From the NCBI GenBank assembly GCA_002900995.3, contig CM035307.1:496001-560000 (forward strand): DNA of 64,000 nt. Direction: 5' to 3'. Shown here piece after piece: positions 1 to 64,000 of this stretch. Both the position numbers and the translations under genes were made by a program. Within the stretch, counting starts at the first letter, position 1. Every line of letters starts with the position of its first letter. The notes under the pieces are model-generated. The model did not search any database. It was not told where the DNA came from and saw only the letters and a list, made by a program, of their open reading frames with translations. The DNA is from Ganoderma boninense (taxonomy: Eukaryota > Basidiomycota > Agaricomycetes > Polyporales > Polyporaceae).

Positions 1-1
1 T

Positions 2-1436
2 AGTCTCGAAGGCCCGTCATCCTCGGATGCGTCGATGGAGGGTCGGCTGCAATACCTGGAAGGCCTGAACGGCCGGGTGGAATACCTTCACATGCTCCGC
101 CGTGCAAAGGAACTGGTTTGTTGCTTCCTATCGCGCTTGTTAAATTGTTTGGTTAAAACGGAACCTTTGCGCCTCAGCTCGCGGGCGGGAATAGCAGCAC
201 GGATCGTCCAGTGGCCAAGTGGGCGACGTGGAGCTACACGCCCGGCCATCTTCCCCGTGATCTCCACGAAGACGTCGCCAGTTGGAACGCAACCTTGCAA
301 TGGCTTGAGGGCGAACAGTCGTCGCATGCACGCGCGGGTGATGTGCAGGCTTATTGCATTGCCATGGGTCTGGCGTTGAGGGATCTCAGCATCATCATGC
401 AGTTCGAACCGGACACCGACATTGATCCTCATCTGCCAACGTACTTCCAGAGCACTTTGCTTGCTGGAGATGCATGGACAATTGATCGGTTGGTAAACGC
501 CTGCAGCATTCAATTCCGGTCACCTAATGGCGATCGTGATGCTGGTGACATCGCACCCGCCGCTCATATCGTACCGGCGTCTCAGATCGCACCTGCAGCT
601 CAGATCGCACCCGCCTCTCAGATCGTGCCCAATGACTCCCAATCCAATCAGGGTGGCGTCGAAAGTCGGGAGCAGTCATCTTCCGTGCCCTGGTCCACGT
701 ATCGAAGCCCGTCAGAGGTTTCCCAGGACGTGGACACGCGACTTGTGTTTTTGCGAGATCTTTGTGACCAGACACCGTTCCAGGAGATGATAAACCGTGT
801 AGCTCCGAAGGTACGTCGACACAACCCGGGGAATGTAGGCCACTCACAGATGTTGCCACTGTTCATCACCAGATTGTGCATCCCTTACATATCCGTCAGA
901 AAGGCGATTTCAGGTGGGCCATGTGGGCACAGAAATCTCCACACCTGCCCGTCGCTCTTCACACGGCAGCTCCTAGGGTGCACCAGCTATTCTCCTACCT
1001 GTCGGAGGGACCTGGGAAGGACCCGTCCGAAGAGGAGATTCAAAGGTTTTGTCTGGTAATGGGCATGACTCTCCGTGACCTGGAGATCCTACTCGACCTG
1101 CCTCCTCCCGAGTCACACCCGACAGATCTCCCGACATGCTTTAAGAAGTCAAAATTGTTCAAGTCGCCTAACGACATCGAGAAGGTCCTCCGGTTTTGCC
1201 AGGTCCAGTTTCTCCCTCCTCCGGCCCCTCGTCCACTGCTCAAGGCCCCGGGTGCCACGACCGCCAGACGTTCGGGTGGAATGGACTGGTCGAACACCGT
1301 CAGCAACGTTCCTCTCAAGCGTGTTCTCAGTCCGGGTGTGGTCGACACCAGTGCCAAAGACGCGGGTGGTGGAGAGGTACCGAGCGGAAGCCAGCCTAAA
1401 AGATCAAAGAGGCTGGCTAGCCGGGTCAAGGCATAG
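2..1436 (+). CDS. Protein with duplicated ~98-residue module (5' partial)
   Basis: Runs off the left edge; about 427 residues are visible. I read three exons, 2-115, 178-810 and 900-1436, all joined in phase 0 (introns of 62 and 89 nt, donors GTTTGT and GTACGT). The protein is an internal duplication. A module beginning at Trp53 (WATWSYTPGHLP) returns at Trp255 (WAMWAQKSPHLP), VQAYCIAMGLALRDL is matched by IQRFCLVMGMTLRDL, both copies contain LPT-x-F, and both end C-x-(I/V)-Q-F. Between them lies a linker of degenerate IAPA/IVPA repeats, and the C-terminus is basic (PKRSKRLASRVKA), which could be a nuclear signal. I do not recognise the module and assign no function. The next gene is convergent, its stop 109 bp away. 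Exon choice is inferred from frame and splice signals. Confidence 0.6.
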
Positions 1437-1544
1437 GCGATTTCGAACGGCCGTTGTAATGTGTTCAGGATTCAGTACTGGTATCCTATCGTACATGTTA
1501 TAGCTGCTGACGTGGATGCAATGAGTAGGCAAATATTATCACGT

Positions 1545-2548
1545 TCATTCCTCGACATCTACAGGGCACCCGACCAGGCCCTTCATGTACTTCTGCACGA
1601 AGTAGACAAACGCCGGAGTCTTGTGAGTGAACGCGACTACCTTGATGCCGGTTGCGTATCCCGCGGCGATGTCTGCGTCACGCCTGTGAAGTAAACCTGA
1701 GAATCATGGAAGCGGTGCATGTAATGATGATTCTGGTACCTCGATTTATACACCCCCGGATGTTCACCTCTGATGACTGCCCAAGCGACGACGTTGTCTT
1801 CGTGGACAACTTCTCGCTCGCGGCCAGCTGTCGTCGAACCGCTCCACACGGTTGTATCCCAGGACGACATGGGAGGCGTCCCGACCGTGCCCCAGGTGGC
1901 TGTGTCCCCAGTCATGCCGGATACGGCAGACATGGACGGGGGACCGTGCTGTGAAGTGGCCACGAAGAAAGTGGCATCACCTTGTTCCACCATGCTCTCC
2001 CAAATGCGCTTGGCCCGCTCATTCGCCGCCCGGTCTTGGACGATGGGAATGGAAGGCGGAGTGTTGAGCTGGGCGCGGATGTCGGAGAGATCTCCCCCGA
2101 AGGTGGCATGCTGGTCGTAAGCGAGGTCCTCCGCCTTGTAGTTCCCTTCGGAGATGTCCGGCCTAGCGACACCGGGAGTGGGAAGCGCCGCACGGGGGCG
2201 GGGAAGGGTCCAAACAGCTCGCAGGAATGTGGGCCCCCGACGGAAGGCTTCCTGTGCGGATTGCAGGTTTCGACACCCGACGTATGCCGCGCCCTCAAAA
2301 GAGAACACCATGGCGTTAGCCAGGCGCCTGTCAAGTATTGTAGCGAATGCAGATCACTTGGTTGTATACCGAACTCACATTCCGTAGAACAGCCCGATCG
2401 CACGACCATGCCATACGACGTACACCTTGCCCTCACGACCGGCATTACCGAAAGGGATGACAAGACCGTCCGCGTCATAACGCGGGGTGGGGCCAAGAGA
2501 CCGGGCGGTCGCGTCGAGAGTGTCTAGAAGTAGCTGCGTGACTGGCAT
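1545..2548 (-). CDS. Protein with two RNase H1 N-terminal (viroplasmin-like) domains
   Basis: Predicted 294 residues from exons 2548-2379, 2327-1752 and 1683-1545 (introns 51 and 68 nt). The first exon starts at an ATG and leads into a YVVWHGRAIGLFYGM segment. Splicing joins it to a part ending FEGAAYVGCRNLQSAQEAF, together matching the fold pattern of the RNase H1 N-terminal hybrid-binding domain (YVV-x2-G-R ... G-A ... A-x2-F). A second, more diverged copy sits at the C-terminus (WAVIRGEHPGV, then VVAFTHKTPAFVYF). No RNase H catalytic domain with its acidic residues is present, so nucleic-acid binding rather than cleavage is the reasonable guess. The middle (about residues 75-220) is Ser/Thr/Gly-rich and probably disordered. 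The second intron's acceptor is the least certain part of the model. Confidence 0.6.
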
Positions 2549-2936
2549 TGGTAGTGGGGATACAGAATGGGTGGAAGGGAAAGTGTCCGGGTGTGAGTTT
2601 ATATCAGGTCACCACCCGGTCTCAGACATAAGACGATTATTTGTCATGCAAGACTGGATGTTCGAACCTTCCCTGTCGTGTTCCGGATCCTTTGGCGTGA
2701 GACCAGGGTATAAGGGGAATGCACGAAACAGAACGTCCGTTTGTTCATTGGGAACAATAGATTCTGGATAGTTACACGTGCTCATATGAAGGCGGTTGAC
2801 GCCTGAGAACCTCGCGGGTGTAGTATTACAAGCAGCGGAGGCAGTTGAATGCCAGAAGGACTGCGTGGCAAGAAAAATTGTCATGGGATGATGAAGGAAG
2901 ACAGGAACGGGGATGTGATGCTGAGAAGCGATATGT

Positions 2937-5900
2937 CTACGACGGGTGTGGGAGAGACGGAGGTGCGGAAGATGCGCGTAACAAGGTGGAGAATCTCCCC
3001 ATTTCCTGAAGTGAGGATGTGGAAAGTCCAAGGCGCTCCAGATACTGTGCAAAGATCTCACCAGACTCGTGCCGCTTCAGTTCCTGCTCCAGGCGCTTGA
3101 CATCCGCCTCCAACGTGCCCAACCTAGACGTCACGCCGGACAGAGTCTGCAAGACCTGTGTCGGCGTAGGGACTGCGGGACCAATGCCCAAGGGGGCGTT
3201 GGGAGTCAGAAGGGGAGCAACGGTGGGCTCCAGATCGGGGGCACTGAGGGTGTGGAGAACCTCCATCATGGCATCCCCTTCTTCCCCGGAGATGGTGCCG
3301 CCTTCCCGGGTGATTTCCGCGGCGGCCGAAAGAGCGTCCGCGAGCTGCTCGGGAGTACCCTGCTGGGCGGCGATGACTTTATGTGGCAAGCGTTCAAGGT
3401 CTGGCAACATGGCCCGCATTTCCCGCCGCAAGTCGTTCGCGAGGCTTTGCAAACGCTCGTCGATGTCCTCGGACGCCGGAGCTGCCCTGTTCACGACGTC
3501 GCGAACGCGACTCCATTCGTTTCCGCAGTTCGCATAGAGGTCTTGCAACATGCGGGTGAAGACAAGAATGTCTTCGATGGGAATGGGCGTGTGGGGTGAT
3601 CGCTGAAGCAGGTTTGATACCCGAATGAAGACATTCGAGACGTCGCGGAACAGGGTACCGATGACCACCATGTCGCATGTCAGCTGGGTGAGACTGGTGT
3701 GAAGAAGGTCGAGTTTGTCGTTGACAGACGCTGTGGGTTGGAAGTCGTAGCGATCCTCAGTGGAACGGGTGGCAATCATGCAGTACATGCCGTCGATGTT
3801 GACGCGAAGCTCGTCGATAGCCTTGAAGACTTCAGCACCTTCGGGTGTCTGAGACGTTTCCCTGTGCGGCTGCCCGGGACCAGGTGTCACTGATTTCTCG
3901 CTCCCGGCACCGGTTCCATCCCCTGGAGCGTCTCGGTGACGCTTGAGGGTCAGGAGGTCTGGTTTGTTGTTAGTGGTTGACACAGCCGCCGAAAAATACT
4001 ACGAACCGTCAAAGGGTGACAACCTCATCAGAGATGCTCGCCGTCGCATGGCCTTTCCAGCGCTCTGGCCCTTGTTGCTGGACTTCGGCGTGCTCAAATC
4101 ATCGGGAACAGATAGCAGTTGTTCACTGGGAACCGGGGTGCCAGGGACTGGCTCGACTGCTAAAGTAGCAAGAAGGTTGATTTCATGCAGCAGCCCGGGT
4201 GACGGTGAGAGCGTGATTAAATGTCGCATATGATGGGACTCGTTACCAGGTAAGTCAATCATCCCCGACTGGACGTCGGGGTCATAGTCTGCATGGTCCT
4301 CCGCATCGTCGTTGGCACCCGAGCTACAAGGGCAGGAAGTACCGGCAATTCAGTGAGCGAAAAGTTGCCTCAGGACAATTGCGCTTACCGATCGGCGCTT
4401 TCTCTTTTGTCCCCTTCATCCGGACTGGCCTCTTCATCACTCAGGACAACACCCGCCCGACGTCGCTTCCGACGATGGACACGCAGGTCCTGCGCAGCGA
4501 CGACAACATCAGCCTCCGCACCCCACAACTGAACGGGACTCGGGGATCGGCGTCGCTTTCTCACACGACGAGGAGGACCCACCTTCGTCATGGGCACGGA
4601 GGTCGCACGGGGATTGACACCTCCATCCTGGTCACCAGTACTGGGACGCTGCGGAATAGGGTGTCTCAAGGGAGGGACCAGGATGTAAGCCCTGTTGCGA
4701 CGTACCTGCCCAGCTCCCGATGCCTTTGAAACTGATGAGCGAGAGCCCGAGGGCAGAGACTGGGCCTTAGGTTTTTTGCTGGCACGGGTGTTGACGGCCC
4801 GCGGTGGCGGCACTTCCACGACGGCTTCCGGATCGCTCTCAACCATGGGTTTCTTTGCCCTGCTAGTCGACGCCCGTGGCTTCGAGACCTCGATGATGGC
4901 ATCCGGATCGCTGTCGACGTGCTTCTTCTTCCCCTTCCCGACCTTCTTCTTGTCGATGGGGACGTCGAGAGGCATGTCGTCGTCGGTATACGGATCCTCC
5001 GGGTTACCAAGATGTGCGAAAAAGGGGACATGAAGGTTGTGAGCGGTGGGGATCCCACAAGGATCACGGGTCTCATTGGGAGCAGGTGGCGCCTTGCTCC
5101 TGTGCAGACGCTGGTAGATCCGTAGGAACCAAGCCGGAACTTGTTTCTGTTTCATGATCTCTGTCGGTCGTGGATGGGGACCGGGGTGCAAGTCGGGACG
5201 GCAGATCTGCTTCCACCACCGCCAAGCTAGGTAGCAGGAGCCAGGGCCTTGTCCCTTGCGATGTCCTGTGCAGTTCGAACATGCCGTGTGCGCCTTATTG
5301 CAGGCGTAACAGGTCGACGTGTACAGAGGGGCAATGAAGCACGGCTTGCCAGCCGCACGGCACGATTCACAGCTGAGAGGCTGCGTGACGGAGGACTCAG
5401 CGTACATATCAGTCAGAGGGTCCGTGTTAACTTACATGTTCGTACCAGGCGAAAGAGATCTCCTCCGGCGGGAACTGTTCCTCCGGCGGGCGGTTATTGG
5501 GGCCTGTCGACTTGGGGCCTCGGGATTGAGCCTTCGACGCCTTGCGTGGTTTTGCGCTGTTGTCCGCGGATGCCTTCGACTTCGTCGTGGTTTTCTTCCG
5601 TTTGTCCTCATCGATGATGTCGTTGTCGTCACCCACCTCCGGTTCGCTATCGTCATCAGGGTCATCCTCGGCATCGGCGTCGGCGTTCTCATCCACTTCG
5701 TCGTCGCCGTCCAGTACATCCTCTTCGTCCGGCTCACCGTCGGCGTCGGCGTCGGCGTCGGCGTCTGGGGTGGGGGAGGGTGTCGTTTGGCTGTTCGGTT
5801 CACCGGGTGCGGCTATCGGTGACACATGCTCTTCATCCGGGCTTCCCTCGTGTTCCTTGGCCGTTGCCACCCTGGGGTGCTGACGTGCAATGGGTTTGTC

Positions 5901-7006
5901 GCTCTTGGAAGATGAAGAAACGGCCGGCCGTCGCACTGTCCCAGACGCGGTCGTACGTCCGTCGGCTTTCTGCCCTGCCGGTGGAGTGGGGACTGATGGA
6001 CTGGATTTCGACGTGACTCCCGCGGTTGGCTGTGGCTAGGAAGGTGGTGGGGATTCAGACGACGCTCCGTCCGAAGCCATCGCGAAGAAAGGGACTCACC
6101 TTTGCAACTTTACGCGGGAGTGGCCGCGTCACACGTTCAGCAGGTCCCTCAACCTCTGCGGGGCGGTTCGCCCCAACCGCGGGGGCTTGCGTAACGTCAC
6201 CGCTGCCCGACTTCGACCGCTTGATAGTGGAATCTGGACCAGGAGATGGGGACTTCGAGGCTTTGCGCTTCCGCTCAACATCCCCATTGCCGTCAGCCAT
6301 TTCGCCGTCCAGTTGATCCACCTCCTCCGGCAGAGTACCTGGCTCGGAGGGCGTAGCCGCGAGCGGTACCCACTGGGACCCCGTGGCGTGGATAGGGGCT
6401 TGGACGAGAGTGGTCGTTACATTGCTGCCCGTTGCAACCGGCGTCGCAAGACGAGGAGTCGCCCCCAACACAGCGGACGCTGATTCGGCGATCGATTGTT
6501 GATTTGTGACAAAGGGCGTACCGGCGGTCCGTGTGCTCGGGGATGCTTCAATTGGTTAGATCACGTACAAAAGAGACGGGGGATTGTTACTCACCTGTCC
6601 ACCAATCCAGGTTTATGGTGTTCCTCGGAAGGAGTGGGAAGCGAGAACCATCGAAGTCTGCGTCGATGCCCAAGGCAAATTGTGGATCGACGAGAGCCGG
6701 GTGGTTACGGGTGACTGGGTGGAGCTGCGAGAAATCGAAGGGGGTACTGTTTCTTGCGCGAATATTGTGGAGGAAGAGCGCGCAGATGGTCAGTGGCGGA
6801 AGAGCCGGTGGGGGATCGAGTTCTTCGCCCAGCAACTTCGCCAGGCGGTTCACCTTTTTCGCGATTGCTTTCTCCCATGTGGCGCGCAGAGGGTCGCTTG
6901 GCCCGGGCTGGTCTTGGTATGCATATTCGACTTGAGAGACGGAGGAGCGAAGGACTGCACGTTTGTCGGTGCCTCCAGGCACACCGGACGCCATGGCCAC
7001 AGACAT
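2937..7006 (-). CDS. Large protein with Zn2Cys6-spaced cysteine cluster
   Basis: Six exons join without frame conflict into 1260 residues: 7006-6595, 6545-6100, 6029-5436, 5380-4389, 4323-4007 and 3958-2937. Introns are 48-70 nt with GT...AG ends. The order of regions is an N-terminal part with a basic helix-rich segment, an Asp/Glu-rich stretch around residues 350-400, a cysteine cluster at C488-x2-C-x6-C-x9-C-x2-C-x6-C518 (the spacing of fungal Zn2Cys6 domains, with an extra C521), basic low-complexity sequence with RRVRKRRRS, and a C-terminal part with a coiled coil near residues 1195-1220. That suggests a nuclear, DNA-associated protein. The cluster lies mid-protein and is poor in the basic residues usual between Cys2 and Cys3, so it may not be a classic regulator. 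Further 5' exons are possible. The next gene upstream is divergent. Confidence 0.55.
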
Positions 7007-7601
7007 AAGGCGGGGGCGATGGGTTGGGACGAAGAGGGATGGTGGAAACGAGCAAGTCTTCAAGTTCGTATCGATGAATGAACTCGTGGTGAACACGTGG
7101 TCGGATGCGCGTGGTCGGATGTTCGTTGGTGTGCGGATGCCGAAAACATCGGGTGCATGTTTGGCCCCAAAAGCATCGGATGTGTCAGCCAATGCTGTCA
7201 TCATTATACCACCGCGGGAGCTTTTTGGCACGTTGACTTTCTGTTTTGGTGGACGATATCGCTTAGATCCGAGGAGTGGACTTCACCCTTCACCACATCC
7301 ACAGAGTGCTGCGGCAAGCTCGAGCGACCTTGGTAGCATTGCGAAAAATAGGTATGCTGTCACTCATGGTGCAACGTACCACTCGATGACATTAACGGGT
7401 CGGAAAGCCCACATCCGGCTCTTGCCAGTCATAGGACACAAAGGTACGTGGGCTTTGATGGGAGGATTTCGACGATGCAGTCGGTTGAACGCCTTGTACA
7501 CTGGCGGTGCCGTCCTGGGCGATGAGGACATGTTCATATGGGACGGAGAGGGAGTTATCGACTGATCGTCCATAAGTCCTGTGCATTACTGACCGTCAGG
7601 C
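7007..7601. other. Divergent intergenic region with two exon-like repeat units
   Basis: Lies between the starts of two divergent genes and probably holds both promoters. I found no clear TATA box. Two segments look like further members of the downstream micro-exon series: 7267-7332 (66 nt, read as DPRSGLHPSP...SSSDLG, donor GTAGCA) and 7408-7443 (36 nt, ending before donor GTACGT). Both are multiples of three and phase 1. A continuous route from them into the array was not found, so they may be decayed units. Confidence 0.3.
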
Positions 7602-9734
7602 ATGTTAGCACTGGGACTTGATATGACACCCGTATTTGATAAGTCGCCAGCTTCGGATGAAAGTATGGCACCTTTCTCTCTCGCCGTTGTACGTTGAAAC
7701 ACTGAAAAGTCACTGCACAAATGTCAAGCTACACCCGTACAGTTTCTTCCGAACCGTAACATCAAGCATGCTGTCCTTCAGGACTCAGATGATGGTAAAC
7801 AATCACTTATCCATTACTGCGGCATTGTCGCTGATCAAGACTTGCAGATGACTTAGCAGCCCCAATCGTCTTCCGGTCAGCATGCAGCTCAGAGGCGGCT
7901 GGTTTGGCAACCATGCCTTCCGGTGCGGTTTCCTTGATGTCACGATGCATCATGGAGCGATCTGCTCATGGGTGATTTAGCTCCCGTCTACACGCCAACC
8001 CGGGACAGCAGCCACCAGCATAGTGACGACTCGGAAGAAGGTTGTTACTTCTGAACAGTTCCGATGTAATCGTCATGACAAACGCGTACCGCAGAACTCG
8101 CCCCGCCTGTAGCATTTAGGATGAAGCAAGAAGAAGGTCCAAGCACGGATGACATCTCGGATGATGGTAAGTGCCCCTGCATACGCCCCGAAAAGCCGAT
8201 GCCTACCTGCACCCCAGAACGCATAGCACCACCGCTCCAATTCCATGAATCGGCGGTAGTGTATCCTAATGTGAAGTACGAAACGGATGATGGTATTGAC
8301 GCATTATCCTGAAACCTTAGCTTTGACATTGACTCGAATCCTAGTCGCGATAGCAGCACCCGTCAATTATCGGGTGACAAAGGACGTCGACAGGGTCATG
8401 GATACCGATTCCGATGACGGTATTTACTCCCTTTGATTGGCTAATCAACGTGCAACTAAACTTGGTCGGAAGAACCACTCGCCATGGTCCCATCTTTGAT
8501 GCGCCAGAGGGACGCTCATCATAAGCACGAATCCCATCATAACGGTATTTTTCTTCGTTTTCGCATTATGCCCGGGATTAACATTGCTTCCAGAGACAGC
8601 TCTACAACACGATGACGCAATGGTCTTGGATTCTGATAATGGTAATCAATCTGTATTTTGTGTGGACATGAATGTTCATTCCTATATAGAGGTCATTGCG
8701 GCGCCTGTGTGCTTCCGGGAGGCCGAACCAGGCAACTCTATGCTGGTGGACAGTTCCGACGAAGGTAAAGACTTTTAACAACGTCTATTGGGCGCAGCAA
8801 TGGCTTGATATCTCGCTGTAGAGACACTTGCAGCACCCGTGACATTTACATCATCCAGAGCCAAGATGGTGAAGGAGGAGGCGGAATGGGCCGAAGGTAT
8901 AGCACAGACTGGCAAATCTGCTGTATTGTAGGATCCTAAACATGTACTGCAGACAAATATGGAGGGCGCATGCTACTCAAACATGCTTCCGCTATTGCAC
9001 AAGCAGCTACGGCGGCGCCTAGGAATCGCATGCAAGATGATGACTTATTTGAATTCTTCACACCCGGTACGGGATGCCTTCTCACCCGACAGAGCCACAT
9101 CCATTCAATATTTGCTTTACCAGCAGGGTTTGCCGAGCCTTCGCCGACCGACCCCAACAGACCGACCCCGGCTGTGGGAACACACGGGTCACAATCGTCA
9201 CCTCAGTTTGCATCCGCATCTGCACCGCTGCGAAACAATCAAACAAGGTCGGATTGCGGGACGTCGCCGATATCATTCCCCTTCACCCCATCTCGACTTC
9301 GAGCGACGATCTGTGCCTTGAATACGGTCGCAGCGACCATGGCAGTCAATGAGTCGGATATCGAAAAGCAGGTCGATAAGGTAGCATGCGGTTTCCACTA
9401 CTGTGATCAAATAGGAAATGCTCACATTGTGGAGGAAACAAAGCGCAGGGAAAATGTTGCGTACGATGACAGGGCGGCCAATGGGAATGCAGTACTGCAG
9501 AAGGCCTACACAGCCTTGCAAGAGTATTCAGCATTGAATTTGCAGGCCATGAAAACATTAACAGAGGAGAACACTGCATTAGCACAAGCGGAACGACAGG
9601 TTCACGACACAGGGCTTGGGGAACTGGTAGGTACAACGTCAAGCAACCACTTGAAAAAATACAACGAGGCTCTGTTGTTGGCTGGAGAGAAGGAGGTCCT
9701 GCGCAAGTTGTGGGTGAAGTTGCAAAGGACGTAA
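7602..9734 (+). CDS. Gene built from eleven repeated symmetric micro-exons plus a coiled-coil exon
   Basis: Twelve exons give 508 residues: 7602-7662, 7729-7794, 7857-7922, 7981-8040, 8095-8166, 8218-8292, 8345-8419, 8473-8544, 8594-8641, 8690-8764, 8822-8896 and 8953-9734. Every junction is phase 1, each internal exon is 48-75 nt and divisible by three, and introns are 48-66 nt. Most short exons encode variants of one peptide: E-x-(I/L)-A-(A/P)-P-V-x-(F/Y) near the start, and an acidic D-S-D-(D/N/E)-G whose last codon spans the donor (GATGATG then GTA). The last exon encodes a Pro/Ser-rich part, then a helical C-terminus (EKQVDKVACGF, LQEYSALNLQAMKTLTEEN). Any exon could be skipped without a frame change. 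No signal peptide or known domain was seen. The start ATG and a few weak sites (acceptor GTCAAG at 7728, donor GTTGTT at 8041) are uncertain. Confidence 0.6.
7609..8952 (+). repeat. Tandem exon-intron repeat units, 96-132 bp period
   Basis: Successive exon starts from 7729 to 8953 are 128, 124, 114, 123, 127, 128, 121, 96, 132 and 131 bp apart. The units are diverged at DNA level and are recognised mainly by the encoded A-A-P-V and D-S-D-D-G motifs and the shared exon phase. This fits old unequal crossing-over within one exon-intron unit, followed by strong divergence. Confidence 0.6.
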
Positions 9735-9799
9735 ATATATTATATGAGAGCAAACACACTGCGTCACCGAATATAGCATTGAGTTACCTGGGGTGATGT

Positions 9800-11780
9800 A
9801 TGGCAGGAGGACAAGTCGGGGAACACGTCGCTTTCGAAGTTAGGGACGACAAGGCGGGGGGTGGTGGCCGGCCGGGTGCGGCATGCCCACCACTGCTGGC
9901 CGGCCGGCTGCCCATGGTTAAAATCTGCAAAAATGAAACCATGTGCTCGGAGCGCGCAGGGGGATGGGAACACGTCGCTCACAAAGTTGCGCCGCCGAGC
10001 GGGCCCGGGATCGTGGGGGACGACAAGTCGGGGGGTCGTGGCCGGCCGGGTGCGGCATGCCCACCACTGCTGGCCGGCCGGCTGCCCATGGTTAAAATCT
10101 GCAAAAGCCAAAAGAGGTAGTCAGAGTGTGCAGGGGGACGGGAACACGTCGCTCACGAAGTTGTGCCGCCGAGCGGGCCCGGGATCGTGGGGGACGACAA
10201 GTCGGGGGGTCGTGGCCGGCCGGGTGCGGCATGCCCACCACTGCTGGCCGGCCGGCTGCCCATGGTTAAAATCTGCAAAAATGAAACCATGTGCTCGGAG
10301 CGCGCAGGGGGAGGGAACACGTCGCTCACAAAGTTGCGCCGCCGAGCGGGCCCCGGGATCGTGGGGGACGACAAGTCGGGGGGTCGTGGCCGGCGGGTGC
10401 GGCATGCCCACCACTGCTGGCGGCCGCTGCCCATGGTTAAAATCTGCAAAAATGAAACCATGTGCTCGGAGCGCGCAGGGGGAATGGGAACACGTCGCTC
10501 ACAAAGTTGCGCCGCCGAGCGGCCCGGGATCGTGGGGGACGACAATCGGGGGTCGGGCCGGCCGGGTGCGTGGCATGCCCACCACTGCTGGCCGGCCGGC
10601 TGCCATGGTTAAAATCTGCAAAAATGAAACCATGTGCTCGGAGCGCGCAGGGGGATGGGAACACGTCGCTCACAAAGTTGCGCGCCGAGCGGGCCCGGGA
10701 TCGTGGGGGACGACAAGTCGGGGTCGTGGGCCGGCCGGGTGCGGCATGGCCCACCACTGCTGGCCGGCCGTCTGCCCATGGGTTAAAATCTGCAAAAAAA
10801 TGAAACCATGTGCTCGGAGCGCGCAGGGGGATGGGAACACGTCGCTCAGCAAAGTTGCGCCGCCGAGCGGGCCCGGGATCGTGGGGGACGACAAGTCGGG
10901 GGGTCGTGGCCGGCCGGGTGCGGCATGCCCACCACTGCTGGCCGGCCGGCTGCCCATGGTTAAAAATCTGCAAAAATGAAAACCATGTGCTCGGAGCGCG
11001 CAGGGGGATGGGAACACGTTCCTCAACAAAGTTGCGCCGGCCGAGCGGCCCGGGAATCGTGGGGGACGACAAGTCGGGGGGTCGTGGCCGGCCGGTGCGA
11101 TGCCCACCACTGCTGCCGGCCGGCTGCCCCATGGTTAAAATCTGCAAAAGCCAAAAGAGGTAGTCAGAGTGTGCAGGGGGACGGGAACACGTCGCTCACG
11201 AAGTTGTGCCGCCGAGCGTGCCCGGGATCGTGGGGACGACAAGTCGGCGGGGTCGTGACCGGCCGGGTGCGGCATGCCACCACTGCTGGCCGGCCGGCTG
11301 CCCATGGTTAAAATCTGCAAAAATGAAACCATGTTGCTCGGAGCGCGCAGGGGGATGGGAACACGTCGCTCACAAAGTTGCGCCGCCGACGTCGGCCCGG
11401 GATCGTGGGGGACGACAAGTCGGGGTCGTGGCCGGCCGGGTGCGGCATGCCCACCACTGCTGGACCGGCCGGCTGCCCATGTCGTTAAAATCTGCCAAAA
11501 TGAAACCATGTGCTCGGAGCGCGCAGGGGGATGGGAACACGTCGCTCAACAAAGTTGCGCCGCCGAGCGGGCCCGGATCGTGGGCGGACGACAAGTCGGG
11601 GGGTCGTGGCCGGCCGGGTGCGGCATGCCCACCACTGCTGGCCGGCTGGCTACCCATGGTTAAAATCTGCAAAAATGAAACCATGTGCTCGGAGCGCGCA
11701 GGGGGATGGGAATACGTCGCTCACGAAGTTGCGCCGCCCAGCGGGCCCGGGATCGTGAGGGACGACAAATCTGTGGGTGG
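9800..11780. repeat. 174-bp tandem satellite, about 11 copies
   Basis: The landmark GACGACAA recurs near 9844, 10018, 10193, 10367, 10538, 10709, 10888, 11065, 11236, 11411, 11587 and 11761, giving spacings of 171-179 bp (mostly 174-175). The unit is very G+C rich and contains GGCCGGCCGG and CCCATGGTTAAAATCTGC blocks. A variant segment (CAAAAGAGGTAGTCAGAG) occurs only near 10110 and 11150, six units apart, so there is higher-order structure. Copies differ mostly by single-base indels in G or C runs. Because 174 is divisible by three, long open frames appear on both strands, but the indels shift them between copies, so I do not call a gene here. Confidence 0.93.
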
Positions 11781-12065
11781 CAGGGGTTTATGCCCACCTG
11801 CCACCCCTATGCACCCTCCTGACAGCGCGCACGAGCACGTAGCCCATGCCAGATACAACTCCGCGTAGCATTCAATGCTACCTAGTTCGACCCTCGACAC
11901 AACCAGTCCTTTTACTCTCTACACTTATACCCCCCCCCCGCCCTGCATCCGGCCGGGTGCTACCTTGCTGTACCCCACCCTCTCCGGCCGGGACCGGGTG
12001 GCAAGCACTTAGGCCGTCTTGTCACCCCCGGGTCGGAAGCAGTTCTTATATACACCGGGTGAAGC

Positions 12066-12308
12066 ATGTGGACAGTTTCGCTGATGGACCTCGGATTCTC
12101 CACGCACGGGTTCCACGTCGGCGCGCGGCTGGTGTTCATGGACGCAACCATCTCGAACAACGGCAAGACGTTGTCGTTCGTCACGCCGCCCTCCGGGCGA
12201 GTGTACCCGCCTGGGCCTGCGACGATATTCTTGACGATTGACAACGTGACCAGCGAGGGAGCCATGGTCATGATGGGTAGCGGGAACTCACCGCCGACCC
12301 TCGAATGA
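12066..12308 (+). pseudogene. Copper radical oxidase C-terminal domain fragment (glyoxal/galactose oxidase type)
   Basis: An 80-residue open frame matches the C-terminal immunoglobulin-like domain (DUF1929) of glyoxal/galactose oxidases. It has [15 protein letters not shown], a PP-x7[11 protein letters not shown] core, and the ending [11 protein letters not shown]. In the full enzymes this domain follows a seven-bladed propeller and carries one copper-ligand His, which would be the His in FSTH. The propeller is absent: an in-frame TGA lies just upstream at 12060, and beyond ~250 bp of non-coding sequence is the satellite array. This is a stranded 3' end, not a working gene. Loss by rearrangement at the satellite edge is my inference. 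Confidence 0.75.
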
Positions 12309-14692
12309 AGGAGGAGGGAGAAGAATACATGTGTTGATTGATGTCGCCTGTAGGTTATTCAAATGGGTTGGTTTCTTCAGAGAGAATTCTGTCGTCTGTA
12401 TTTGTAGCAGCGCCATAGTTTGCATATTCGAGGTCCCATAGACTCTAGTGTGACTACAAAAGCCTATGGCTATGATATTCCGATTCCACAAGAATCTGTC
12501 ATCTTCTTGCAGTCTCGATAGGCTCTCATATGTCTTTTGGCATGCGACCGCGCATGACTCAAAGTTCCGGTGAAATACTTACTGCAGATGCAAGTTCCAT
12601 GGCAAGTTTCTTCTTGTGGAGTAAAATTTGGCGCGTATAGCGTTGCATCCATCAGTTTTCAGTATTCGCTCTGTTCTGGGGAATTTTGGGCAGCATAGGG
12701 AGGAGGAGAGCTAGCAAGTGGGCAACGCCGCAGCGAGTCCGGCGGGTACGAGCGCCTTCTTGCGCGCATCTATCACATGATCGCGATCACGGAAGAGTTC
12801 CTCAGCTCGCGCCGCAAACTTCACCTCGCAAAGGTTTGCTCTGCACCACCACCATCATCATTCGCAAACCCTCTTGCCACATCCTCACTCTCCACGCCTG
12901 TCGGAGCATACTCGATATCTGTTCTGTTTTCTAGTCCTTGTACGCCCTTTGTCTTCATCGGCATTTACCCCCATACCCCCCGGCCGCGAGAGCAGAAAGC
13001 ACGTCTCCGCGTAACCGTGCCAAATGGAGGACATGGCAGATTTACGAAGCTCAGGTAAATTCTTGGTCTAGTGTCATTCCAAATAAATACCATCTATAAG
13101 ACTGAAGGTGGCGTTGCTAACCAACATCCGCGCATATAGTCATGTATGCCAAGGCAATATCCGCTTCCTCCCACCGCAATGTCTTGTCGTCAACGCCATC
13201 TCTTTCGAAGGGCACCGAAGGACATTGCATAAAGCAACGTATAGCTGCATTTTCTCACGCAGATGAAGACTTCTCATAAACTCATATCGTTGCAGAGCGT
13301 CCCGACCTCCTCGCAAAAATGGTCAGTCTCTGACTGTGCGCGCCGCATTCTTACCGTGGAATTTTAGGCTGCCGCTGCCGCTTTGATCCTTCTCGAGAAC
13401 AGAAGGCAAAAACGACTTGCGGTTACAAGACCTTCGACGCAAGACGACGCCAGTCCGAAAACGTGTCGATCATCACCTTCTGACGACCCCTCATCTCCCT
13501 CCCCTCACCACGCCCTTCGAACTCCTGGCTTTTCTGGCATGCCTATGTCGCCATTCACTGAACACAGCGCAATACGACTCTCGGACGTCGACGACCTCCT
13601 TTTGGTGCTCACCGAACCGTACCTGATGGAGTGGTGTCTCCGATGACTGGTGAGCGAATAACCTTACTGCGTACATCCCACCCGACCTCCGAAGCTCAAC
13701 ATATCAAGCATTGCCGTCAAGGGATTCATACGATGAACATTCTTCTTGGACCCTGGCTTGTACATGTGCTGTCTCACCATGTACAGCCTCCTACTCTCCC
13801 CACGCAGCAAAATTGAAGTTTCCCGCTACCGTATATCGAACGCTGGCAGAGGTTGGCCAGAGTATACAGATTTTGAGCGATTTCCATTTTGGACCGCGTC
13901 TGAGTCCCATCCAAGAGAGGAGGGTTGTTACCTATTCAAGCCTTGAAAGCTTGAACTCTAAGTGCACCCTTACGTCTGCGGCGCAGAAGGTGCCGAGAAA
14001 CGGCAGCGGCGTTGATGTAGCTAGATCTACCTCGATTCAACGGAATGGAACAGAGCAACTTATCTCGCCCAGTTGCGTGGGTCAACATAACCTCATTTTT
14101 TTGCCAGACAATGGTAGTATTCCGACGGTGATGGCGAGTACAAGAACCATGTTCATGCGAACTGTGCTGATACCAGCACGCTGTACCGACTTCGTGCGAG
14201 GATTCATTCAGGTGCGAAGATGGGCTCCATTCCACTGTTCGTTGCGCTGATTTTATGCCGTCAGGGCTATGTCACGGCTCAGGTGCCATGCGTTCTCCGA
14301 AGTCACCTGTCCCAGACAAGAGGCGTTATGGCGCTCGCCCATCGTCGAAACGAGCGGCGCGCCAAGTGGCCCGGGAAATCCGGCGGACGTTGACCGATAT
14401 CGAGGTCACTCGCCCCCAACGGCTCGCTGCCAAGCCATATCCAACGCTCTGATTTCCCCCCCATCGCGCTCGCCGAAGGACGCTAGGACTTCCTCGTGCA
14501 CGCGATCTCTCATGCCGGCATCGTTTCGTCGGTTCAGCACTGGAGGTCGTGATACCGTTCGACTCCCTGGCGCGCATAGCTAGCTTATAAGATATCTCCC
14601 ATGAGCCCGCCACGCGCTCGTGGACCGCGTTCGCAACGCATCCCCACATCTCTCGGGCTCCATCCACCCTTGCCTAGGCTTGACAAGCAGCT
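12309..14692. other. No confident gene; weak exon-like traces
   Basis: The stretch holds no recognisable complete gene. A segment at about 12736-12834 (+), after an AG acceptor and before a GTTTGC donor, reads ESGGYERLLARIYHMIAITE and onward for 33 residues, looks protein-like, and could be a gene remnant. On the minus strand, 12470-12652 contains a Cys/His-rich peptide loosely like a decayed C2H2 finger. The last few hundred bases are presumably promoter and 5' leader of the downstream transporter. Confidence 0.3.
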
Positions 14693-17031
14693 ATGGCCGA
14701 TGCGAAACGCGACAGCTACGAGGAGAACTTGAAGGAGCGCATCGATTCCCCAACGAGCGCGGTCAGCGAGGACCAGTGTGCCAGGATCGAAGACACGCTC
14801 TACAATGCCGACCTCAAGGCCGCCATCGACAGCACCAAGCTCGACCCATGGAGCAGCCGTGCCATTTCGCTCTACTTCATATGCATGGTCGGGTTCTTGA
14901 ACGCGGTCTCGTCGGGTGCGTGTTCCGGTCCATGCTCCTCCGTGCCACTGGCTATTTCGCGTTTGCCTCCCCTTGACCGTGATCGTCGCGTCCACAGGTT
15001 TCGACGGCTCGCTCATGGGTGGCATCAACGCCATGGACCAGTACCTGCAGTACTTCCACTACAAGGAGGTCGGCGCGAGCACCGGTATCAGTGAGTACTT
15101 AGCACTTATCTCCCCCCTCCCCCCGGGGCCCGACCGCCATCCCACCCTCCCCTCCACGCCGGCCTCCACGCTTCTCGACAGACAGATAGTCGCTTATCAA
15201 CCCTCTCTTCCCCTCACCCCCCTCTCTCCTCTTCCTCCTTTACCCAGTCTTCCTCATCTACGTCGCAGGCAACTGCGCGGGGGCGTTCTTCGCGGGGCCC
15301 GCGAGCGAGCGCTTCGGGCGGCGCGCGGGCATGTTCATCGGCGGGACGATCATCCTCCTCGGCGCGTCGGTGGTCACCGGCGCGCAGAGCCGCGCGATGT
15401 TCCTCGGGGGGCGCTTCACGCTCGGGTTCGGGATCGCGATCAGCACGACCGCCGCGCCGACGTGGGTCACAGAGCTCGCGCCTGCAAACTGGCGGGGCCG
15501 TTTGGGCGCGATGTACAACTCGTGCTTCTTCGTCGGCGCCATCCCCGCGACGGGCATCATGGTTGGCACGCAGACGATGGACAGTACGTGGGCGTGGAGG
15601 CTGCCGCTCATACTGCAGGTGCGTCTCAAGTTGTCTGTTCGCCCAAAACTCTGCTGCCACACGCCTGTTCGACTCCGGGTGCGAGTCCGGGCCCAAGGAC
15701 AGGTTTCGAGTTTGCTACCCTCAGGCTCCAGTACTTGGACGGACACAAGAGACTGACGCTGACACGGCCTCCCTACAGGTCGTGCCACCAGTCATCGTGA
15801 TGTCCTGCGTCTGGTTCTGCCCGGAGTCCCCCCGGTGGCTCGTCTCGCGCGGACGCGTCGAGGAGGCGCGTGCGGTCATGATCAAGTACCACTCGAACGA
15901 CGGCAAGACGAACCCTCTCATCGAGCTCCAGCTCCGGGAGTTCAAGGAGATGATCGAGGTCCGCAAGATGGAGCCCGTGTGGGACTACTCGTCCCTCGTC
16001 GCCACCGCCAACGCGCGCTGGCGCACCCTCGCCCTCGCGCTCATGTGCATCAACGGCCAGCTCGCGGGTAACGGTGTAAGCAAGCAAGCCCCAAGTTGCC
16101 CGCGCTTCAGTCGCGACATTCACGCTGATGAAACCCCGCACTCCCCGCAGCTGATCACGTACTTCCTGCCCACCGTGCTCGCCAACGCCGGCGTGACCTC
16201 GACGCACACGCAGCTGCTCTACAACTTCGCGAACAACATCCTCTCCTGCTTCGGCGCGTTCGCGGGCGCGCTCGTCACGGACCGCCTCGACCGCCGCCCG
16301 CGGCTGTACCTCGGCGCGCTCGCGCTCGCCGCGCTGCTCGCGATCGTGGCCGCGCTCTCGAGCCGCTTCGGCGCGAGGGGCAACACGGACGTGGATGGGG
16401 CGCACGCGACGACCACGTTCATCTTCCTCTTCGGCATCGTGTACAGCTTCACGTACACGCCCCTCCAGGCGCTCTACTGCGCCGAGGTCATGGACCAGAA
16501 GACGCGCGCAAAGGGCATGGGCGGTGCGTCGTCTCTCCCTTTCTCCCTCCCCCGCTCTCCCTTGTCTCCCTTTCTTGCCTTCTCCTTATGCCTCCAGACC
16601 CACCCCCTCCGCTCCCACCCCGCACCTCTCCACGCTCCTCCCCTGCCGGTTGACCTTCGAGCCTAACTAACTAACCTCCCTCTGCCCACCCTCTACTCGA
16701 ACAAACAGTGCACATCCTGATCTCGAACATCGCCGGCTTCGTGAACACGTTCGCGAACGCGGTCGGGCTCGAGCGCTGGGGCTACCGCTACTACTTCGTC
16801 TTCGTCGTCTGGAACGTCTGCGCCGCCGCCCTCTGGTTCCTCTTCGCCGTCGAGACCCGCGGCCGCACCCTCGAGGAGCTCGACGCGCTCTTCAGCCAGC
16901 CCTGGCCCGCCATGGCCTCCGCGCGCACGCGCAGGGGCAGAGTCCCCGCCCCGACTCCGGCTGGAAAGCTGAAGAGTGGCCGGGAGGTGGTGGTAGCGGA
17001 AGACATCAGCAACGAGAAGGGGAACGCATGA
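14693..17031 (+). CDS. MFS sugar transporter
   Basis: Predicted 559 residues from exons 14693-14915, 14998-15090, 15248-15618, 15779-16075, 16151-16523 and 16709-17031; phases agree throughout. It is a 12-helix proton-coupled sugar porter of the major facilitator superfamily, expected in the plasma membrane. Visible signatures are GFDGSLMGGINAM in helix 1, ERFGRR after helix 2, PESPRWLVSRGR before the central loop, DRLDRRPRLYLG after helix 8, and VETRGRTLEELD at the end of helix 12. Overall it resembles fungal lactose-permease/hexose-transporter-like proteins, but substrate cannot be read from the sequence. The hydrophilic N-terminus (about 60 residues) and basic C-terminal tail are normal for the family. 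Introns are 72-185 nt, the longer ones pyrimidine-rich. Confidence 0.9.
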
Positions 17032-17551
17032 ACTGCCGCCCTGTAACCGGCCTCCGGAAGGAGGTCTGAAAGCGCTCTTGTCCGGGATCTGAACGGCGTA
17101 TATGACGTGTACGATTTGCTACGTTGGCCACGAATCACAGGAACCTATCCGAGTCCCGTCAGCCTCTGCGTTCCGTTGCCAGTATCAGGCTCAGGTCTCG
17201 CTGACCAGAGGAATCACCAGAAACCAGATGCGAAAGGTAAGTAATAAAATCACTCCGAGCCTCCCAATCGCGAGGTCAAAGTATCGTAAATAGAAGGTCC
17301 GTGTATTCATTACAACCTAACCCAACCAAAGGTAAGGATCAAGGTGCGTGCAGTACTAGTGCTCGTAAAACAAACATCAGCATCATAAGACAGATTATAC
17401 AACAGATCACATCCCCGTGCGCGAGCTATCGTGGATCTCACAGCTCGTGCAGAAACAACAACCGAGAAGATGTTCCACACAGAGTGTATGTAGGTACCGT
17501 CCGTCCGTGAGGCGTTAGTGGGTATAAAGCGTGTTGCGGTGTGCGAGACCT
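17032..17551. other. Convergent intergenic region
   Basis: Between the stops of the transporter (+) and the protease (-). Presumably both 3' untranslated regions; no gene or repeat seen. Confidence 0.5.
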
Positions 17552-19316
17552 CTAGTCATCGCGCTGCGCGAGGCCGACGGTCGACTCGCCCTGGTTGACT
17601 AAAGAGTAGGCGCACCGCGTTAGTACCACTCTACTGTGGAGGAGGCGTGCGGAGAAGGTACTCACAGACGACGTAGACGGACTTGAGGAAGACGTCGCCG
17701 AAGATGTCGAAGTCGAGGTTACCACGGCTCTGGATGCCGCCGAAGACGAAGCCGTCGCCCGCGTCCCCGAAGGCGATGTCCTTCGGGTTCACCTTGAAGA
17801 GCGTGTCGCCGACAGCGAACTCGATGTCGGGGATCGTCGCGTTCGTCGGGAACTTGTACCCGCCCTGCTCGTCGTCGTACGTCGCGCCCTCGATGGCGTC
17901 TGAACAATGACAGGCACAGGGACAAGTCAGTTCCATGTCGCATGCAACCGAGAGTTCCTTGAAGTCGAGGGCATTGCGCGGGACTCACCGTAGATCTCCT
18001 CTACGACGTCGTCGGAGACGAGGAGGAGAGTGGTGCCGGTGTCAAGGATGGTGGTGTTGCCAGAGCGCTCCTTCTTCTGCCCGCCGAGCGACCACGACAA
18101 CGAGTCGACTTGCCAGAAGCCTTGGGAGCTGTTTGACGGACGGAGCACGTCAGATCAACAATACTCTGGGATATATGCGGTATGGAACTGACTTGTCAAC
18201 GGAGGTGTACGTCAGGGCGTTGGAGGTCACATCGGGATCAATGTATCCTACAAAAGCACCGTTGTGAGGATCGCGCCACGAATGAAGGACTGCATGCATG
18301 CTGCGTACCAAAGGAGTAGAAGCCAGCCTCGGTGTCGCCACGGCCGAGCTTGACGGTGAAGACGGGCTGTGTATATGCGCGTCGTCAGCCCACTATTTGC
18401 GCATATATGTCCTTGGGCAAACGTACCGGGTTGATGAGCTTCTTGTTGATCAGGTTCTCCACGGGGGTGGCCACGGGACGCGGCTCCACGGTGTTGATCG
18501 AGGGCCACGCGAGACCCAGAAGACCGTCGTTGCCACTGTCCTGAAGGAAGCTCGAGCTGAGCTTCTTCGCGAGCTCGACGGCCTGGCCGGGGATCGCAAG
18601 GTCGCCGAGGGTGACGGTCTCCGAGTAGACGTTGCCGGACGCCGAGGAGCCGTCGCCGTAGCTGATATTCCAGGAGCCAGTGGACTCCTTAGCGGACGAC
18701 GACTTGGACGGGTTGTAGATCGTGTGGCCCTTGTACTTGGTAGCGTTGCGGATCTGCGAGCTGGGTAATGCCGGGGTGGGGCGTGGGTTGCACACACGGG
18801 GCGTGAGATCCAAGTGGCACAACATTCGAAATGCGCGGAAGGACTGACCTCCAGACCCAGAGATCCGACGACCCAGTGTCGAAGTCGAGGTTGAGGGTGA
18901 CGCCGGGGGTACCAATCTTAACTGGCACGACGTACTCGAGACTGCAAAACACGCGCAAATGACGTTAGAGGTGCTCATGGTGTGGTTGTACCGCGAGGTG
19001 AGGTGGACTCACTCTGATTAGGTTGCGGTTGAATGGATCAGCGTTTGCCGCAGGCGCAGTCATATGGTCAGCGCAAGTGTACGCCCGACGGAACGAGTTA
19101 CGTACCGTTCTGGATGGAGGTGGCGGGGACCTCGTGCTTGGTGTCCTTGTCGGCCTTGGACTTGACCTTGACGACGACACCGTTGCGCTTCGCAAAGCCG
19201 GCGTTGCGGCCAGTCTCGAAGCCGTAGCGGTTGGCAGCGCGGGCGTAGGCGGCCTGGAAGGAGGGCCGCTTGCCCTTGTAGTGCTCGGGGCGGACGAGAG
19301 GGAGCATCTTGGACAT
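17552..19316 (-). CDS. Pepsin-like aspartic protease (family A1)
   Basis: About 390 residues. Exons are 19316-19106, a one-base exon at 19013 (or a longer first exon instead), 18941-18849, 18760-18427, 18366-18309, 18247-18193, 18128-17989, 17899-17666 and 17598-17552. It is an acid endopeptidase with the bilobal pepsin fold. The first active site is [10 protein letters not shown] (Asp92), the flap is [12 protein letters not shown], and the second site is ILDTGTT (Asp280). An N-terminal ~70-residue basic segment would be the propeptide. No hydrophobic signal peptide precedes it. An in-frame ATG at 19370 would add 18 residues beginning MGCGLSKS, a myristoylation-like start, but a TATA box at 19381-19388 lies too close to it, so I prefer 19316. 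The family is common in polypores; extracellular or vacuolar targeting is unclear. Confidence 0.88.
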
Positions 19317-19380
19317 GGCGGGGGGTTGTGTGGACTTTGCAGAGGTGGATTTGGAGAGACCGCAGCCCATCTTGCCTGGT

Positions 19381-19388
19381 CTTTATAT
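19381..19388 (-). promoter_or_regulatory. TATA box of the aspartic protease gene
   Basis: TATAAAG on the minus strand, about 65-72 bp upstream of the ATG at 19316 but only ~11-18 bp upstream of the ATG at 19370. With the usual ~30-bp distance to the transcription start, the message would begin near 19358, supporting the downstream start codon. Confidence 0.55.
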
Positions 19389-22300
19389 GCGGAGTGGGGT
19401 GCGGGGCGCTGGTGTGACGACAAGGAAGGTCAGAGCTAGAGAGAAGGGCGTGTGTGAAGGAAACGATAGGATGATCGAGGGCCCGGCACAGCGCGAGTCC
19501 GAGTCTGAGCACGAGAGCACGAGTGCGAAATACGAAGGCGATGGGAGGAGGGAGGCGGAGAGAGGCACGACCGAACTGAACTGGGGCGTTGATCGCTGCC
19601 GCGCGCAGTCTTATCAATGACAACGGCTCGCCCCCTTCGCCCGTCCGCCCCGCTTCGTCTTCGCCGCAGGGCGTACCGCGCGATAGCCCCCGCGTTCGAT
19701 TGGAAGAACCCCTGCTCAGTCGCACAATTCCGGCGTCCTTCTCGCCCCTGCTGCCCCTTGATCCTCTCACAACGCTGCGCTGACGAACACGTCATACTGA
19801 ATGGCAGGATTCACGGATCCGCACAGCATCACAGTCGTGCGCATGGTGCACACTCACCGCCGGGCCAAGTCCAGAGTGAGGGAGAGCGGGTGATATGACG
19901 GAGGCGATCCGAGGACAAGGACGAGTTTGCTTGTTTTGGCAAGGTCGGGCTCCCTTGTGGCGGCCGCCCCTTTCAAGCGCCGGCCTATTATTACAAGCTC
20001 GGTAGTTGCCTTCTCTCCGCCAACGCTCGCTTCCGGCGGTCTCCTCATCGGCGACTTTTCGCTTGCTTTCCTTCTCAACCTTTCACCTTCGTCGCTGTAT
20101 GCTGCCCCCTTCTCAAGACTCTCCGTGGACCGACGGAGGTGTTTACCGGCCTTTCACCCGCAGGCCGTGGGTCAGGAACATTGCTCTGTCAACGCTGCCA
20201 TATGGGCGTATCTTTCCGACTCTCACATGAGCATCACCCTCAGGTGGTCTGCAGACGATGAACGACCTTCAACCCAGAACATTCTCAACCGCAAGTCGCC
20301 CGGGTGCAGACATTCTAGCGCTTCTTGGAATTAAATACAGGGCGCATCAAAACCCCGGTCGAAGTCTGCGCTGCGGTCGATCTCAACCCCACTGACTCCC
20401 GCCGCCACTGAATCCTGCTCCGACTCGATGCATCAACTTGGCTTCCCTTTGTAAGGCAGATAATCCGCTTTTGCCCCGCGATAAAAAGTATGTAAGACTC
20501 CATTTATCTCGTGTATTAACCTTGCAATTAGAATCCGGCCCTGCCCGGGCATCCTGTTGTAGGCATCCAGCATTCACTAGAAATGCGAAACTTCAAACAC
20601 AATGACTTCACTCGGGCCGGTTCGACGTCCGCCATGGCCATCTCACTGCGTACGTCAACCGGTGCGACTCCTATTCAGGCGGACTGCAAATTCTCGGTGG
20701 CCGCCGTCTCATTATGGTACGCTCGTAGCCTAATCGGGCGTTCCTCCTGTCCCCGTTCCGCAAGCTGCGATGCTTGCATACCTGACTTGCATCCTCGCAT
20801 ACGGTCGTAGAAGGAATTGCATCCCTGCCGCGACATAGAATGTTGGCCGTGGCGTGATACAGTAGCTGGTTTCATAACGTGCCATATGCATATAGAGGCG
20901 GGCCTTCGGAGTCCTGGGTTCGAGCTACTCTGGGCACCTGCTCTATGGTGTGCGCGATCCTCCAGGCGATCCACTCGACTCTGTGGCTTCAGTTTCACCA
21001 CGACAACACAGAAGGTTCATCGCCGACAGCAACCGAGGCGTCCCTTCGCAGCTTCTCATCAAGCATCGACTCATGGAGCTCAAACGGGGCCACACGGTGC
21101 GTCAGATGGGTCGATGTGAGTTCGTCTCTTCGTCCGCTACGCTCGGTATTCTCTCCGATTTCCTGGCTAGATTGAGTTTGGCTTAGATCTAGGATCCATC
21201 ACTGCGACTGGCAGAGAGCACCAGGGAGCACGATGGGGGCATGGTGCTATTATTCACGAGTGAAAATCCTACGAAAAGCTGTCACACGTGTTTAACTTTT
21301 CTCTGGGGGGCACAAAGCAGAGTAAAATTTGAAGGAAGGCTTTCCTTTTCCTGAGACTTTCGCTCACTAGTTAACCAACTTTGTCACGCGCAGAGAAAGG
21401 ATTTTTCACGGGTCACGACTTTTTATCGACTTCTGTTTCCAGGAAAATAGCGCACTGTCTGTCGTGGAGGGTCAATCTGGGGCTCGATCCCTTCCCGCGT
21501 TCTTCACGGTATCTCTCGATGGTCACATGTGACGGTGTGCCAGGAAGACGAGATGGGGAGCCAGAGGCGTATATAATCCCCGGGGAAACGGCGTATGGTT
21601 ACCTTTCCTCCCACCTCAGCTTCACGTCCCACTCTGCGCCTTTTGAACGGCGTCATGTCCGCTGGTTTCTCGGAGGTCCACCGCATAGCTTGTGCGACAC
21701 TCCGAGAAGTCTACGCCGTCCTTCCGCATGTCTACCGCAAGCTGTAGTAGACGTACCATCGTAGTTGTCGGCGTCATCCAGCGAGGTGAGCAGAACCTTA
21801 AGAGCACTCTTCTGCTCTTCTACTTCTCGGCCGTAATTATCGATTGCAAACACGATGTACACGGCGTACATCCCAACGCTCCGCAGGACGTGATTGCTTC
21901 GTGGAATCTTCCTGGAGTCCTTTGCGGCATGCACAAAGAGCGAAGCGCCCTCGAGCGCCCTGCCATGCAAGACACCAAGGCGACTTCACAAACATGTCGC
22001 GACCGGCGGCATCTGGGGATGTATACCGTGGTAGGGTGTACATCCCCAGATGCCGCTGGTCGCGATATATTCGTGAAATACCCTTGGTCATTTCGCTCTT
22101 TGTGCATGCCGCAAAGGACTCTAGGAGGATTCCACGCAGATATCGCGTCCTGCGGAATGTACGGCTTTAAACCGTCTCCTGAGCTTCAGCGCTTGCCCTC
22201 GATAAGACGAAGCGTGATCGCGTCGCGTCGCCGTCGCGTGATGGGAAGCCACGTGTGCCGGCTGCCTCGAGGTTGGGAATTGGTTGGCGAGCTCGGCCTT

Positions 22301-22522
22301 TGATCGTCTTCGGACGGCGTGCACTGTGCAATGTGCACACAGTCCGCAACGCTCCCCTCTTCATCTTCATGAGCTAGCCTCGTTGTCCTTGTCAGATACA
22401 CCCTTGCAGCTTGGCATCCACCTTCTCTCTCGTCTTGTGACACCTCTTGTGCTCTCCCAATCCTAGCGCTTCCCTTCACTTCGCTTCCCGCTGCACTATC
22501 TGACTCATAGGGATAGAAGTTC
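19389..22522. other. Intergenic region, no gene recognised
   Basis: About 3.1 kb between the divergent protease and NADAR genes. Open frames here are short and lack protein-like composition. The one structured element is the long inverted repeat at 21861-22163. Sequence just before 22523 should contain the promoter of the NADAR gene; I saw no clear TATA box. Confidence 0.45.
21861..22163. repeat. Long imperfect inverted repeat (hairpin)
   Basis: The arm 21861-22023 pairs with 22039-22163 around a ~15-nt loop. Matching blocks include CATCTGGGGATGTA/TACATCCCCAGATG next to the loop, CGGCATGCACAAAGAGCGAA/TTCGCTCTTTGTGCATGCCG in the middle, and CCGCAGGACG/CGTCCTGCGG near the outside. The left arm carries ~27 extra bases after its middle block. 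It could be a miniature transposon remnant or a hairpin RNA source; I found no convincing target-site duplication. Confidence 0.8.
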
Positions 22523-24729
22523 ATGGGCAACAACACAAGTCATCCCGGCCTTGACTCCCGATCACGAATACCTCCATACCGAGACCGTCCCCGTGAATAC
22601 ACGACTCGAGGCAAGAAACCGAAATACGAGGAGTACTACGAGGACGACGGATATGGAGAAGACTCTCTTCCGCAGGTACCGTACGCGCCCACTGGGTACC
22701 CTCAGATGACCTATGGACCGGCTCCCTACCTTAGTGCGTTTCTTTCCTTTCCTATCGTATTCGTGTCAGTGGCTTGACTCCACTCCTCCCATGACCTCTC
22801 CATGAAGATGCCCACGGCCAATATGTGCCTGCCCAACAAATGCTCTTCCCTCAACCATACATGCAACCCGACATAACTCCCGTCATCCCAGGGATGAGCA
22901 TGAACGGTGCCATGCCCACAGCCGGCAATCCGTTTCCTGGACCAGCCATGAACGTAGGGCCCACGATGCCTGAGCCACAAGTCGTCATTCCCCCCATCGG
23001 TCAGACGGCGGGCGTCGACGCCCCCGTTATCCCTCCGCCACTTCCTTCCTCGCGCCGCGGCCGCGCAGCTACGCCTTACATGGTTCCTGGCGAGCCGCTG
23101 GATTCCTCTTCGGATGAGGACGAGGACGAGCTGACGGCAGAGGCGCGTGCGAGGCTGCAACCTCCTCTGCGCCCCGGCCAGTACGGCCCGTTCGACCCCG
23201 TCCGCGCTCGCAGTGCCGCACATACTCCGCACCCGATCCTGCAACGTAATGAACGCGGCGACCGCAGGCATCACAGAGCGGCGTCGTCTCCTGCGTACAT
23301 GCACGACGACTCTCCTCCGTTCGGCGACCCAGCCCAACCACCCGTCATCCCGCCGAACTTCATACCGTTCCCCAACCAGACTGGCGTTCAGCCCATGCCC
23401 GGCTCAGTCTGGCCTCCGCAGCCCGAGATGGGCATGGGAATGGGCGCCATGCCACAACCTCAGCTCCAACCTCAATTTCAGCCTCAGCCTCCATTGGAAG
23501 AGCCCGAGGTACCGCAGATTCGACCACGCCCGTTCGAGCCCATCCAGCGGCCCCACAACCCGCTCCCCGCGCCTCCGCGGGACATCCTCCACTCGTCTCC
23601 TTACGCGAGGCTGTTCGAGGAGCTCCGCAAACCGATTGACGACGCAGCGCTCAAGGAGAAGATGGCGGCGGTGCCCGCGATTCACACCATTGGTGCGGTG
23701 AACATCGCGTCACAGCCCACCCCCGGACATCACCAGCCACACGGCACGCGCTCGGGAAACCAGAAGGAGAAGAAGAAGAAGGGCCTCTTCCGCTCGCTGA
23801 GCAGCCGCCTCGCGGGGTCCAGTGCGCGCAGGGTCGAGGAGGAGCCCGACCCCATGCAAGCGCAGGTGCACCCGCACATGCAGACGTTGGTCGGCGGCCA
23901 CGCCGTCGCCGTGTACCCGGTCATACAACACATGCCCGACGGGGGCCTGGCACTCGTGTACAATCACCCGACCCTCGGCCCCGACGGCGTGCCTGTCCCC
24001 GCCGCCGCCCCCGCCGCCCCCCGTGCTCTCCCCTGGAGGGAGCACGATGCCGGGGTACGTGCCGAGTGCGACCCCCGCGAGCGCATCGCTGAACGTTGGC
24101 ATGCCCCTGGGCCCCACGCCCACCCCGGTACTAGACTTTGCTGCCCCGCCCCCTCCCCGCCACGCACGCCGACGCCGCAGCTCCCGCCTCGCCCGCTGGT
24201 GAAGATCGGGCGGACGGGGGAGCTGGCGGCGCTGCTGCACTTCTCGCCGCATAAGGTGCACTACGGGCACCGGTCGTACCCGACGGGCGTGCACCTGTTC
24301 GAGGCGCTCAAGTTCATGGGGGGCCGGGAGGACCTCGCGGAGCGCGTAAGGGGATGCGGGACACCCGAGGAGGCGGTCGCGGTCTCGGAGGGTTTAAGGG
24401 AGTATTGGAGGCCGGATTGGGACGAGGTCAAGCTCGAGATGGTGCGTACCCCTTCTCGTCCGTGTTCGTGTTTGTGGGTGTATGTGTGGAACGGAGGCTG
24501 ACGAGAGGACCCGGCGTCGGGATTGCAGCTGGAGAACGTGCTGTACCACAAGTTCGTGCAGCACGCGGTGCTCCGGGAGATGCTCATGGCGACGGGCGGG
24601 GCGGACCTCGTGTTCGCGGACCCGGACACAGTGTGGGGCGACGGGATGGTGGGACAGGGCCTGAACCTCCTCGGGGGCGCGCTCATGCGCGTGCGGGCAC
24701 GGTTGAGGGAGGAGGGCCTTGATTCGTGA
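22523..24729 (+). CDS. Proline-rich protein with C-terminal NADAR domain
   Basis: About 681 residues from exons 22523-22733, 22808-24441 and 24529-24729. The first ~500 residues are disordered, rich in Pro, Gln and Met, with an acidic SSSDEDEDELTAE patch and a lysine run (KEKKKKGLF). The C-terminus is a NADAR domain (DUF1768, the YbiA/RibX fold that removes damaged or ADP-ribose-related N-glycosidic groups), seen as LLHFSPHKVHYGHRSYPTGV, HLFEALKFMGG, LENVLYHKF and DPDTVWGDGMVGQGLNLLG. Many basidiomycete NADAR proteins have long disordered N-termini. The N-terminus MGNNTS fits an N-myristoylation site. Between about 24000 and 24190 the annotated frame reads Cys/Trp/Arg-rich, while the +1 frame reads a natural Pro/Ser/Gly stretch (VLSPGGSTMPGYVPSATP), so a compensating frameshift pair is likely. 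Confidence 0.8.
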
Positions 24730-25540
24730 GCGATGCACGACCGACAGACCGACAGGCGCGCGGGCTGGCCGCAGGCAGGCAATTGCTCTGCTTTCGATGA
24801 TGCGACGACTAAAGGTCGACCACGGCACCGACACCACCACCACCACCACCACTATTGCGATACCTCAAAACTACACCACACAAACACACTGCGACACCTG
24901 CTCAGTTATGTTCACACGCCCATAACCACGACATACCGCATACACACCATTCAATGATTTGGGTGTGTTTTTTGTTAACGACTGCTTGCTTCACGCTCTC
25001 GATGTTTAGATGAATTGCTTTCACCGCCCGTCCCGCGTCGCTCAAAAGTTGCCTACCTTTGTCCTTCTATTGCTTATTCCTACCCCACTATGCTTGTTCT
25101 AGTTTGGCAGCCGTGTTGTTGTTTGTGTATTATTCTGTCCTCTGCGCATCGACATCGTTACGGTATACTGTCCTGGGTACTATGTTGTAATCGGTGTATC
25201 CCCCTTGTGTTCGATACGGATTCTTGGGTACAGTATTCGTGGAGCTCGAGGGCTTGCGTAAAGAAGCCCCGAGCTACGTACGACATGCATGCCACTTCGA
25301 TGATTTGGGGCTGTTTATGTATCATAGCTCGACGTTTAGCTTCGGCTGGGTGGGTCCGTGTGTACTTACAGCACCCTTACCGCCCCTCCGACTCCATCGA
25401 GAAGCAACTGCATTTCATGCCTCGTTCGAACAGCATCCATCCATCCAGCGCTCTCCTTCAATATCGCAATCGGACAAGGTGCATTGACAGCGACAGCAAC
25501 ACTACCAGTACTACTGTAGTACGCGCCATCCAGACTCCAG
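24730..25540. other. Convergent intergenic region
   Basis: Between the NADAR gene (+) and the La-like gene (-). It contains a short run of CAC repeats near 24833-24852 and otherwise nothing I can assign; probably the two 3' untranslated regions. Confidence 0.45.
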
Positions 25541-28117
25541 TCAGGCCTTCCTCCTGCGCTTCCGAGGTCTTTTGCCTGGCCTCTTTGCGTCCTCCCCCTC
25601 AAGTTCGAGCTCGACTTCTCCAAAGCCTTGCGCCCCCTGAACGCTAGCCATCTCAACGTCTCCATCTTCCTCTCCGCCTGTCTGGGCAAGGGCGATCGCC
25701 TTGCGCACGGCCTCGCGGCGGACCTTCTCAGGCACCTTGTGCCAATACAACGCCTCGCGCTCGCCGACCACGAGCTCGGCCGTGATCCGTTTCGGAGCGG
25801 TGTCCGTGTTCAATGCTGCATCCGCCCCGGCGGTCGGGAGGCCCGCGCCGACGGCGTCGAGCCCATGCGTCTGCACGATGGGACACGGGGCGAAGGCGTC
25901 GACGAGCGTGCGGGCGTGGACGGGGGTCGACACACGGACGTGGCACTGTGGACAGGCTGGTGTATCAGCACGTCGGCAACGAAGCTCGGACCACAGGGAG
26001 GATAGAGGAGGAAATAAGCGGGGTCAATGAAAGGCAGGCACACTGCCGGGGAAGAGGGAGACAGAGAGAGAAAGATAGAGAGGCAGAAGGGAAAAGCCCG
26101 ATGAGTCTCAAGGAAATAAAACCGATGGGGATCAAGGAAATAATAAAAGAATAAAGGAAGGTAAAGGAGCGGAGGGGAGTGGAGGGTAGAGAAGGGGGAA
26201 CGCACCGAGACCATGCCCTTAGCGTAGTCGACGTAGTCAAGCGCGTCCGCGGTGGCCACAGGCGGCGCATGCGCGCCGAGCAGCGCCCTCAGTGTCGTCT
26301 TGTTCGTCTCGGGGTGCACGCCCCGCACGAAGACGAGGCAGCCGGGCGGATACGGCGCAGAGGGAGCGAGTGGGGGCGGCGGGGCTTGTACCTCCGGTCC
26401 AGAGTCTCGCGTCCGTACGGTTCGGATCGGGGTAGAGGCGGGCCCAGCGTGCTCTTCTCCCGGGGGTATCGTTGTCTCTACTTGGCGCTCGCGTGGGCGG
26501 CGGGGTGCGATGTGGGGATGCTCCGCGTCGGCGTCGGCATCGAGTAAGGTTTGGCGGTAGGTGAGGTACTCCTCCTTCAGGGCGTCCCACCGCGCCTTCG
26601 GGAGCGCGCGGAAGCCGAATTTGACCGCGTCTTCCTCTGCTTCTCGGGCCTCGGCCTCAGTCTCAGCTTTGGCCTCCGAGTCGGGCGCGTTCTCGTGGTG
26701 TCGTGGCACAGGCACGGCGACGGTGGTGCGACGGGGCAGCCAGGGCCAGTCGGTGGCGAGGCGTGTGGCGTCCGCTGCGGAGGCGAAGGTGACAAGTGCG
26801 AAACCTTTGCATTTGGGTGGGGCGCCGGGGCGGTCGAGGTGGTGTGGGGGAGGGTTATTGCCTGGATGTGGGCTGGTGGGAGTGGAAAGCCTGTGCCAGG
26901 GGGTGGTGGGGAGGATGGAGTGGGAAAGGGAAAGGGAACGGGAAGCAAGGAAGAGAGGAAGCGGTGGATCCCTGGGACGGTGCGGTGTGCCAGGGGCACG
27001 TTTTCCTGTGGGTTCCTTGTGTGAGGGGTGGGAATACGGGCAACAGAAGCAGCGAGCTCGAGCACGACGGGCAACGCGGGCCTTTCGAGCGTTAGAGAAC
27101 AGCGCGAACTCATATGGAAACTTCGGGGTGTCCAGGAAGCTAGGAAACGTCAAGTTTCTTAGGTATTCCTCAAGCTTGTCCGGACGTTGGCAGCAGGTGA
27201 GCTATGTGAACCCGGAGGGGGAGGGGGGGACAGAAACAGGGCGAAAGCACGGAGTTTCCGGAAAGTGGGACCCACTTCTGGCCCCTTCTCCCCTTGAAGA
27301 ACACATCTCCGTTTTCAGTTTCAGGAAACTTAGAGAAAACACGAAGAAAATGGCAAGCTTCCGCAGCCACGAAACACCTCGGACATCCTTGAGAAACTGG
27401 AAAATTCCATCCTAGTTTCCTCACCGTTTCCTAATGCCGAAACATCTGCAGCGCCCGTCGTGGAGGGAGAGAGGGAGAAGGGGAAGAGAATACAAGAGAA
27501 GGGCGTACCACGTAGACGGTGCGCTCCTCCCATTCGTTCCGCGATGAGTTGCGTGCGCGTGCGAGGGCCTCGGCGGGGTGCTTCAGGCGGACTTCGTACC
27601 CTCCTCCGTCGTCCGGCGATGTGGGTGCGTGCTGGCCATACCATGCGCTTTTGGAGGGTGCGGTGACGCGCATGCGGACCTCGAGCACGTCTTCCGCATG
27701 TCCCCGTATTGCTCGGACAATGCAACTATCCGGTGGCCTTTGGTCGAGGTGAAGGAGGTGCGTAGAGTGTTGTATCAGGAAGCTGAGGGGTATCCCTGGA
27801 TGAAGATCAGTCATCACTACCGGTACGTCGGGAACGGACGTACACCCATCGTCGGCCGCACTGACAGCGCGACGGAGCTCGACGTTTGTCCACAGCGCAT
27901 AGTCGGAGAGGGCGAGGAGGAGGAGTGTGGCAATATCTTCGTCGGTGGGTCCGTCGGTGGCCTTGTTCTTGCCCTTGTCCTTCTTCGCGTCTGTGGCTCG
28001 GTTCGGGGGCTCGTCTAGGGCTACAAGGCTGCGTGTTGGTGGGGATGGACCAGGTACAGCAGCATCTGGAGCAGGCCTGGTTCGCTGGGCGACCTTCCTG
28101 GGTATGAACTGAAACAT
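25541..28117 (-). CDS. La-module protein with C-terminal xRRM (LARP7/Pof8-like)
   Basis: Three exons, 28117-27509, 27005-26206 and 25945-25541, about 604 residues if one base is restored. The N-terminal part (DEDIATLLLLALSDYALW...) resembles a La motif. RRM1 starts at the first splice junction (TVYV joined to ENVPLAHRTVPGIH) and has RNP1 as CKGFALVTF. The C-terminal domain is xRRM-like: GCLVFVRGVHP, DYVDYAKGM, and GEREALYWHKVPEKVRREAV. The protein ends in a basic tail (KRPGKRPRKRRRKA). La + RRM + xRRM is the layout of LARP7/Pof8 proteins that load telomerase RNA, so a telomerase or snRNA role is plausible but unproven. The frame breaks at the G run 26846-26850. Introns of 503 and 260 nt are long for this genome. 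A start at an upstream in-frame codon is possible. Confidence 0.65.
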
Positions 28118-28959
28118 GGGCGGGGGGGCCGAGGAGGGACTAGCCAACTTGGCCAACGTTCGCGGACAAGTCGCTGGCTGCGTCTCGCGCTCAGTCTCCC
28201 GCGTCGCGCGCCAGGGACCAGCTGTCACGTTCACATGCTCTACGTCACACTGCCAGGACGCGTCGCGATTGGCTGCAGCACCTCGATCGGGAGAGCGATC
28301 GCGGCGCGTGGGAAGGCGGGGGATTTGTGCCTCGTCGCGGGATCTGATGAGAGCTTTGGATGGTAGCCGTGACCTCCACCGTCTTGAGCGCGAAAATGAC
28401 CGGGAGATGTCGCCCGGTCATGTTACTCACTTATCTTCCTCGCAGCCCCCTCTTCTTCTTCCGCGACTCTCTCCCAGGGCCCCGCGAGGCGTAATCCTCC
28501 TCCCCTCCCCTTCCCCGCACGCCCGCGCCGCTTCGCTGGGCTCGTTGCTCCCCGTTCCCACTTCATCTCGCCTTTCTCGCCTCGGACGCTCCCTGTCAGT
28601 CTCTACTCGACGTCTTCCCAACGACGAATCTCGTCCACGCCTTCAGCGACCGCAGACGCCTTCGATCGGGCCTTGCCTCGCCGATCGCCTCCCCGTGTCA
28701 GCTCGGGGACCTGCATACGGAACGACGCTTGCTCTCTCGGGCCAAGTCTTGCATGACAGCGTGCGCCGCGTGCTAGCAAGGCAAGTCCGTTGCTCCATCT
28801 GTCGATGCCCTTCCCATTCCCCGAGCACCCTGCGCCACATTCCGCCTTTGCCCTCTCCCTTTCGCCTGCCCCCCACCCCTCGCTGGCACCTGCAAATTTA
28901 TTCCCGCTCCAAACGCCCCGGGGCTCCCAACTCTCCGCTCTCCTCGCGTCCGCGTCGCG

Positions 28960-28967
28960 TATTTAAA
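28960..28967 (+). promoter_or_regulatory. Possible TATA box of the P450 gene
   Basis: TATTTAAA, 212 bp upstream of the P450 ATG. With a start site ~30 bp downstream, the leader would be nearly 190 nt and include the 21-bp repeats at 28995-29057. Confidence 0.35.
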
Positions 28968-28994
28968 CGCAGGCAGCTCCCGATGAGTCGCTTC

Positions 28995-29057
28995 GCTCTT
29001 CTCGCCATTCACTCTGCTCTTCTCGCCATTCACTCTGCTCTTCTCGCCATTCACTCC
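28995..29057 (+). repeat. Three tandem copies of a 21-bp unit
   Basis: The unit GCTCTTCTCGCCATTCACTC(T/C) repeats three times without gaps in the probable 5' leader of the P450 gene. The period is a multiple of three, so a small upstream frame starting at 28983 reads a repeated LLAIHSA and overlaps the P450 start in another frame. Confidence 0.9.
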
Positions 29058-29178
29058 GCTCCCCGAGCCCTCCCCCGCCTTCCCACTCGGCGCTTGATCC
29101 CCGTAATTTCCGCGTGTTGCGCGACCGAGAGCTCACGGGGGATTGGCGTCGCTAAATATCGGCAAACAGATTATCCAC

Positions 29179-31587
29179 ATGTCCGGCGCGGATTCGACTT
29201 GGTGGCAGCTCTTCGCTGCAGCAGCCGCGGTCTTCCTCGTCGCGTACGTCCTCAAGAGACGCTTTAATCCCGTGAGTTCCATTTCAGTCCCCGGATCGAC
29301 GTCCTGTCCGCTCTTTAACCTCTTCGACCCATAGCTGTACTCCCTACCTACCATCGGGCCCTCTGCACCTTTGCTGTCATACCTCGGTGCGTTCCGTTAT
29401 GTTGTTGACACCGAGGGCATGTTGCGAGAGGGGTATAAGAAGGTGCGTGCGCAACAACAAGGCTGACTCCTTCGAGGCCTGACAAAATACCTGAATGTAT
29501 GCGCTAGTTTTATGGAACTATCTTCAAAATCTCCATGCTGGACGGCTGGCTCGTAGTCTTCACGGGCCACAAGCTCATCGACGAGCTCCGCCGAAGCTCC
29601 GATGACGAACTGTCTGCTGTGGAGGGTACAACACAGGTGCGTTCCCCAGCTTCTCACGATGAGATACCGGCACCATGCACCCAGTCGCCTTCCCCCTTAC
29701 CTGCAACGCACTCTATACTGCGTGAAAAGCAACATTTCCCCGTTGCGAAAACTCAGGATATCCATGCGAATTGGTCCCCTTCCATGACACTTCCACCGCG
29801 CCAGGAAGGTTTTGGGAAGGCGTCAATTTAGAGCTTGGAGAGGCTCTGAACTCCAGACCACTCCGCTCTGAACCACATCTCGACAACCTAGTCCGGAATT
29901 CTCTGCAATGATTTGGAGCTCAGCCAGAGTAAGCATCTAGGGTCTCCATTACGAGCAATCTGCGACTCGGACCAGGCCATGACTCGGTGGTGGATGATTC
30001 AAGAAGCACGCGCCGCACCCCACGAGGGCCTCATGCCATAGTTTTTGTTCGCGCCCATCGTTTGGGGGGGGGGGCGGGGCGGGGTGAGGCGCAAGCTTCC
30101 CCGGCGCGCTTACCGAGCTCTGACCATGTGCTGGCCGCCAGCAAAAGTGCATTTGCCTGAGCGCTTTTGAGGTCTGGAAAAGCGCATCTCAGGATCCTTC
30201 AGAAGCCTCAGGCTATTAGGAAGCTCCTTCCTGAGAGCCCTACGTGGCCTGAGGCGACCTGTAGTGCTTGCCCAGGGGCGACAGGGAAGCCCAGGGTTGT
30301 CCCAGGCAATGGCACTTTTGCTGATGCGCCTGCTTGGATGGGGGTCAGGACTCCCGCGGGGCATGCTTCATATGCCCTCGCCAGACGCGTGGACAGTGGC
30401 GGGATGGATGTTGGCACCATTCTCAAGTGCGTAGTGTCGTGGTAGTCAGGACGCGGCAAATGTGATTCTTTTGCAATTCGGTTGAACTGGAATCTTCTCT
30501 TGATCCTTCGAAGGAATCGGCTCTCCATCAGTGCAGGTCCGTGGTGGGGTATCATTAGATAGAGAAACTCTGGATCTGCTCTGCAGCAGCATTGAGGCCT
30601 TTCCTCTTGTGTAGAAGATCTAGGACATTTTACTCGTTTCTCGAACCTTTCCTCGCTGCAGAAAAGTTCATCTCTTCGTAAAGCCATCTCGATCGTCCGG
30701 AGCTGATCGAATGTCTCTATTTCGCACGCGCGAATCCAGGTTCTGCAACTCCGACACACGCTCGGCCCGGGCATCGACGACCAGTTCCACGTCGCGGTGG
30801 TGCGCGACAAGCTCACGCGCAACCTCGCCGCCGTCTACCCTGATGTCCTCGACGAGGTCTGTGCCGCGTTCCGCGAGTACATCCCCGCGCCCGCCCAGGA
30901 GGATGGTGTGTGTCCATGTCGTTGTCGTTTTTATGCGTCTGGGGCTGGAGCGTGGCTCTGCGCAGAGACGTGGGAGCGCACGCTGGGGCTGACGGGACGC
31001 TGTTGCCAGAATGGGTCCCGGTCACAATGTGGCCGGTCGTGCAGAAGGTGATCGCGCGGGCGAGCAACCGGGTCATTGTTGGCCTGCCGCAATGTGAGTG
31101 ATCACGGCTTGTTGCAATGTCGAGGATGGCATGAGGTTGCTGACGATGGCCGCGTTGCGTTGTATTCTGGGGTTTGTACGATGGCCAGGCCGGGACAAAA
31201 AATACCTGGATGTCGTGGTCAACTTCACGAACGACGTGTTTCTATCGTCGTTCATTATTAACCTCTTCCCCGACTTCCTTAAACCGTGCGGACCATTTTC
31301 GCTTTCTTTATGCGAACGTTGGCCTGACCTTCTCTGCCCGCTGCAGATTAATCGCGAAGGCGGTACCCATGGTGGGGAAGAACAAGGCGGTCTTGATGCC
31401 GATGGTCGTCCCGTTGCTGCAGGAGCGGCAGCGCATGCTCGACGCGCACGGGTCCGAATGGGAAGACAAGCCGCGCGACATGCTCCAGTGGCTGCTGGAG
31501 GAGGCGCAGGCGAAGGGCACGCCATTCGACAACGTGGTCGAGAAGGTGCTCCTTGTGAACTTTGGCGCCATCCACACATCCAGCGGG
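29179..31587 (+). CDS. Cytochrome P450, N-terminal half (c-terminal part lost at gap)
   Basis: Seven exons precede the assembly gap: 29179-29271, 29335-29442, 29508-29636, 30740-30905, 31010-31093, 31189-31285 and 31347-31587. The start is a membrane anchor (STWWQLFAAAAAVFLVAYVL) followed by KRR. Later come LPTIGPSAPLLSYLGAFRY, HTLGPGIDDQFHV, CRDKKYLDVVVNFTNDVF and MVVPLLQERQRMLD, typical of fungal microsomal P450 monooxygenases. The I-helix, ExxR and haem-binding Cys regions would follow but fall into the gap at 31645. After the last exon a donor (GTACGTACC) is visible. Intron 3 is 1103 nt, against 57-104 nt for the others, suggesting an insertion. Substrate and family cannot be assigned. 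Confidence 0.88.
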
Positions 31588-31644
31588 GTACGTACCCTCA
31601 TATATCTACTATTTTCAGTGGGAGAGCTGAAGTTGTTCCCCATT

Positions 31645-31744
31645 NNNNNNNNNNNNNNNNNNNNNNNNNNNNNNNNNNNNNNNNNNNNNNNNNNNNNNNN
31701 NNNNNNNNNNNNNNNNNNNNNNNNNNNNNNNNNNNNNNNNNNNN
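31645..31744. other. Assembly gap of 100 N
   Basis: Exactly 100 N, so probably a placeholder of unknown true length. The P450 stops on its left and an unrelated coding region is open on its right; reading straight through would give a false fusion. Confidence 0.99.
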
Positions 31745-32616
31745 TCGTCACGAATGTCACCACACGCCTCGAATATCTCGAGCTCTCTTCTCGCACCGCA
31801 CATCTCTCCGGCTTTAATCAAGCGTCCACGACTGGCAACTTCGACCACCTGCAGATGAACGTCCGCCTGCCCTCTCTGCGCGCGCTTAAGGTGTCGCTCG
31901 ATAGCAACATGTTCGCCGTGCTCGCGTCCTGGGACATGCCCGCGCTCACGAACCTCTCCGTGCTCTCCTCTGACTTCAGCTACACGGGCGAGGGCTTCGC
32001 GCGCTTCTTCAAGGCGCACGGCACCAAGCTCACGCAGCTCGAGCTCGGCCACTCGTCCTCGCTCATCGAGGAGTACTATCTCACCACCCCCCAGCACCTC
32101 GTCGCGCTCCAGCAGCAAATGCACGAGCAGCCCGCCGTGCCCCTCGCCGAGTGGTGCCCGAACCTGCGCGAGTTCGTCTGCTCTGCCGACGCTGAGTGGC
32201 ACTGGCAGAGCCCCGACTGGATCGCGCCGCACATCCTCCTGCCCGCGCACCCGCGCGTGGAGCTCATCGGCATCCGTGACATCGACACGCGCCTCCTCGC
32301 GGACCCGATCGCCCCGAACGCGTCGGTCGACACGCTCGACGCGGACGGGGGCGCGGCGACGCCGTACTTCCTGCTGTCCGAGCAGATCTCGTCCCTGCTG
32401 CGGAGCGACGCGTTCCCGAGCCTGCGCTTCGTGCGCGACCTCAGCGCGGAGAGCCACCGCATGCGCACGGGGCACCCCAGCGCGCGCGTGCTGCAGTTCT
32501 GGAAGAAGGTCGTCGCGCGCTGTGCGGAGCGCGGGGTGTGGTTCGAGGACTGCACGGGCGTGAACGTCACGCAGGGCGCGCTCCGGCGAGCGGCGCTCGT
32601 GGGCGATTCGGATTGA
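31745..32616 (+). CDS. F-box/LRR-like protein, C-terminal part (5' end in gap)
   Basis: An open frame of 289 residues runs from the gap to a TGA at 32614-32616. It reads as irregular leucine-rich repeats, for example LEYLELSSRTAHLSGF, LPSLRALKVSLDSN, MPALTNLSVLSSDFS and TKLTQLELGHSS, followed by CPNLREFVCSADAEWHW. This matches the C-terminal half of the very large basidiomycete F-box/LRR-like family (presumed ubiquitin-ligase adaptors). The F-box itself would be upstream and is not visible. Codon use is strongly G/C-ending, unlike the intergenic sequence after it. No intron is needed. Confidence 0.7.
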
Positions 32617-35600
32617 GGCGTGAGGCGGGCATGTTGACACTCATGTGCCCACATTGCGTTCGGGTCATCTCCGCGCCGCCGGTCTGCTGCCCGCACGCTC
32701 TGCCCTCCGTTGGTGGGTTCGAGTTCTGTTCTTAGCATCCTGCGCCTCTTCGGACCCCCCTACCCCTTCCCAACCATGTGATCCTCCTCCAGTTACGACA
32801 TCTGCTATGCCCTCGACATGAAGCTATCTACTTATGACCATGACACGACTCGACATGACTCCCACCACCTCGCCCCACCCACATGCCCCACCCTCGTACC
32901 TTCCCGCCCTCGCAGCTCGCAACCCTATGCATGCATTGCCTTCTTCTGCCCCACGTTGTACCAACATTCAACTGAACCTCACGCGACCGTCCGCATTCAT
33001 GGACTCGCGCACGCAGCATTGACTCTCTCGCCCTCCCCCTCCCACCTCGTGTCCCTCAATTCACTGTGCATCGCCCGCGCCCAACCACCATCTGTACAAT
33101 CGCATTTACAGCCCGACCCGACCCGAACCGGTACCCCCACATACCTCGTAGCATACAAGCAAACAGATAACCCTCATTCCGCATCCCCTTCTAGGCCTCT
33201 CGCCCCGCGCATATCCGAGTGTACGTACATACGCATACCCGGTCATCATCGCATATGGACTGTTCGCCCTCGCCCTGCCCCCGCGTCCCACCGCCCGCCC
33301 GCTCGACCCGGACCTGGACCCGATCTGGTTTTGAACTTGGTTGTTTGTCGGTTTTCGCTGCGCTTTCGCCTCTCTCCCCCCGACACCCGTTTTCCCAAAC
33401 TCCAAACTGCCCCCCCCCTCCTCGCCCCATCGGCCTGTTCTTCAACATAACATAACCATGACATTGTTACCCTGCATTCCACATTACCCCGCACACAACA
33501 CATACGCATTGTACTCCACTTTATCCACTGTTCTAAGTTGCATCCACATGACCATAGACCGGCGCTGGGCTGCGGCCCGGTGCCTTAGGGTTGTCGCTTT
33601 GCGCGCGGTCGCGTTCGCGTTCTCGGGTCTTCGTCTTCCGGATCCCTGCGTCACACACCACGCACCGCACCTCGCGCGCGATCGTCTTCTGGGTTCCGGG
33701 TCGACGTCCGTTCTCTGGTCCTGCATCATGTACATAGCTTGGTTTTACGGGGATGTTGTTGTCTCGATATGATCGATGATGCCAGTTTCTCGAGAGCTGT
33801 TTGTATGCTTCACTAGTTCTCTGAGCATGCACGCGCATCGACGCTGCGAGGCCTGCAGCAGCAGCTGATCGTTGGAAGCCATCTTCCTAGCTAGCTAATA
33901 GCTCAGTAAGAGTTTTGGCGTTGCGATGTTTCATGATGACAGTCCTCTTCTCTTCCTCCGGCCGTTGCGTACTTGTAGATCGGCCCGAGCTTTAAATTTA
34001 AGAACGTCTTGACAGGAGAGGCTCGAGGCACGGTTGTCGGGCGAGGCTGCAAGTATAGCTGCTGTTGAGTCTTGTTGAGTGCGGCGGCTGGATCGCGCAA
34101 CGGGATGGCAGTCGCGACGGGGGCTTGTCAGTGTCAAGTTCGCGATCGGCGTCACTATAGCTATTACTGTACGCATACAGGTGCCAGTGCTATCCGTTAA
34201 CGTTGCTGCTTGCGGATCGCAGACCAGGCACATCTGCGTCAAGGGTGAGGGGAGTGCTGATTGCATGCAGTCTATCTCGGGCAGCACGGAGCCTCTCCAT
34301 GACTCCAAGCGTGCGCGGGCACGCGTTCTTGAACATTCGACAGTCGATTGCGGGGGGTATCTAGGGAGTGCAGTACAAACCAGGAGACCTCTCAACGGCA
34401 TTCAGTACATGTTGGACAAGGACACTTCTGTGTTATAAGGGACTTACTTACTCCACCGAACCGCCGCCTTCCGTCCGTGGGGAGCTCGGGTGTCTGGTAT
34501 CTGGTGGTCACGAACGTTAACGGCGACTTAGGGCGACCCGCTTCTCGTGATGCTTGTGGCCTCGTCCACACGGATACCGGTTTCGCCGGCGTATCCAATG
34601 CAAGTTGGGTGGCCCAGCGACTTCACGAGCTCGGCATACCAGTGTGCCAGTTGTCCTCTATATATATGTATGCGATACGCGTACGGATGCTGTAAGTCAC
34701 CGCCTACGGTCGAGGTGAGATGAAGGATGAAACGTACCGTAGCTACATCCACGTTGCGCTCGATCTTAAAGCCTTTCGATGGTCGTAGTGGAAGCCGAGG
34801 CGATCTATCTATCTATTCATCCACTGCGAGCACTGTACAAAGAGTTTATCGCGAGGGAAAAGCACGGTTGTCGTTGTATTCGACGGTGTTCGCGTTGGTG
34901 GTGATGTTCGTGCTGAACCTCTCGCCGTGGCCCTGTGGTGAGTTGCCGCCCCCACCCCCGGGATGCCCTTGCACGGATACGTAGCCAGCCTGTCAACGAA
35001 GGTCGGCGATCAACGTCGCATCGTTGCATCGTCTTCCACGACCAACACCAACATAAACATAGCCCCGTCGGAAACACAACGTCGACGACTGGATCTGCCT
35101 CCCAGATGTCAGGCTCGTCCGAGTCCGAGTTGTTGCAATCGTTCAGGCTTCTCGCTGATTGGGAGGTTCTCCCGCGAGCCCTCCTTGCCTTCGACGAACC
35201 GCTCTAAGTTGGGGACTGCCAGGGCATAAGTAAGTTAAGGAGATCGAACCGTGAGATGGCAAGCCGCAAGATGCTACCGCGCATGCCAGGAGATGCAAGG
35301 CACGGGTTACGTACCCTCGACGACTCGGAAGAGTGCCTGACTGCGAGCGACGGCGGCGATCTTCTCAGGTTGGTCTCCGAAGTTCGCATCCAGCCTCGAG
35401 CGCGTCCTTGTTGACCTGGACCCGAATCAATTATGCGAGAGTCGAGAGCTGCGCACGCATGCGCTCGCGGGTTGTTCCTGTTCCATGATGGACTCTCGTC
35501 TCAGGCACAGTGCACGGGAGAAGAAAACAGGAATGAACGGCAGCTGCGCCTCAACTTGAAGGAAGACAGCGGCGGTATGCAGGCACTTGCGGAATATTAA

Positions 35601-38113
35601 TAAGTATTGCGGGAGGTCAGCGACGCGCTGACTCGCGGGGTCCATCGGCTACAGTGCTGGTCGCCCTCAACGTCGATAGGCATAGGCTTCGCGTGCAGAA
35701 CGCTGTCCGACTTCGCCTGGTCGCGTTCTGTGCTCTTCCGCGGGGGGGCGCTCGTGCTTGTAGAGCGGGTCCTCAGCCGCACACCATGTTAGCACACGAT
35801 ATCGAGGGGAGACCAAGGCAAGACACATGCGACTTACTCCAAACCCATTTCCCTCATCCTGTATTTCCTTTTTTTTTTTACCTTCGAGAACCCGTTCCAT
35901 TAGTTCTGCATGCGCCAGCCCTCAGCTCCGCATTTGAAAGCTGCTCCCGGATTCAGAACCTGTGCCAGCTTCGCGGGTGGACTGTATGGCACCTCCCAGT
36001 GCAGAGTGCGCGGTATGCTGGCAAGTATGCGCAATACAGGACGAGAGCTATGCTCACCTGCGCCAGCAATTCCGCAGATTGCGGCGTCCCCGAGGCCGTC
36101 TTGGAAGTCCTTCGTAGCTTCTACGGGTCCGGTTGGAAATTTAGATCCTAATGGCTTCATCGGGATCGAGAGGTTAGGTGTGTACGGAGACCGCGATATA
36201 TGATACACGAAGAGGAACTCTGCGAGGGACCCCTACACGATGGGCTCTTCGGGGATAAACAGGACGGGGAACCCGTCTATCGGAGGCCGTGTTCAGAATG
36301 CTCGGTGGCCTGAAGCTGGTCTCTTTGTCATCATGAGCTCGCAAACTCCTAGAGATTCAGGGACGCAGCAGCAAGCCATGTGTGAAATAATCAAGCACGA
36401 GAGATTTGTGGATGTTGTTGTCCAGGCAAACATGAACAACGGACGACAGAGAAGAGGCAGTGACTGGTGACCCTCAACCGGTGTGGCAGTGGTGTGGTAG
36501 CGCCCTTTCGGCAAGGACCGAAGAAAGGAAGCGCCAGTGAGCGCCCCTCGGCCTCGCTGGCTGTAGGTAGCTGAGGACCGCCTCTTTCAAGCCATGATCT
36601 ACAGCTTCCTTCCGAATGTCAATCGTGGTGTTCGATAACCGTCTAGCCTAACAGATGCATACGCTTGCCGCGACATGATGCAAGTCTCGTGTCCTTGTCC
36701 TGAAGAGGTTCTATCTAAGGTGCGCACCTTGTGTCCCAGTCAGACGCCACGAGTCCACGACAGCTCCTGGGCTGCGATTGCAATAAAAAGCTTACGCTGA
36801 AGCTTAGTTGGCTCAACAGATCTGCCAAGTACTCTCGCGCGCGGTGTGCTGAGGGCATGAGACGTTATACATACATCAACCGTGCGGCCGAGCGCGAGGA
36901 TGTGATTTCGACACCCGACCTCAAGGCCACCGGCACCGTTTCCCGCTCTTCCCCGTATACATGTAAGGATACACATCGGTCACTCATCCGTCGAGAGTGG
37001 TCCTATCTTACGTTCTAATACATAGAACCTTGGCATGCTGTGTTCTGTTGACAGATGTTGCGACTTCCATGCAGATTTGGGACGGTACGTGAAGATACAG
37101 TCGAAATCGGTGTCCAAATTCATGCTTTTGCCGACGGTTTCACTTTGCCAAGCCCCGTCGCCGCCTTTCGGGATAATGCAACGGTGCGTCCTCTCTCCCC
37201 CTCTCCCTGAATTTCCCAAAACTTTCCTATCAATATTGTATCCTAGTAGATGGCTGCTGGCATACGGATCTGCAGTAATCACTGACGCAATACCAGGTGG
37301 GGTACGTTCTCGTCATCGTGCATTGGAGGAGCCAGACGGGGCTACGGCAACACCGCGTCTTCGCTTTCAGACCGTTCTCCAATTGACTTCCGCGTGGGCA
37401 TTCTCGGTTCTGGGGAGCATGATTGCATATTGCGAGCGACATCTATCACCCCCTTACTTCCACCAGATTGATGTTTCTCTATGGGAACGCTATTCAGGTA
37501 GGAGCTGAGATGGAACTTACAACAGCCCTGATCTCTGGCATGTCCCCTACAATCGTAGGAGCCACATATTTCCTGTATGTAGGTCGCGTATTGAGGATCG
37601 TGTTCACAGAGGTCACGCCCTGGAACTGCTCCTATAGACTTTCGCCAGACCTCGGGACTCGTTCTGTGGAATATCGACCTGCTGCGCGAAGAGTGCGTCG
37701 AGCCAAACCCCGTCATATCATCGCATGCGCAATACCAGCCGCATTCACGTTCGAGAGCCCACATCCGGTGCTTACCACACTTCGTGAGATCAACAGGCAT
37801 ATTCTACGCACGAAACGATGGAAGATAATTGCTCGGAGTCCGTGTTCCAGACATCGCAAGCATCCACCGTGGTGTACGAGCCGTGGTGTATGAAACACAA
37901 TGCCAAGTTACTCTCCTTCTTACCTTAGGGTTAATCAACGCACAGCGAAATGTCGCCTGTCTTCGCCTCCAGGCACCCCTGCCGGCCAAACGAGATCAAC
38001 GGCCTTCTCTGTAACGTTGTCCGCCGTATGTTTTCAAGTTTGTGTGTTGATCCTCTATAAGGCGAGGTGTCCAAGGCAAGCTAGGGGATAGCTCGCTACA
38101 TCCTATGACAAGC
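32617..38113. other. 5.5-kb region without a confident gene
   Basis: The first 1.2 kb is pyrimidine-rich and looks like 3' flank of the F-box/LRR gene. The rest contains only short open frames. One possible exon at 34727-34940 (+) starts with ATG, encodes a hydrophobic LYSTVFALVVMFVLNL segment and ends at a good donor (GTGAGT), but no partner exon could be placed. No tRNA, transposon termini or long repeats were seen. Confidence 0.4.
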
Positions 38114-40945
38114 CTACCGGCCCCCACGAAGCATCTTCAACGCCAGTTCCTCATCCGCCTCAAGGCTCGACTGCACCGGAACCTCCTTCGTGCGTGATTT
38201 CTTTTTCGGCGGCCTCTCTGGCTCGCTCTCGTCCTCAGATCCCGGCGGGAGGTCGAACTCGGGCGAGACGTATCCATCGTCATCCGAATAATCCGCCACG
38301 ACCGGCGCCGCGCCGGATCCCCCATCGTCCTCCCCATCGTCGCTGTGACTCTCGCCCTAAAACACAACGCCCAGCAATCAGCACGGCATCCCACACACCA
38401 ACACCGGGCCTGAACAGTCAACGCACCTCGCGTTCGCGCTCCTTGCGCTTCCGCTTCTTCTCCCGCTTCTTCTCCTTCGCCTCCGCCTTGTCCGCCACGT
38501 CCGCCGCCCGCAGCTTCCCGCGCTCGCTCTCCGCGAACCGCCGCCCCGCCTCGATCGCCGCCTCCTGCCCTCCCCAAACACCTCCCCCGCGTCCTTGAGC
38601 TCGTACACCTCGTGCGCGCCGCCCGCGTCGTCGAACACGAGCTTGTGCCCGCGCGGGCCGCCCTTGGCGAGCGCCTTCTTCGACAGCGCCAGGCGCTGCT
38701 GCCGCTTCGACGTGTACTGCGACTCCGGGAGCGCGTCGTCGTCGAGGTCGTGGTCCGCGCGCTTGAGCGTGATGAACTCGTCGTCTGAGCCCGAGTCGGA
38801 GCCGCTGTGGTCGATGAGCTTGTTGTAGTGCTCGGAAAGGATGTTCTGGTTCTTGCGCTCGAACAGCCGGTCGTACTTTGTCCGCACACGGTTGGTCTTG
38901 GATCACAGTGCGCGTCAATACCTTACAATCTGCTATTGAGAGGCGAAAACATACCTGCTGTGGGGCAACACTTGCCGCCGCCGCCTCGGTAGACTCTTCC
39001 TCCTCCTCGGAGCCTTCCTCGTCAGAAGTTCCCGACGCGTCGTATTCGCTCTCCTCGTCTTCGTCCCGGACCGCAGAGGAGAGCCCAGAGTCTGCGACCG
39101 CTCTCGACGCGTTCTTTTTCTTCTTCGCCATCTCCTTGCTGAGGAACTTGATCTTTGGCATGCCAGGGAGCCCGAGGGCCTCGGCGAAGCGCTCGACAGG
39201 GAGTTCACCGAGCTTGAAGATCGACTTGTCTTTCTGCAAGTACACAGACCGCAAGTACGACACGAACGCCTAATCCCCCCCCCAAAAAAAAAACATTCAG
39301 CCGTCAAGATTAGCAGTAAGACACGGCAATCGTGAACAAACATACACGTTGACCGAGGTACTTGATCTCCGGGTCCTGGAACGCGAGGTTCTGCAGCGAG
39401 TTGCTGATGCTCTGCGTCTTGCTCGCCTTGATCTTGATCTTCTGCACCTCCACGTTCTTCCTCTTCAGCGCCGCAAGCATGCCCTCCTCCTCGCTCGGCG
39501 CCAGCAACAGCAGCCCCTTCCCCGCGCTCTCGTACCGCGCCGTCCGCCCCACGCGGTGGATGTACGTGTCCGCGTCCTCGGGCGCGTCGACCTGCAGCAC
39601 CCAGTCGACAGACGGGAAGTCGAGCCCGCGCGCGGCCACGTCCGTCGCGAACAGGACCGCGTGCCGCATGGTCGTGAAGCGCTTGAACGTCGCGAGGCGC
39701 GTCATCTGCTTCTGTTTTCCGTGCAGCTGCAGTAGCGGCACGCCCGGGTGCATTTTGCAGAACGTCTCGAACACGAACCGCACCTGCTTGCAGCTCGACA
39801 GGAACACGAGTGCCTTCGTCTGCAGGTGGCTCTTGATGAAGCTCCACAGCACGTCCAGCTTCCGGTCGAGCTCGCAGAGCACGTAGTGCTGCTCGAGTGT
39901 CTTGGGCGTCGCGCCTTCCGTCTGCGCCTCGTCGACGCCAACGGGCACAGGGGAGGTCAGGCTGAGACGCGCGAGGTCCGCGACGGACTGCGTTTGCGTG
40001 GCCGAGAAGAGGAGCGTCTGGCGCGATTTGGGGAGGTGGGAGAGGAGGGCGGCGAGCGTGCGCTGGAAGCCCATGTCCAAGATTCGGTCCGCTTCATCGA
40101 GAACTGTGCCGTAAAATAGATCAATAACGCACGCAATAATACAGGCGCAGGCGGAGGACGCACCTAGGACCTGCAAATTATCACATTCAAATCCGATCGT
40201 CTGGTCCATGTGCTGGAGGAGTCGCCCAGGCGTCGCTACGAGGATGTTCATGCGCGAAAGCCGCTCTCGCTCGTCCTTCAGGTTCTTCCCGCCGATCACG
40301 AGTCCCGCCGAGAAGCTGTGGTACCCACCAATGCTGCGCAGCACGTCGAAGATTTGGACTGCCTGCAGTACATTGGCAAACGGTGGAAGTACGCGCATAT
40401 AGACTGCTCACCAGTTCTCTCGTCGGAGATATGATCAACGCGCCCAAGCCATCCTGCGGTCCCCACTTTCGACGGTACAAAATCTCCAGCACCGGGATGA
40501 GGAACGCGAGGGTCTTCCCGCTGCCCGTGCGGGCCGCCCCGAGGACGTCTTTGCCCTTGAGAGAAGTTGGGATGCTCTTGGCCTGGATCTTTGTCATGTC
40601 GACGAAGTGTGAGCGTTTGAGGCCTTGAAGAATCCCGTAAGGCGGACGGAAGGTGGGACGATGGGAAGAAGAGTGCACCTACCTCGCTTTGTTTGGTCGG
40701 ATATCGGAAGGTCTGCAAACGCCTTCAAATCCGAGGGTGGCTCCTATGCACAAGAGGACTGTGTTAATGAGCAACATGACCCCTCTAATTGAGACGTGGC
40801 TCACAAATTGGAGGGCGGCCTGCTCCAGGTCGGCAACTGTCTTCGCCTCGTTCGTTCTCCGCATCTTTTTCGACTTGAGCTTTGGTTCCTGCGGCCGCTT
40901 GGCCTTTTTCGAACCAGAGGGTTTTGAAGGTCCAGCCTGAGGCAT
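38114..40945 (-). CDS. DBP4: DEAD-box RNA helicase Dbp4/Hca4
   Basis: Eight exons: 40945-40805, 40743-40683, 40623-40412, 40362-40164, 40103-39346, 39269-38955, 38896-38427 and 38356-38114. About 799 residues if one base is restored, close to the family's size. This ATP-dependent nucleolar helicase acts in early 18S rRNA processing, releasing U14 snoRNA in yeast. Visible motifs are Q81 (Q motif), AARTGSGKT (I, Lys104), PTREL (Ia), TPGRLLQH (Ib), VLDEAD (II, 207-210), SAT (III), [11 protein letters not shown] (V) and HRVGRTAR (VI). After the core come the Dbp4-type [14 protein letters not shown] extension and acidic/basic tails. The frame breaks at the C run 38572-38575; one extra base there rejoins DAGEVF to [17 protein letters not shown]. 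Confidence 0.93.
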
Positions 40946-41983
40946 ATTTTGCGCGTCTCTACAGACTGAACGAGCTGAGAGGAGGAGGAGGAGGAAGAGA
41001 AGGAGGGAGAGAGGCTGAAGGTTTGAGGAAGTGGCGGAAGAAAGTTCAGAGAGCGCCCGCCGTGGACGCTTATTTTTTGACTGCACTCCTACAGCGGGCT
41101 TCAATGGACTCGACAGCCCCATGCACGCATCCGAGGAGCATGGTAAAAGGTGCGTAGAAGTGTCTTCCATGGTAGGCAGTCAGTACTCAAATTGCTGCAT
41201 TTTTGTCCGTATCGTTGCACAGGCCTGGTCTAGTCTGTATTCACACTCCAGCCTGGCCGCGAGGGCAAGTTGAACCTTGGTTATAGAAAGTTTTTACTAA
41301 CATGAGGACCAGCTACACATGCAGCGAGTGGTAAATACAAGGTGGACCACATTGCTCCGGCATGTTTTGCGACCCATACCCACGGTATGCAGCTGCAGCT
41401 GAGCGTCCAGCCATCTTCCGTCTCTCCTGATGCCCAATGAGTGAATGCCAGTTTCCTGAACAACATCAACCAATGTCTTCAACCGCACCACTCAAAGGTT
41501 GTCCTCCGGGTCCGTAAATTAGCCAACTACGCATGTTGGTTAGCGGAGGCCGGCACTCATCGCTCAGCAATCGCTCAGGGACTCAGAATTGGTTGGGGCT
41601 AATGCCTAAGGACCGCGGTCGTCTGAGGACGTGGGGATGCGATGTAGGTCCCGCAACCCACCACGCCGTCAATTTACCGACCCTGTCTGAAGCCGCTAGT
41701 GGGCCATGCCTAAGTCGCAAGACTATGAGATTAGTACATGAAACCCGCTCAATTTTACAAGCTCACCTGCCAGTTACATACCATGCCTAGTTCCCGGACA
41801 GCTGAGCAATCTAAGGCATGAATACTCGTCAATGCGCAGGGATCGGTCATTCCGACTTCCAGCATTTGAACCTTGCGAGTCCAAGCCGAAATTGCTTATG
41901 CGATGGCTAGCGATACATTGAGGAAGCCACAGAGAACAAAATCCAAATCCATATCCAACATGACGAGGTACGAACGTACTGCA
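40946..41983. other. Intergenic region
   Basis: About 1 kb upstream of DBP4 and downstream of TAF4. Nothing recognisable beyond a GGA-rich stretch at 40980-41010 just upstream of the DBP4 start. Confidence 0.45.
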
Positions 41984-43567
41984 CTATGTCCAGCCCCTTG
42001 CCGATCCACGGCCTCCCCCGTGCCCCTTCTCGTTGTTCACGACGAACACTGCATCCCGCAACGTGACCGCCAGCCGGCCATCATCGTCCTTCTGCGCCTG
42101 CTGAGCAGTCGTCTTCGACGATTGGTATGGCCGTGCCCAGCCGCCCGAATTTGCACTGGCCGCAGGGGTCGTGGTCGTCGCAGGTGTACTCGCACGCGGC
42201 GTGGGCTTCGGCTTCGCAGGCGTCGTCGCCGCACTGGCTGCTGACATCCATGCGTACTTGCCCGTGCCCAAACCCGCCGCCTGGCTCGCCACCGCGTTCG
42301 ACATCTTCTTCCGCACGTCCTCGGACATGTTGCGCGCTGTCACCCCGGGGCCCTCCTTTTTCTTCTTCTTCTTCGGTCCCGCCTCCTCTCCCCCCTCTGC
42401 CGCCGCGCCATCCGCCCCTGCTCCACCCGCCGCGGCGGAGAGCGCAGCAGCCTGGGCAGCCTGCGCGTCTTGCCGCTCTTTGCGCTCTCGCCGCTCCTTC
42501 ATGTCCTCCTCGCGGTAGGCCTTCTGCAGCGCCTCCAGCTGCTTCGCGACGTCCGAGCGCACCTTGAGGCTCCACATCGGCTGCCCGTCCTCGTACGTGC
42601 TTGGGGGGCTGTCGAACTGCGCGTCCGTCCTGTGTCGCGCCGCCGCGATCATTGCCGTAAGGAGGCCCTGGAGACGGAAGCGGAGCGCGAGGGCGACGTA
42701 GTCGACGGACTCCTTGGGGATTGTGGGGACTTTGTGTGTTGTGCCCGTGGCGCGCATCTTGCTGCCCAGGTACATGGTGTCGAACTGGGGCTTGTCGGGT
42801 TGTTTGCGTGACCGGTCCTCGTATGGACGGTAGGAGTAGTATTGGTCGTTCGTACGCTGGAGTGTCTCTTCTTCTGCCTGTGCACGCAACGAGGGGTTTA
42901 GGAAGGGGAGGAGGGAAAAGAGAGGGAAGGGGAGGAGGGAAAAGAGAGGAAGGGGAGGAGGGAAAAGAGAGGAAGGGGAGGAGGGAAAAGAGAGGAAGGG
43001 GAGGAGGGAAAAGAGAGGAAGGGGAGGAGGGAAACAGAGGACGAGACGCACTCTCAGGTCTACCCCTGCGCTTCCCAACGCGTCATTCAGCGTCGCAACA
43101 TCTGTCGTGTCCACCCCAGATTGTGTCTGCGGGACCGATTGTGTTACGGGTCGGAGGACAGTCGAGACGTTTGTCTGCGACGCCTGTGGTGTTTGGGTCT
43201 GCGGCTGCGTCGCTGTCGCTGTTGGTGTCGGGTGTGTTTGCTGGGTGTATGCGGGGTAATGACTATAGCTCGACTGGGCGTAGTGGCCATATTGATAGTG
43301 GGAATACGGTGTTGTCCTATGGAGAGCGATCAAAAGGGAGTAACGGCCACGTAAGCTTGGGGCTATTTACGCGGTATGTTGCGGATGTTGGGATTGTTGC
43401 TGCAGCGCGGGGTCGATGGGGATTTCTGGGTGTGGCAGTGAGCCCTGTTCAGCGAAACATGAGTCGGGACCATAGTCGAGATCATGCGCACGAGTAGTTT
43501 GGGGCCATTGTGCTGCCGAGAACGTCGTTGTGGCAGGAGGGGGTGGTTGACTGTCCTCTGCTTTCAT
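41984..43567 (-). CDS. TAF4: Transcription initiation factor TFIID subunit 4
   Basis: Three exons, 43567-43371, 43316-43052 and 42877-41984, give 451 residues. Taf4 pairs with Taf12 through a histone-like fold and helps hold TFIID together. The N-terminal third is Gln/Pro/Tyr-rich. The conserved C-terminal TAF4 region starts about residue 155 with AEEETLQRTNDQYYSYRPYE and includes VDYVALALRFRLQGLLTAMI, a charged helix (EEDMKERRERKERQ), a lysine run, and the closing block RLAVTLRDAVFVVNNEKGHG-GGRGSARGW, characteristic of fungal Taf4. The second intron (174 nt) is expanded by a 23-bp minisatellite. The gene is divergent from the neighbouring nucleoporin gene. Confidence 0.88.
42901..43038. repeat. 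23-bp minisatellite in a TAF4 intron
   Basis: About six copies of a GGAAGGGGAGGAGGGAAAAG-type unit (22-24 bp), purine-only on the plus strand, fill most of the intron 42878-43051. The splice sites themselves lie outside the repeat. Confidence 0.92.
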
Positions 43568-44221
43568 GTTGGTTCTCGTAACACAGAAGGCCCAGAAGAC
43601 GAGAAAGTGGACGAATCCCGACGGTATAAAGGGGTGGTAATCGTCGACGAGGCCTCAGAAAAAAACCCTGTAGGCCGGATGAATACAGGGAGGAAGGAAA
43701 AGGACCGGGAGAGAGTTGGGGGAAAGTCCAAGTTGTGTCGTACTTGCGGTGCGATGGGCAGGACCAAGTGTCAGAGGTCCTCTACCAAATACGGTAGTTG
43801 GGACCCTGGACATGCCCATCGCGAGTAGCACAGGCGGCTTCAACTGGGTCTCCTCCTCCTCCTGCCTCTCCATACAGCCATGGTACGTCTCTAATATCGT
43901 TTTGCGGCTCACATTTAACTGAAGTGCATTAGACCGTATGCCAGTACTTCCTGCGCGGCCAATGCAGGTTCGGAAATAGCTGCAGAAATGAGCATCCGAG
44001 GGATGGCCAGAGACAAGGCGGTTTTGGCAGTGCGTGCTCAATTGTTCATGCCTCCTGCCCCATGTCGCACAAGACCTCTTCAACTAACAATTGGTTGTGA
44101 TGACATAACAGACCAGTCCTGGACCCCTGCCGCAGCTGCAACCACCTCAGCGACGTCCAGTCTATTCACGTTCGCAACCCTCTTCATTCTCGCCTCGCCC
44201 ACAACCTGACTTTCCCCTGCT
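43568..44221. other. Divergent promoter region between TAF4 and NUP42
   Basis: 654 bp between two divergent start codons. No TATA box is obvious, as expected for housekeeping genes. I looked here for an upstream CCCH zinc-finger exon of the nucleoporin and did not find one. Confidence 0.5.
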
Positions 44222-46188
44222 ATGCCCAAACTCAACGACTCAACCATCAGCATCGAGTCCATCACACGCGACCTCGAGCACGAGCGACCCATATGGCCGT
44301 TATCGACGTTCGGACCCGCAAAGTATCAACCAACACTCATCAGCGGCCTGGATGATTCCCCAGAGGAGCTCCGCGTCAAGTCGGTAGAGGCAGCGCGTTC
44401 GGGGACCACACAAGACTACGTACGTCCTCCCTCCTCTCTTCCTGCTGTCGATCTCCCCCGCGAACCGGCTGGCTGCGGCACAGATCAAGTACGAGGAGCA
44501 GAAGTTCTCCGCCGCGAACGCCCAGTACACGAACGCTCGCGCGAGCATGCACGCTATGCACCAGCACGCCGTCAAGAACCATGAAGCGCAACAGTCTGGC
44601 GGAACCCCGACCGGATTTACCCCTGCGGCGTCCACCTCCGCGTTCGGGGCGCCCGCAAACGCCTCCGCCTTCGGGAAACCATCCGGGTTTGGCGCGTTCG
44701 GAGGTGGGGGTGGGGGTGGGGGCGGCAACCCAAACCACCTCAGCGTTCGGCTCAAACGCGACGACCTCGGCGTTCGGCCAGTCGTCGTTTGGGCAGCCCT
44801 CGTCCGCGTTTGGCGGAGGTTCGGCGTACGGCAAGCCTGCTGGCCCCTCCGCGTTCGGCCAGCCTGCCGCGGGTGCGTCTGCCTTTGGCGCTCCCTCGAC
44901 AACAACAACAGCTCCATCGGCCTTTGGTCAGCCTGCCTCGGGCACGTCTGCGTTCGGTCAGCCTGCACAGGGCGCAACGACCTCCGCGTTCGGAGCTCCT
45001 GCGCCTGCGACGTCTGCGTTCGGCCAATCCGCCCAAGGCGCGACGCCGTCTGCATTCGGCCAGCCCGCACAGGGTGCCACCACATCCGCATTCGGCCAGC
45101 CAGCCGGGAGCTCGACCACCTCTGCGTTCGGCCAGCCAGCCTTCGGCCAGTCGGCCTTTGGCAAACCCGCCACGACCGCCACGCCCTCAGCGTTTGGCCA
45201 GCCAGCATCAGGAACCACAACGTCGGCGTTCGGCCAACCTGCACCAGGCTCCACGCCGTCGGCCTTTGGTCAGCCTGCTCAAGGGGCGACGAACACGGCG
45301 ACACCGTCGGCGTTCGGGCAACCAGCTCCAGGCAGCGCCACCTCCGCGTTCGGCGCACCGAAGTCCGCGTTCGGAGCCCCGCAGACGACCTCAGCCTTCG
45401 GCCAGTCTTCGTTCGGCCAGACGTCCTTCGGCAAGCCATCCGCCTTCGGCTCAACCCCCGCCCCCGCCAGCGGCGGCTTCTCCGCGTTCGCCAACCCGTC
45501 CAGCTCCGGTACCGGCAACGCAGCAGCGGCTCCAACCACTAGCGGCGGCACCGGAGGGGGTGGGGCGTTCTCCGCGTTCGCAGGCGGGCAACCGTCCGCG
45601 TTCGGGCTCTCCGCTGCGGCGCAGGCTCCCGGCGGGTCCGTCTTCGGGCAGCCGTCCGGCGGTGCCCAGCCAACGTCGGCCTTCGGGAGCGGGAACACAG
45701 CGCCCACGACGACGACGACAACAACAGCGGCGCCGGTATCGGCGTTCGGGACGTCTTCGTTTCCCGCATCACAGACGACGCCGGCCTCTGCGTTCGGCGC
45801 GCCCGCCCCCGTGCAGTCCGCCTTCGGGTCGACGCAGCCTCAGTCCCAGTCTCAGTCTGGTCCTGGGGGTGTCTTCGCCTCCGCCATCAACCGCCCCGCC
45901 CAGCAGGGCTCGGGGGCCTTCGCGCCGACGTCCTCGTCCTCTTCGCCTTTCTCCTCCAAGCCCCCCGCCCCCGCCCCTGCGAGTGGGGCGAAGAAGGGGC
46001 AGCCGGACTTCGCGGGGGCGCGGAAGCGGCGGCTGTACAAGCCGGGGGCGAGCAAGTACGACGAGCTGCTGCCGGCGAACTACATGGAGCTCGTGCCGAA
46101 GGAGGCGATGGAGCAGTTCCGGAGCGGGAGCGAGAAGTTCGAGTGGGGCAAGATACCCGAGTGGGTGCCCCCCAAGGAGCTGCGATAG
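44222..46188 (+). CDS. NUP42: FG-repeat nucleoporin, Nup42/Amo1 type
   Basis: Exon 1 is 44222-44419 and exon 2 is 44484-46188. About 633 residues once a frame break is resolved. The N-terminal block (RPIWPLSTFGPAKYQPTLI, GLDDSPEELRVKSVEAARSG) and the C-terminal KFEWGKIPEWVPPKELR frame some 40 repeats of the SAFG(Q/A) type, which form the permeability mesh of the pore. The terminal segment GKIPE-x-PP-x-EL is typical of fungal Nup42/Amo1, which binds the mRNA-export factor Gle1. The frame shifts by one base inside the G-rich run 44703-44726: upstream AFGKPSGFGAFGG and downstream TTSAFGSNATTSAFG are in different frames. The N-terminal CCCH finger usual in Nup42 was not found. Confidence 0.78.
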
Positions 46189-48199
46189 GAGACGGATCCT
46201 TGGACTTCAACTGCGACGTGGCGTGGCAGCTCCTCGACATCTGTGCTGGGGGACGACGTCATTCCGTATACGCTAGGATGATTGTGGTTTATTAGGATTC
46301 CGAACGCTCTCTCCACGCATGTACATGTATCTCACAACGGCACACGTCCTTCTTAGTCTCTACCTTCACAGGCTCGCCTTCCTGGCACTGATCGTATTCG
46401 CAATGTATCCATTTTGACGACCCGAGTACAACGCACTATCCTCCTCCTCCTCCGCGCGACGCGTCCTCCTTGGGTGAGCCCAGGTGTACGTATGCAGAAG
46501 TCCCACATCGGCGTTATTTGGCCCGTCTCCAGCGCCGCCACTAACTTCTAACGCGACAAGATCACGACCAATTAGACTCGGGCCTTCTCGCTTCTCGCCT
46601 AGTACATATGAAGGGCGAAGGAAGCGGAAGCGGCGGCGACGCGCCGCCGCAACTCGTCGCGGATCGCAGCGGCTTCGCTCGGAGATCAGGACACGCCGTA
46701 CCGCCAACTACACATACCGCCAAATATGGTCAAACAACCCTACCATGCAGCCCTGGTAGGAGGTTAAGTCACGGTATTCGGCAAAGCGCACGGGTATGCT
46801 AAATAGCACCAACACCATCATCAAGGACGTCACCAGCTACGCATACACAGTCACCTTGACTCCGACCGTGGCGAGCGAAGCGAATAACCTTGATGGGGCC
46901 TGCCAGTGAGGCCTGTGCTCGTCAGCGGTCACGGTCTAGATCCGTGCAGTGCAACATCTCTGAGGGACGCTCGCGAACTTTCTTCGCTTGGCTGCGCTCC
47001 GACCAACACTCGGAGCATCGGGTGTACGCGCGCGGCGGGGGGCGTCCTGATGCCACCCGAGTCCGCCTGTCATACGTGACCTGTACGCGCAACGACTTTG
47101 CACTGTGACAGCCGGGCAAAGGGCAGCCGACATCTTTTCGCGGTCGTCGAGGGCCGTCAAGCTCACAATGCACATGGTGCTTGGACATGCAACCGGTACA
47201 GGCACGGTGCTCAGGCCGACACAAGATGGCCTCTGAAAATGAGGGCGCGGCCGAACTCGCCACCCGAGCAGCACTGTGGCACGCCGCACACGGCGGCCGC
47301 ATGCCGGCTTGCTTGCTGCGTTCCCAGGACATCAATATTGCGCGAATACTGTACAGTAGGCCAGGCTACTTAGCCATCCGTATGTCACGCCCACTGGCAG
47401 GCCGTATGTTACGGACGTAGGGGTTCTGGAGATGCACTGGGGCCGTACGCGATGATAGGGAATCACGGCGTTCAACCGGCGACGTAATTACAACCTGACG
47501 CCGATGTGGCTTGTGGCTCACTCACCAAAACAAACGTTGCACGTTGAACGTTGAAACCCTTGACGGTTGCCAGAGCTGGCTCCCTGGCGCACACAACCGT
47601 GCGGCGCGACGCGAGCGGTGGACCCTGTAGAGAACATTGCCGTGGTGCATCACCGGCGTACAAGGCCATGCCATGTATGCGCATACATGTGCGGCGGTTA
47701 CGCATGCATGTGCGTGAATACTAGTGCCACCAGCGCACACACCCGGTGTTCAAGCCATTCGGGCCGCGCCTTGCAGCGATGTCATTCACAAAGCCGGCGC
47801 TCCGGAGTCGCGACCAAAGCTAGATGCCTGATTAGCCGAGCACGCCAAAACGCCAGGATGCCAGTGGCTCGGTCTTGCACGGGAGGATGATTCGGATATG
47901 CAGCTTGCGCGAAAAGCCATGCACTTCCGCCGCGCCGCCATCTGCCTCGTCGGCCATCCCGGTAATCCTAATCTTAGTCGACACGGACAGCACGCAAACC
48001 GGGCATGCAGCAGATCATCTAGTCGTGATATTCAGCGGCGAAGTCTAAATCCACAAGAAGCTTCAGAGACAACAGCGCACGCACAGACACTGCCATAACA
48101 CCAATACGACAACGGCGGGATGCCGACATGCTCAGACTGCGTCCAAGCCACCGCCCCGGCCACGGTCATGGTCATGATCTTGAAGTTGCGCTGTTTGAG
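46189..48199. other. 2-kb convergent intergenic region
   Basis: Between the stops of NUP42 and the racemase-like gene. Only short open frames without protein-like composition; no repeats or transposon ends recognised. Confidence 0.45.
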
Positions 48200-49953
48200 T
48201 TAGCTAGGGTTTGAGTTCGCGTGCACCCACGGCAGGGGCTTCGTGAGGTCGACATTTCCGCCGCTGAGGATGACGCCGACGGGCCCCTCGATGCCCAACG
48301 CCTGGAACTGGCCGCTCCGGACCGCAGCGAACGACGCCGCGCCGCTGGGCTCGACCACGATCTTCATGCGCTCCCACAGCAGGCGCATGGCCTCGATGAT
48401 CTCCTGCCTCCCCCACGGCCGCAGAACAGATTCAGCGTACGTCCCGGCGTGCCCCACTCCGCTCGAGAGCGCAGCGAGAAGCAGAAGCAGGAAGCAGAAG
48501 CACGCACCTCGTCCGAGACCGTGATGACCGCCTCGACCTTCTCCCTGATAACCCCGAAATTCAGCACGCCCACGGGCGTCCGCAGCCCATCCGCGATCGT
48601 CCGCGCGTCGACGTCCTCCCTCCTCCGCCCCTCCGCCAGCCCCCTCGCACAGTCGTCCGCCCCAGCCGGCTCCGCCCCGAACACCCTGACGCGCGTGCCC
48701 TCCGCGGCGAGCGCCGTGCCCGCGAGGAGCCCGCCGCCGCCGACGGGGGCGACGACGGCCGCGAGCGGCTCGGGCGCCTGCGCGAGGAGCTCGAGCATCG
48801 CCGTGCCCTGGCCGAGGATCGTGTTCGCGGCGTCGTACGGCGGCACGAACGCCGCGCCGGTCTGCGCGCGCACGGCGGCGAGCGCGGCAGCGCGCGCGGG
48901 CGCGGTGGGCGCGCAGAAGGTTATCGAGGCGCCGTAGGCGCGCACGGCGTCGATCTTGGGCTGCGCCGAGTTGCTGGGCTGTACCAGTACGTATACACGC
49001 AGTGTGTTTGCGTTCGAGGGACGGGCCCCAGGGAAAGGGGAAGGGGGAAGCCCGCCAGGTACCGTGTGCCGTGTGCCGTGTGCCGTGTGCCGTGTGCCAT
49101 GTGGACGGTGGATGGATGATCATGATCATGGGCGGGTGGACGGGGAAGAAGGAGGGGAAGGTTGAAGGTAAAAACACCGGGTGCGGTGCCAGTGCCGCGG
49201 TGGACGGGAGGATGGGATGTCAGTGTGCGGCACTCGTGTGCGTGACTGGCGAAAAATGGAAAAAATAGCGGAGAGACGCGCATGTGGGGGGGCCCTACCG
49301 CTACGCGTCTGAAGAAATCTGAGAGGAGGGGAGGGGGGTGGCCACACCGTGTGGCACTCGCAAATGGAGAAGAGGGGACGGGGACGCACCATCACGACAT
49401 AGCATGGGACGCCTCGCTGCTTCGCGGCGAGGGCGAGGGCACCGGCGTGGTTACCTTCCGGGAGGCATTGAAAAAAAAACAAGGTCAGTATTCCAGTCAG
49501 ATCATGATTCCAGTTCCTTCGAGCGTCCAGTATGCGTATGCGTATACGTATACGCTGGCGCATCGGAATCATTCACGACACAGAAGCCAGATACCACAGC
49601 GCCACAGCCTCGCCGGGACTCGAGGCTCGAATTCAAATGACTGGGTGGTATGGTTCGTGCGCCTCACCTGAGCTGTGCGTGCACACGCCCTTGGCGAGCT
49701 CGTCTGGCGTCAGACACGCCAGGCTGTAGCTGGCACCGCGGAACTTGAACGCGCCGCCGCGCTGGAGGTTCTCGGCCTTGAAGTAGAGGGTGTTCGCGCC
49801 CGGTAGCGACGCGGAGAGCGAGGACGACGTGAGGACCGGGGTCCGGTGGACCTGCCCTTCTATCGCTCTGTGCGCAGCGAGCACGGAGCTTCGCGTCAGA
49901 GGGAGCGGGGAGGACCCGCCAGTGGATTCGGAGGACACTGCCTCGGCGGACAT
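48200..49953 (-). CDS. PLP-dependent serine/threonine racemase-dehydratase
   Basis: Four exons, 49953-49668, 49454-49390, 48960-48508 and 48403-48200, give 335 residues, the size of eukaryotic serine racemase and catabolic threonine dehydratase without a regulatory domain. PLP would bind Lys70 in GGAFKFRGA. The substrate loop spans a splice site (SSGNHAGALALAA), and the phosphate-binding glycine loop is VGGGGLLAG. FVPPYDAANTILGQGT and ILSGGNVDLTKPLPW are also family blocks. The enzyme would deaminate or racemise L-Ser/L-Thr in the cytosol; which activity dominates is not readable. Intron 2 is long (429 nt) and contains a heptamer repeat. An untranslated 5' exon with an intron around 49989-50058 is possible. 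Confidence 0.88.
49064..49098. repeat. Five tandem GTGTGCC heptamers
   Basis: Perfect 7-bp repeat, five copies, inside intron 2 of the racemase-like gene. Confidence 0.95.
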
Positions 49954-50343
49954 GTTATTCCAAGGACGGGAGATCGTCTGGTGTTCCTAGAATGAGCGAG
50001 ATGTGCGGTCAGCCGAGTCATTGTGTGGATTCTGCGTAGGAGTCATTCCAGAGTCATACCTGGTTTGCGGCGAAAGGAGGATATCCGCTATCTCATCCAT
50101 CAGGCTGGCTACCAGTAATCGCAGTCGGCCGAGGGAAACGCGTTCCCACATGATGAGTAGACGACCTGGGGTGATTTGCATGGATGTAAAAAAGCGCAAT
50201 GGTCAAGTGAGTGTTACCTCTTTACATTAATAAAAACGCACAGAAGAAAGGCGCAATTAGGCATTTCCTGGTAGAGGTGCTTTTATAGTGAGGAGGGACT
50301 TGCAGTGCTGCACTTAGCAAAACTCGAAATACTATAGGGGAAA

Positions 50344-50416
50344 TTCCCATTAGCCGACTCGAACGACTGACCTCGTCATTACTAGTGACGCGCTCTACCA
50401 ACTGAGCTAAACGGGA
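50344..50416 (-). tRNA. tRNA-Thr (anticodon AGT)
   Basis: A 73-nt cloverleaf without intron. The acceptor stem is TCCCGTT/AATGGGA with one G-T pair, the D arm is GCTC-AGTTGGTA-GAGC, the anticodon stem is CGTCA/TGACG with loop CTAGTAA (anticodon AGT, reading ACU and, as inosine, ACC/ACA), the variable loop is AGGTC, and the T arm is AGTCG-TTCGAGT-CGGCT. The discriminator base is A. A TTTT run for RNA polymerase III termination lies about 20 bp downstream on the minus strand. Confidence 0.95.
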
Positions 50417-53400
50417 GTTAGCATCTCTGAACACTGATACTATACCAAGCTACTAACGGTATATAGGTTCCAGTCGCCACCATCATCGTCTGCCCTGCCC
50501 CAAGCTCTGCCACAACCAAACTTTGCACGAAGATTCAATTCGATTGGCCACACAGGACCACCGCAGCTTGACTTCCTTTCGCCCTTTCCTGGACACCCAG
50601 ATCCCAGACCCGGCAACCCGGCGTTGGGAATGATAGGCCGTCAATCGTCTCAGCAGCACCGCGCAACACACCGCCGACCCGCCCATGGCTCCAGCCCATG
50701 CACACAAACTCCAGGCAAAGCCAAACTTCCACCCCGTCCCCTCCCAAGCCCCGTCTCAAACCCAGATGGATTGATGTGCAAATTCCGTCCGCGGCACGCT
50801 GTACCTGGTACCTGCGCCTGCGCGACTGTTGCTGTGTTCCACCAAGTGTGAGTTATTTGCTACTCCTTTCATCACGTTTTTGCCTGCGCGACACCGCATC
50901 CGTGGATCGTCGCTCCCCGAATTTCGTACCACGGCTTCAGGTTGCGGCCTTGGCTCGCTGCAGCTCACGGCCGCGTCCCCGTCTCAGGCCTATCCCCTGT
51001 GTGCCCGGCGCGTCGCCGGTGGCCACTGGCCAGTTGCAGCCCGTTCCCCACGTTGTCGTCGTTGTCTGGATCACATCGTCCCTGTAGCCTGTCCCTGTGC
51101 GGGCAGGGGTCGCCCACAAATCACTGCCTGTTACCCTATCTCGCGCTGGGATCTCATAGCTTCATATAGTTACAGTATACTCTAAGGAGCGGGCAGCCGC
51201 GGCGATCTGATCGCCGTCCCCAGTCCCTCGCCTGCAGCTGTGCGTCTCCAAACTGGCAGTCTCAGTCAATGCATCTCCGCATCCAGACCACAGCCCGAAC
51301 ATCATCATATGCGGTCCCCCATGGCCATATCCACTGTTCCCCGTTCCCTGGTCCATGTTTTATGTGTTATCCTCCAGGCCCCAGGCTCCACGTTCCGGGT
51401 TCCTGGATGGTTGCAATTGCCAGCCCCGGACAACGCCGCCCATGCCCGGTACTGGGTGAGTATGGGGCCTCGAGGCAAGCCACGATCACGTTAGGCATTG
51501 CATCCCGCGGAGCATCTTGTCGGTGCAGCTGCGGCCGGCCACTTGCGAGTTGCGAGTTGCGAGTGTTGGCCGCACCGGCACTGGCGACATCGATCCAGAG
51601 CGTGAGCATTGACGTGGACGTTGCACGACACTGTTACTGTACGTACGTAGGCACCCCGGGCCCCCTGCGCCCGGCGAAGCCCTGTCACGGTGGCACGCAG
51701 GCTGGGGAGCTGAGGACGGGAAGCCAGGTCGGCACGGCCACGTGGAAGGAAGGAAGCTGCCCAGTGCCCTCGCCCTGCCGGTGTCCATGCCCATGTCCAT
51801 GTCAATGTGGCTGGCCGCCGCGGTGCAAGGTGGCGGAATCTGCGAACTCGAAGCCTAACATTGATATTGCAGCTGTTGCCTGTTGCCTGTTGCCCGCCCC
51901 AAGAATCCTGCAGGTGCTGGACAGACGTTGCACGGACGTCACACTGCCCCGGGACCCAGCAACGACAGTCGCCCTGTACTCATCCTGTGTCCAAGTCCAT
52001 GTCGTTGTCGTCGTCGCGGGCCACGCCAGACCGGCTCACAGTCGTTCGCGGTCGGGCGGTCGAGCTGCTGAATTTTCGTCGGCGACCACCAGTTCCTCGT
52101 GCCCCGTGCCCCGTGCCCGGGCACGAGTGCGTACGTGAGTGGGAGCCGTCGCAGTGGCCGGCATGACAGTCTGGACACCGTCAATGTCGTTCGTTATTCA
52201 GATCGCCGTAACGGTGCCTCTCTCGGTCGTGCTTGGCCCATTGACTGGTGTCCGCCAGTGAGGACTACCCCGACGCCTGCATCCCGTCCCTGAGGCCTGA
52301 TTCCTGAATATTATTCAACATTGAATAATATTGAATCCCTGATGCGCATTGCACGCACGACTCGCGACTCGCGACTCACGAGATGTGAAGGGACGCGCTC
52401 GGAGATCGCTTTCCGTCCTCCTTACCCCCATCATCATCGACATTGACAAAATTTACCGTACGGCGTACGTGCACAGGATTAATGTGCGATGCGCGCTGCG
52501 CGATGTCTGAGCCGCGAAGCATCCCATACAGATGCAGTAAGCTCGAGCACGATAATCGATCACCCCGCGCACGCACCCACGGCTGGCAATTCTTGGGGCC
52601 TGAGGCTTGAGGCCTGGGGTGCGCAGCGGAGCTGCATAGATGTATGCGCAATGAATTGAATCTGCGTCGACCCCGCCTGCGGCCACCACCCTCGTTTTTT
52701 TTTCTGTTCTGTTCTGTTCTCCTTCCCCCCGCTTCGCGCTTCCCGGGCCTGTGTCCCTGTTTTTTTTCCTTCTTCCCTTACATACTCTGTCTCGCGGAAG
52801 ACCGCGCCAGCCGCTGGGTTGCGATACAACTTTAAGCTATCCGTTTTCCATTTTTGTCTGGATTCTGGGGGGGGCCGTGGGTGCACCGGCGGGCCTGGTG
52901 CGCTTCCTGGCGGGCGGACTGGGAGCCGAGGGATCTTCCCCGGCTCCTGATGGCATTGTGCATACTTAATTGGCGGGCAATGCGGACGCACGGACGCAAG
53001 CAGGCGTTCCTGTAACTCTGGAAGCCAAGGGCAGAGGCTGAGCGCTGATCCATCAGCTGCCGTGCGTCTTAACTCCTCGTCGCTCGAGCCCAGATCGTCG
53101 CGGGGCTGCTGACACGCATGCATGTATGCAGACATCCAGTGCCTGCGGTTCGCTAAAATGCTCGCGGCATGGATGTATGCATGTATGTATGGACATGGAC
53201 GGACGCACGCGCGGGGCATTCATGGCGCTGAATGTATCGCTATGTGGGTCGTAATGACCAAGTTCCACGGCGCGCTTGGCACCGCGACTGTACCCACACG
53301 CGTTATCACCGTTCTCGTTGATCATTTTTGTCAATGTCGCTGTGATTGGGGTCCAAGATAACTCAGCGCACAAGGGTCCGCGTCCGTATAATGTGCTGGA

Positions 53401-54135
53401 CATAAAATAAAACGGCACGTGCGTTCCTAGGCCCCTGGCTTCGCAGCTTCTTCGCGCGATACTGTAACTTATCGATGCAGCGGGCTCGCGGGCGGGCAAA
53501 GGCGAATTCACTGAACGGCGAACAGGCATCTGGATAAGTTAGGGCCTGCCAGGCGTGACTGACATATCCGGACCCCGGCCGATCTGTGGACGTGGATCGA
53601 CGGCCACCACCCTTGCAGTAAGTAAGTTAACTTACTGTACCAGGACGATGACGATAGTGTCCGATCGCGTGCTGCTGCTGCTGCTGCTGCTGACTCTGCC
53701 GCAGGCCTACCCCGGTACAGTACTGTAAGTAGTTGCAGTGGGATCCTGGCTTCCCAGGATCCCAGGGTCCCCAGGGCCAGGACCCGGCTAGCCGTCTGGG
53801 GCAACGCAGCTGCGCGCAGCTCGTCTACCGGGCTGGGCGGCAGAAGTGCTGCTGGCATACTCAACACCCAGGCGGCACTTGACTAATTATACGCCCATAG
53901 AGTCGCACGCAAGATCCGCCCTTCTCGGCCCGAGGAGGGCAGCCGTGCGCAGCCTCGCTATACGGTATCCCGCGAGGACCCTTCTGGCGAGGTCGGAGGA
54001 CGGTGGGTGCCAGGGGAGCCGAAGCGTCCCAGAGCGAGCACATGCACAGTGCTGAATGCTGAGTACTGAGTATACTGCACATGGGGATATTGCAGGAGAT
54101 GATATTCGCGATGACGGCAGCCGGGTGGTGACTTG
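50417..54135. other. 3.7-kb gene-poor region with simple repeats
   Basis: No gene recognised. It is rich in short slippage-type repeats (for example GTTGCGA near 51544, CCATGT near 51785, TGTTGCC near 51870, GTGCCCC near 52100) and has a perfect A+T hairpin at 52307-52332 and a CTG run at 53672-53692. Confidence 0.5.
53672..53692 (+). repeat. (CTG)7 microsatellite
   Basis: Seven uninterrupted CTG triplets in non-coding sequence. Confidence 0.97.
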
Positions 54136-54143
54136 CAATGGGC

Positions 54144-55095
54144 CAGTGTTGTCATGGACGGGTCACTGACCCGTCAAGTCAATGCGTCAAGTCAAGGGGT
54201 CCACGGGTCAAGTCAATGATTGACCCGTCAAGGTCTCGTGGGAAACGGTCAATGCTGACCAATATGCACTGCGGACATGGACTGTCGGTGTTCGCTCAGG
54301 CTGTGGAGTTCGTGCTCAGAGACCTCGCGAGCAACTATACACCTCTAGTTTACCTTCACGAGGTGCCCAGAGTTGCATAGATTTGGCATAGATAAAAAGC
54401 TTTGCGCAAGCAGTGATGCCCATAGGTTTTTAATTCTTTTTCCGATCTGATCATCGTGCCCCACCACCTCTGTGCCAGCCTGGACACCCCGCCGCACGCA
54501 TGGATAAGGCCCAGCGGATACGCAATGTAAAGGAGGCCCTGAATAACGCATACAGTCTTTATTTATATTTTTGTTAAAGTTTTGTAAGGGCTAACGCAGC
54601 CTTCGTCGTTCTCGCGGGCACGAAGAGCCCGCAATAACGACGAAGTTGTTGGGGATGGCTGGGCAGCCACAATACATGTACGAGCTTCAACTTCAATATT
54701 GGGAAGCGCGCACCACAGCGCGATGGTATGCAGTGGATTGTCCCTGCTTCAAAGGAGGGGTACTGGCGGGTGACAGCAGCTACGACCCGAGCAAAGCAGA
54801 TTTGGAGCTCGAGAAAGCAGCGTGCGTTAAGTGAGGGTCGCGTGGGGTTAAATATTGCGTGTTTGTGGCCCTCCAATGTCGCGCGGTGTTTCTAACACCT
54901 GTATTGTTCATACACAGGCCCCACAGGATGAACATACCCTCGCGAAGTCCACAGACTGGAATAGCCGCCAACCTGTTGACGAGAGAGATCACATGACTCT
55001 TGACCCGTCAACTGACGGGTCATTGACGCGTCAACCGGGGTCAGTCAAACTGCTTGACGTTGATTGACGCATTGACCTTGACGTCGACAACACTG
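54144..55095. mobile_element. Non-autonomous hAT-like DNA transposon (MITE)
   Basis: 952 bp with perfect 10-bp terminal inverted repeats (CAGTGTTGTC ... GACAACACTG) and an exact 8-bp target duplication, CAATGGGC at 54136-54143 and 55096-55103. An 8-bp duplication with CAG-starting ends is diagnostic of the hAT superfamily. Inside both ends are many copies of TGAC(C/G)-type motifs (TGACCCGTCA, TTGACGCGTCAA), resembling the subterminal sites where hAT transposases bind. No transposase frame is present, so movement would need a helper element elsewhere. The intact duplication suggests a fairly recent insertion. Confidence 0.9.
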
Positions 55096-55103
55096 CAATG
55101 GGC

Positions 55104-56936
55104 CACATGCCCCCGTGCTCGGTATGCGTTATGCGCGCGCCCTCGTCCACTCCGAGCGTGCCGCGCCGCGTTCCTCGTCATAGACCTCGGTGCGTCTCGT
55201 GAACTTGCATCTGCTTGAGAAGGTGCTGTGCAGACTCGGGGATGCACGGATGACTGGGATGATGTTCTCATGTTGCCCACGGACCGTCGGCTCCGAGCCG
55301 CATTAGCAACTGCGGCGCATTCGGGTTGCATATGCACTTATGCATATGGAGATACCTCAGTTGCTCCCGCGCGCTGGGGGCTCCACGTTCCAGACTCCAG
55401 GTTCTGGACCTCGCTGCAGCGATGTGTATCGAGAACCCGCGAGAAAACGTACACTTACATACAGCCACGTACAGCACAATTGAAGAACAATTCAGCTCGC
55501 GGCCGGCGCGGACTCGGAGTCTGAGTCGCGGAGTCTCGGGATGGAGAGCGGACGGTGGCGTCGACCGGGACGTAAGCCCAAGCTTCTCTCGCTCTCCGAG
55601 TCTTCCCAGGTCTTCCCACTTGGCCCTTCTCTTCTCTCGACGATTCGACACGAGCTTCGCGAAAAACTTTCGCGCCGCACTCGCGCCATCGCGTCCTATC
55701 GCCTTCATGGGAAGCGGTTATGTCAGCGACTCGCGGGCATCGAGGTCAGTAAGTAAGTGTTGACACATTGACAAACTCGTGAATATTACTGTAATCCTGA
55801 TATCAACCTCACGCCCAGCCGCGAGAGACCGTGGCCGTGGCGGTGTGGTGGGCGGGGGGGCGGAGCAGCGTTCCCTCGAGTCGAGTCTCCGACCGGATCG
55901 TGACTGGGCACGTTTTGGGTTTTCGGCATACCCGTCTCGCAGCGCAATGCGAGATGCCGGTCGGCGCCGGGTGCGTTGGCTTGCCTCAAGGCCCGTCAAT
56001 GTACGTGAGAGTCCGAAGGCGCCTTCGGACGGGTAAGTGGGGAACAAGGACAAGGGGGGGATCGACACCGCCCTCGCCCGGGGGCGAGCGCGGCGAGAGG
56101 ATGTGTGACTCGACGACGTTTTGCGTTGGTGTGTCAGCCGGCCGTTGCGACAAGTTCATCATCAAGCAGGGCGCCAGCTGCAGGGGGCTTGCACTGCTGT
56201 CGCGGCCAGCTGCCTCAGCTCGCAGGATTTCGATTTCGTCGGGGTTGCGTGCATATCGATGATATCTGACCGTTATGCGTTGGATGACGTCTTCCTACAG
56301 TCGACGCGGTAGCATCTTGGTGGCGCGATCATGCCCGATGGCCAGGAAGCTGCCGCGAGCTTGCGTTGTCTCGTTGTCGGCCGTGACACTGACTGATGTA
56401 GCGCGGAGCGGCGCCCTGCGGTGGGCGAAGAGCACCGCCGCGCGGACAGAGTCCGTGAGTCATCGGGAACATCAATCTATTGGGTGCGTTTCGGAATCTG
56501 AGGCAAGGGTCCAAGAAACCGAATCTGCTGCAGGATCTCGGTTGGGAAGGTAAGTGGGGCGACCCCGTCCGTTGGTGCAGGAGCAGCTTGTCATCCCCCC
56601 ATCAGGACAGGGCTGTCCCAGCGCCGCGGACGCCTTCTCGCTGCAATCCTCGCTTTTTGCAAACCATGTCGATATTCTGGACCAGGACAAGGAGACACAG
56701 ACTTCCCATCCCCCGTGACGACTGTAACCGTGACACGGCCACGCCGCCTCCACTCGACTCACCGCGATACCGCCTACAAGTACTTAAGCCCATCCGATCG
56801 TCAGCCATGCATCCTCTCATCCTCTCAACTCATCCTCCCTCATCTGCCTCCTCCCACCCCTGCATCTTCCTCTCTCGCGGGCATACTACACACCACACAA
56901 ACATCTTAGATCAGCGCTACAACAACAACAACTGCC
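55104..56936. other. Intergenic region upstream of the SDR gene
   Basis: 1.8 kb without a recognisable gene. The last ~200 bp is C/T-rich and CAAC-rich, typical of a basidiomycete promoter and 5' leader. Confidence 0.45.
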
Positions 56937-58088
56937 ATGGGTGCTTTCCAACAGAAGGTCTGGCTCATAACTGGTGCGTCGATCGCCAGCCCGGCGGCTG
57001 GCAGCCAGTCGCCCACAACGGAAGCTTACCCTTCCCTTGCCTCTTTCAGGCACGTCCTCCGGCTTTGGCAAGCGTCTCGTAGCGTCCGTGCTCGCCCGCG
57101 GCGACTGCGTCATCGCGACCGCACGCGACCTCGAGAAGCTCCGCGCGGTCTTCCCTGTACCCAACAACCGCCTGCACCTCGCCGTGCTCGACATCGCGGA
57201 CTCGACGGAGCTCATCGCGCAGCGCGTCAAGGCCATGCTCGCCGTCTGGGGCCGCATTGACGTCGTCGTCAACAACGCCGGCTACGGCGTCAAGGCCGTC
57301 CTCGAAGAGGGAGGGTGAGTGCCATGTACTTTTGAAAATCGCTCCCGGACACTCGCTCACTTGCCGCGGCTGCGAATCAGGGCGATCGCCGCGCTCACAC
57401 AGTTCCAGACCAACCTCTTCGGTGTCCTCAACGTCACCAACGCCGTCCTCCCCCACATGCGCGAGCGCCGCGCGGGCACTGTCGTCATCTTCGGCTCTCG
57501 TTCCGCATGGCGGCCAGAAGCATCAGTGCGTCTTCGTCTTCCCGTCTGCGAATCCCAACCACAACTCATTCGTGATCCGTCTTCTAGCCCGCCGGCCTGT
57601 ACGCCGCATCAAAGGCTGCTGTCCATGGTGAGCGTCTTCGCGCTTCGACGTCCCCGCACACCACGACTAACTCTCCTCCTCCTCCAGCGATCGGCGAGAC
57701 GTATGCGACCGAGCTGCGCCCCTTCGGTGTGCGCGTCCTGATCGTCGCCCCGGGCTCGTTCCGCACGGAAGGCGTGCACTCGTACCCCCCAACAATCACG
57801 ACGCGCATCCCGGCGTACGAGGACGCACGTAACGCCGGGCTCGCGCGCTTCGCCGCGGTCGCTGGCCGTGAGCGCGGCGACCCCGCGCGTGCGATGGAGC
57901 TCCTCGTCGACGTCGTCAAGGGTGAAGGCCGCGCGGCGGGCAGGGAGTGGCCGCTGTGGCTGGTCCTTGGCAGGGACGCGTACGCGGACGTGCGGGCGAA
58001 GTGCGCACGACTACTGGAGACGATGGACCGGTGGGAGGACGTCGCAACAGACCTCGAGTTCGAGTGCGAGCCCGCGCGGGGCGTGTGA
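56937..58088 (+). CDS. Short-chain dehydrogenase/reductase
   Basis: Five exons, 56937-56973, 57050-57314, 57381-57525, 57588-57627 and 57688-58088, give 295 residues. This is a classical SDR: the NAD(P)-binding motif TGTSSGFG at residues 12-19, NNAG after beta-4, and the catalytic Tyr154-x3-Lys158 (YAASK) supplied by a 40-nt exon. The catalytic Ser is probably in IFGSRSA. Serine after TGT and the Arg-rich segment following beta-2 (ATARDLEKL) favour NADP(H). The C-terminal part (PGSFRTEGVHSYPPT ... LVLGRDAYADVRAK) resembles fungal oxidoreductases of the YusZ/3-oxoacyl-reductase-like group. The substrate is unknown. Confidence 0.9.
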
Positions 58089-58706
58089 TCTCGGGCTTGG
58101 ATTCGGTTTCGGACTCGGACTCGGACTCGGACTTGGATTTGGATTGGACGGTATTTATCCCTAACTATGCTTGGATCTCTCTTTCTCCCCACACACCCTC
58201 CTCTGCATTTACCCCGGTCCGGCGCACATGTTCACATATTCTGACTTCTTGTGCTCTTTTTTCGTCTCTCATCCTTTTCTTTTCTTCCTTCGTTCTCGCA
58301 TGCATCCTCACCCCTCCATCCATTATGCGCCTCAGCCCCAGCCTCAGTCTTAGCCTCATACCTCACGGACAGTACCCTACTATTGTACCCTAGTCGACAT
58401 ATGCTCTCGCCCTCGCACTTGGACTTCGTCATCCACATCTCTCTGTAGCATAGATAGCAGTACCCCTTCCTCAGCCGTGTATCTCCATCTCCCCTCTCTG
58501 CCCTGCCAGTAGTACTTGACATTATACTAGAATACGCGGCGCTATCATATAGATGGATGCGCTGTAATATCAAAAGTTGGACCGTTTCTGACAAGCTACT
58601 ATTCGGGTGTGGGCACAACCTGTTTCGTCTCTTCTTTCATCTGTCTACATAATTCTTTCCTGACTTGCTGATTATTACAAGCAACCGGATCTCGGCTCAT
58701 TATACA
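58089..58706. other. 3' flank of the SDR gene
   Basis: Pyrimidine-rich 3' untranslated and intergenic sequence; no gene seen. Confidence 0.45.
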
Positions 58707-59171
58707 CACGACGGGCACCGCCGGGAAATCTGGCATGGAAAAATCGTGTTATTTTCCGGTGGGGTCCTACCTATGATAGAAAATCAGCAGAAATTTGCCT
58801 GGCGATGAAAGGACGACCTCGCCACATCATAAGTGCCAATTTCTCAAATGTGAAAAGGAAACCTTTGAGGGGACAGATGCAAACGTACGTGAAAGGCTGA
58901 GTTTCCCGGATAGAACAAGGGAAATGTGCGGGAAAGCCTACCTTTCGCGACACGGTACGGGGAAATTGGTGTTGAACATCACCTTTGTGGATTCTTTACC
59001 CAGGTGGCGTGAAAGGTAAACTTTCCCATTAAACGATAGGGCCTGCTAATGCAAGACAAACACTTCTTATCCCGGCAGGCGAAGTGGTCGCAAAAACAAT
59101 TGTTAAGGTAGGACTCCACCAGAAAATACCACGGTTTTCCCCCAGCAGGGTTTCTGGCGGTGCCCGTCGTG
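58707..59171. mobile_element. Non-autonomous CACTA-like DNA transposon (MITE), copy A
   Basis: 465 bp. Both ends begin CACGACGGGCACCGCC in inverted orientation (16 bp perfect), and similarity extends for about 65 bp (for example TATTTTC(C/T)GGTGG and GTCCTACC in both arms). A 3-bp duplication, ACA, flanks it at 58704-58706 and 59172-59174. Ends starting CAC with 3-bp duplications fit the EnSpm/CACTA superfamily, which in Agaricomycetes includes Plavaka-type elements. No transposase is encoded. Confidence 0.75.
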
Positions 59172-59368
59172 ACATCTACTCCGATTCCATGCCACAAATT
59201 CAACACCAAATCGGGTTGATTCTGCCATCCCTGCCGGTGCATCTTTATGATGGCTGACGTCGAGTCTGAACTCGGAGATAGAGCTCGCTTCTCGATCGGG
59301 CGAGTCTCTTGAACCCCAGCACGTCGTCCAAGGATAAACCCGAGCCCGTCGACAGCCTCGTCCAGCTG

Positions 59369-59611
59369 CACGACGGGCATGGCGCTATTTTCGACTGCAC
59401 AAAAGTCGATGAAAAGTCGTGCCCAGTGAAAGACTTTTCGCTGCACGTGACAAACTTGACAAAAGCCGAGCAAAGACCTCAGAAACGAAAGGCTTTCTCC
59501 ACCATTTTATTCGGCTTTGCACCTACCAGGGAAAAGGTTTACACGTGTATCGAATTTGTGTCCACTTTTCGCTCTTGGAGATCAATGGAGAATAGCGCCA
59601 TGCCTGTCGTG
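59369..59611. mobile_element. Non-autonomous CACTA-like DNA transposon (MITE), copy B
   Basis: 243 bp with 24-bp inverted ends starting CACGACGGGCATGGCGCTAT, 22 of 24 positions matching. It is flanked by CTG at 59366-59368 and 59612-59614. The first 11 bp of the ends match copy A 200 bp to the left, so the two belong to one family or close relatives. It ends 27 bp from the stop codon of the HNH gene and probably lies in that gene's 3' untranslated region. Confidence 0.7.
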
Positions 59612-59637
59612 CTGGTGATGCCAGTATCGGAACAAAA

Positions 59638-61067
59638 TCACGCATCAGCCCGGGCCGCGGCGACCCCCTCCCTCCACCTCCGCACCCGTTCTGCAACGCG
59701 CCTCTGCTCCTCCTCCATCGCCCAGTCCTCCTCCTCCCGATCCATCAGGCACGCCGCCAGCTCCCCCAGGGGCATGCCCAAGTACGGCACGAGCATCGCG
59801 ACGTCCAGTAAGTCCGGGCCTCCGCCCTCCCCGTGGCCGATTCCCGCGACGCGGTCCCGCGCGACGGCGCGCCGAACCCGCCCCTGCCGCCGGCGCACGC
59901 GCACCGAGGCAGCGGAGGCGTCAAATCCTCCGCGCGCGGAGTAGTAGAGCGCGTCCCAGAGCTGCGCGGCGCGCGTGTGCAGGTGCGCGGTGCCGAAGGT
60001 GTGCAGGACGGCTGCGCCGTAGATGGCGTCGAAGAGCGCGGTTGGGGGCCATTGAGAGGACGAAGACGGGAGGCGAAGCGCCGTGTTGGCGATGGGGAAG
60101 GACCGGAGCGGCTCGAAGAGGTGGATGATGTACATCTGAGCAGACTGGGAGGAGGGGTCATGGTCACGATCGGCGTCGGGGAGGGTGTGGACGTTGACGT
60201 CGCTGGCGTCCATGGCGAAGTTTGGGACCTGTACGACGCATATATGTTGGGTGAAAGGGGTGGATGGCTGAATCTGAGGATATTAATATTAATGGGGATG
60301 TGACGTACGGGCATGAACGCGAGGGTGCGACGGAGCCGCCTGTGAAAGCTGGCTTGGAGGAGGACCCCATTGCGGACATCGTCGATGGCGGGCACGATGT
60401 CCTCTGTGCGCCCGCGGCACCTGCGGGCTGTGAGGGTCTTGATGTACTGCATGCATGCGTAAGCGTTCGTTGAAGGTGCCAAGGATTTCTTTTCTTTCTT
60501 TTGAAAAAACAAAGTCACGGTCGTACGCACATTGTCGTCCTTGCAGTGAGGCACAAGGTGCACAGCGTCGCAGAACAGCTCGTTCACGTCGCTCGCCACG
60601 CAGAGCGTGTCCCGTTCCCGCAGCTCTTGGTGGAAGGTCTGGCACGCGATGCTAGATGTCGTCGTCGCCACGTAGCTGTGGACCGAGTTTGTCTCTGCTC
60701 GGTCGGCGAGGTGCGGGTCTGTGGGGAACATGAACTCTCTCTCAGCGGCACTGACGTGGTAGTACAGCGTCATCGACTGCGCCTCGGACTCAGACTCAGA
60801 GGAGAGAGGCTGGTCGTAGTCGACGAGCTCGAGCGCGTCTTGATGGCGGGAGAGGTGGCCCCGTGCGCCGGTGACGGCCCCCATGCAGTAGCGGATCCAT
60901 TTGAGAGGCTTTGAGGAGAGCTGGAGAGCGTTCACCCGCTCGACGGGGAATTCGAGACATGGGACCCACACCCAAGTGGATAGTTCTGAGTAGCCGGGTC
61001 CCCCGGGTCTGAAGGTGGGAAGCCGGGCATGGACGAGTATGACGGGACCTGCGCCTGAGGAGGACAT
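59638..61067 (-). CDS. HNH nuclease-like protein of the basidiomycete type
   Basis: Exons 61067-60531, 60446-60309 and 60228-59638 give 421 residues. The N-terminal block (GAGPVILVHARLP, GYSELSTWVWVPCLE, VERVNALQLSSKPLKWIRY) is a conserved leader of a basidiomycete-expanded family. The HNH region follows: a Cys-containing turn (RDTLCVASD), DAVHLVPH (His170, His174), VRNGVLL (Asn205) and SFHRRL (His214), ending LAFMPVPNFAMDASDV. The canonical residues are thus in place, but activity and role are unknown; the family is often described only as HNH-domain proteins. The C-terminus is charged and helical. The open frame continues upstream of 61067 (HIPENLF), so a further 5' exon is likely. Confidence 0.7.
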
Positions 61068-62860
61068 GAAGAGGTTTTCAGGGATGTGCAGGGTGAGCGC
61101 ACCCAGGACGTGAAAGCAACTGAAGTTTTGATCTGACGTAGGGGTGTGTCAGCCTCTTCCACTTACCTGGTATTTCCGTAGTGTTCTAGGGTGACAGGTC
61201 ATCTTACCACACATCCAGAGAAGGACGTTTGTTTGGCATCTGTGTAGTTTCGAATATTATGCGGGCAGGTTAAACAGCCTTGAAAGTTGTGCCACGAATC
61301 TGACTAGATGAGGCGCAGAAAACTTGAAAGCGGTATTCAGAGTTGACCGCTGAAAAGATCACAAACAATACCTGCAGATTGGACGTACAATTGTCACTGG
61401 TTCGCTTCCAACAAATGGCGTATTCGCAAGGTGGCTTCACTCACCTTCTATCGGCAATGTATGGGGAAACAGTATCGAGTATCGAGCTTCCACACCACCC
61501 GGAAGCCTTGGCCCAAAAGTTAATTCTCATTCAACTTGTTGGGCAACTGGGAAACGGTCGGGTGAAAGACAAGATCATCCCTTAGCGAGAGCAGTAGAGA
61601 ACATTCATACCTGTTACTAGTTAGATGAGAGATACTCCGTCAACGAGGAGTGTTGTACACTCCCATGAGGATGATAGAGGGCGACGCCGCGACGGGTGCA
61701 TTCGGCAAGTCCCGGAACGGATACTGCCGAGCCAAACGCTGGACACTGCAGTCCGCGGTCGCGCTTGCTTCCGGACCTTCATGTCCCTCGAGAGCAAAAC
61801 CTTCTGGGTATACGTCGCATATAGCTGGCTACAAGAGCTTTTTCCGTCTCCTTTGGCCTGGGATTCACGACGCAGGTATGTACGAGCAAATTTCTGGCGA
61901 ATGTATTCGGGTACATCCTGATCTTTGCGGAGAGGGGTGTAATGGCCCTCCGGGCAGACCTGGCGGCCCCACCTTGCATGCGACGTCAAGGAGAATTGAT
62001 ACTCGTATAGGATGCGAATTTCCGATGCCAGGTCATAGGACGCTGCGAGCTCACCCTCGTGCACTCAGTTGTGAGTGTCCGACTACTTACCACAATCAGT
62101 GTGCTTCACGCGCACAGGTAACCTTTAATTTGTTTTTAGTGCCGCCATCCAGAGCGGAATTTGGGAATGCCAATAAGAGAAGGTGCAAAACAAGCAGCCC
62201 GTTCCCGTTCACGGGCGCTAAGGCGCTCTTTGATGGAATTTCCCAACATGGTCTTCACGTTTTGATGACACCGCCGACATCGACTGTCTATATACTGCAG
62301 ACCTGGTCCACTGAAGTGGCCAGGCACTCGATTGCGACAAGACTTGTGAATAAGTATAGGTCTCCTCTATAGCATTTTGGCCTACGACTGGCACAACACA
62401 CGATTCGTCAAGACGTCGCCTCTCAATAAAGTTCGGAGATCCCTGTCGAGAACCACATAAAACTGGGCTTCGTTCGGCTTCAACCGCCCGCCACCGGCGT
62501 ACGTGTTCCACATAGGACCCTCCTCCACTGGGGCCGACGTCGATGAAAGTCCGGCTATTCTAGATTTTCTTGATCCAGGGTCTTGCTGACTGCCCTAGTT
62601 GCGCAGACGTCTACGGGCCATCGAAGACACCCAGCTTCCTCTTGCGAGTGCCGCCTTTCGAGTCAACGCCTAACGTACAGACGTGCAAAAGGCCTGTCAC
62701 TCTCCCGGCTTTCCGTCGCACACCAGTCGCAAACTTTGCTCATACCGCTTCCCCAATCCACTACCGTCCACCCCATCCCATTCCTCAAAACGATTGCCCA
62801 TGCAGACACACTGGCTCACAAAGGTACTCCACGCAGTTTCCTATGCTTAGCTCTTTTTAG
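61068..62860. other. Intergenic region, no gene recognised
   Basis: About 1.8 kb between divergent genes. Short open frames only. A first exon of the right-hand F-box-like gene is probably hidden near 62780-62830, but I could not place it. Confidence 0.4.
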
Positions 62861-64000
62861 CTTACGTTCGACAACTCTACTCTCATCAGCCCTCCGTGGG
62901 GCTCAACAACGACATTCTCCTTTCCATCGTTGCCATTTCTCCCCTTCGTGCTGCCACATCCATGATGGCCACCTGCCATGTCCTCTACCACGAAGGAGCC
63001 AAAATCGTCCTTCGCAACACTCCCGTCTCCTTCCATGAAAAGACGTCCGAGGGCAAGGCGCTTTCCCTCTTGCGCTTCATCCAGGCCGAACATTTATCGC
63101 GATGCTCCTACATCCGCGAACTCCACCTCCTAATGACCTCTGTTCCAGATTTCCTTGCGAAGGCTCTGATCCAGCTCGTGCCACGGATGATATCCCTCAA
63201 GACCCTCTTCGTTGCCATCGAAGACGCCCTTGAGTCCTACCCGGGTCTCCTCCCCGCCTTTTCTTCCCTCCAGTCAGTCGAGAAGCTCCTAGTAGCGAAC
63301 GCCGGCGAGCGTTCCTGCGAGCTCGTCAGGGCCTTCCAGTCCCCGCTGGCAGAAGCCCAAGTCCACTTCGACACCATCAGTCCTCTCACGCGCGCCCGGG
63401 ACGACCTGTCCTCCAAGACCGAGTGCCACCCGCTCGTCATGCTGCAGCACTCCGCCGCGACGCTCACGACGCTCGTCGCCGGCTTCCTCGTCGACAGCAA
63501 CATCCAGCTCATCCTCGTCCGCCCGCCCGACGTCACCTTCCCCGCCGTGGACACCCTCGTCCTGGACGAGTGCACCTCCCTCACCCTCGCCCCGTACATC
63601 AAGTGTCTCCCCAACCTCACCTGCCTCTGCATCAGGTACCGCAACCACAGCCCCTGGGACGACCACGACGACCACGGCCATGGCCAGATCCCAGGCGCCG
63701 GCCTCCCCGCGCTCCAGCGCGAGATGAACCTCACGCTGCCCGGACGGCTCGATCCTGCGACCCAGTACAAGCCCCCTACGTGGAAGCGCCTCGACGAGTA
63801 CATCGGGCCCCTCATGGACCTCTGGGTGCTCGGGCTTACCTGCCCCATCGCGTGCCTCAAGCTCGAAGACGGGTTCGCGAGACTGAGCAGCGGTGCGCGC
63901 GCGCCCACAGCACTCACCGACGTGCTGGCGTACGCGCGCCCGACGGAGCTCGCAATCGTGTTCCGGCGGTGCACCCTCACGGACTTCTTGGCGACGGACT
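62861..64000 (+). CDS. F-box-like/LRR protein, runs off the right edge
   Basis: Open frame of about 380 residues, without stop to the window end, entered after a CTTTTTAG acceptor. It starts with an F-box-like segment (LNNDILLSIVAISPLRAATSMMATCHVLYHEG), continues with RNTPVSFHEKTSEGKALSLL, then shows irregular leucine-rich repeats (YIRELHLLMTSVPDFLAKAL, MISLKTLFVAIEDALESY, LPNLTCLCIRY). This layout is the commonest expanded family in Agaricomycetes, presumed SCF ubiquitin-ligase adaptors. The start codon lies upstream in an unplaced exon. It is of the same broad family as the fragment at 31745-32616 but not closely similar. Confidence 0.72.

Follow-up and report, generated by a model that had tools for sequence, protein, structure and literature searches.

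The locus analyzed here raises the question of whether a row of very short, symmetric exons in the basidiomycete Ganoderma boninense is a genuine gene structure and, if so, to what kind of gene it belongs. The window, i.e., the whole 64,000-nucleotide stretch of contig CM035307.1 (C4 below) that was analyzed, carries on its plus strand a predicted gene, termed here gene B, for which a hand-built model at positions 7602-9734 comprises 13 exons and an open frame of 492 aa. Our analysis confirmed that the micro-exon array is present in the sequence above chance expectation. It also brought out a point absent from the earlier note on this DNA, which had been made from the letters alone: gene B lies inside a TET+ KDZ-type transposon, and has both paralogues and a partner, termed here gene A. 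The features of the locus are listed in Table 1.

Table 1. Features of the gene A/gene B locus and of the surrounding element (positions in the window)
Feature	Position	Strand	Basis or remark
Window part of KDZ/TET element	1..12070	.	Remainder is C4:485817-496000
Open frame, perhaps C-terminal part of gene A	2937..3998	-	Inferred from position and strand
Gene A cysteine cluster, C-x2-C-x6-C-x9-C-x2-C-x6-C	5279..5371	-	Spacing class kept at 21/21 A loci
Conserved N-terminal domain (135 aa) of gene A, the divergent neighbour of B	6590..6994	-	21 genome matches, E <= 10
Gene B exon 1, 61 nt, phase-1 end, also with TPVF	7602..7662	+	Start is the ATG of the earlier note; 5' end uncertain
Gene B exon 2, 66 nt, TTPVQF...DSDD	7729..7794	+	Hand model, chain search, motif test
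Gene B exon 3, 75 nt, LAAPIVF	7848..7922	+	Alternative donor would end exon at 7901
Gene B exon 4, 60 nt, APVYTP...DDSEE	7981..8040	+	Hand model, chain search; donor GTTGTT weak
Gene B exon 5, 72 nt, LAPPVAF...ISDD	8095..8166	+	Hand model, chain search, motif test
Gene B exon 6, 75 nt, IAPPLQF...ETDD	8218..8292	+	Hand model, chain search, motif test
Gene B exon 7, 75 nt, IAAPVNY...DSDD	8345..8419	+	Hand model, chain search, motif test
Gene B exon 8, 72 nt, off-theme, AAG acceptor	8473..8544	+	Hand model, chain search
Gene B exon 9, 48 nt, QHDDAMVLDSDN; resembles exon 7 of both paralogues (by eye)	8594..8641	+	
Gene B exon 10, 75 nt, IAAPVCF...SSDE	8690..8764	+	Chain search end is 8752
Gene B exon 11, 75 nt, LAAPVTF	8822..8896	+	Hand model, chain search, motif test
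Gene B exon 12, 114 nt	8953..9066	+	Hand model
Gene B last exon, 611 nt; C-terminal 45 aa common to both paralogues	9124..9734	+	
GC-rich satellite, 174-bp unit, 11.1 copies, 3' of B	9843..11768	+	
20 CCGGCCGG palindromes, 18 of them paired at a start-to-start distance of 28-35 bp	9868..11991	.	
Right subterminal block	11184..12044	.	Inverted match C4:485842-486694 (L079), 93.7% over 867 aligned positions
Right TSD copy, GACAGTT; element ends ..TG at 12070	12071..12077	+	Left copy L079 311-317

The core of gene B consists of ten internal exons (exons 2-11) of 48-75 nt, every one with a length divisible by three. Exon 12 is longer, at 114 nt. The 12 introns are equally short (48-66 nt), and every one is in phase 1. 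As the exons of gene B had been picked by hand, we also let a program search for the longest run of exons sharing one phase; in this stretch the chain reached 11 at phase 1, compared with 3 at phase 0 and 3 at phase 2. The tandem array of symmetric phase-1 exons that had been proposed is thus borne out, and the exons of the chain agree with those of the hand model, a shorter exon 10 being the sole difference. In the rest of the 64-kb window, the longest chain had 7 exons when confined to phase 1 and 8 when every phase was allowed, and the top two chains among 1000 first-order Markov sequences derived from the gene B stretch had a length of 6. A stricter search (GT[AG] donors and YAG acceptors) broke up the gene B array and did not recover it, as would be expected with a GTT donor at exon 4 and an AAG acceptor at exon 8. 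Many of the donors are weak, three AAG-type acceptors occur in the window gene or in its paralogue on contig C1, and YTNAY branch motifs, found in 19 of the 27 introns of the three genes described below compared with 14.9 by shuffle, showed no clear enrichment.

As the earlier note had anticipated, the exons are neutral with respect to the frame: computed skipping of any single exon from 2 to 12 keeps the frame to the stop codon (11/11). When one intron is retained instead, the frame stays open in 3 of 12 cases. The B proteins are acidic (D+E 16-22%) and rich in short motifs. Comparison of the whole gene B with a protein database gave nothing at E <= 10 among the 7994 best word-sharing candidates scored, the last exon alone gave nothing at the same threshold among 211 candidates, and the one Pfam match to gene B was far under its cut-off. 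For this last exon, a coiled coil had been suggested; AlphaFold, run without an alignment, predicted helices at a mean pLDDT of only 47, by which a coiled coil is not established.

One peptide theme recurs in most of the array, but not in every exon. Counted from the first residue of the exon, the motif P-[VIL]-x-[FYLVI] has a fixed position in 7 of the ten exons 2-11; exons 4, 8, 9 and 12 fail the test. When the three genes are taken together (exons 2-12 of the window gene and exons 2-8 of each paralogue, on C1 and C5), the motif is found in 15 of 25 exons, compared with a mean of 0.37 and a maximum of 4 in 5000 within-exon shuffles. In the five C-terminal positions of these exons, 50 residues are acidic (27.6 by shuffle, maximum 42); acidic exon ends of the D-S-D-D-G type, described earlier as part of the theme, are common but not universal. 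Pattern searches across the genome were less informative. The pattern GCNCCNGTNNNNTTY had no discriminating power (417/436 matches compared with 444/450 for the control), and an exon-start pattern occurred at 29 places, not above the 31 of its control, so that most of these places are attributable to chance. Five of them are members of an array (four in window gene B and one in C1), and a chain search in wider stretches round 14 others yielded no further array.

Two paralogues of gene B, with shorter phase-1 arrays, were identified in the same genome, on contigs C1 (L026) and C5 (L062). The C1 array was found via the exon-start pattern and the chain search, and the C5 array via gene A. After splicing by hand, the predicted C1 paralogue has 8 exons, 7 introns and 245 aa, and the predicted C5 paralogue 9 exons, 8 introns and 261 aa; all of these introns are in phase 1, as are 27 of 27 across the three hand-built models. 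In 25 of the 27, GC content is below that of the flanking exons, and a GC-AG intron follows exon 2 in both C1 and C5. At its C-terminus, the window protein has 45 aa in common with each paralogue, and 0/5000 shuffles reached the score for either pair. The paralogues contain 6 and 7 short internal exons, compared with 10 in window gene B, and this difference in unit number supports gain and loss of units during evolution. Between C1 and C5, exons are barely more similar at the DNA level than introns, and this comparison therefore lends no support to purifying selection.

Gene A is encoded on the opposite strand, and the two genes start about 600 bp apart in divergent orientation, which makes a shared promoter likely. 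Of the matches to its conserved N-terminal domain, 19 reach E <= 0.16. The closest A loci are those of C4 (the window), C1 and C5, and micro-exon arrays were seen only beside these three; within 1.5 kb on the divergent side of the other 18 A loci, the longest phase-1 chain was 5, which is the background level. A cysteine cluster of the form C-x2-C-x6-C-x9-C-x2-C-x6/7-C is present on the A strand at 21/21 loci and on the opposite strand at none. Zn2Cys6 proteins follow the spacing pattern C-x2-C-x6-C-x5-12-C-x2-C-x6-8-C, and the spacing in gene A agrees with it at 21/21 A loci. A Pfam search with the piece of gene A that carries the cysteines returned no zinc-cluster family at E <= 1, and we therefore limit our claim to a Zn2Cys6-like spacing. 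Using a distant A as query, two relatives were found in other public data; no relatives were found by blastn against plasmid records or by comparison of gene A with viral contigs. AlphaFold modeling of the A domain from a 3-sequence alignment gave a mean pLDDT of 56; this model and that of the last exon of B are of too low a quality for comparison of folds.

To which kind of DNA the two genes belong is indicated by their surroundings. Pfam analysis of the sequence between the satellite ends (L039) detected KDZ (PF18758, E 5.2e-26; the name KDZ reportedly dates from a 2014 paper), CxC2 (PF18803, E 1.6e-24) and Tet_JBP (PF12851, E 1.1e-12) domains, all on the minus strand. A screen for target site duplications (TSD; 160 x 100 placings, CA and TG required, one mismatch allowed) yielded a single hit with zero mismatches, the 7-bp sequence GACAGTT, which is exact on both sides of an element with 5'-CA..TG-3' ends. 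The element measures 22,254 bp, from its CA start at C4:485817 to window position 12070, and gene B is its right-end gene. Its outermost 25-29 bp are not inverted, and the long inverted blocks begin thereafter. As judged by its domains, TSD and ends, this is an element of a known kind, probably TET+ Kyakuja (KDZ); by the same sequence evidence, gene B is located within the ends of the element and is not a free-standing host gene.

The association with such elements extends to most A genes. Among the KDZ matches listed, a same-strand match lies 9.8-19.1 kb downstream of 17 of the 21 A genes (expected by chance, 0.022 per A), and none within 25 kb upstream. The KDZ set comprises 97 places from at least 158 matches, pieces of the same gene having been dropped by hand, and about 80 of these 97 are without an A gene among the matches listed. 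At the same 17 A genes, a Tet_JBP match is located between A and KDZ; conversely, of 30 Tet_JBP matches, 17 are accompanied by an A gene, and among those above the Pfam cut-off the share is 16 of 22. KDZ and TET matches also follow downstream of the A genes next to the C1 and C5 arrays; at C1, it is the TET match that falls below the cut-off. Same-strand KDZ and TET matches are lacking for C1:252883, for C4:279113 and for two A genes on C16; downstream of each of the C16 genes, a KDZ match lies on the opposite strand. At the 17 loci with KDZ and TET downstream, the divergent side mostly carries B-type sequence.

This wider family of B genes was recognized by the motif V-R-[FIL]-x-[ST]-P, which is present on the divergent side at 17/21 A loci, with no occurrence on the opposite strand or in the reversed sequence. 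In C1 and C5 it is located in exon 2, and window gene B has no match to it. At three loci (L048, L053 and L054), PIVGEAD-like repeats run through a single open frame, with 10-14 copies in the 1.5 kb covered at each locus. The C-terminal stretch of a distant B gene, used as query, gave 15 genome hits at E <= 10, including 12 with E <= 0.06. Hand comparison placed 10 of these 12 in divergent orientation to an A gene at most 2.1 kb away, leaving C7:1075624 and C4:4596690; C4:4596690 lies where a contig ends. The C-termini of micro-exon and distant B genes showed no significant likeness (lowest of nine p values, 0.024), and a profile built from three distant B C-termini ranked shuffled sequences first and did not find window B. 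With fair confidence, we propose from the sequence that the micro-exon unit corresponds to the V-R-F-x-[S/T]-P exon, which would be single in the other B genes and multiplied here by tandem duplication, as a like motif is found near the unit start and in the same phase where it could be read.

The ends of the element are themselves repetitive. The satellite 3' of gene B has an inverted counterpart of the same type at the other end (C4:486238-487136), and a repeated motif is present near both ends. Genome-wide, the palindrome CCGGCCGG occurs 1239 times in 55.6 Mb, compared with 1108 for the control. Paired copies, 28-36 bp apart and 3' of B, were found at 8 of the 9 loci examined among the 21 A loci, namely at 7/7 of the first loci and at one of two added ones (C1:4385411); the C3 locus has two copies 154 bp apart and no close pair. 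No pairs were found at 16 other loci (0/16; L024-L040 without L026, a set in which L039 lies inside the window element). The pair sits in a 166-188-bp satellite at four loci, a tandem-repeat search at three other pair-bearing loci found none, and the satellite units of C4, C5 and C1 have only short stretches in common. A pattern with 32-bp spacing was not above chance across the genome (43 + 45 strand matches compared with 38 + 39 in the reversed control); merged by hand, its matches form 61 places. The stretches around the 21 A loci, which make up 1.13% of the genome, contain 22 of these places, 17 of them repeat copies inside the C4 and C5 arrays. For C4, C1 and C8, pairs were also seen beyond the KDZ gene, at the other element end, and in the window there is no CCGGCCGG between A and B.

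Taken together, we consider it probable (roughly 0.62) that gene B serves a TET+ Kyakuja-type element as an accessory gene, that its array was generated by exon duplication, and that A and B act at the element ends. Gene A, given its Zn2Cys6-like spacing, could bind the paired CGG palindromes at these ends, a step suggested by its sequence and proposed with less confidence. Gene B would encode a mainly disordered, acidic partner, in which the row of hydrophobic-plus-acidic motifs would provide many weak contacts. By analogy with TnpA, which serves the subterminal repeats of the plant element En/Spm, B may recruit either the transposase or the TET dioxygenase to these sites, also with less confidence. 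Exon duplication would have multiplied the B motif, the copy number having drifted afterwards; as the exons are frame-neutral, the number of contacts can change with the protein intact. A more elaborate version, a three-part system of end recognition of which we found no description, appears rather unlikely as a whole: A would read CCGGCCGG pairs placed about three helical turns apart, B would be the adaptor, and the TET enzyme of the element, brought to the CpG-rich ends, would keep them free of methylation. The number of mini-exons would then set the number of contact motifs in B, and splicing or duplication of the symmetric exons would tune the number of binding sites on the adaptor.

Other explanations were weighed against these data. 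Gene A might bind DNA and B serve as an acidic co-activator of the element genes, with no direct role in transposition or demethylation, as the acidic repeats spotted with hydrophobic residues and the starts of A and B some 600 bp apart would lead one to expect. We regard this as unlikely, because CCGGCCGG is absent between A and B in the window, its pairs being located on the 3' side of B and, for C4, C1 and C8, at which they were seen there too, beyond the KDZ gene. The location of gene B inside both element ends and the 7-bp duplication, together with the recurrence of A genes with KDZ and TET at 17/21 loci, speaks against a host gene that yields many variants by micro-exon skipping and was taken up by the transposon or came to lie next to it by chance. 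The frame-neutral single skips (11/11 for exons 2-12) and the differences in unit number between paralogues would suit a gene of this kind, which we nevertheless hold to be very unlikely.

A role in docking is more doubtful still. The single-copy [KR]-x-V-R-F-x-[ST]-P motif of B genes resembles the RVxF motif used for docking to protein phosphatase 1, and B might be an array that recruits a host phosphatase or another partner through it. The motif is found at 17/21 loci, and in many of them a basic residue precedes V by two or three positions; however, the micro-exon units (A-A-P-V-x-F) have no such residue, and I or L replaces F in several distant copies. For the hydrophobic-acidic repeats, a part in SUMO interaction was considered as well. 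Least probable of all is a decaying pseudogene, that is, an old coding repeat in which mutations mimic introns. Weak donors, AAG acceptors and three off-theme exons among exons 2-11 are what decay could produce, but 492 aa have stayed open and the internal exons are multiples of three. Moreover, 0/1000 Markov sequences came near the observed chain length, two paralogues have a like layout, and C1 and C5 agree in the position of their GC-AG intron.

If gene B is indeed an accessory gene of the element, its interest goes beyond its exon structure. We know of no account of how the TET enzyme of an element is aimed at that element, and the recurring A/B pair with a paired end site would offer a concrete, testable answer. 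In the micro-exon branch, a short motif has seemingly been multiplied by exon duplication; since other B genes carry in-frame PIVGEAD-like repeats, two routes of multiplication can be compared in one genome.

Several orders of mushroom-forming fungi harbour TET+ KDZ elements, and the encoded TET enzymes are believed to aid escape from methylation-based silencing (PMC12730594). According to the accessible text of the same source (Kojima, 2025), TET+ Kyakuja elements have a 7-bp TSD and 5'-CA..TG-3' ends, without TIRs. The window element is similar in its KDZ transposase, TET/JBP gene, 7-bp TSD and CA..TG ends, and differs from the published Kyakuja elements in its inverted subterminal blocks with satellite. 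The accessible parts of that paper describe neither an A/B pair nor a micro-exon gene, and its main text, to the extent available, does not contain the terms 'subterminal' or 'tandem repeat' (PMC12730594). An accessory protein encoded by the element and subterminal repeats are also features of En/Spm (CACTA), the tnpA transcript of which has 11 exons. TnpA, which is needed for transposition, binds the subterminal repeats, which vary in sequence between families, and methylation may hinder this binding (PMC2613891). The transposase of En/Spm is of another class, the likeness to the window element is not claimed to be one of sequence, and binding of the ends by A or B would be its counterpart only by inference.

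For the A/B pair, the micro-exon gene and the paired palindromes, we found no description in the titles and abstracts listed for openly readable papers on micro-exon genes in fungi, tandem exon duplication in basidiomycetes, divergent gene pairs and KDZ elements. According to the available part of a Trichoderma study, functional microexons had previously been undescribed in filamentous fungi, and the case reported there is one microexon in a regulator gene and no array (PMC11121469). The earlier note had drawn a parallel with the micro-exon genes (MEGs) of schistosomes, with which gene B shares a row of short exons that are mostly multiples of three. In those genes, introns measure 0.1-5 kb and exons 6-81 bp, mostly 15 bp, an N-terminal signal peptide is present, and 35 genes give rise to at least 87 proteins (PMC10526429). 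Gene B, in contrast, has introns of 48-66 nt and exons 2-11 of 48-75 nt, is borne by a transposon, and, like both paralogues, encodes a protein with no evident signal peptide at its N-terminus by eye, so that the parallel fails on intron length and, by appearance, may fail on the secretion signal as well. In the bicycle genes of aphids, which average about 17 exons, nearly all small internal exons start at codon position 2, and gene structure outlives sequence similarity (PMC9168663). These are insect effectors, and a likeness in exon phase alone is no ground for membership; in its many small internal exons and its phase-1 introns, however, the nearest structural likeness found for gene B is to the aphid bicycle genes.

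At L053, L048 and L054, the B-type genes adjoining distant A genes contain runs of a PIVGEAD-PPSP-type repeat in a single open frame. Matches to a VVGE-like pattern lie on one strand (14 at L053 on C10, 10 at L048 on C6 and 10 at L054 on C1), with 0 on the other strand of these loci.

On C7, a B-type C-terminus is located on the far side of the KDZ transposase gene (C7:1079236), not adjoining gene A (C7:1089772). A genome pattern search also identified the C1 satellite's paired-site spacer on C6, where a genome search with the gene A N-terminal domain gave no match in the vicinity; this patch is perhaps a remnant element end. The C5 satellite spacer has a second patch about 20 kb from the first.

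Gene B's own element also harbors an unknown gene, in which a segment is seemingly duplicated by eye (YCIAMGLALRDLSIIMQF / FCLVMGMTLRDLEILLDL); the stretch at window 160-1056 had no match in Pfam. ARAGORN predicted a sole tRNA in the 64,000-nt window.

Positions of features in the window and genome (G000)
Feature	Position	Strand	Source
Unknown gene, open frames	window 157-1436	+	
tRNA-Thr (agt)	window 50344-50416	-	ARAGORN
B-type C-terminus	G000:C7:1075624-1075977		
C1 satellite spacer	G000:C6:2786007-2786400		Pattern search
C5 satellite spacer, second patch	G000:C5:3487186-3487387		

Finally, on the divergent side of the distant gene A loci (L044-L061), the motif [KR]-x-V-R-F-x-[ST]-P, present as a single copy, resembles the RVxF motif for docking to protein phosphatase 1 (PP1); S/T-P sites often come after it.
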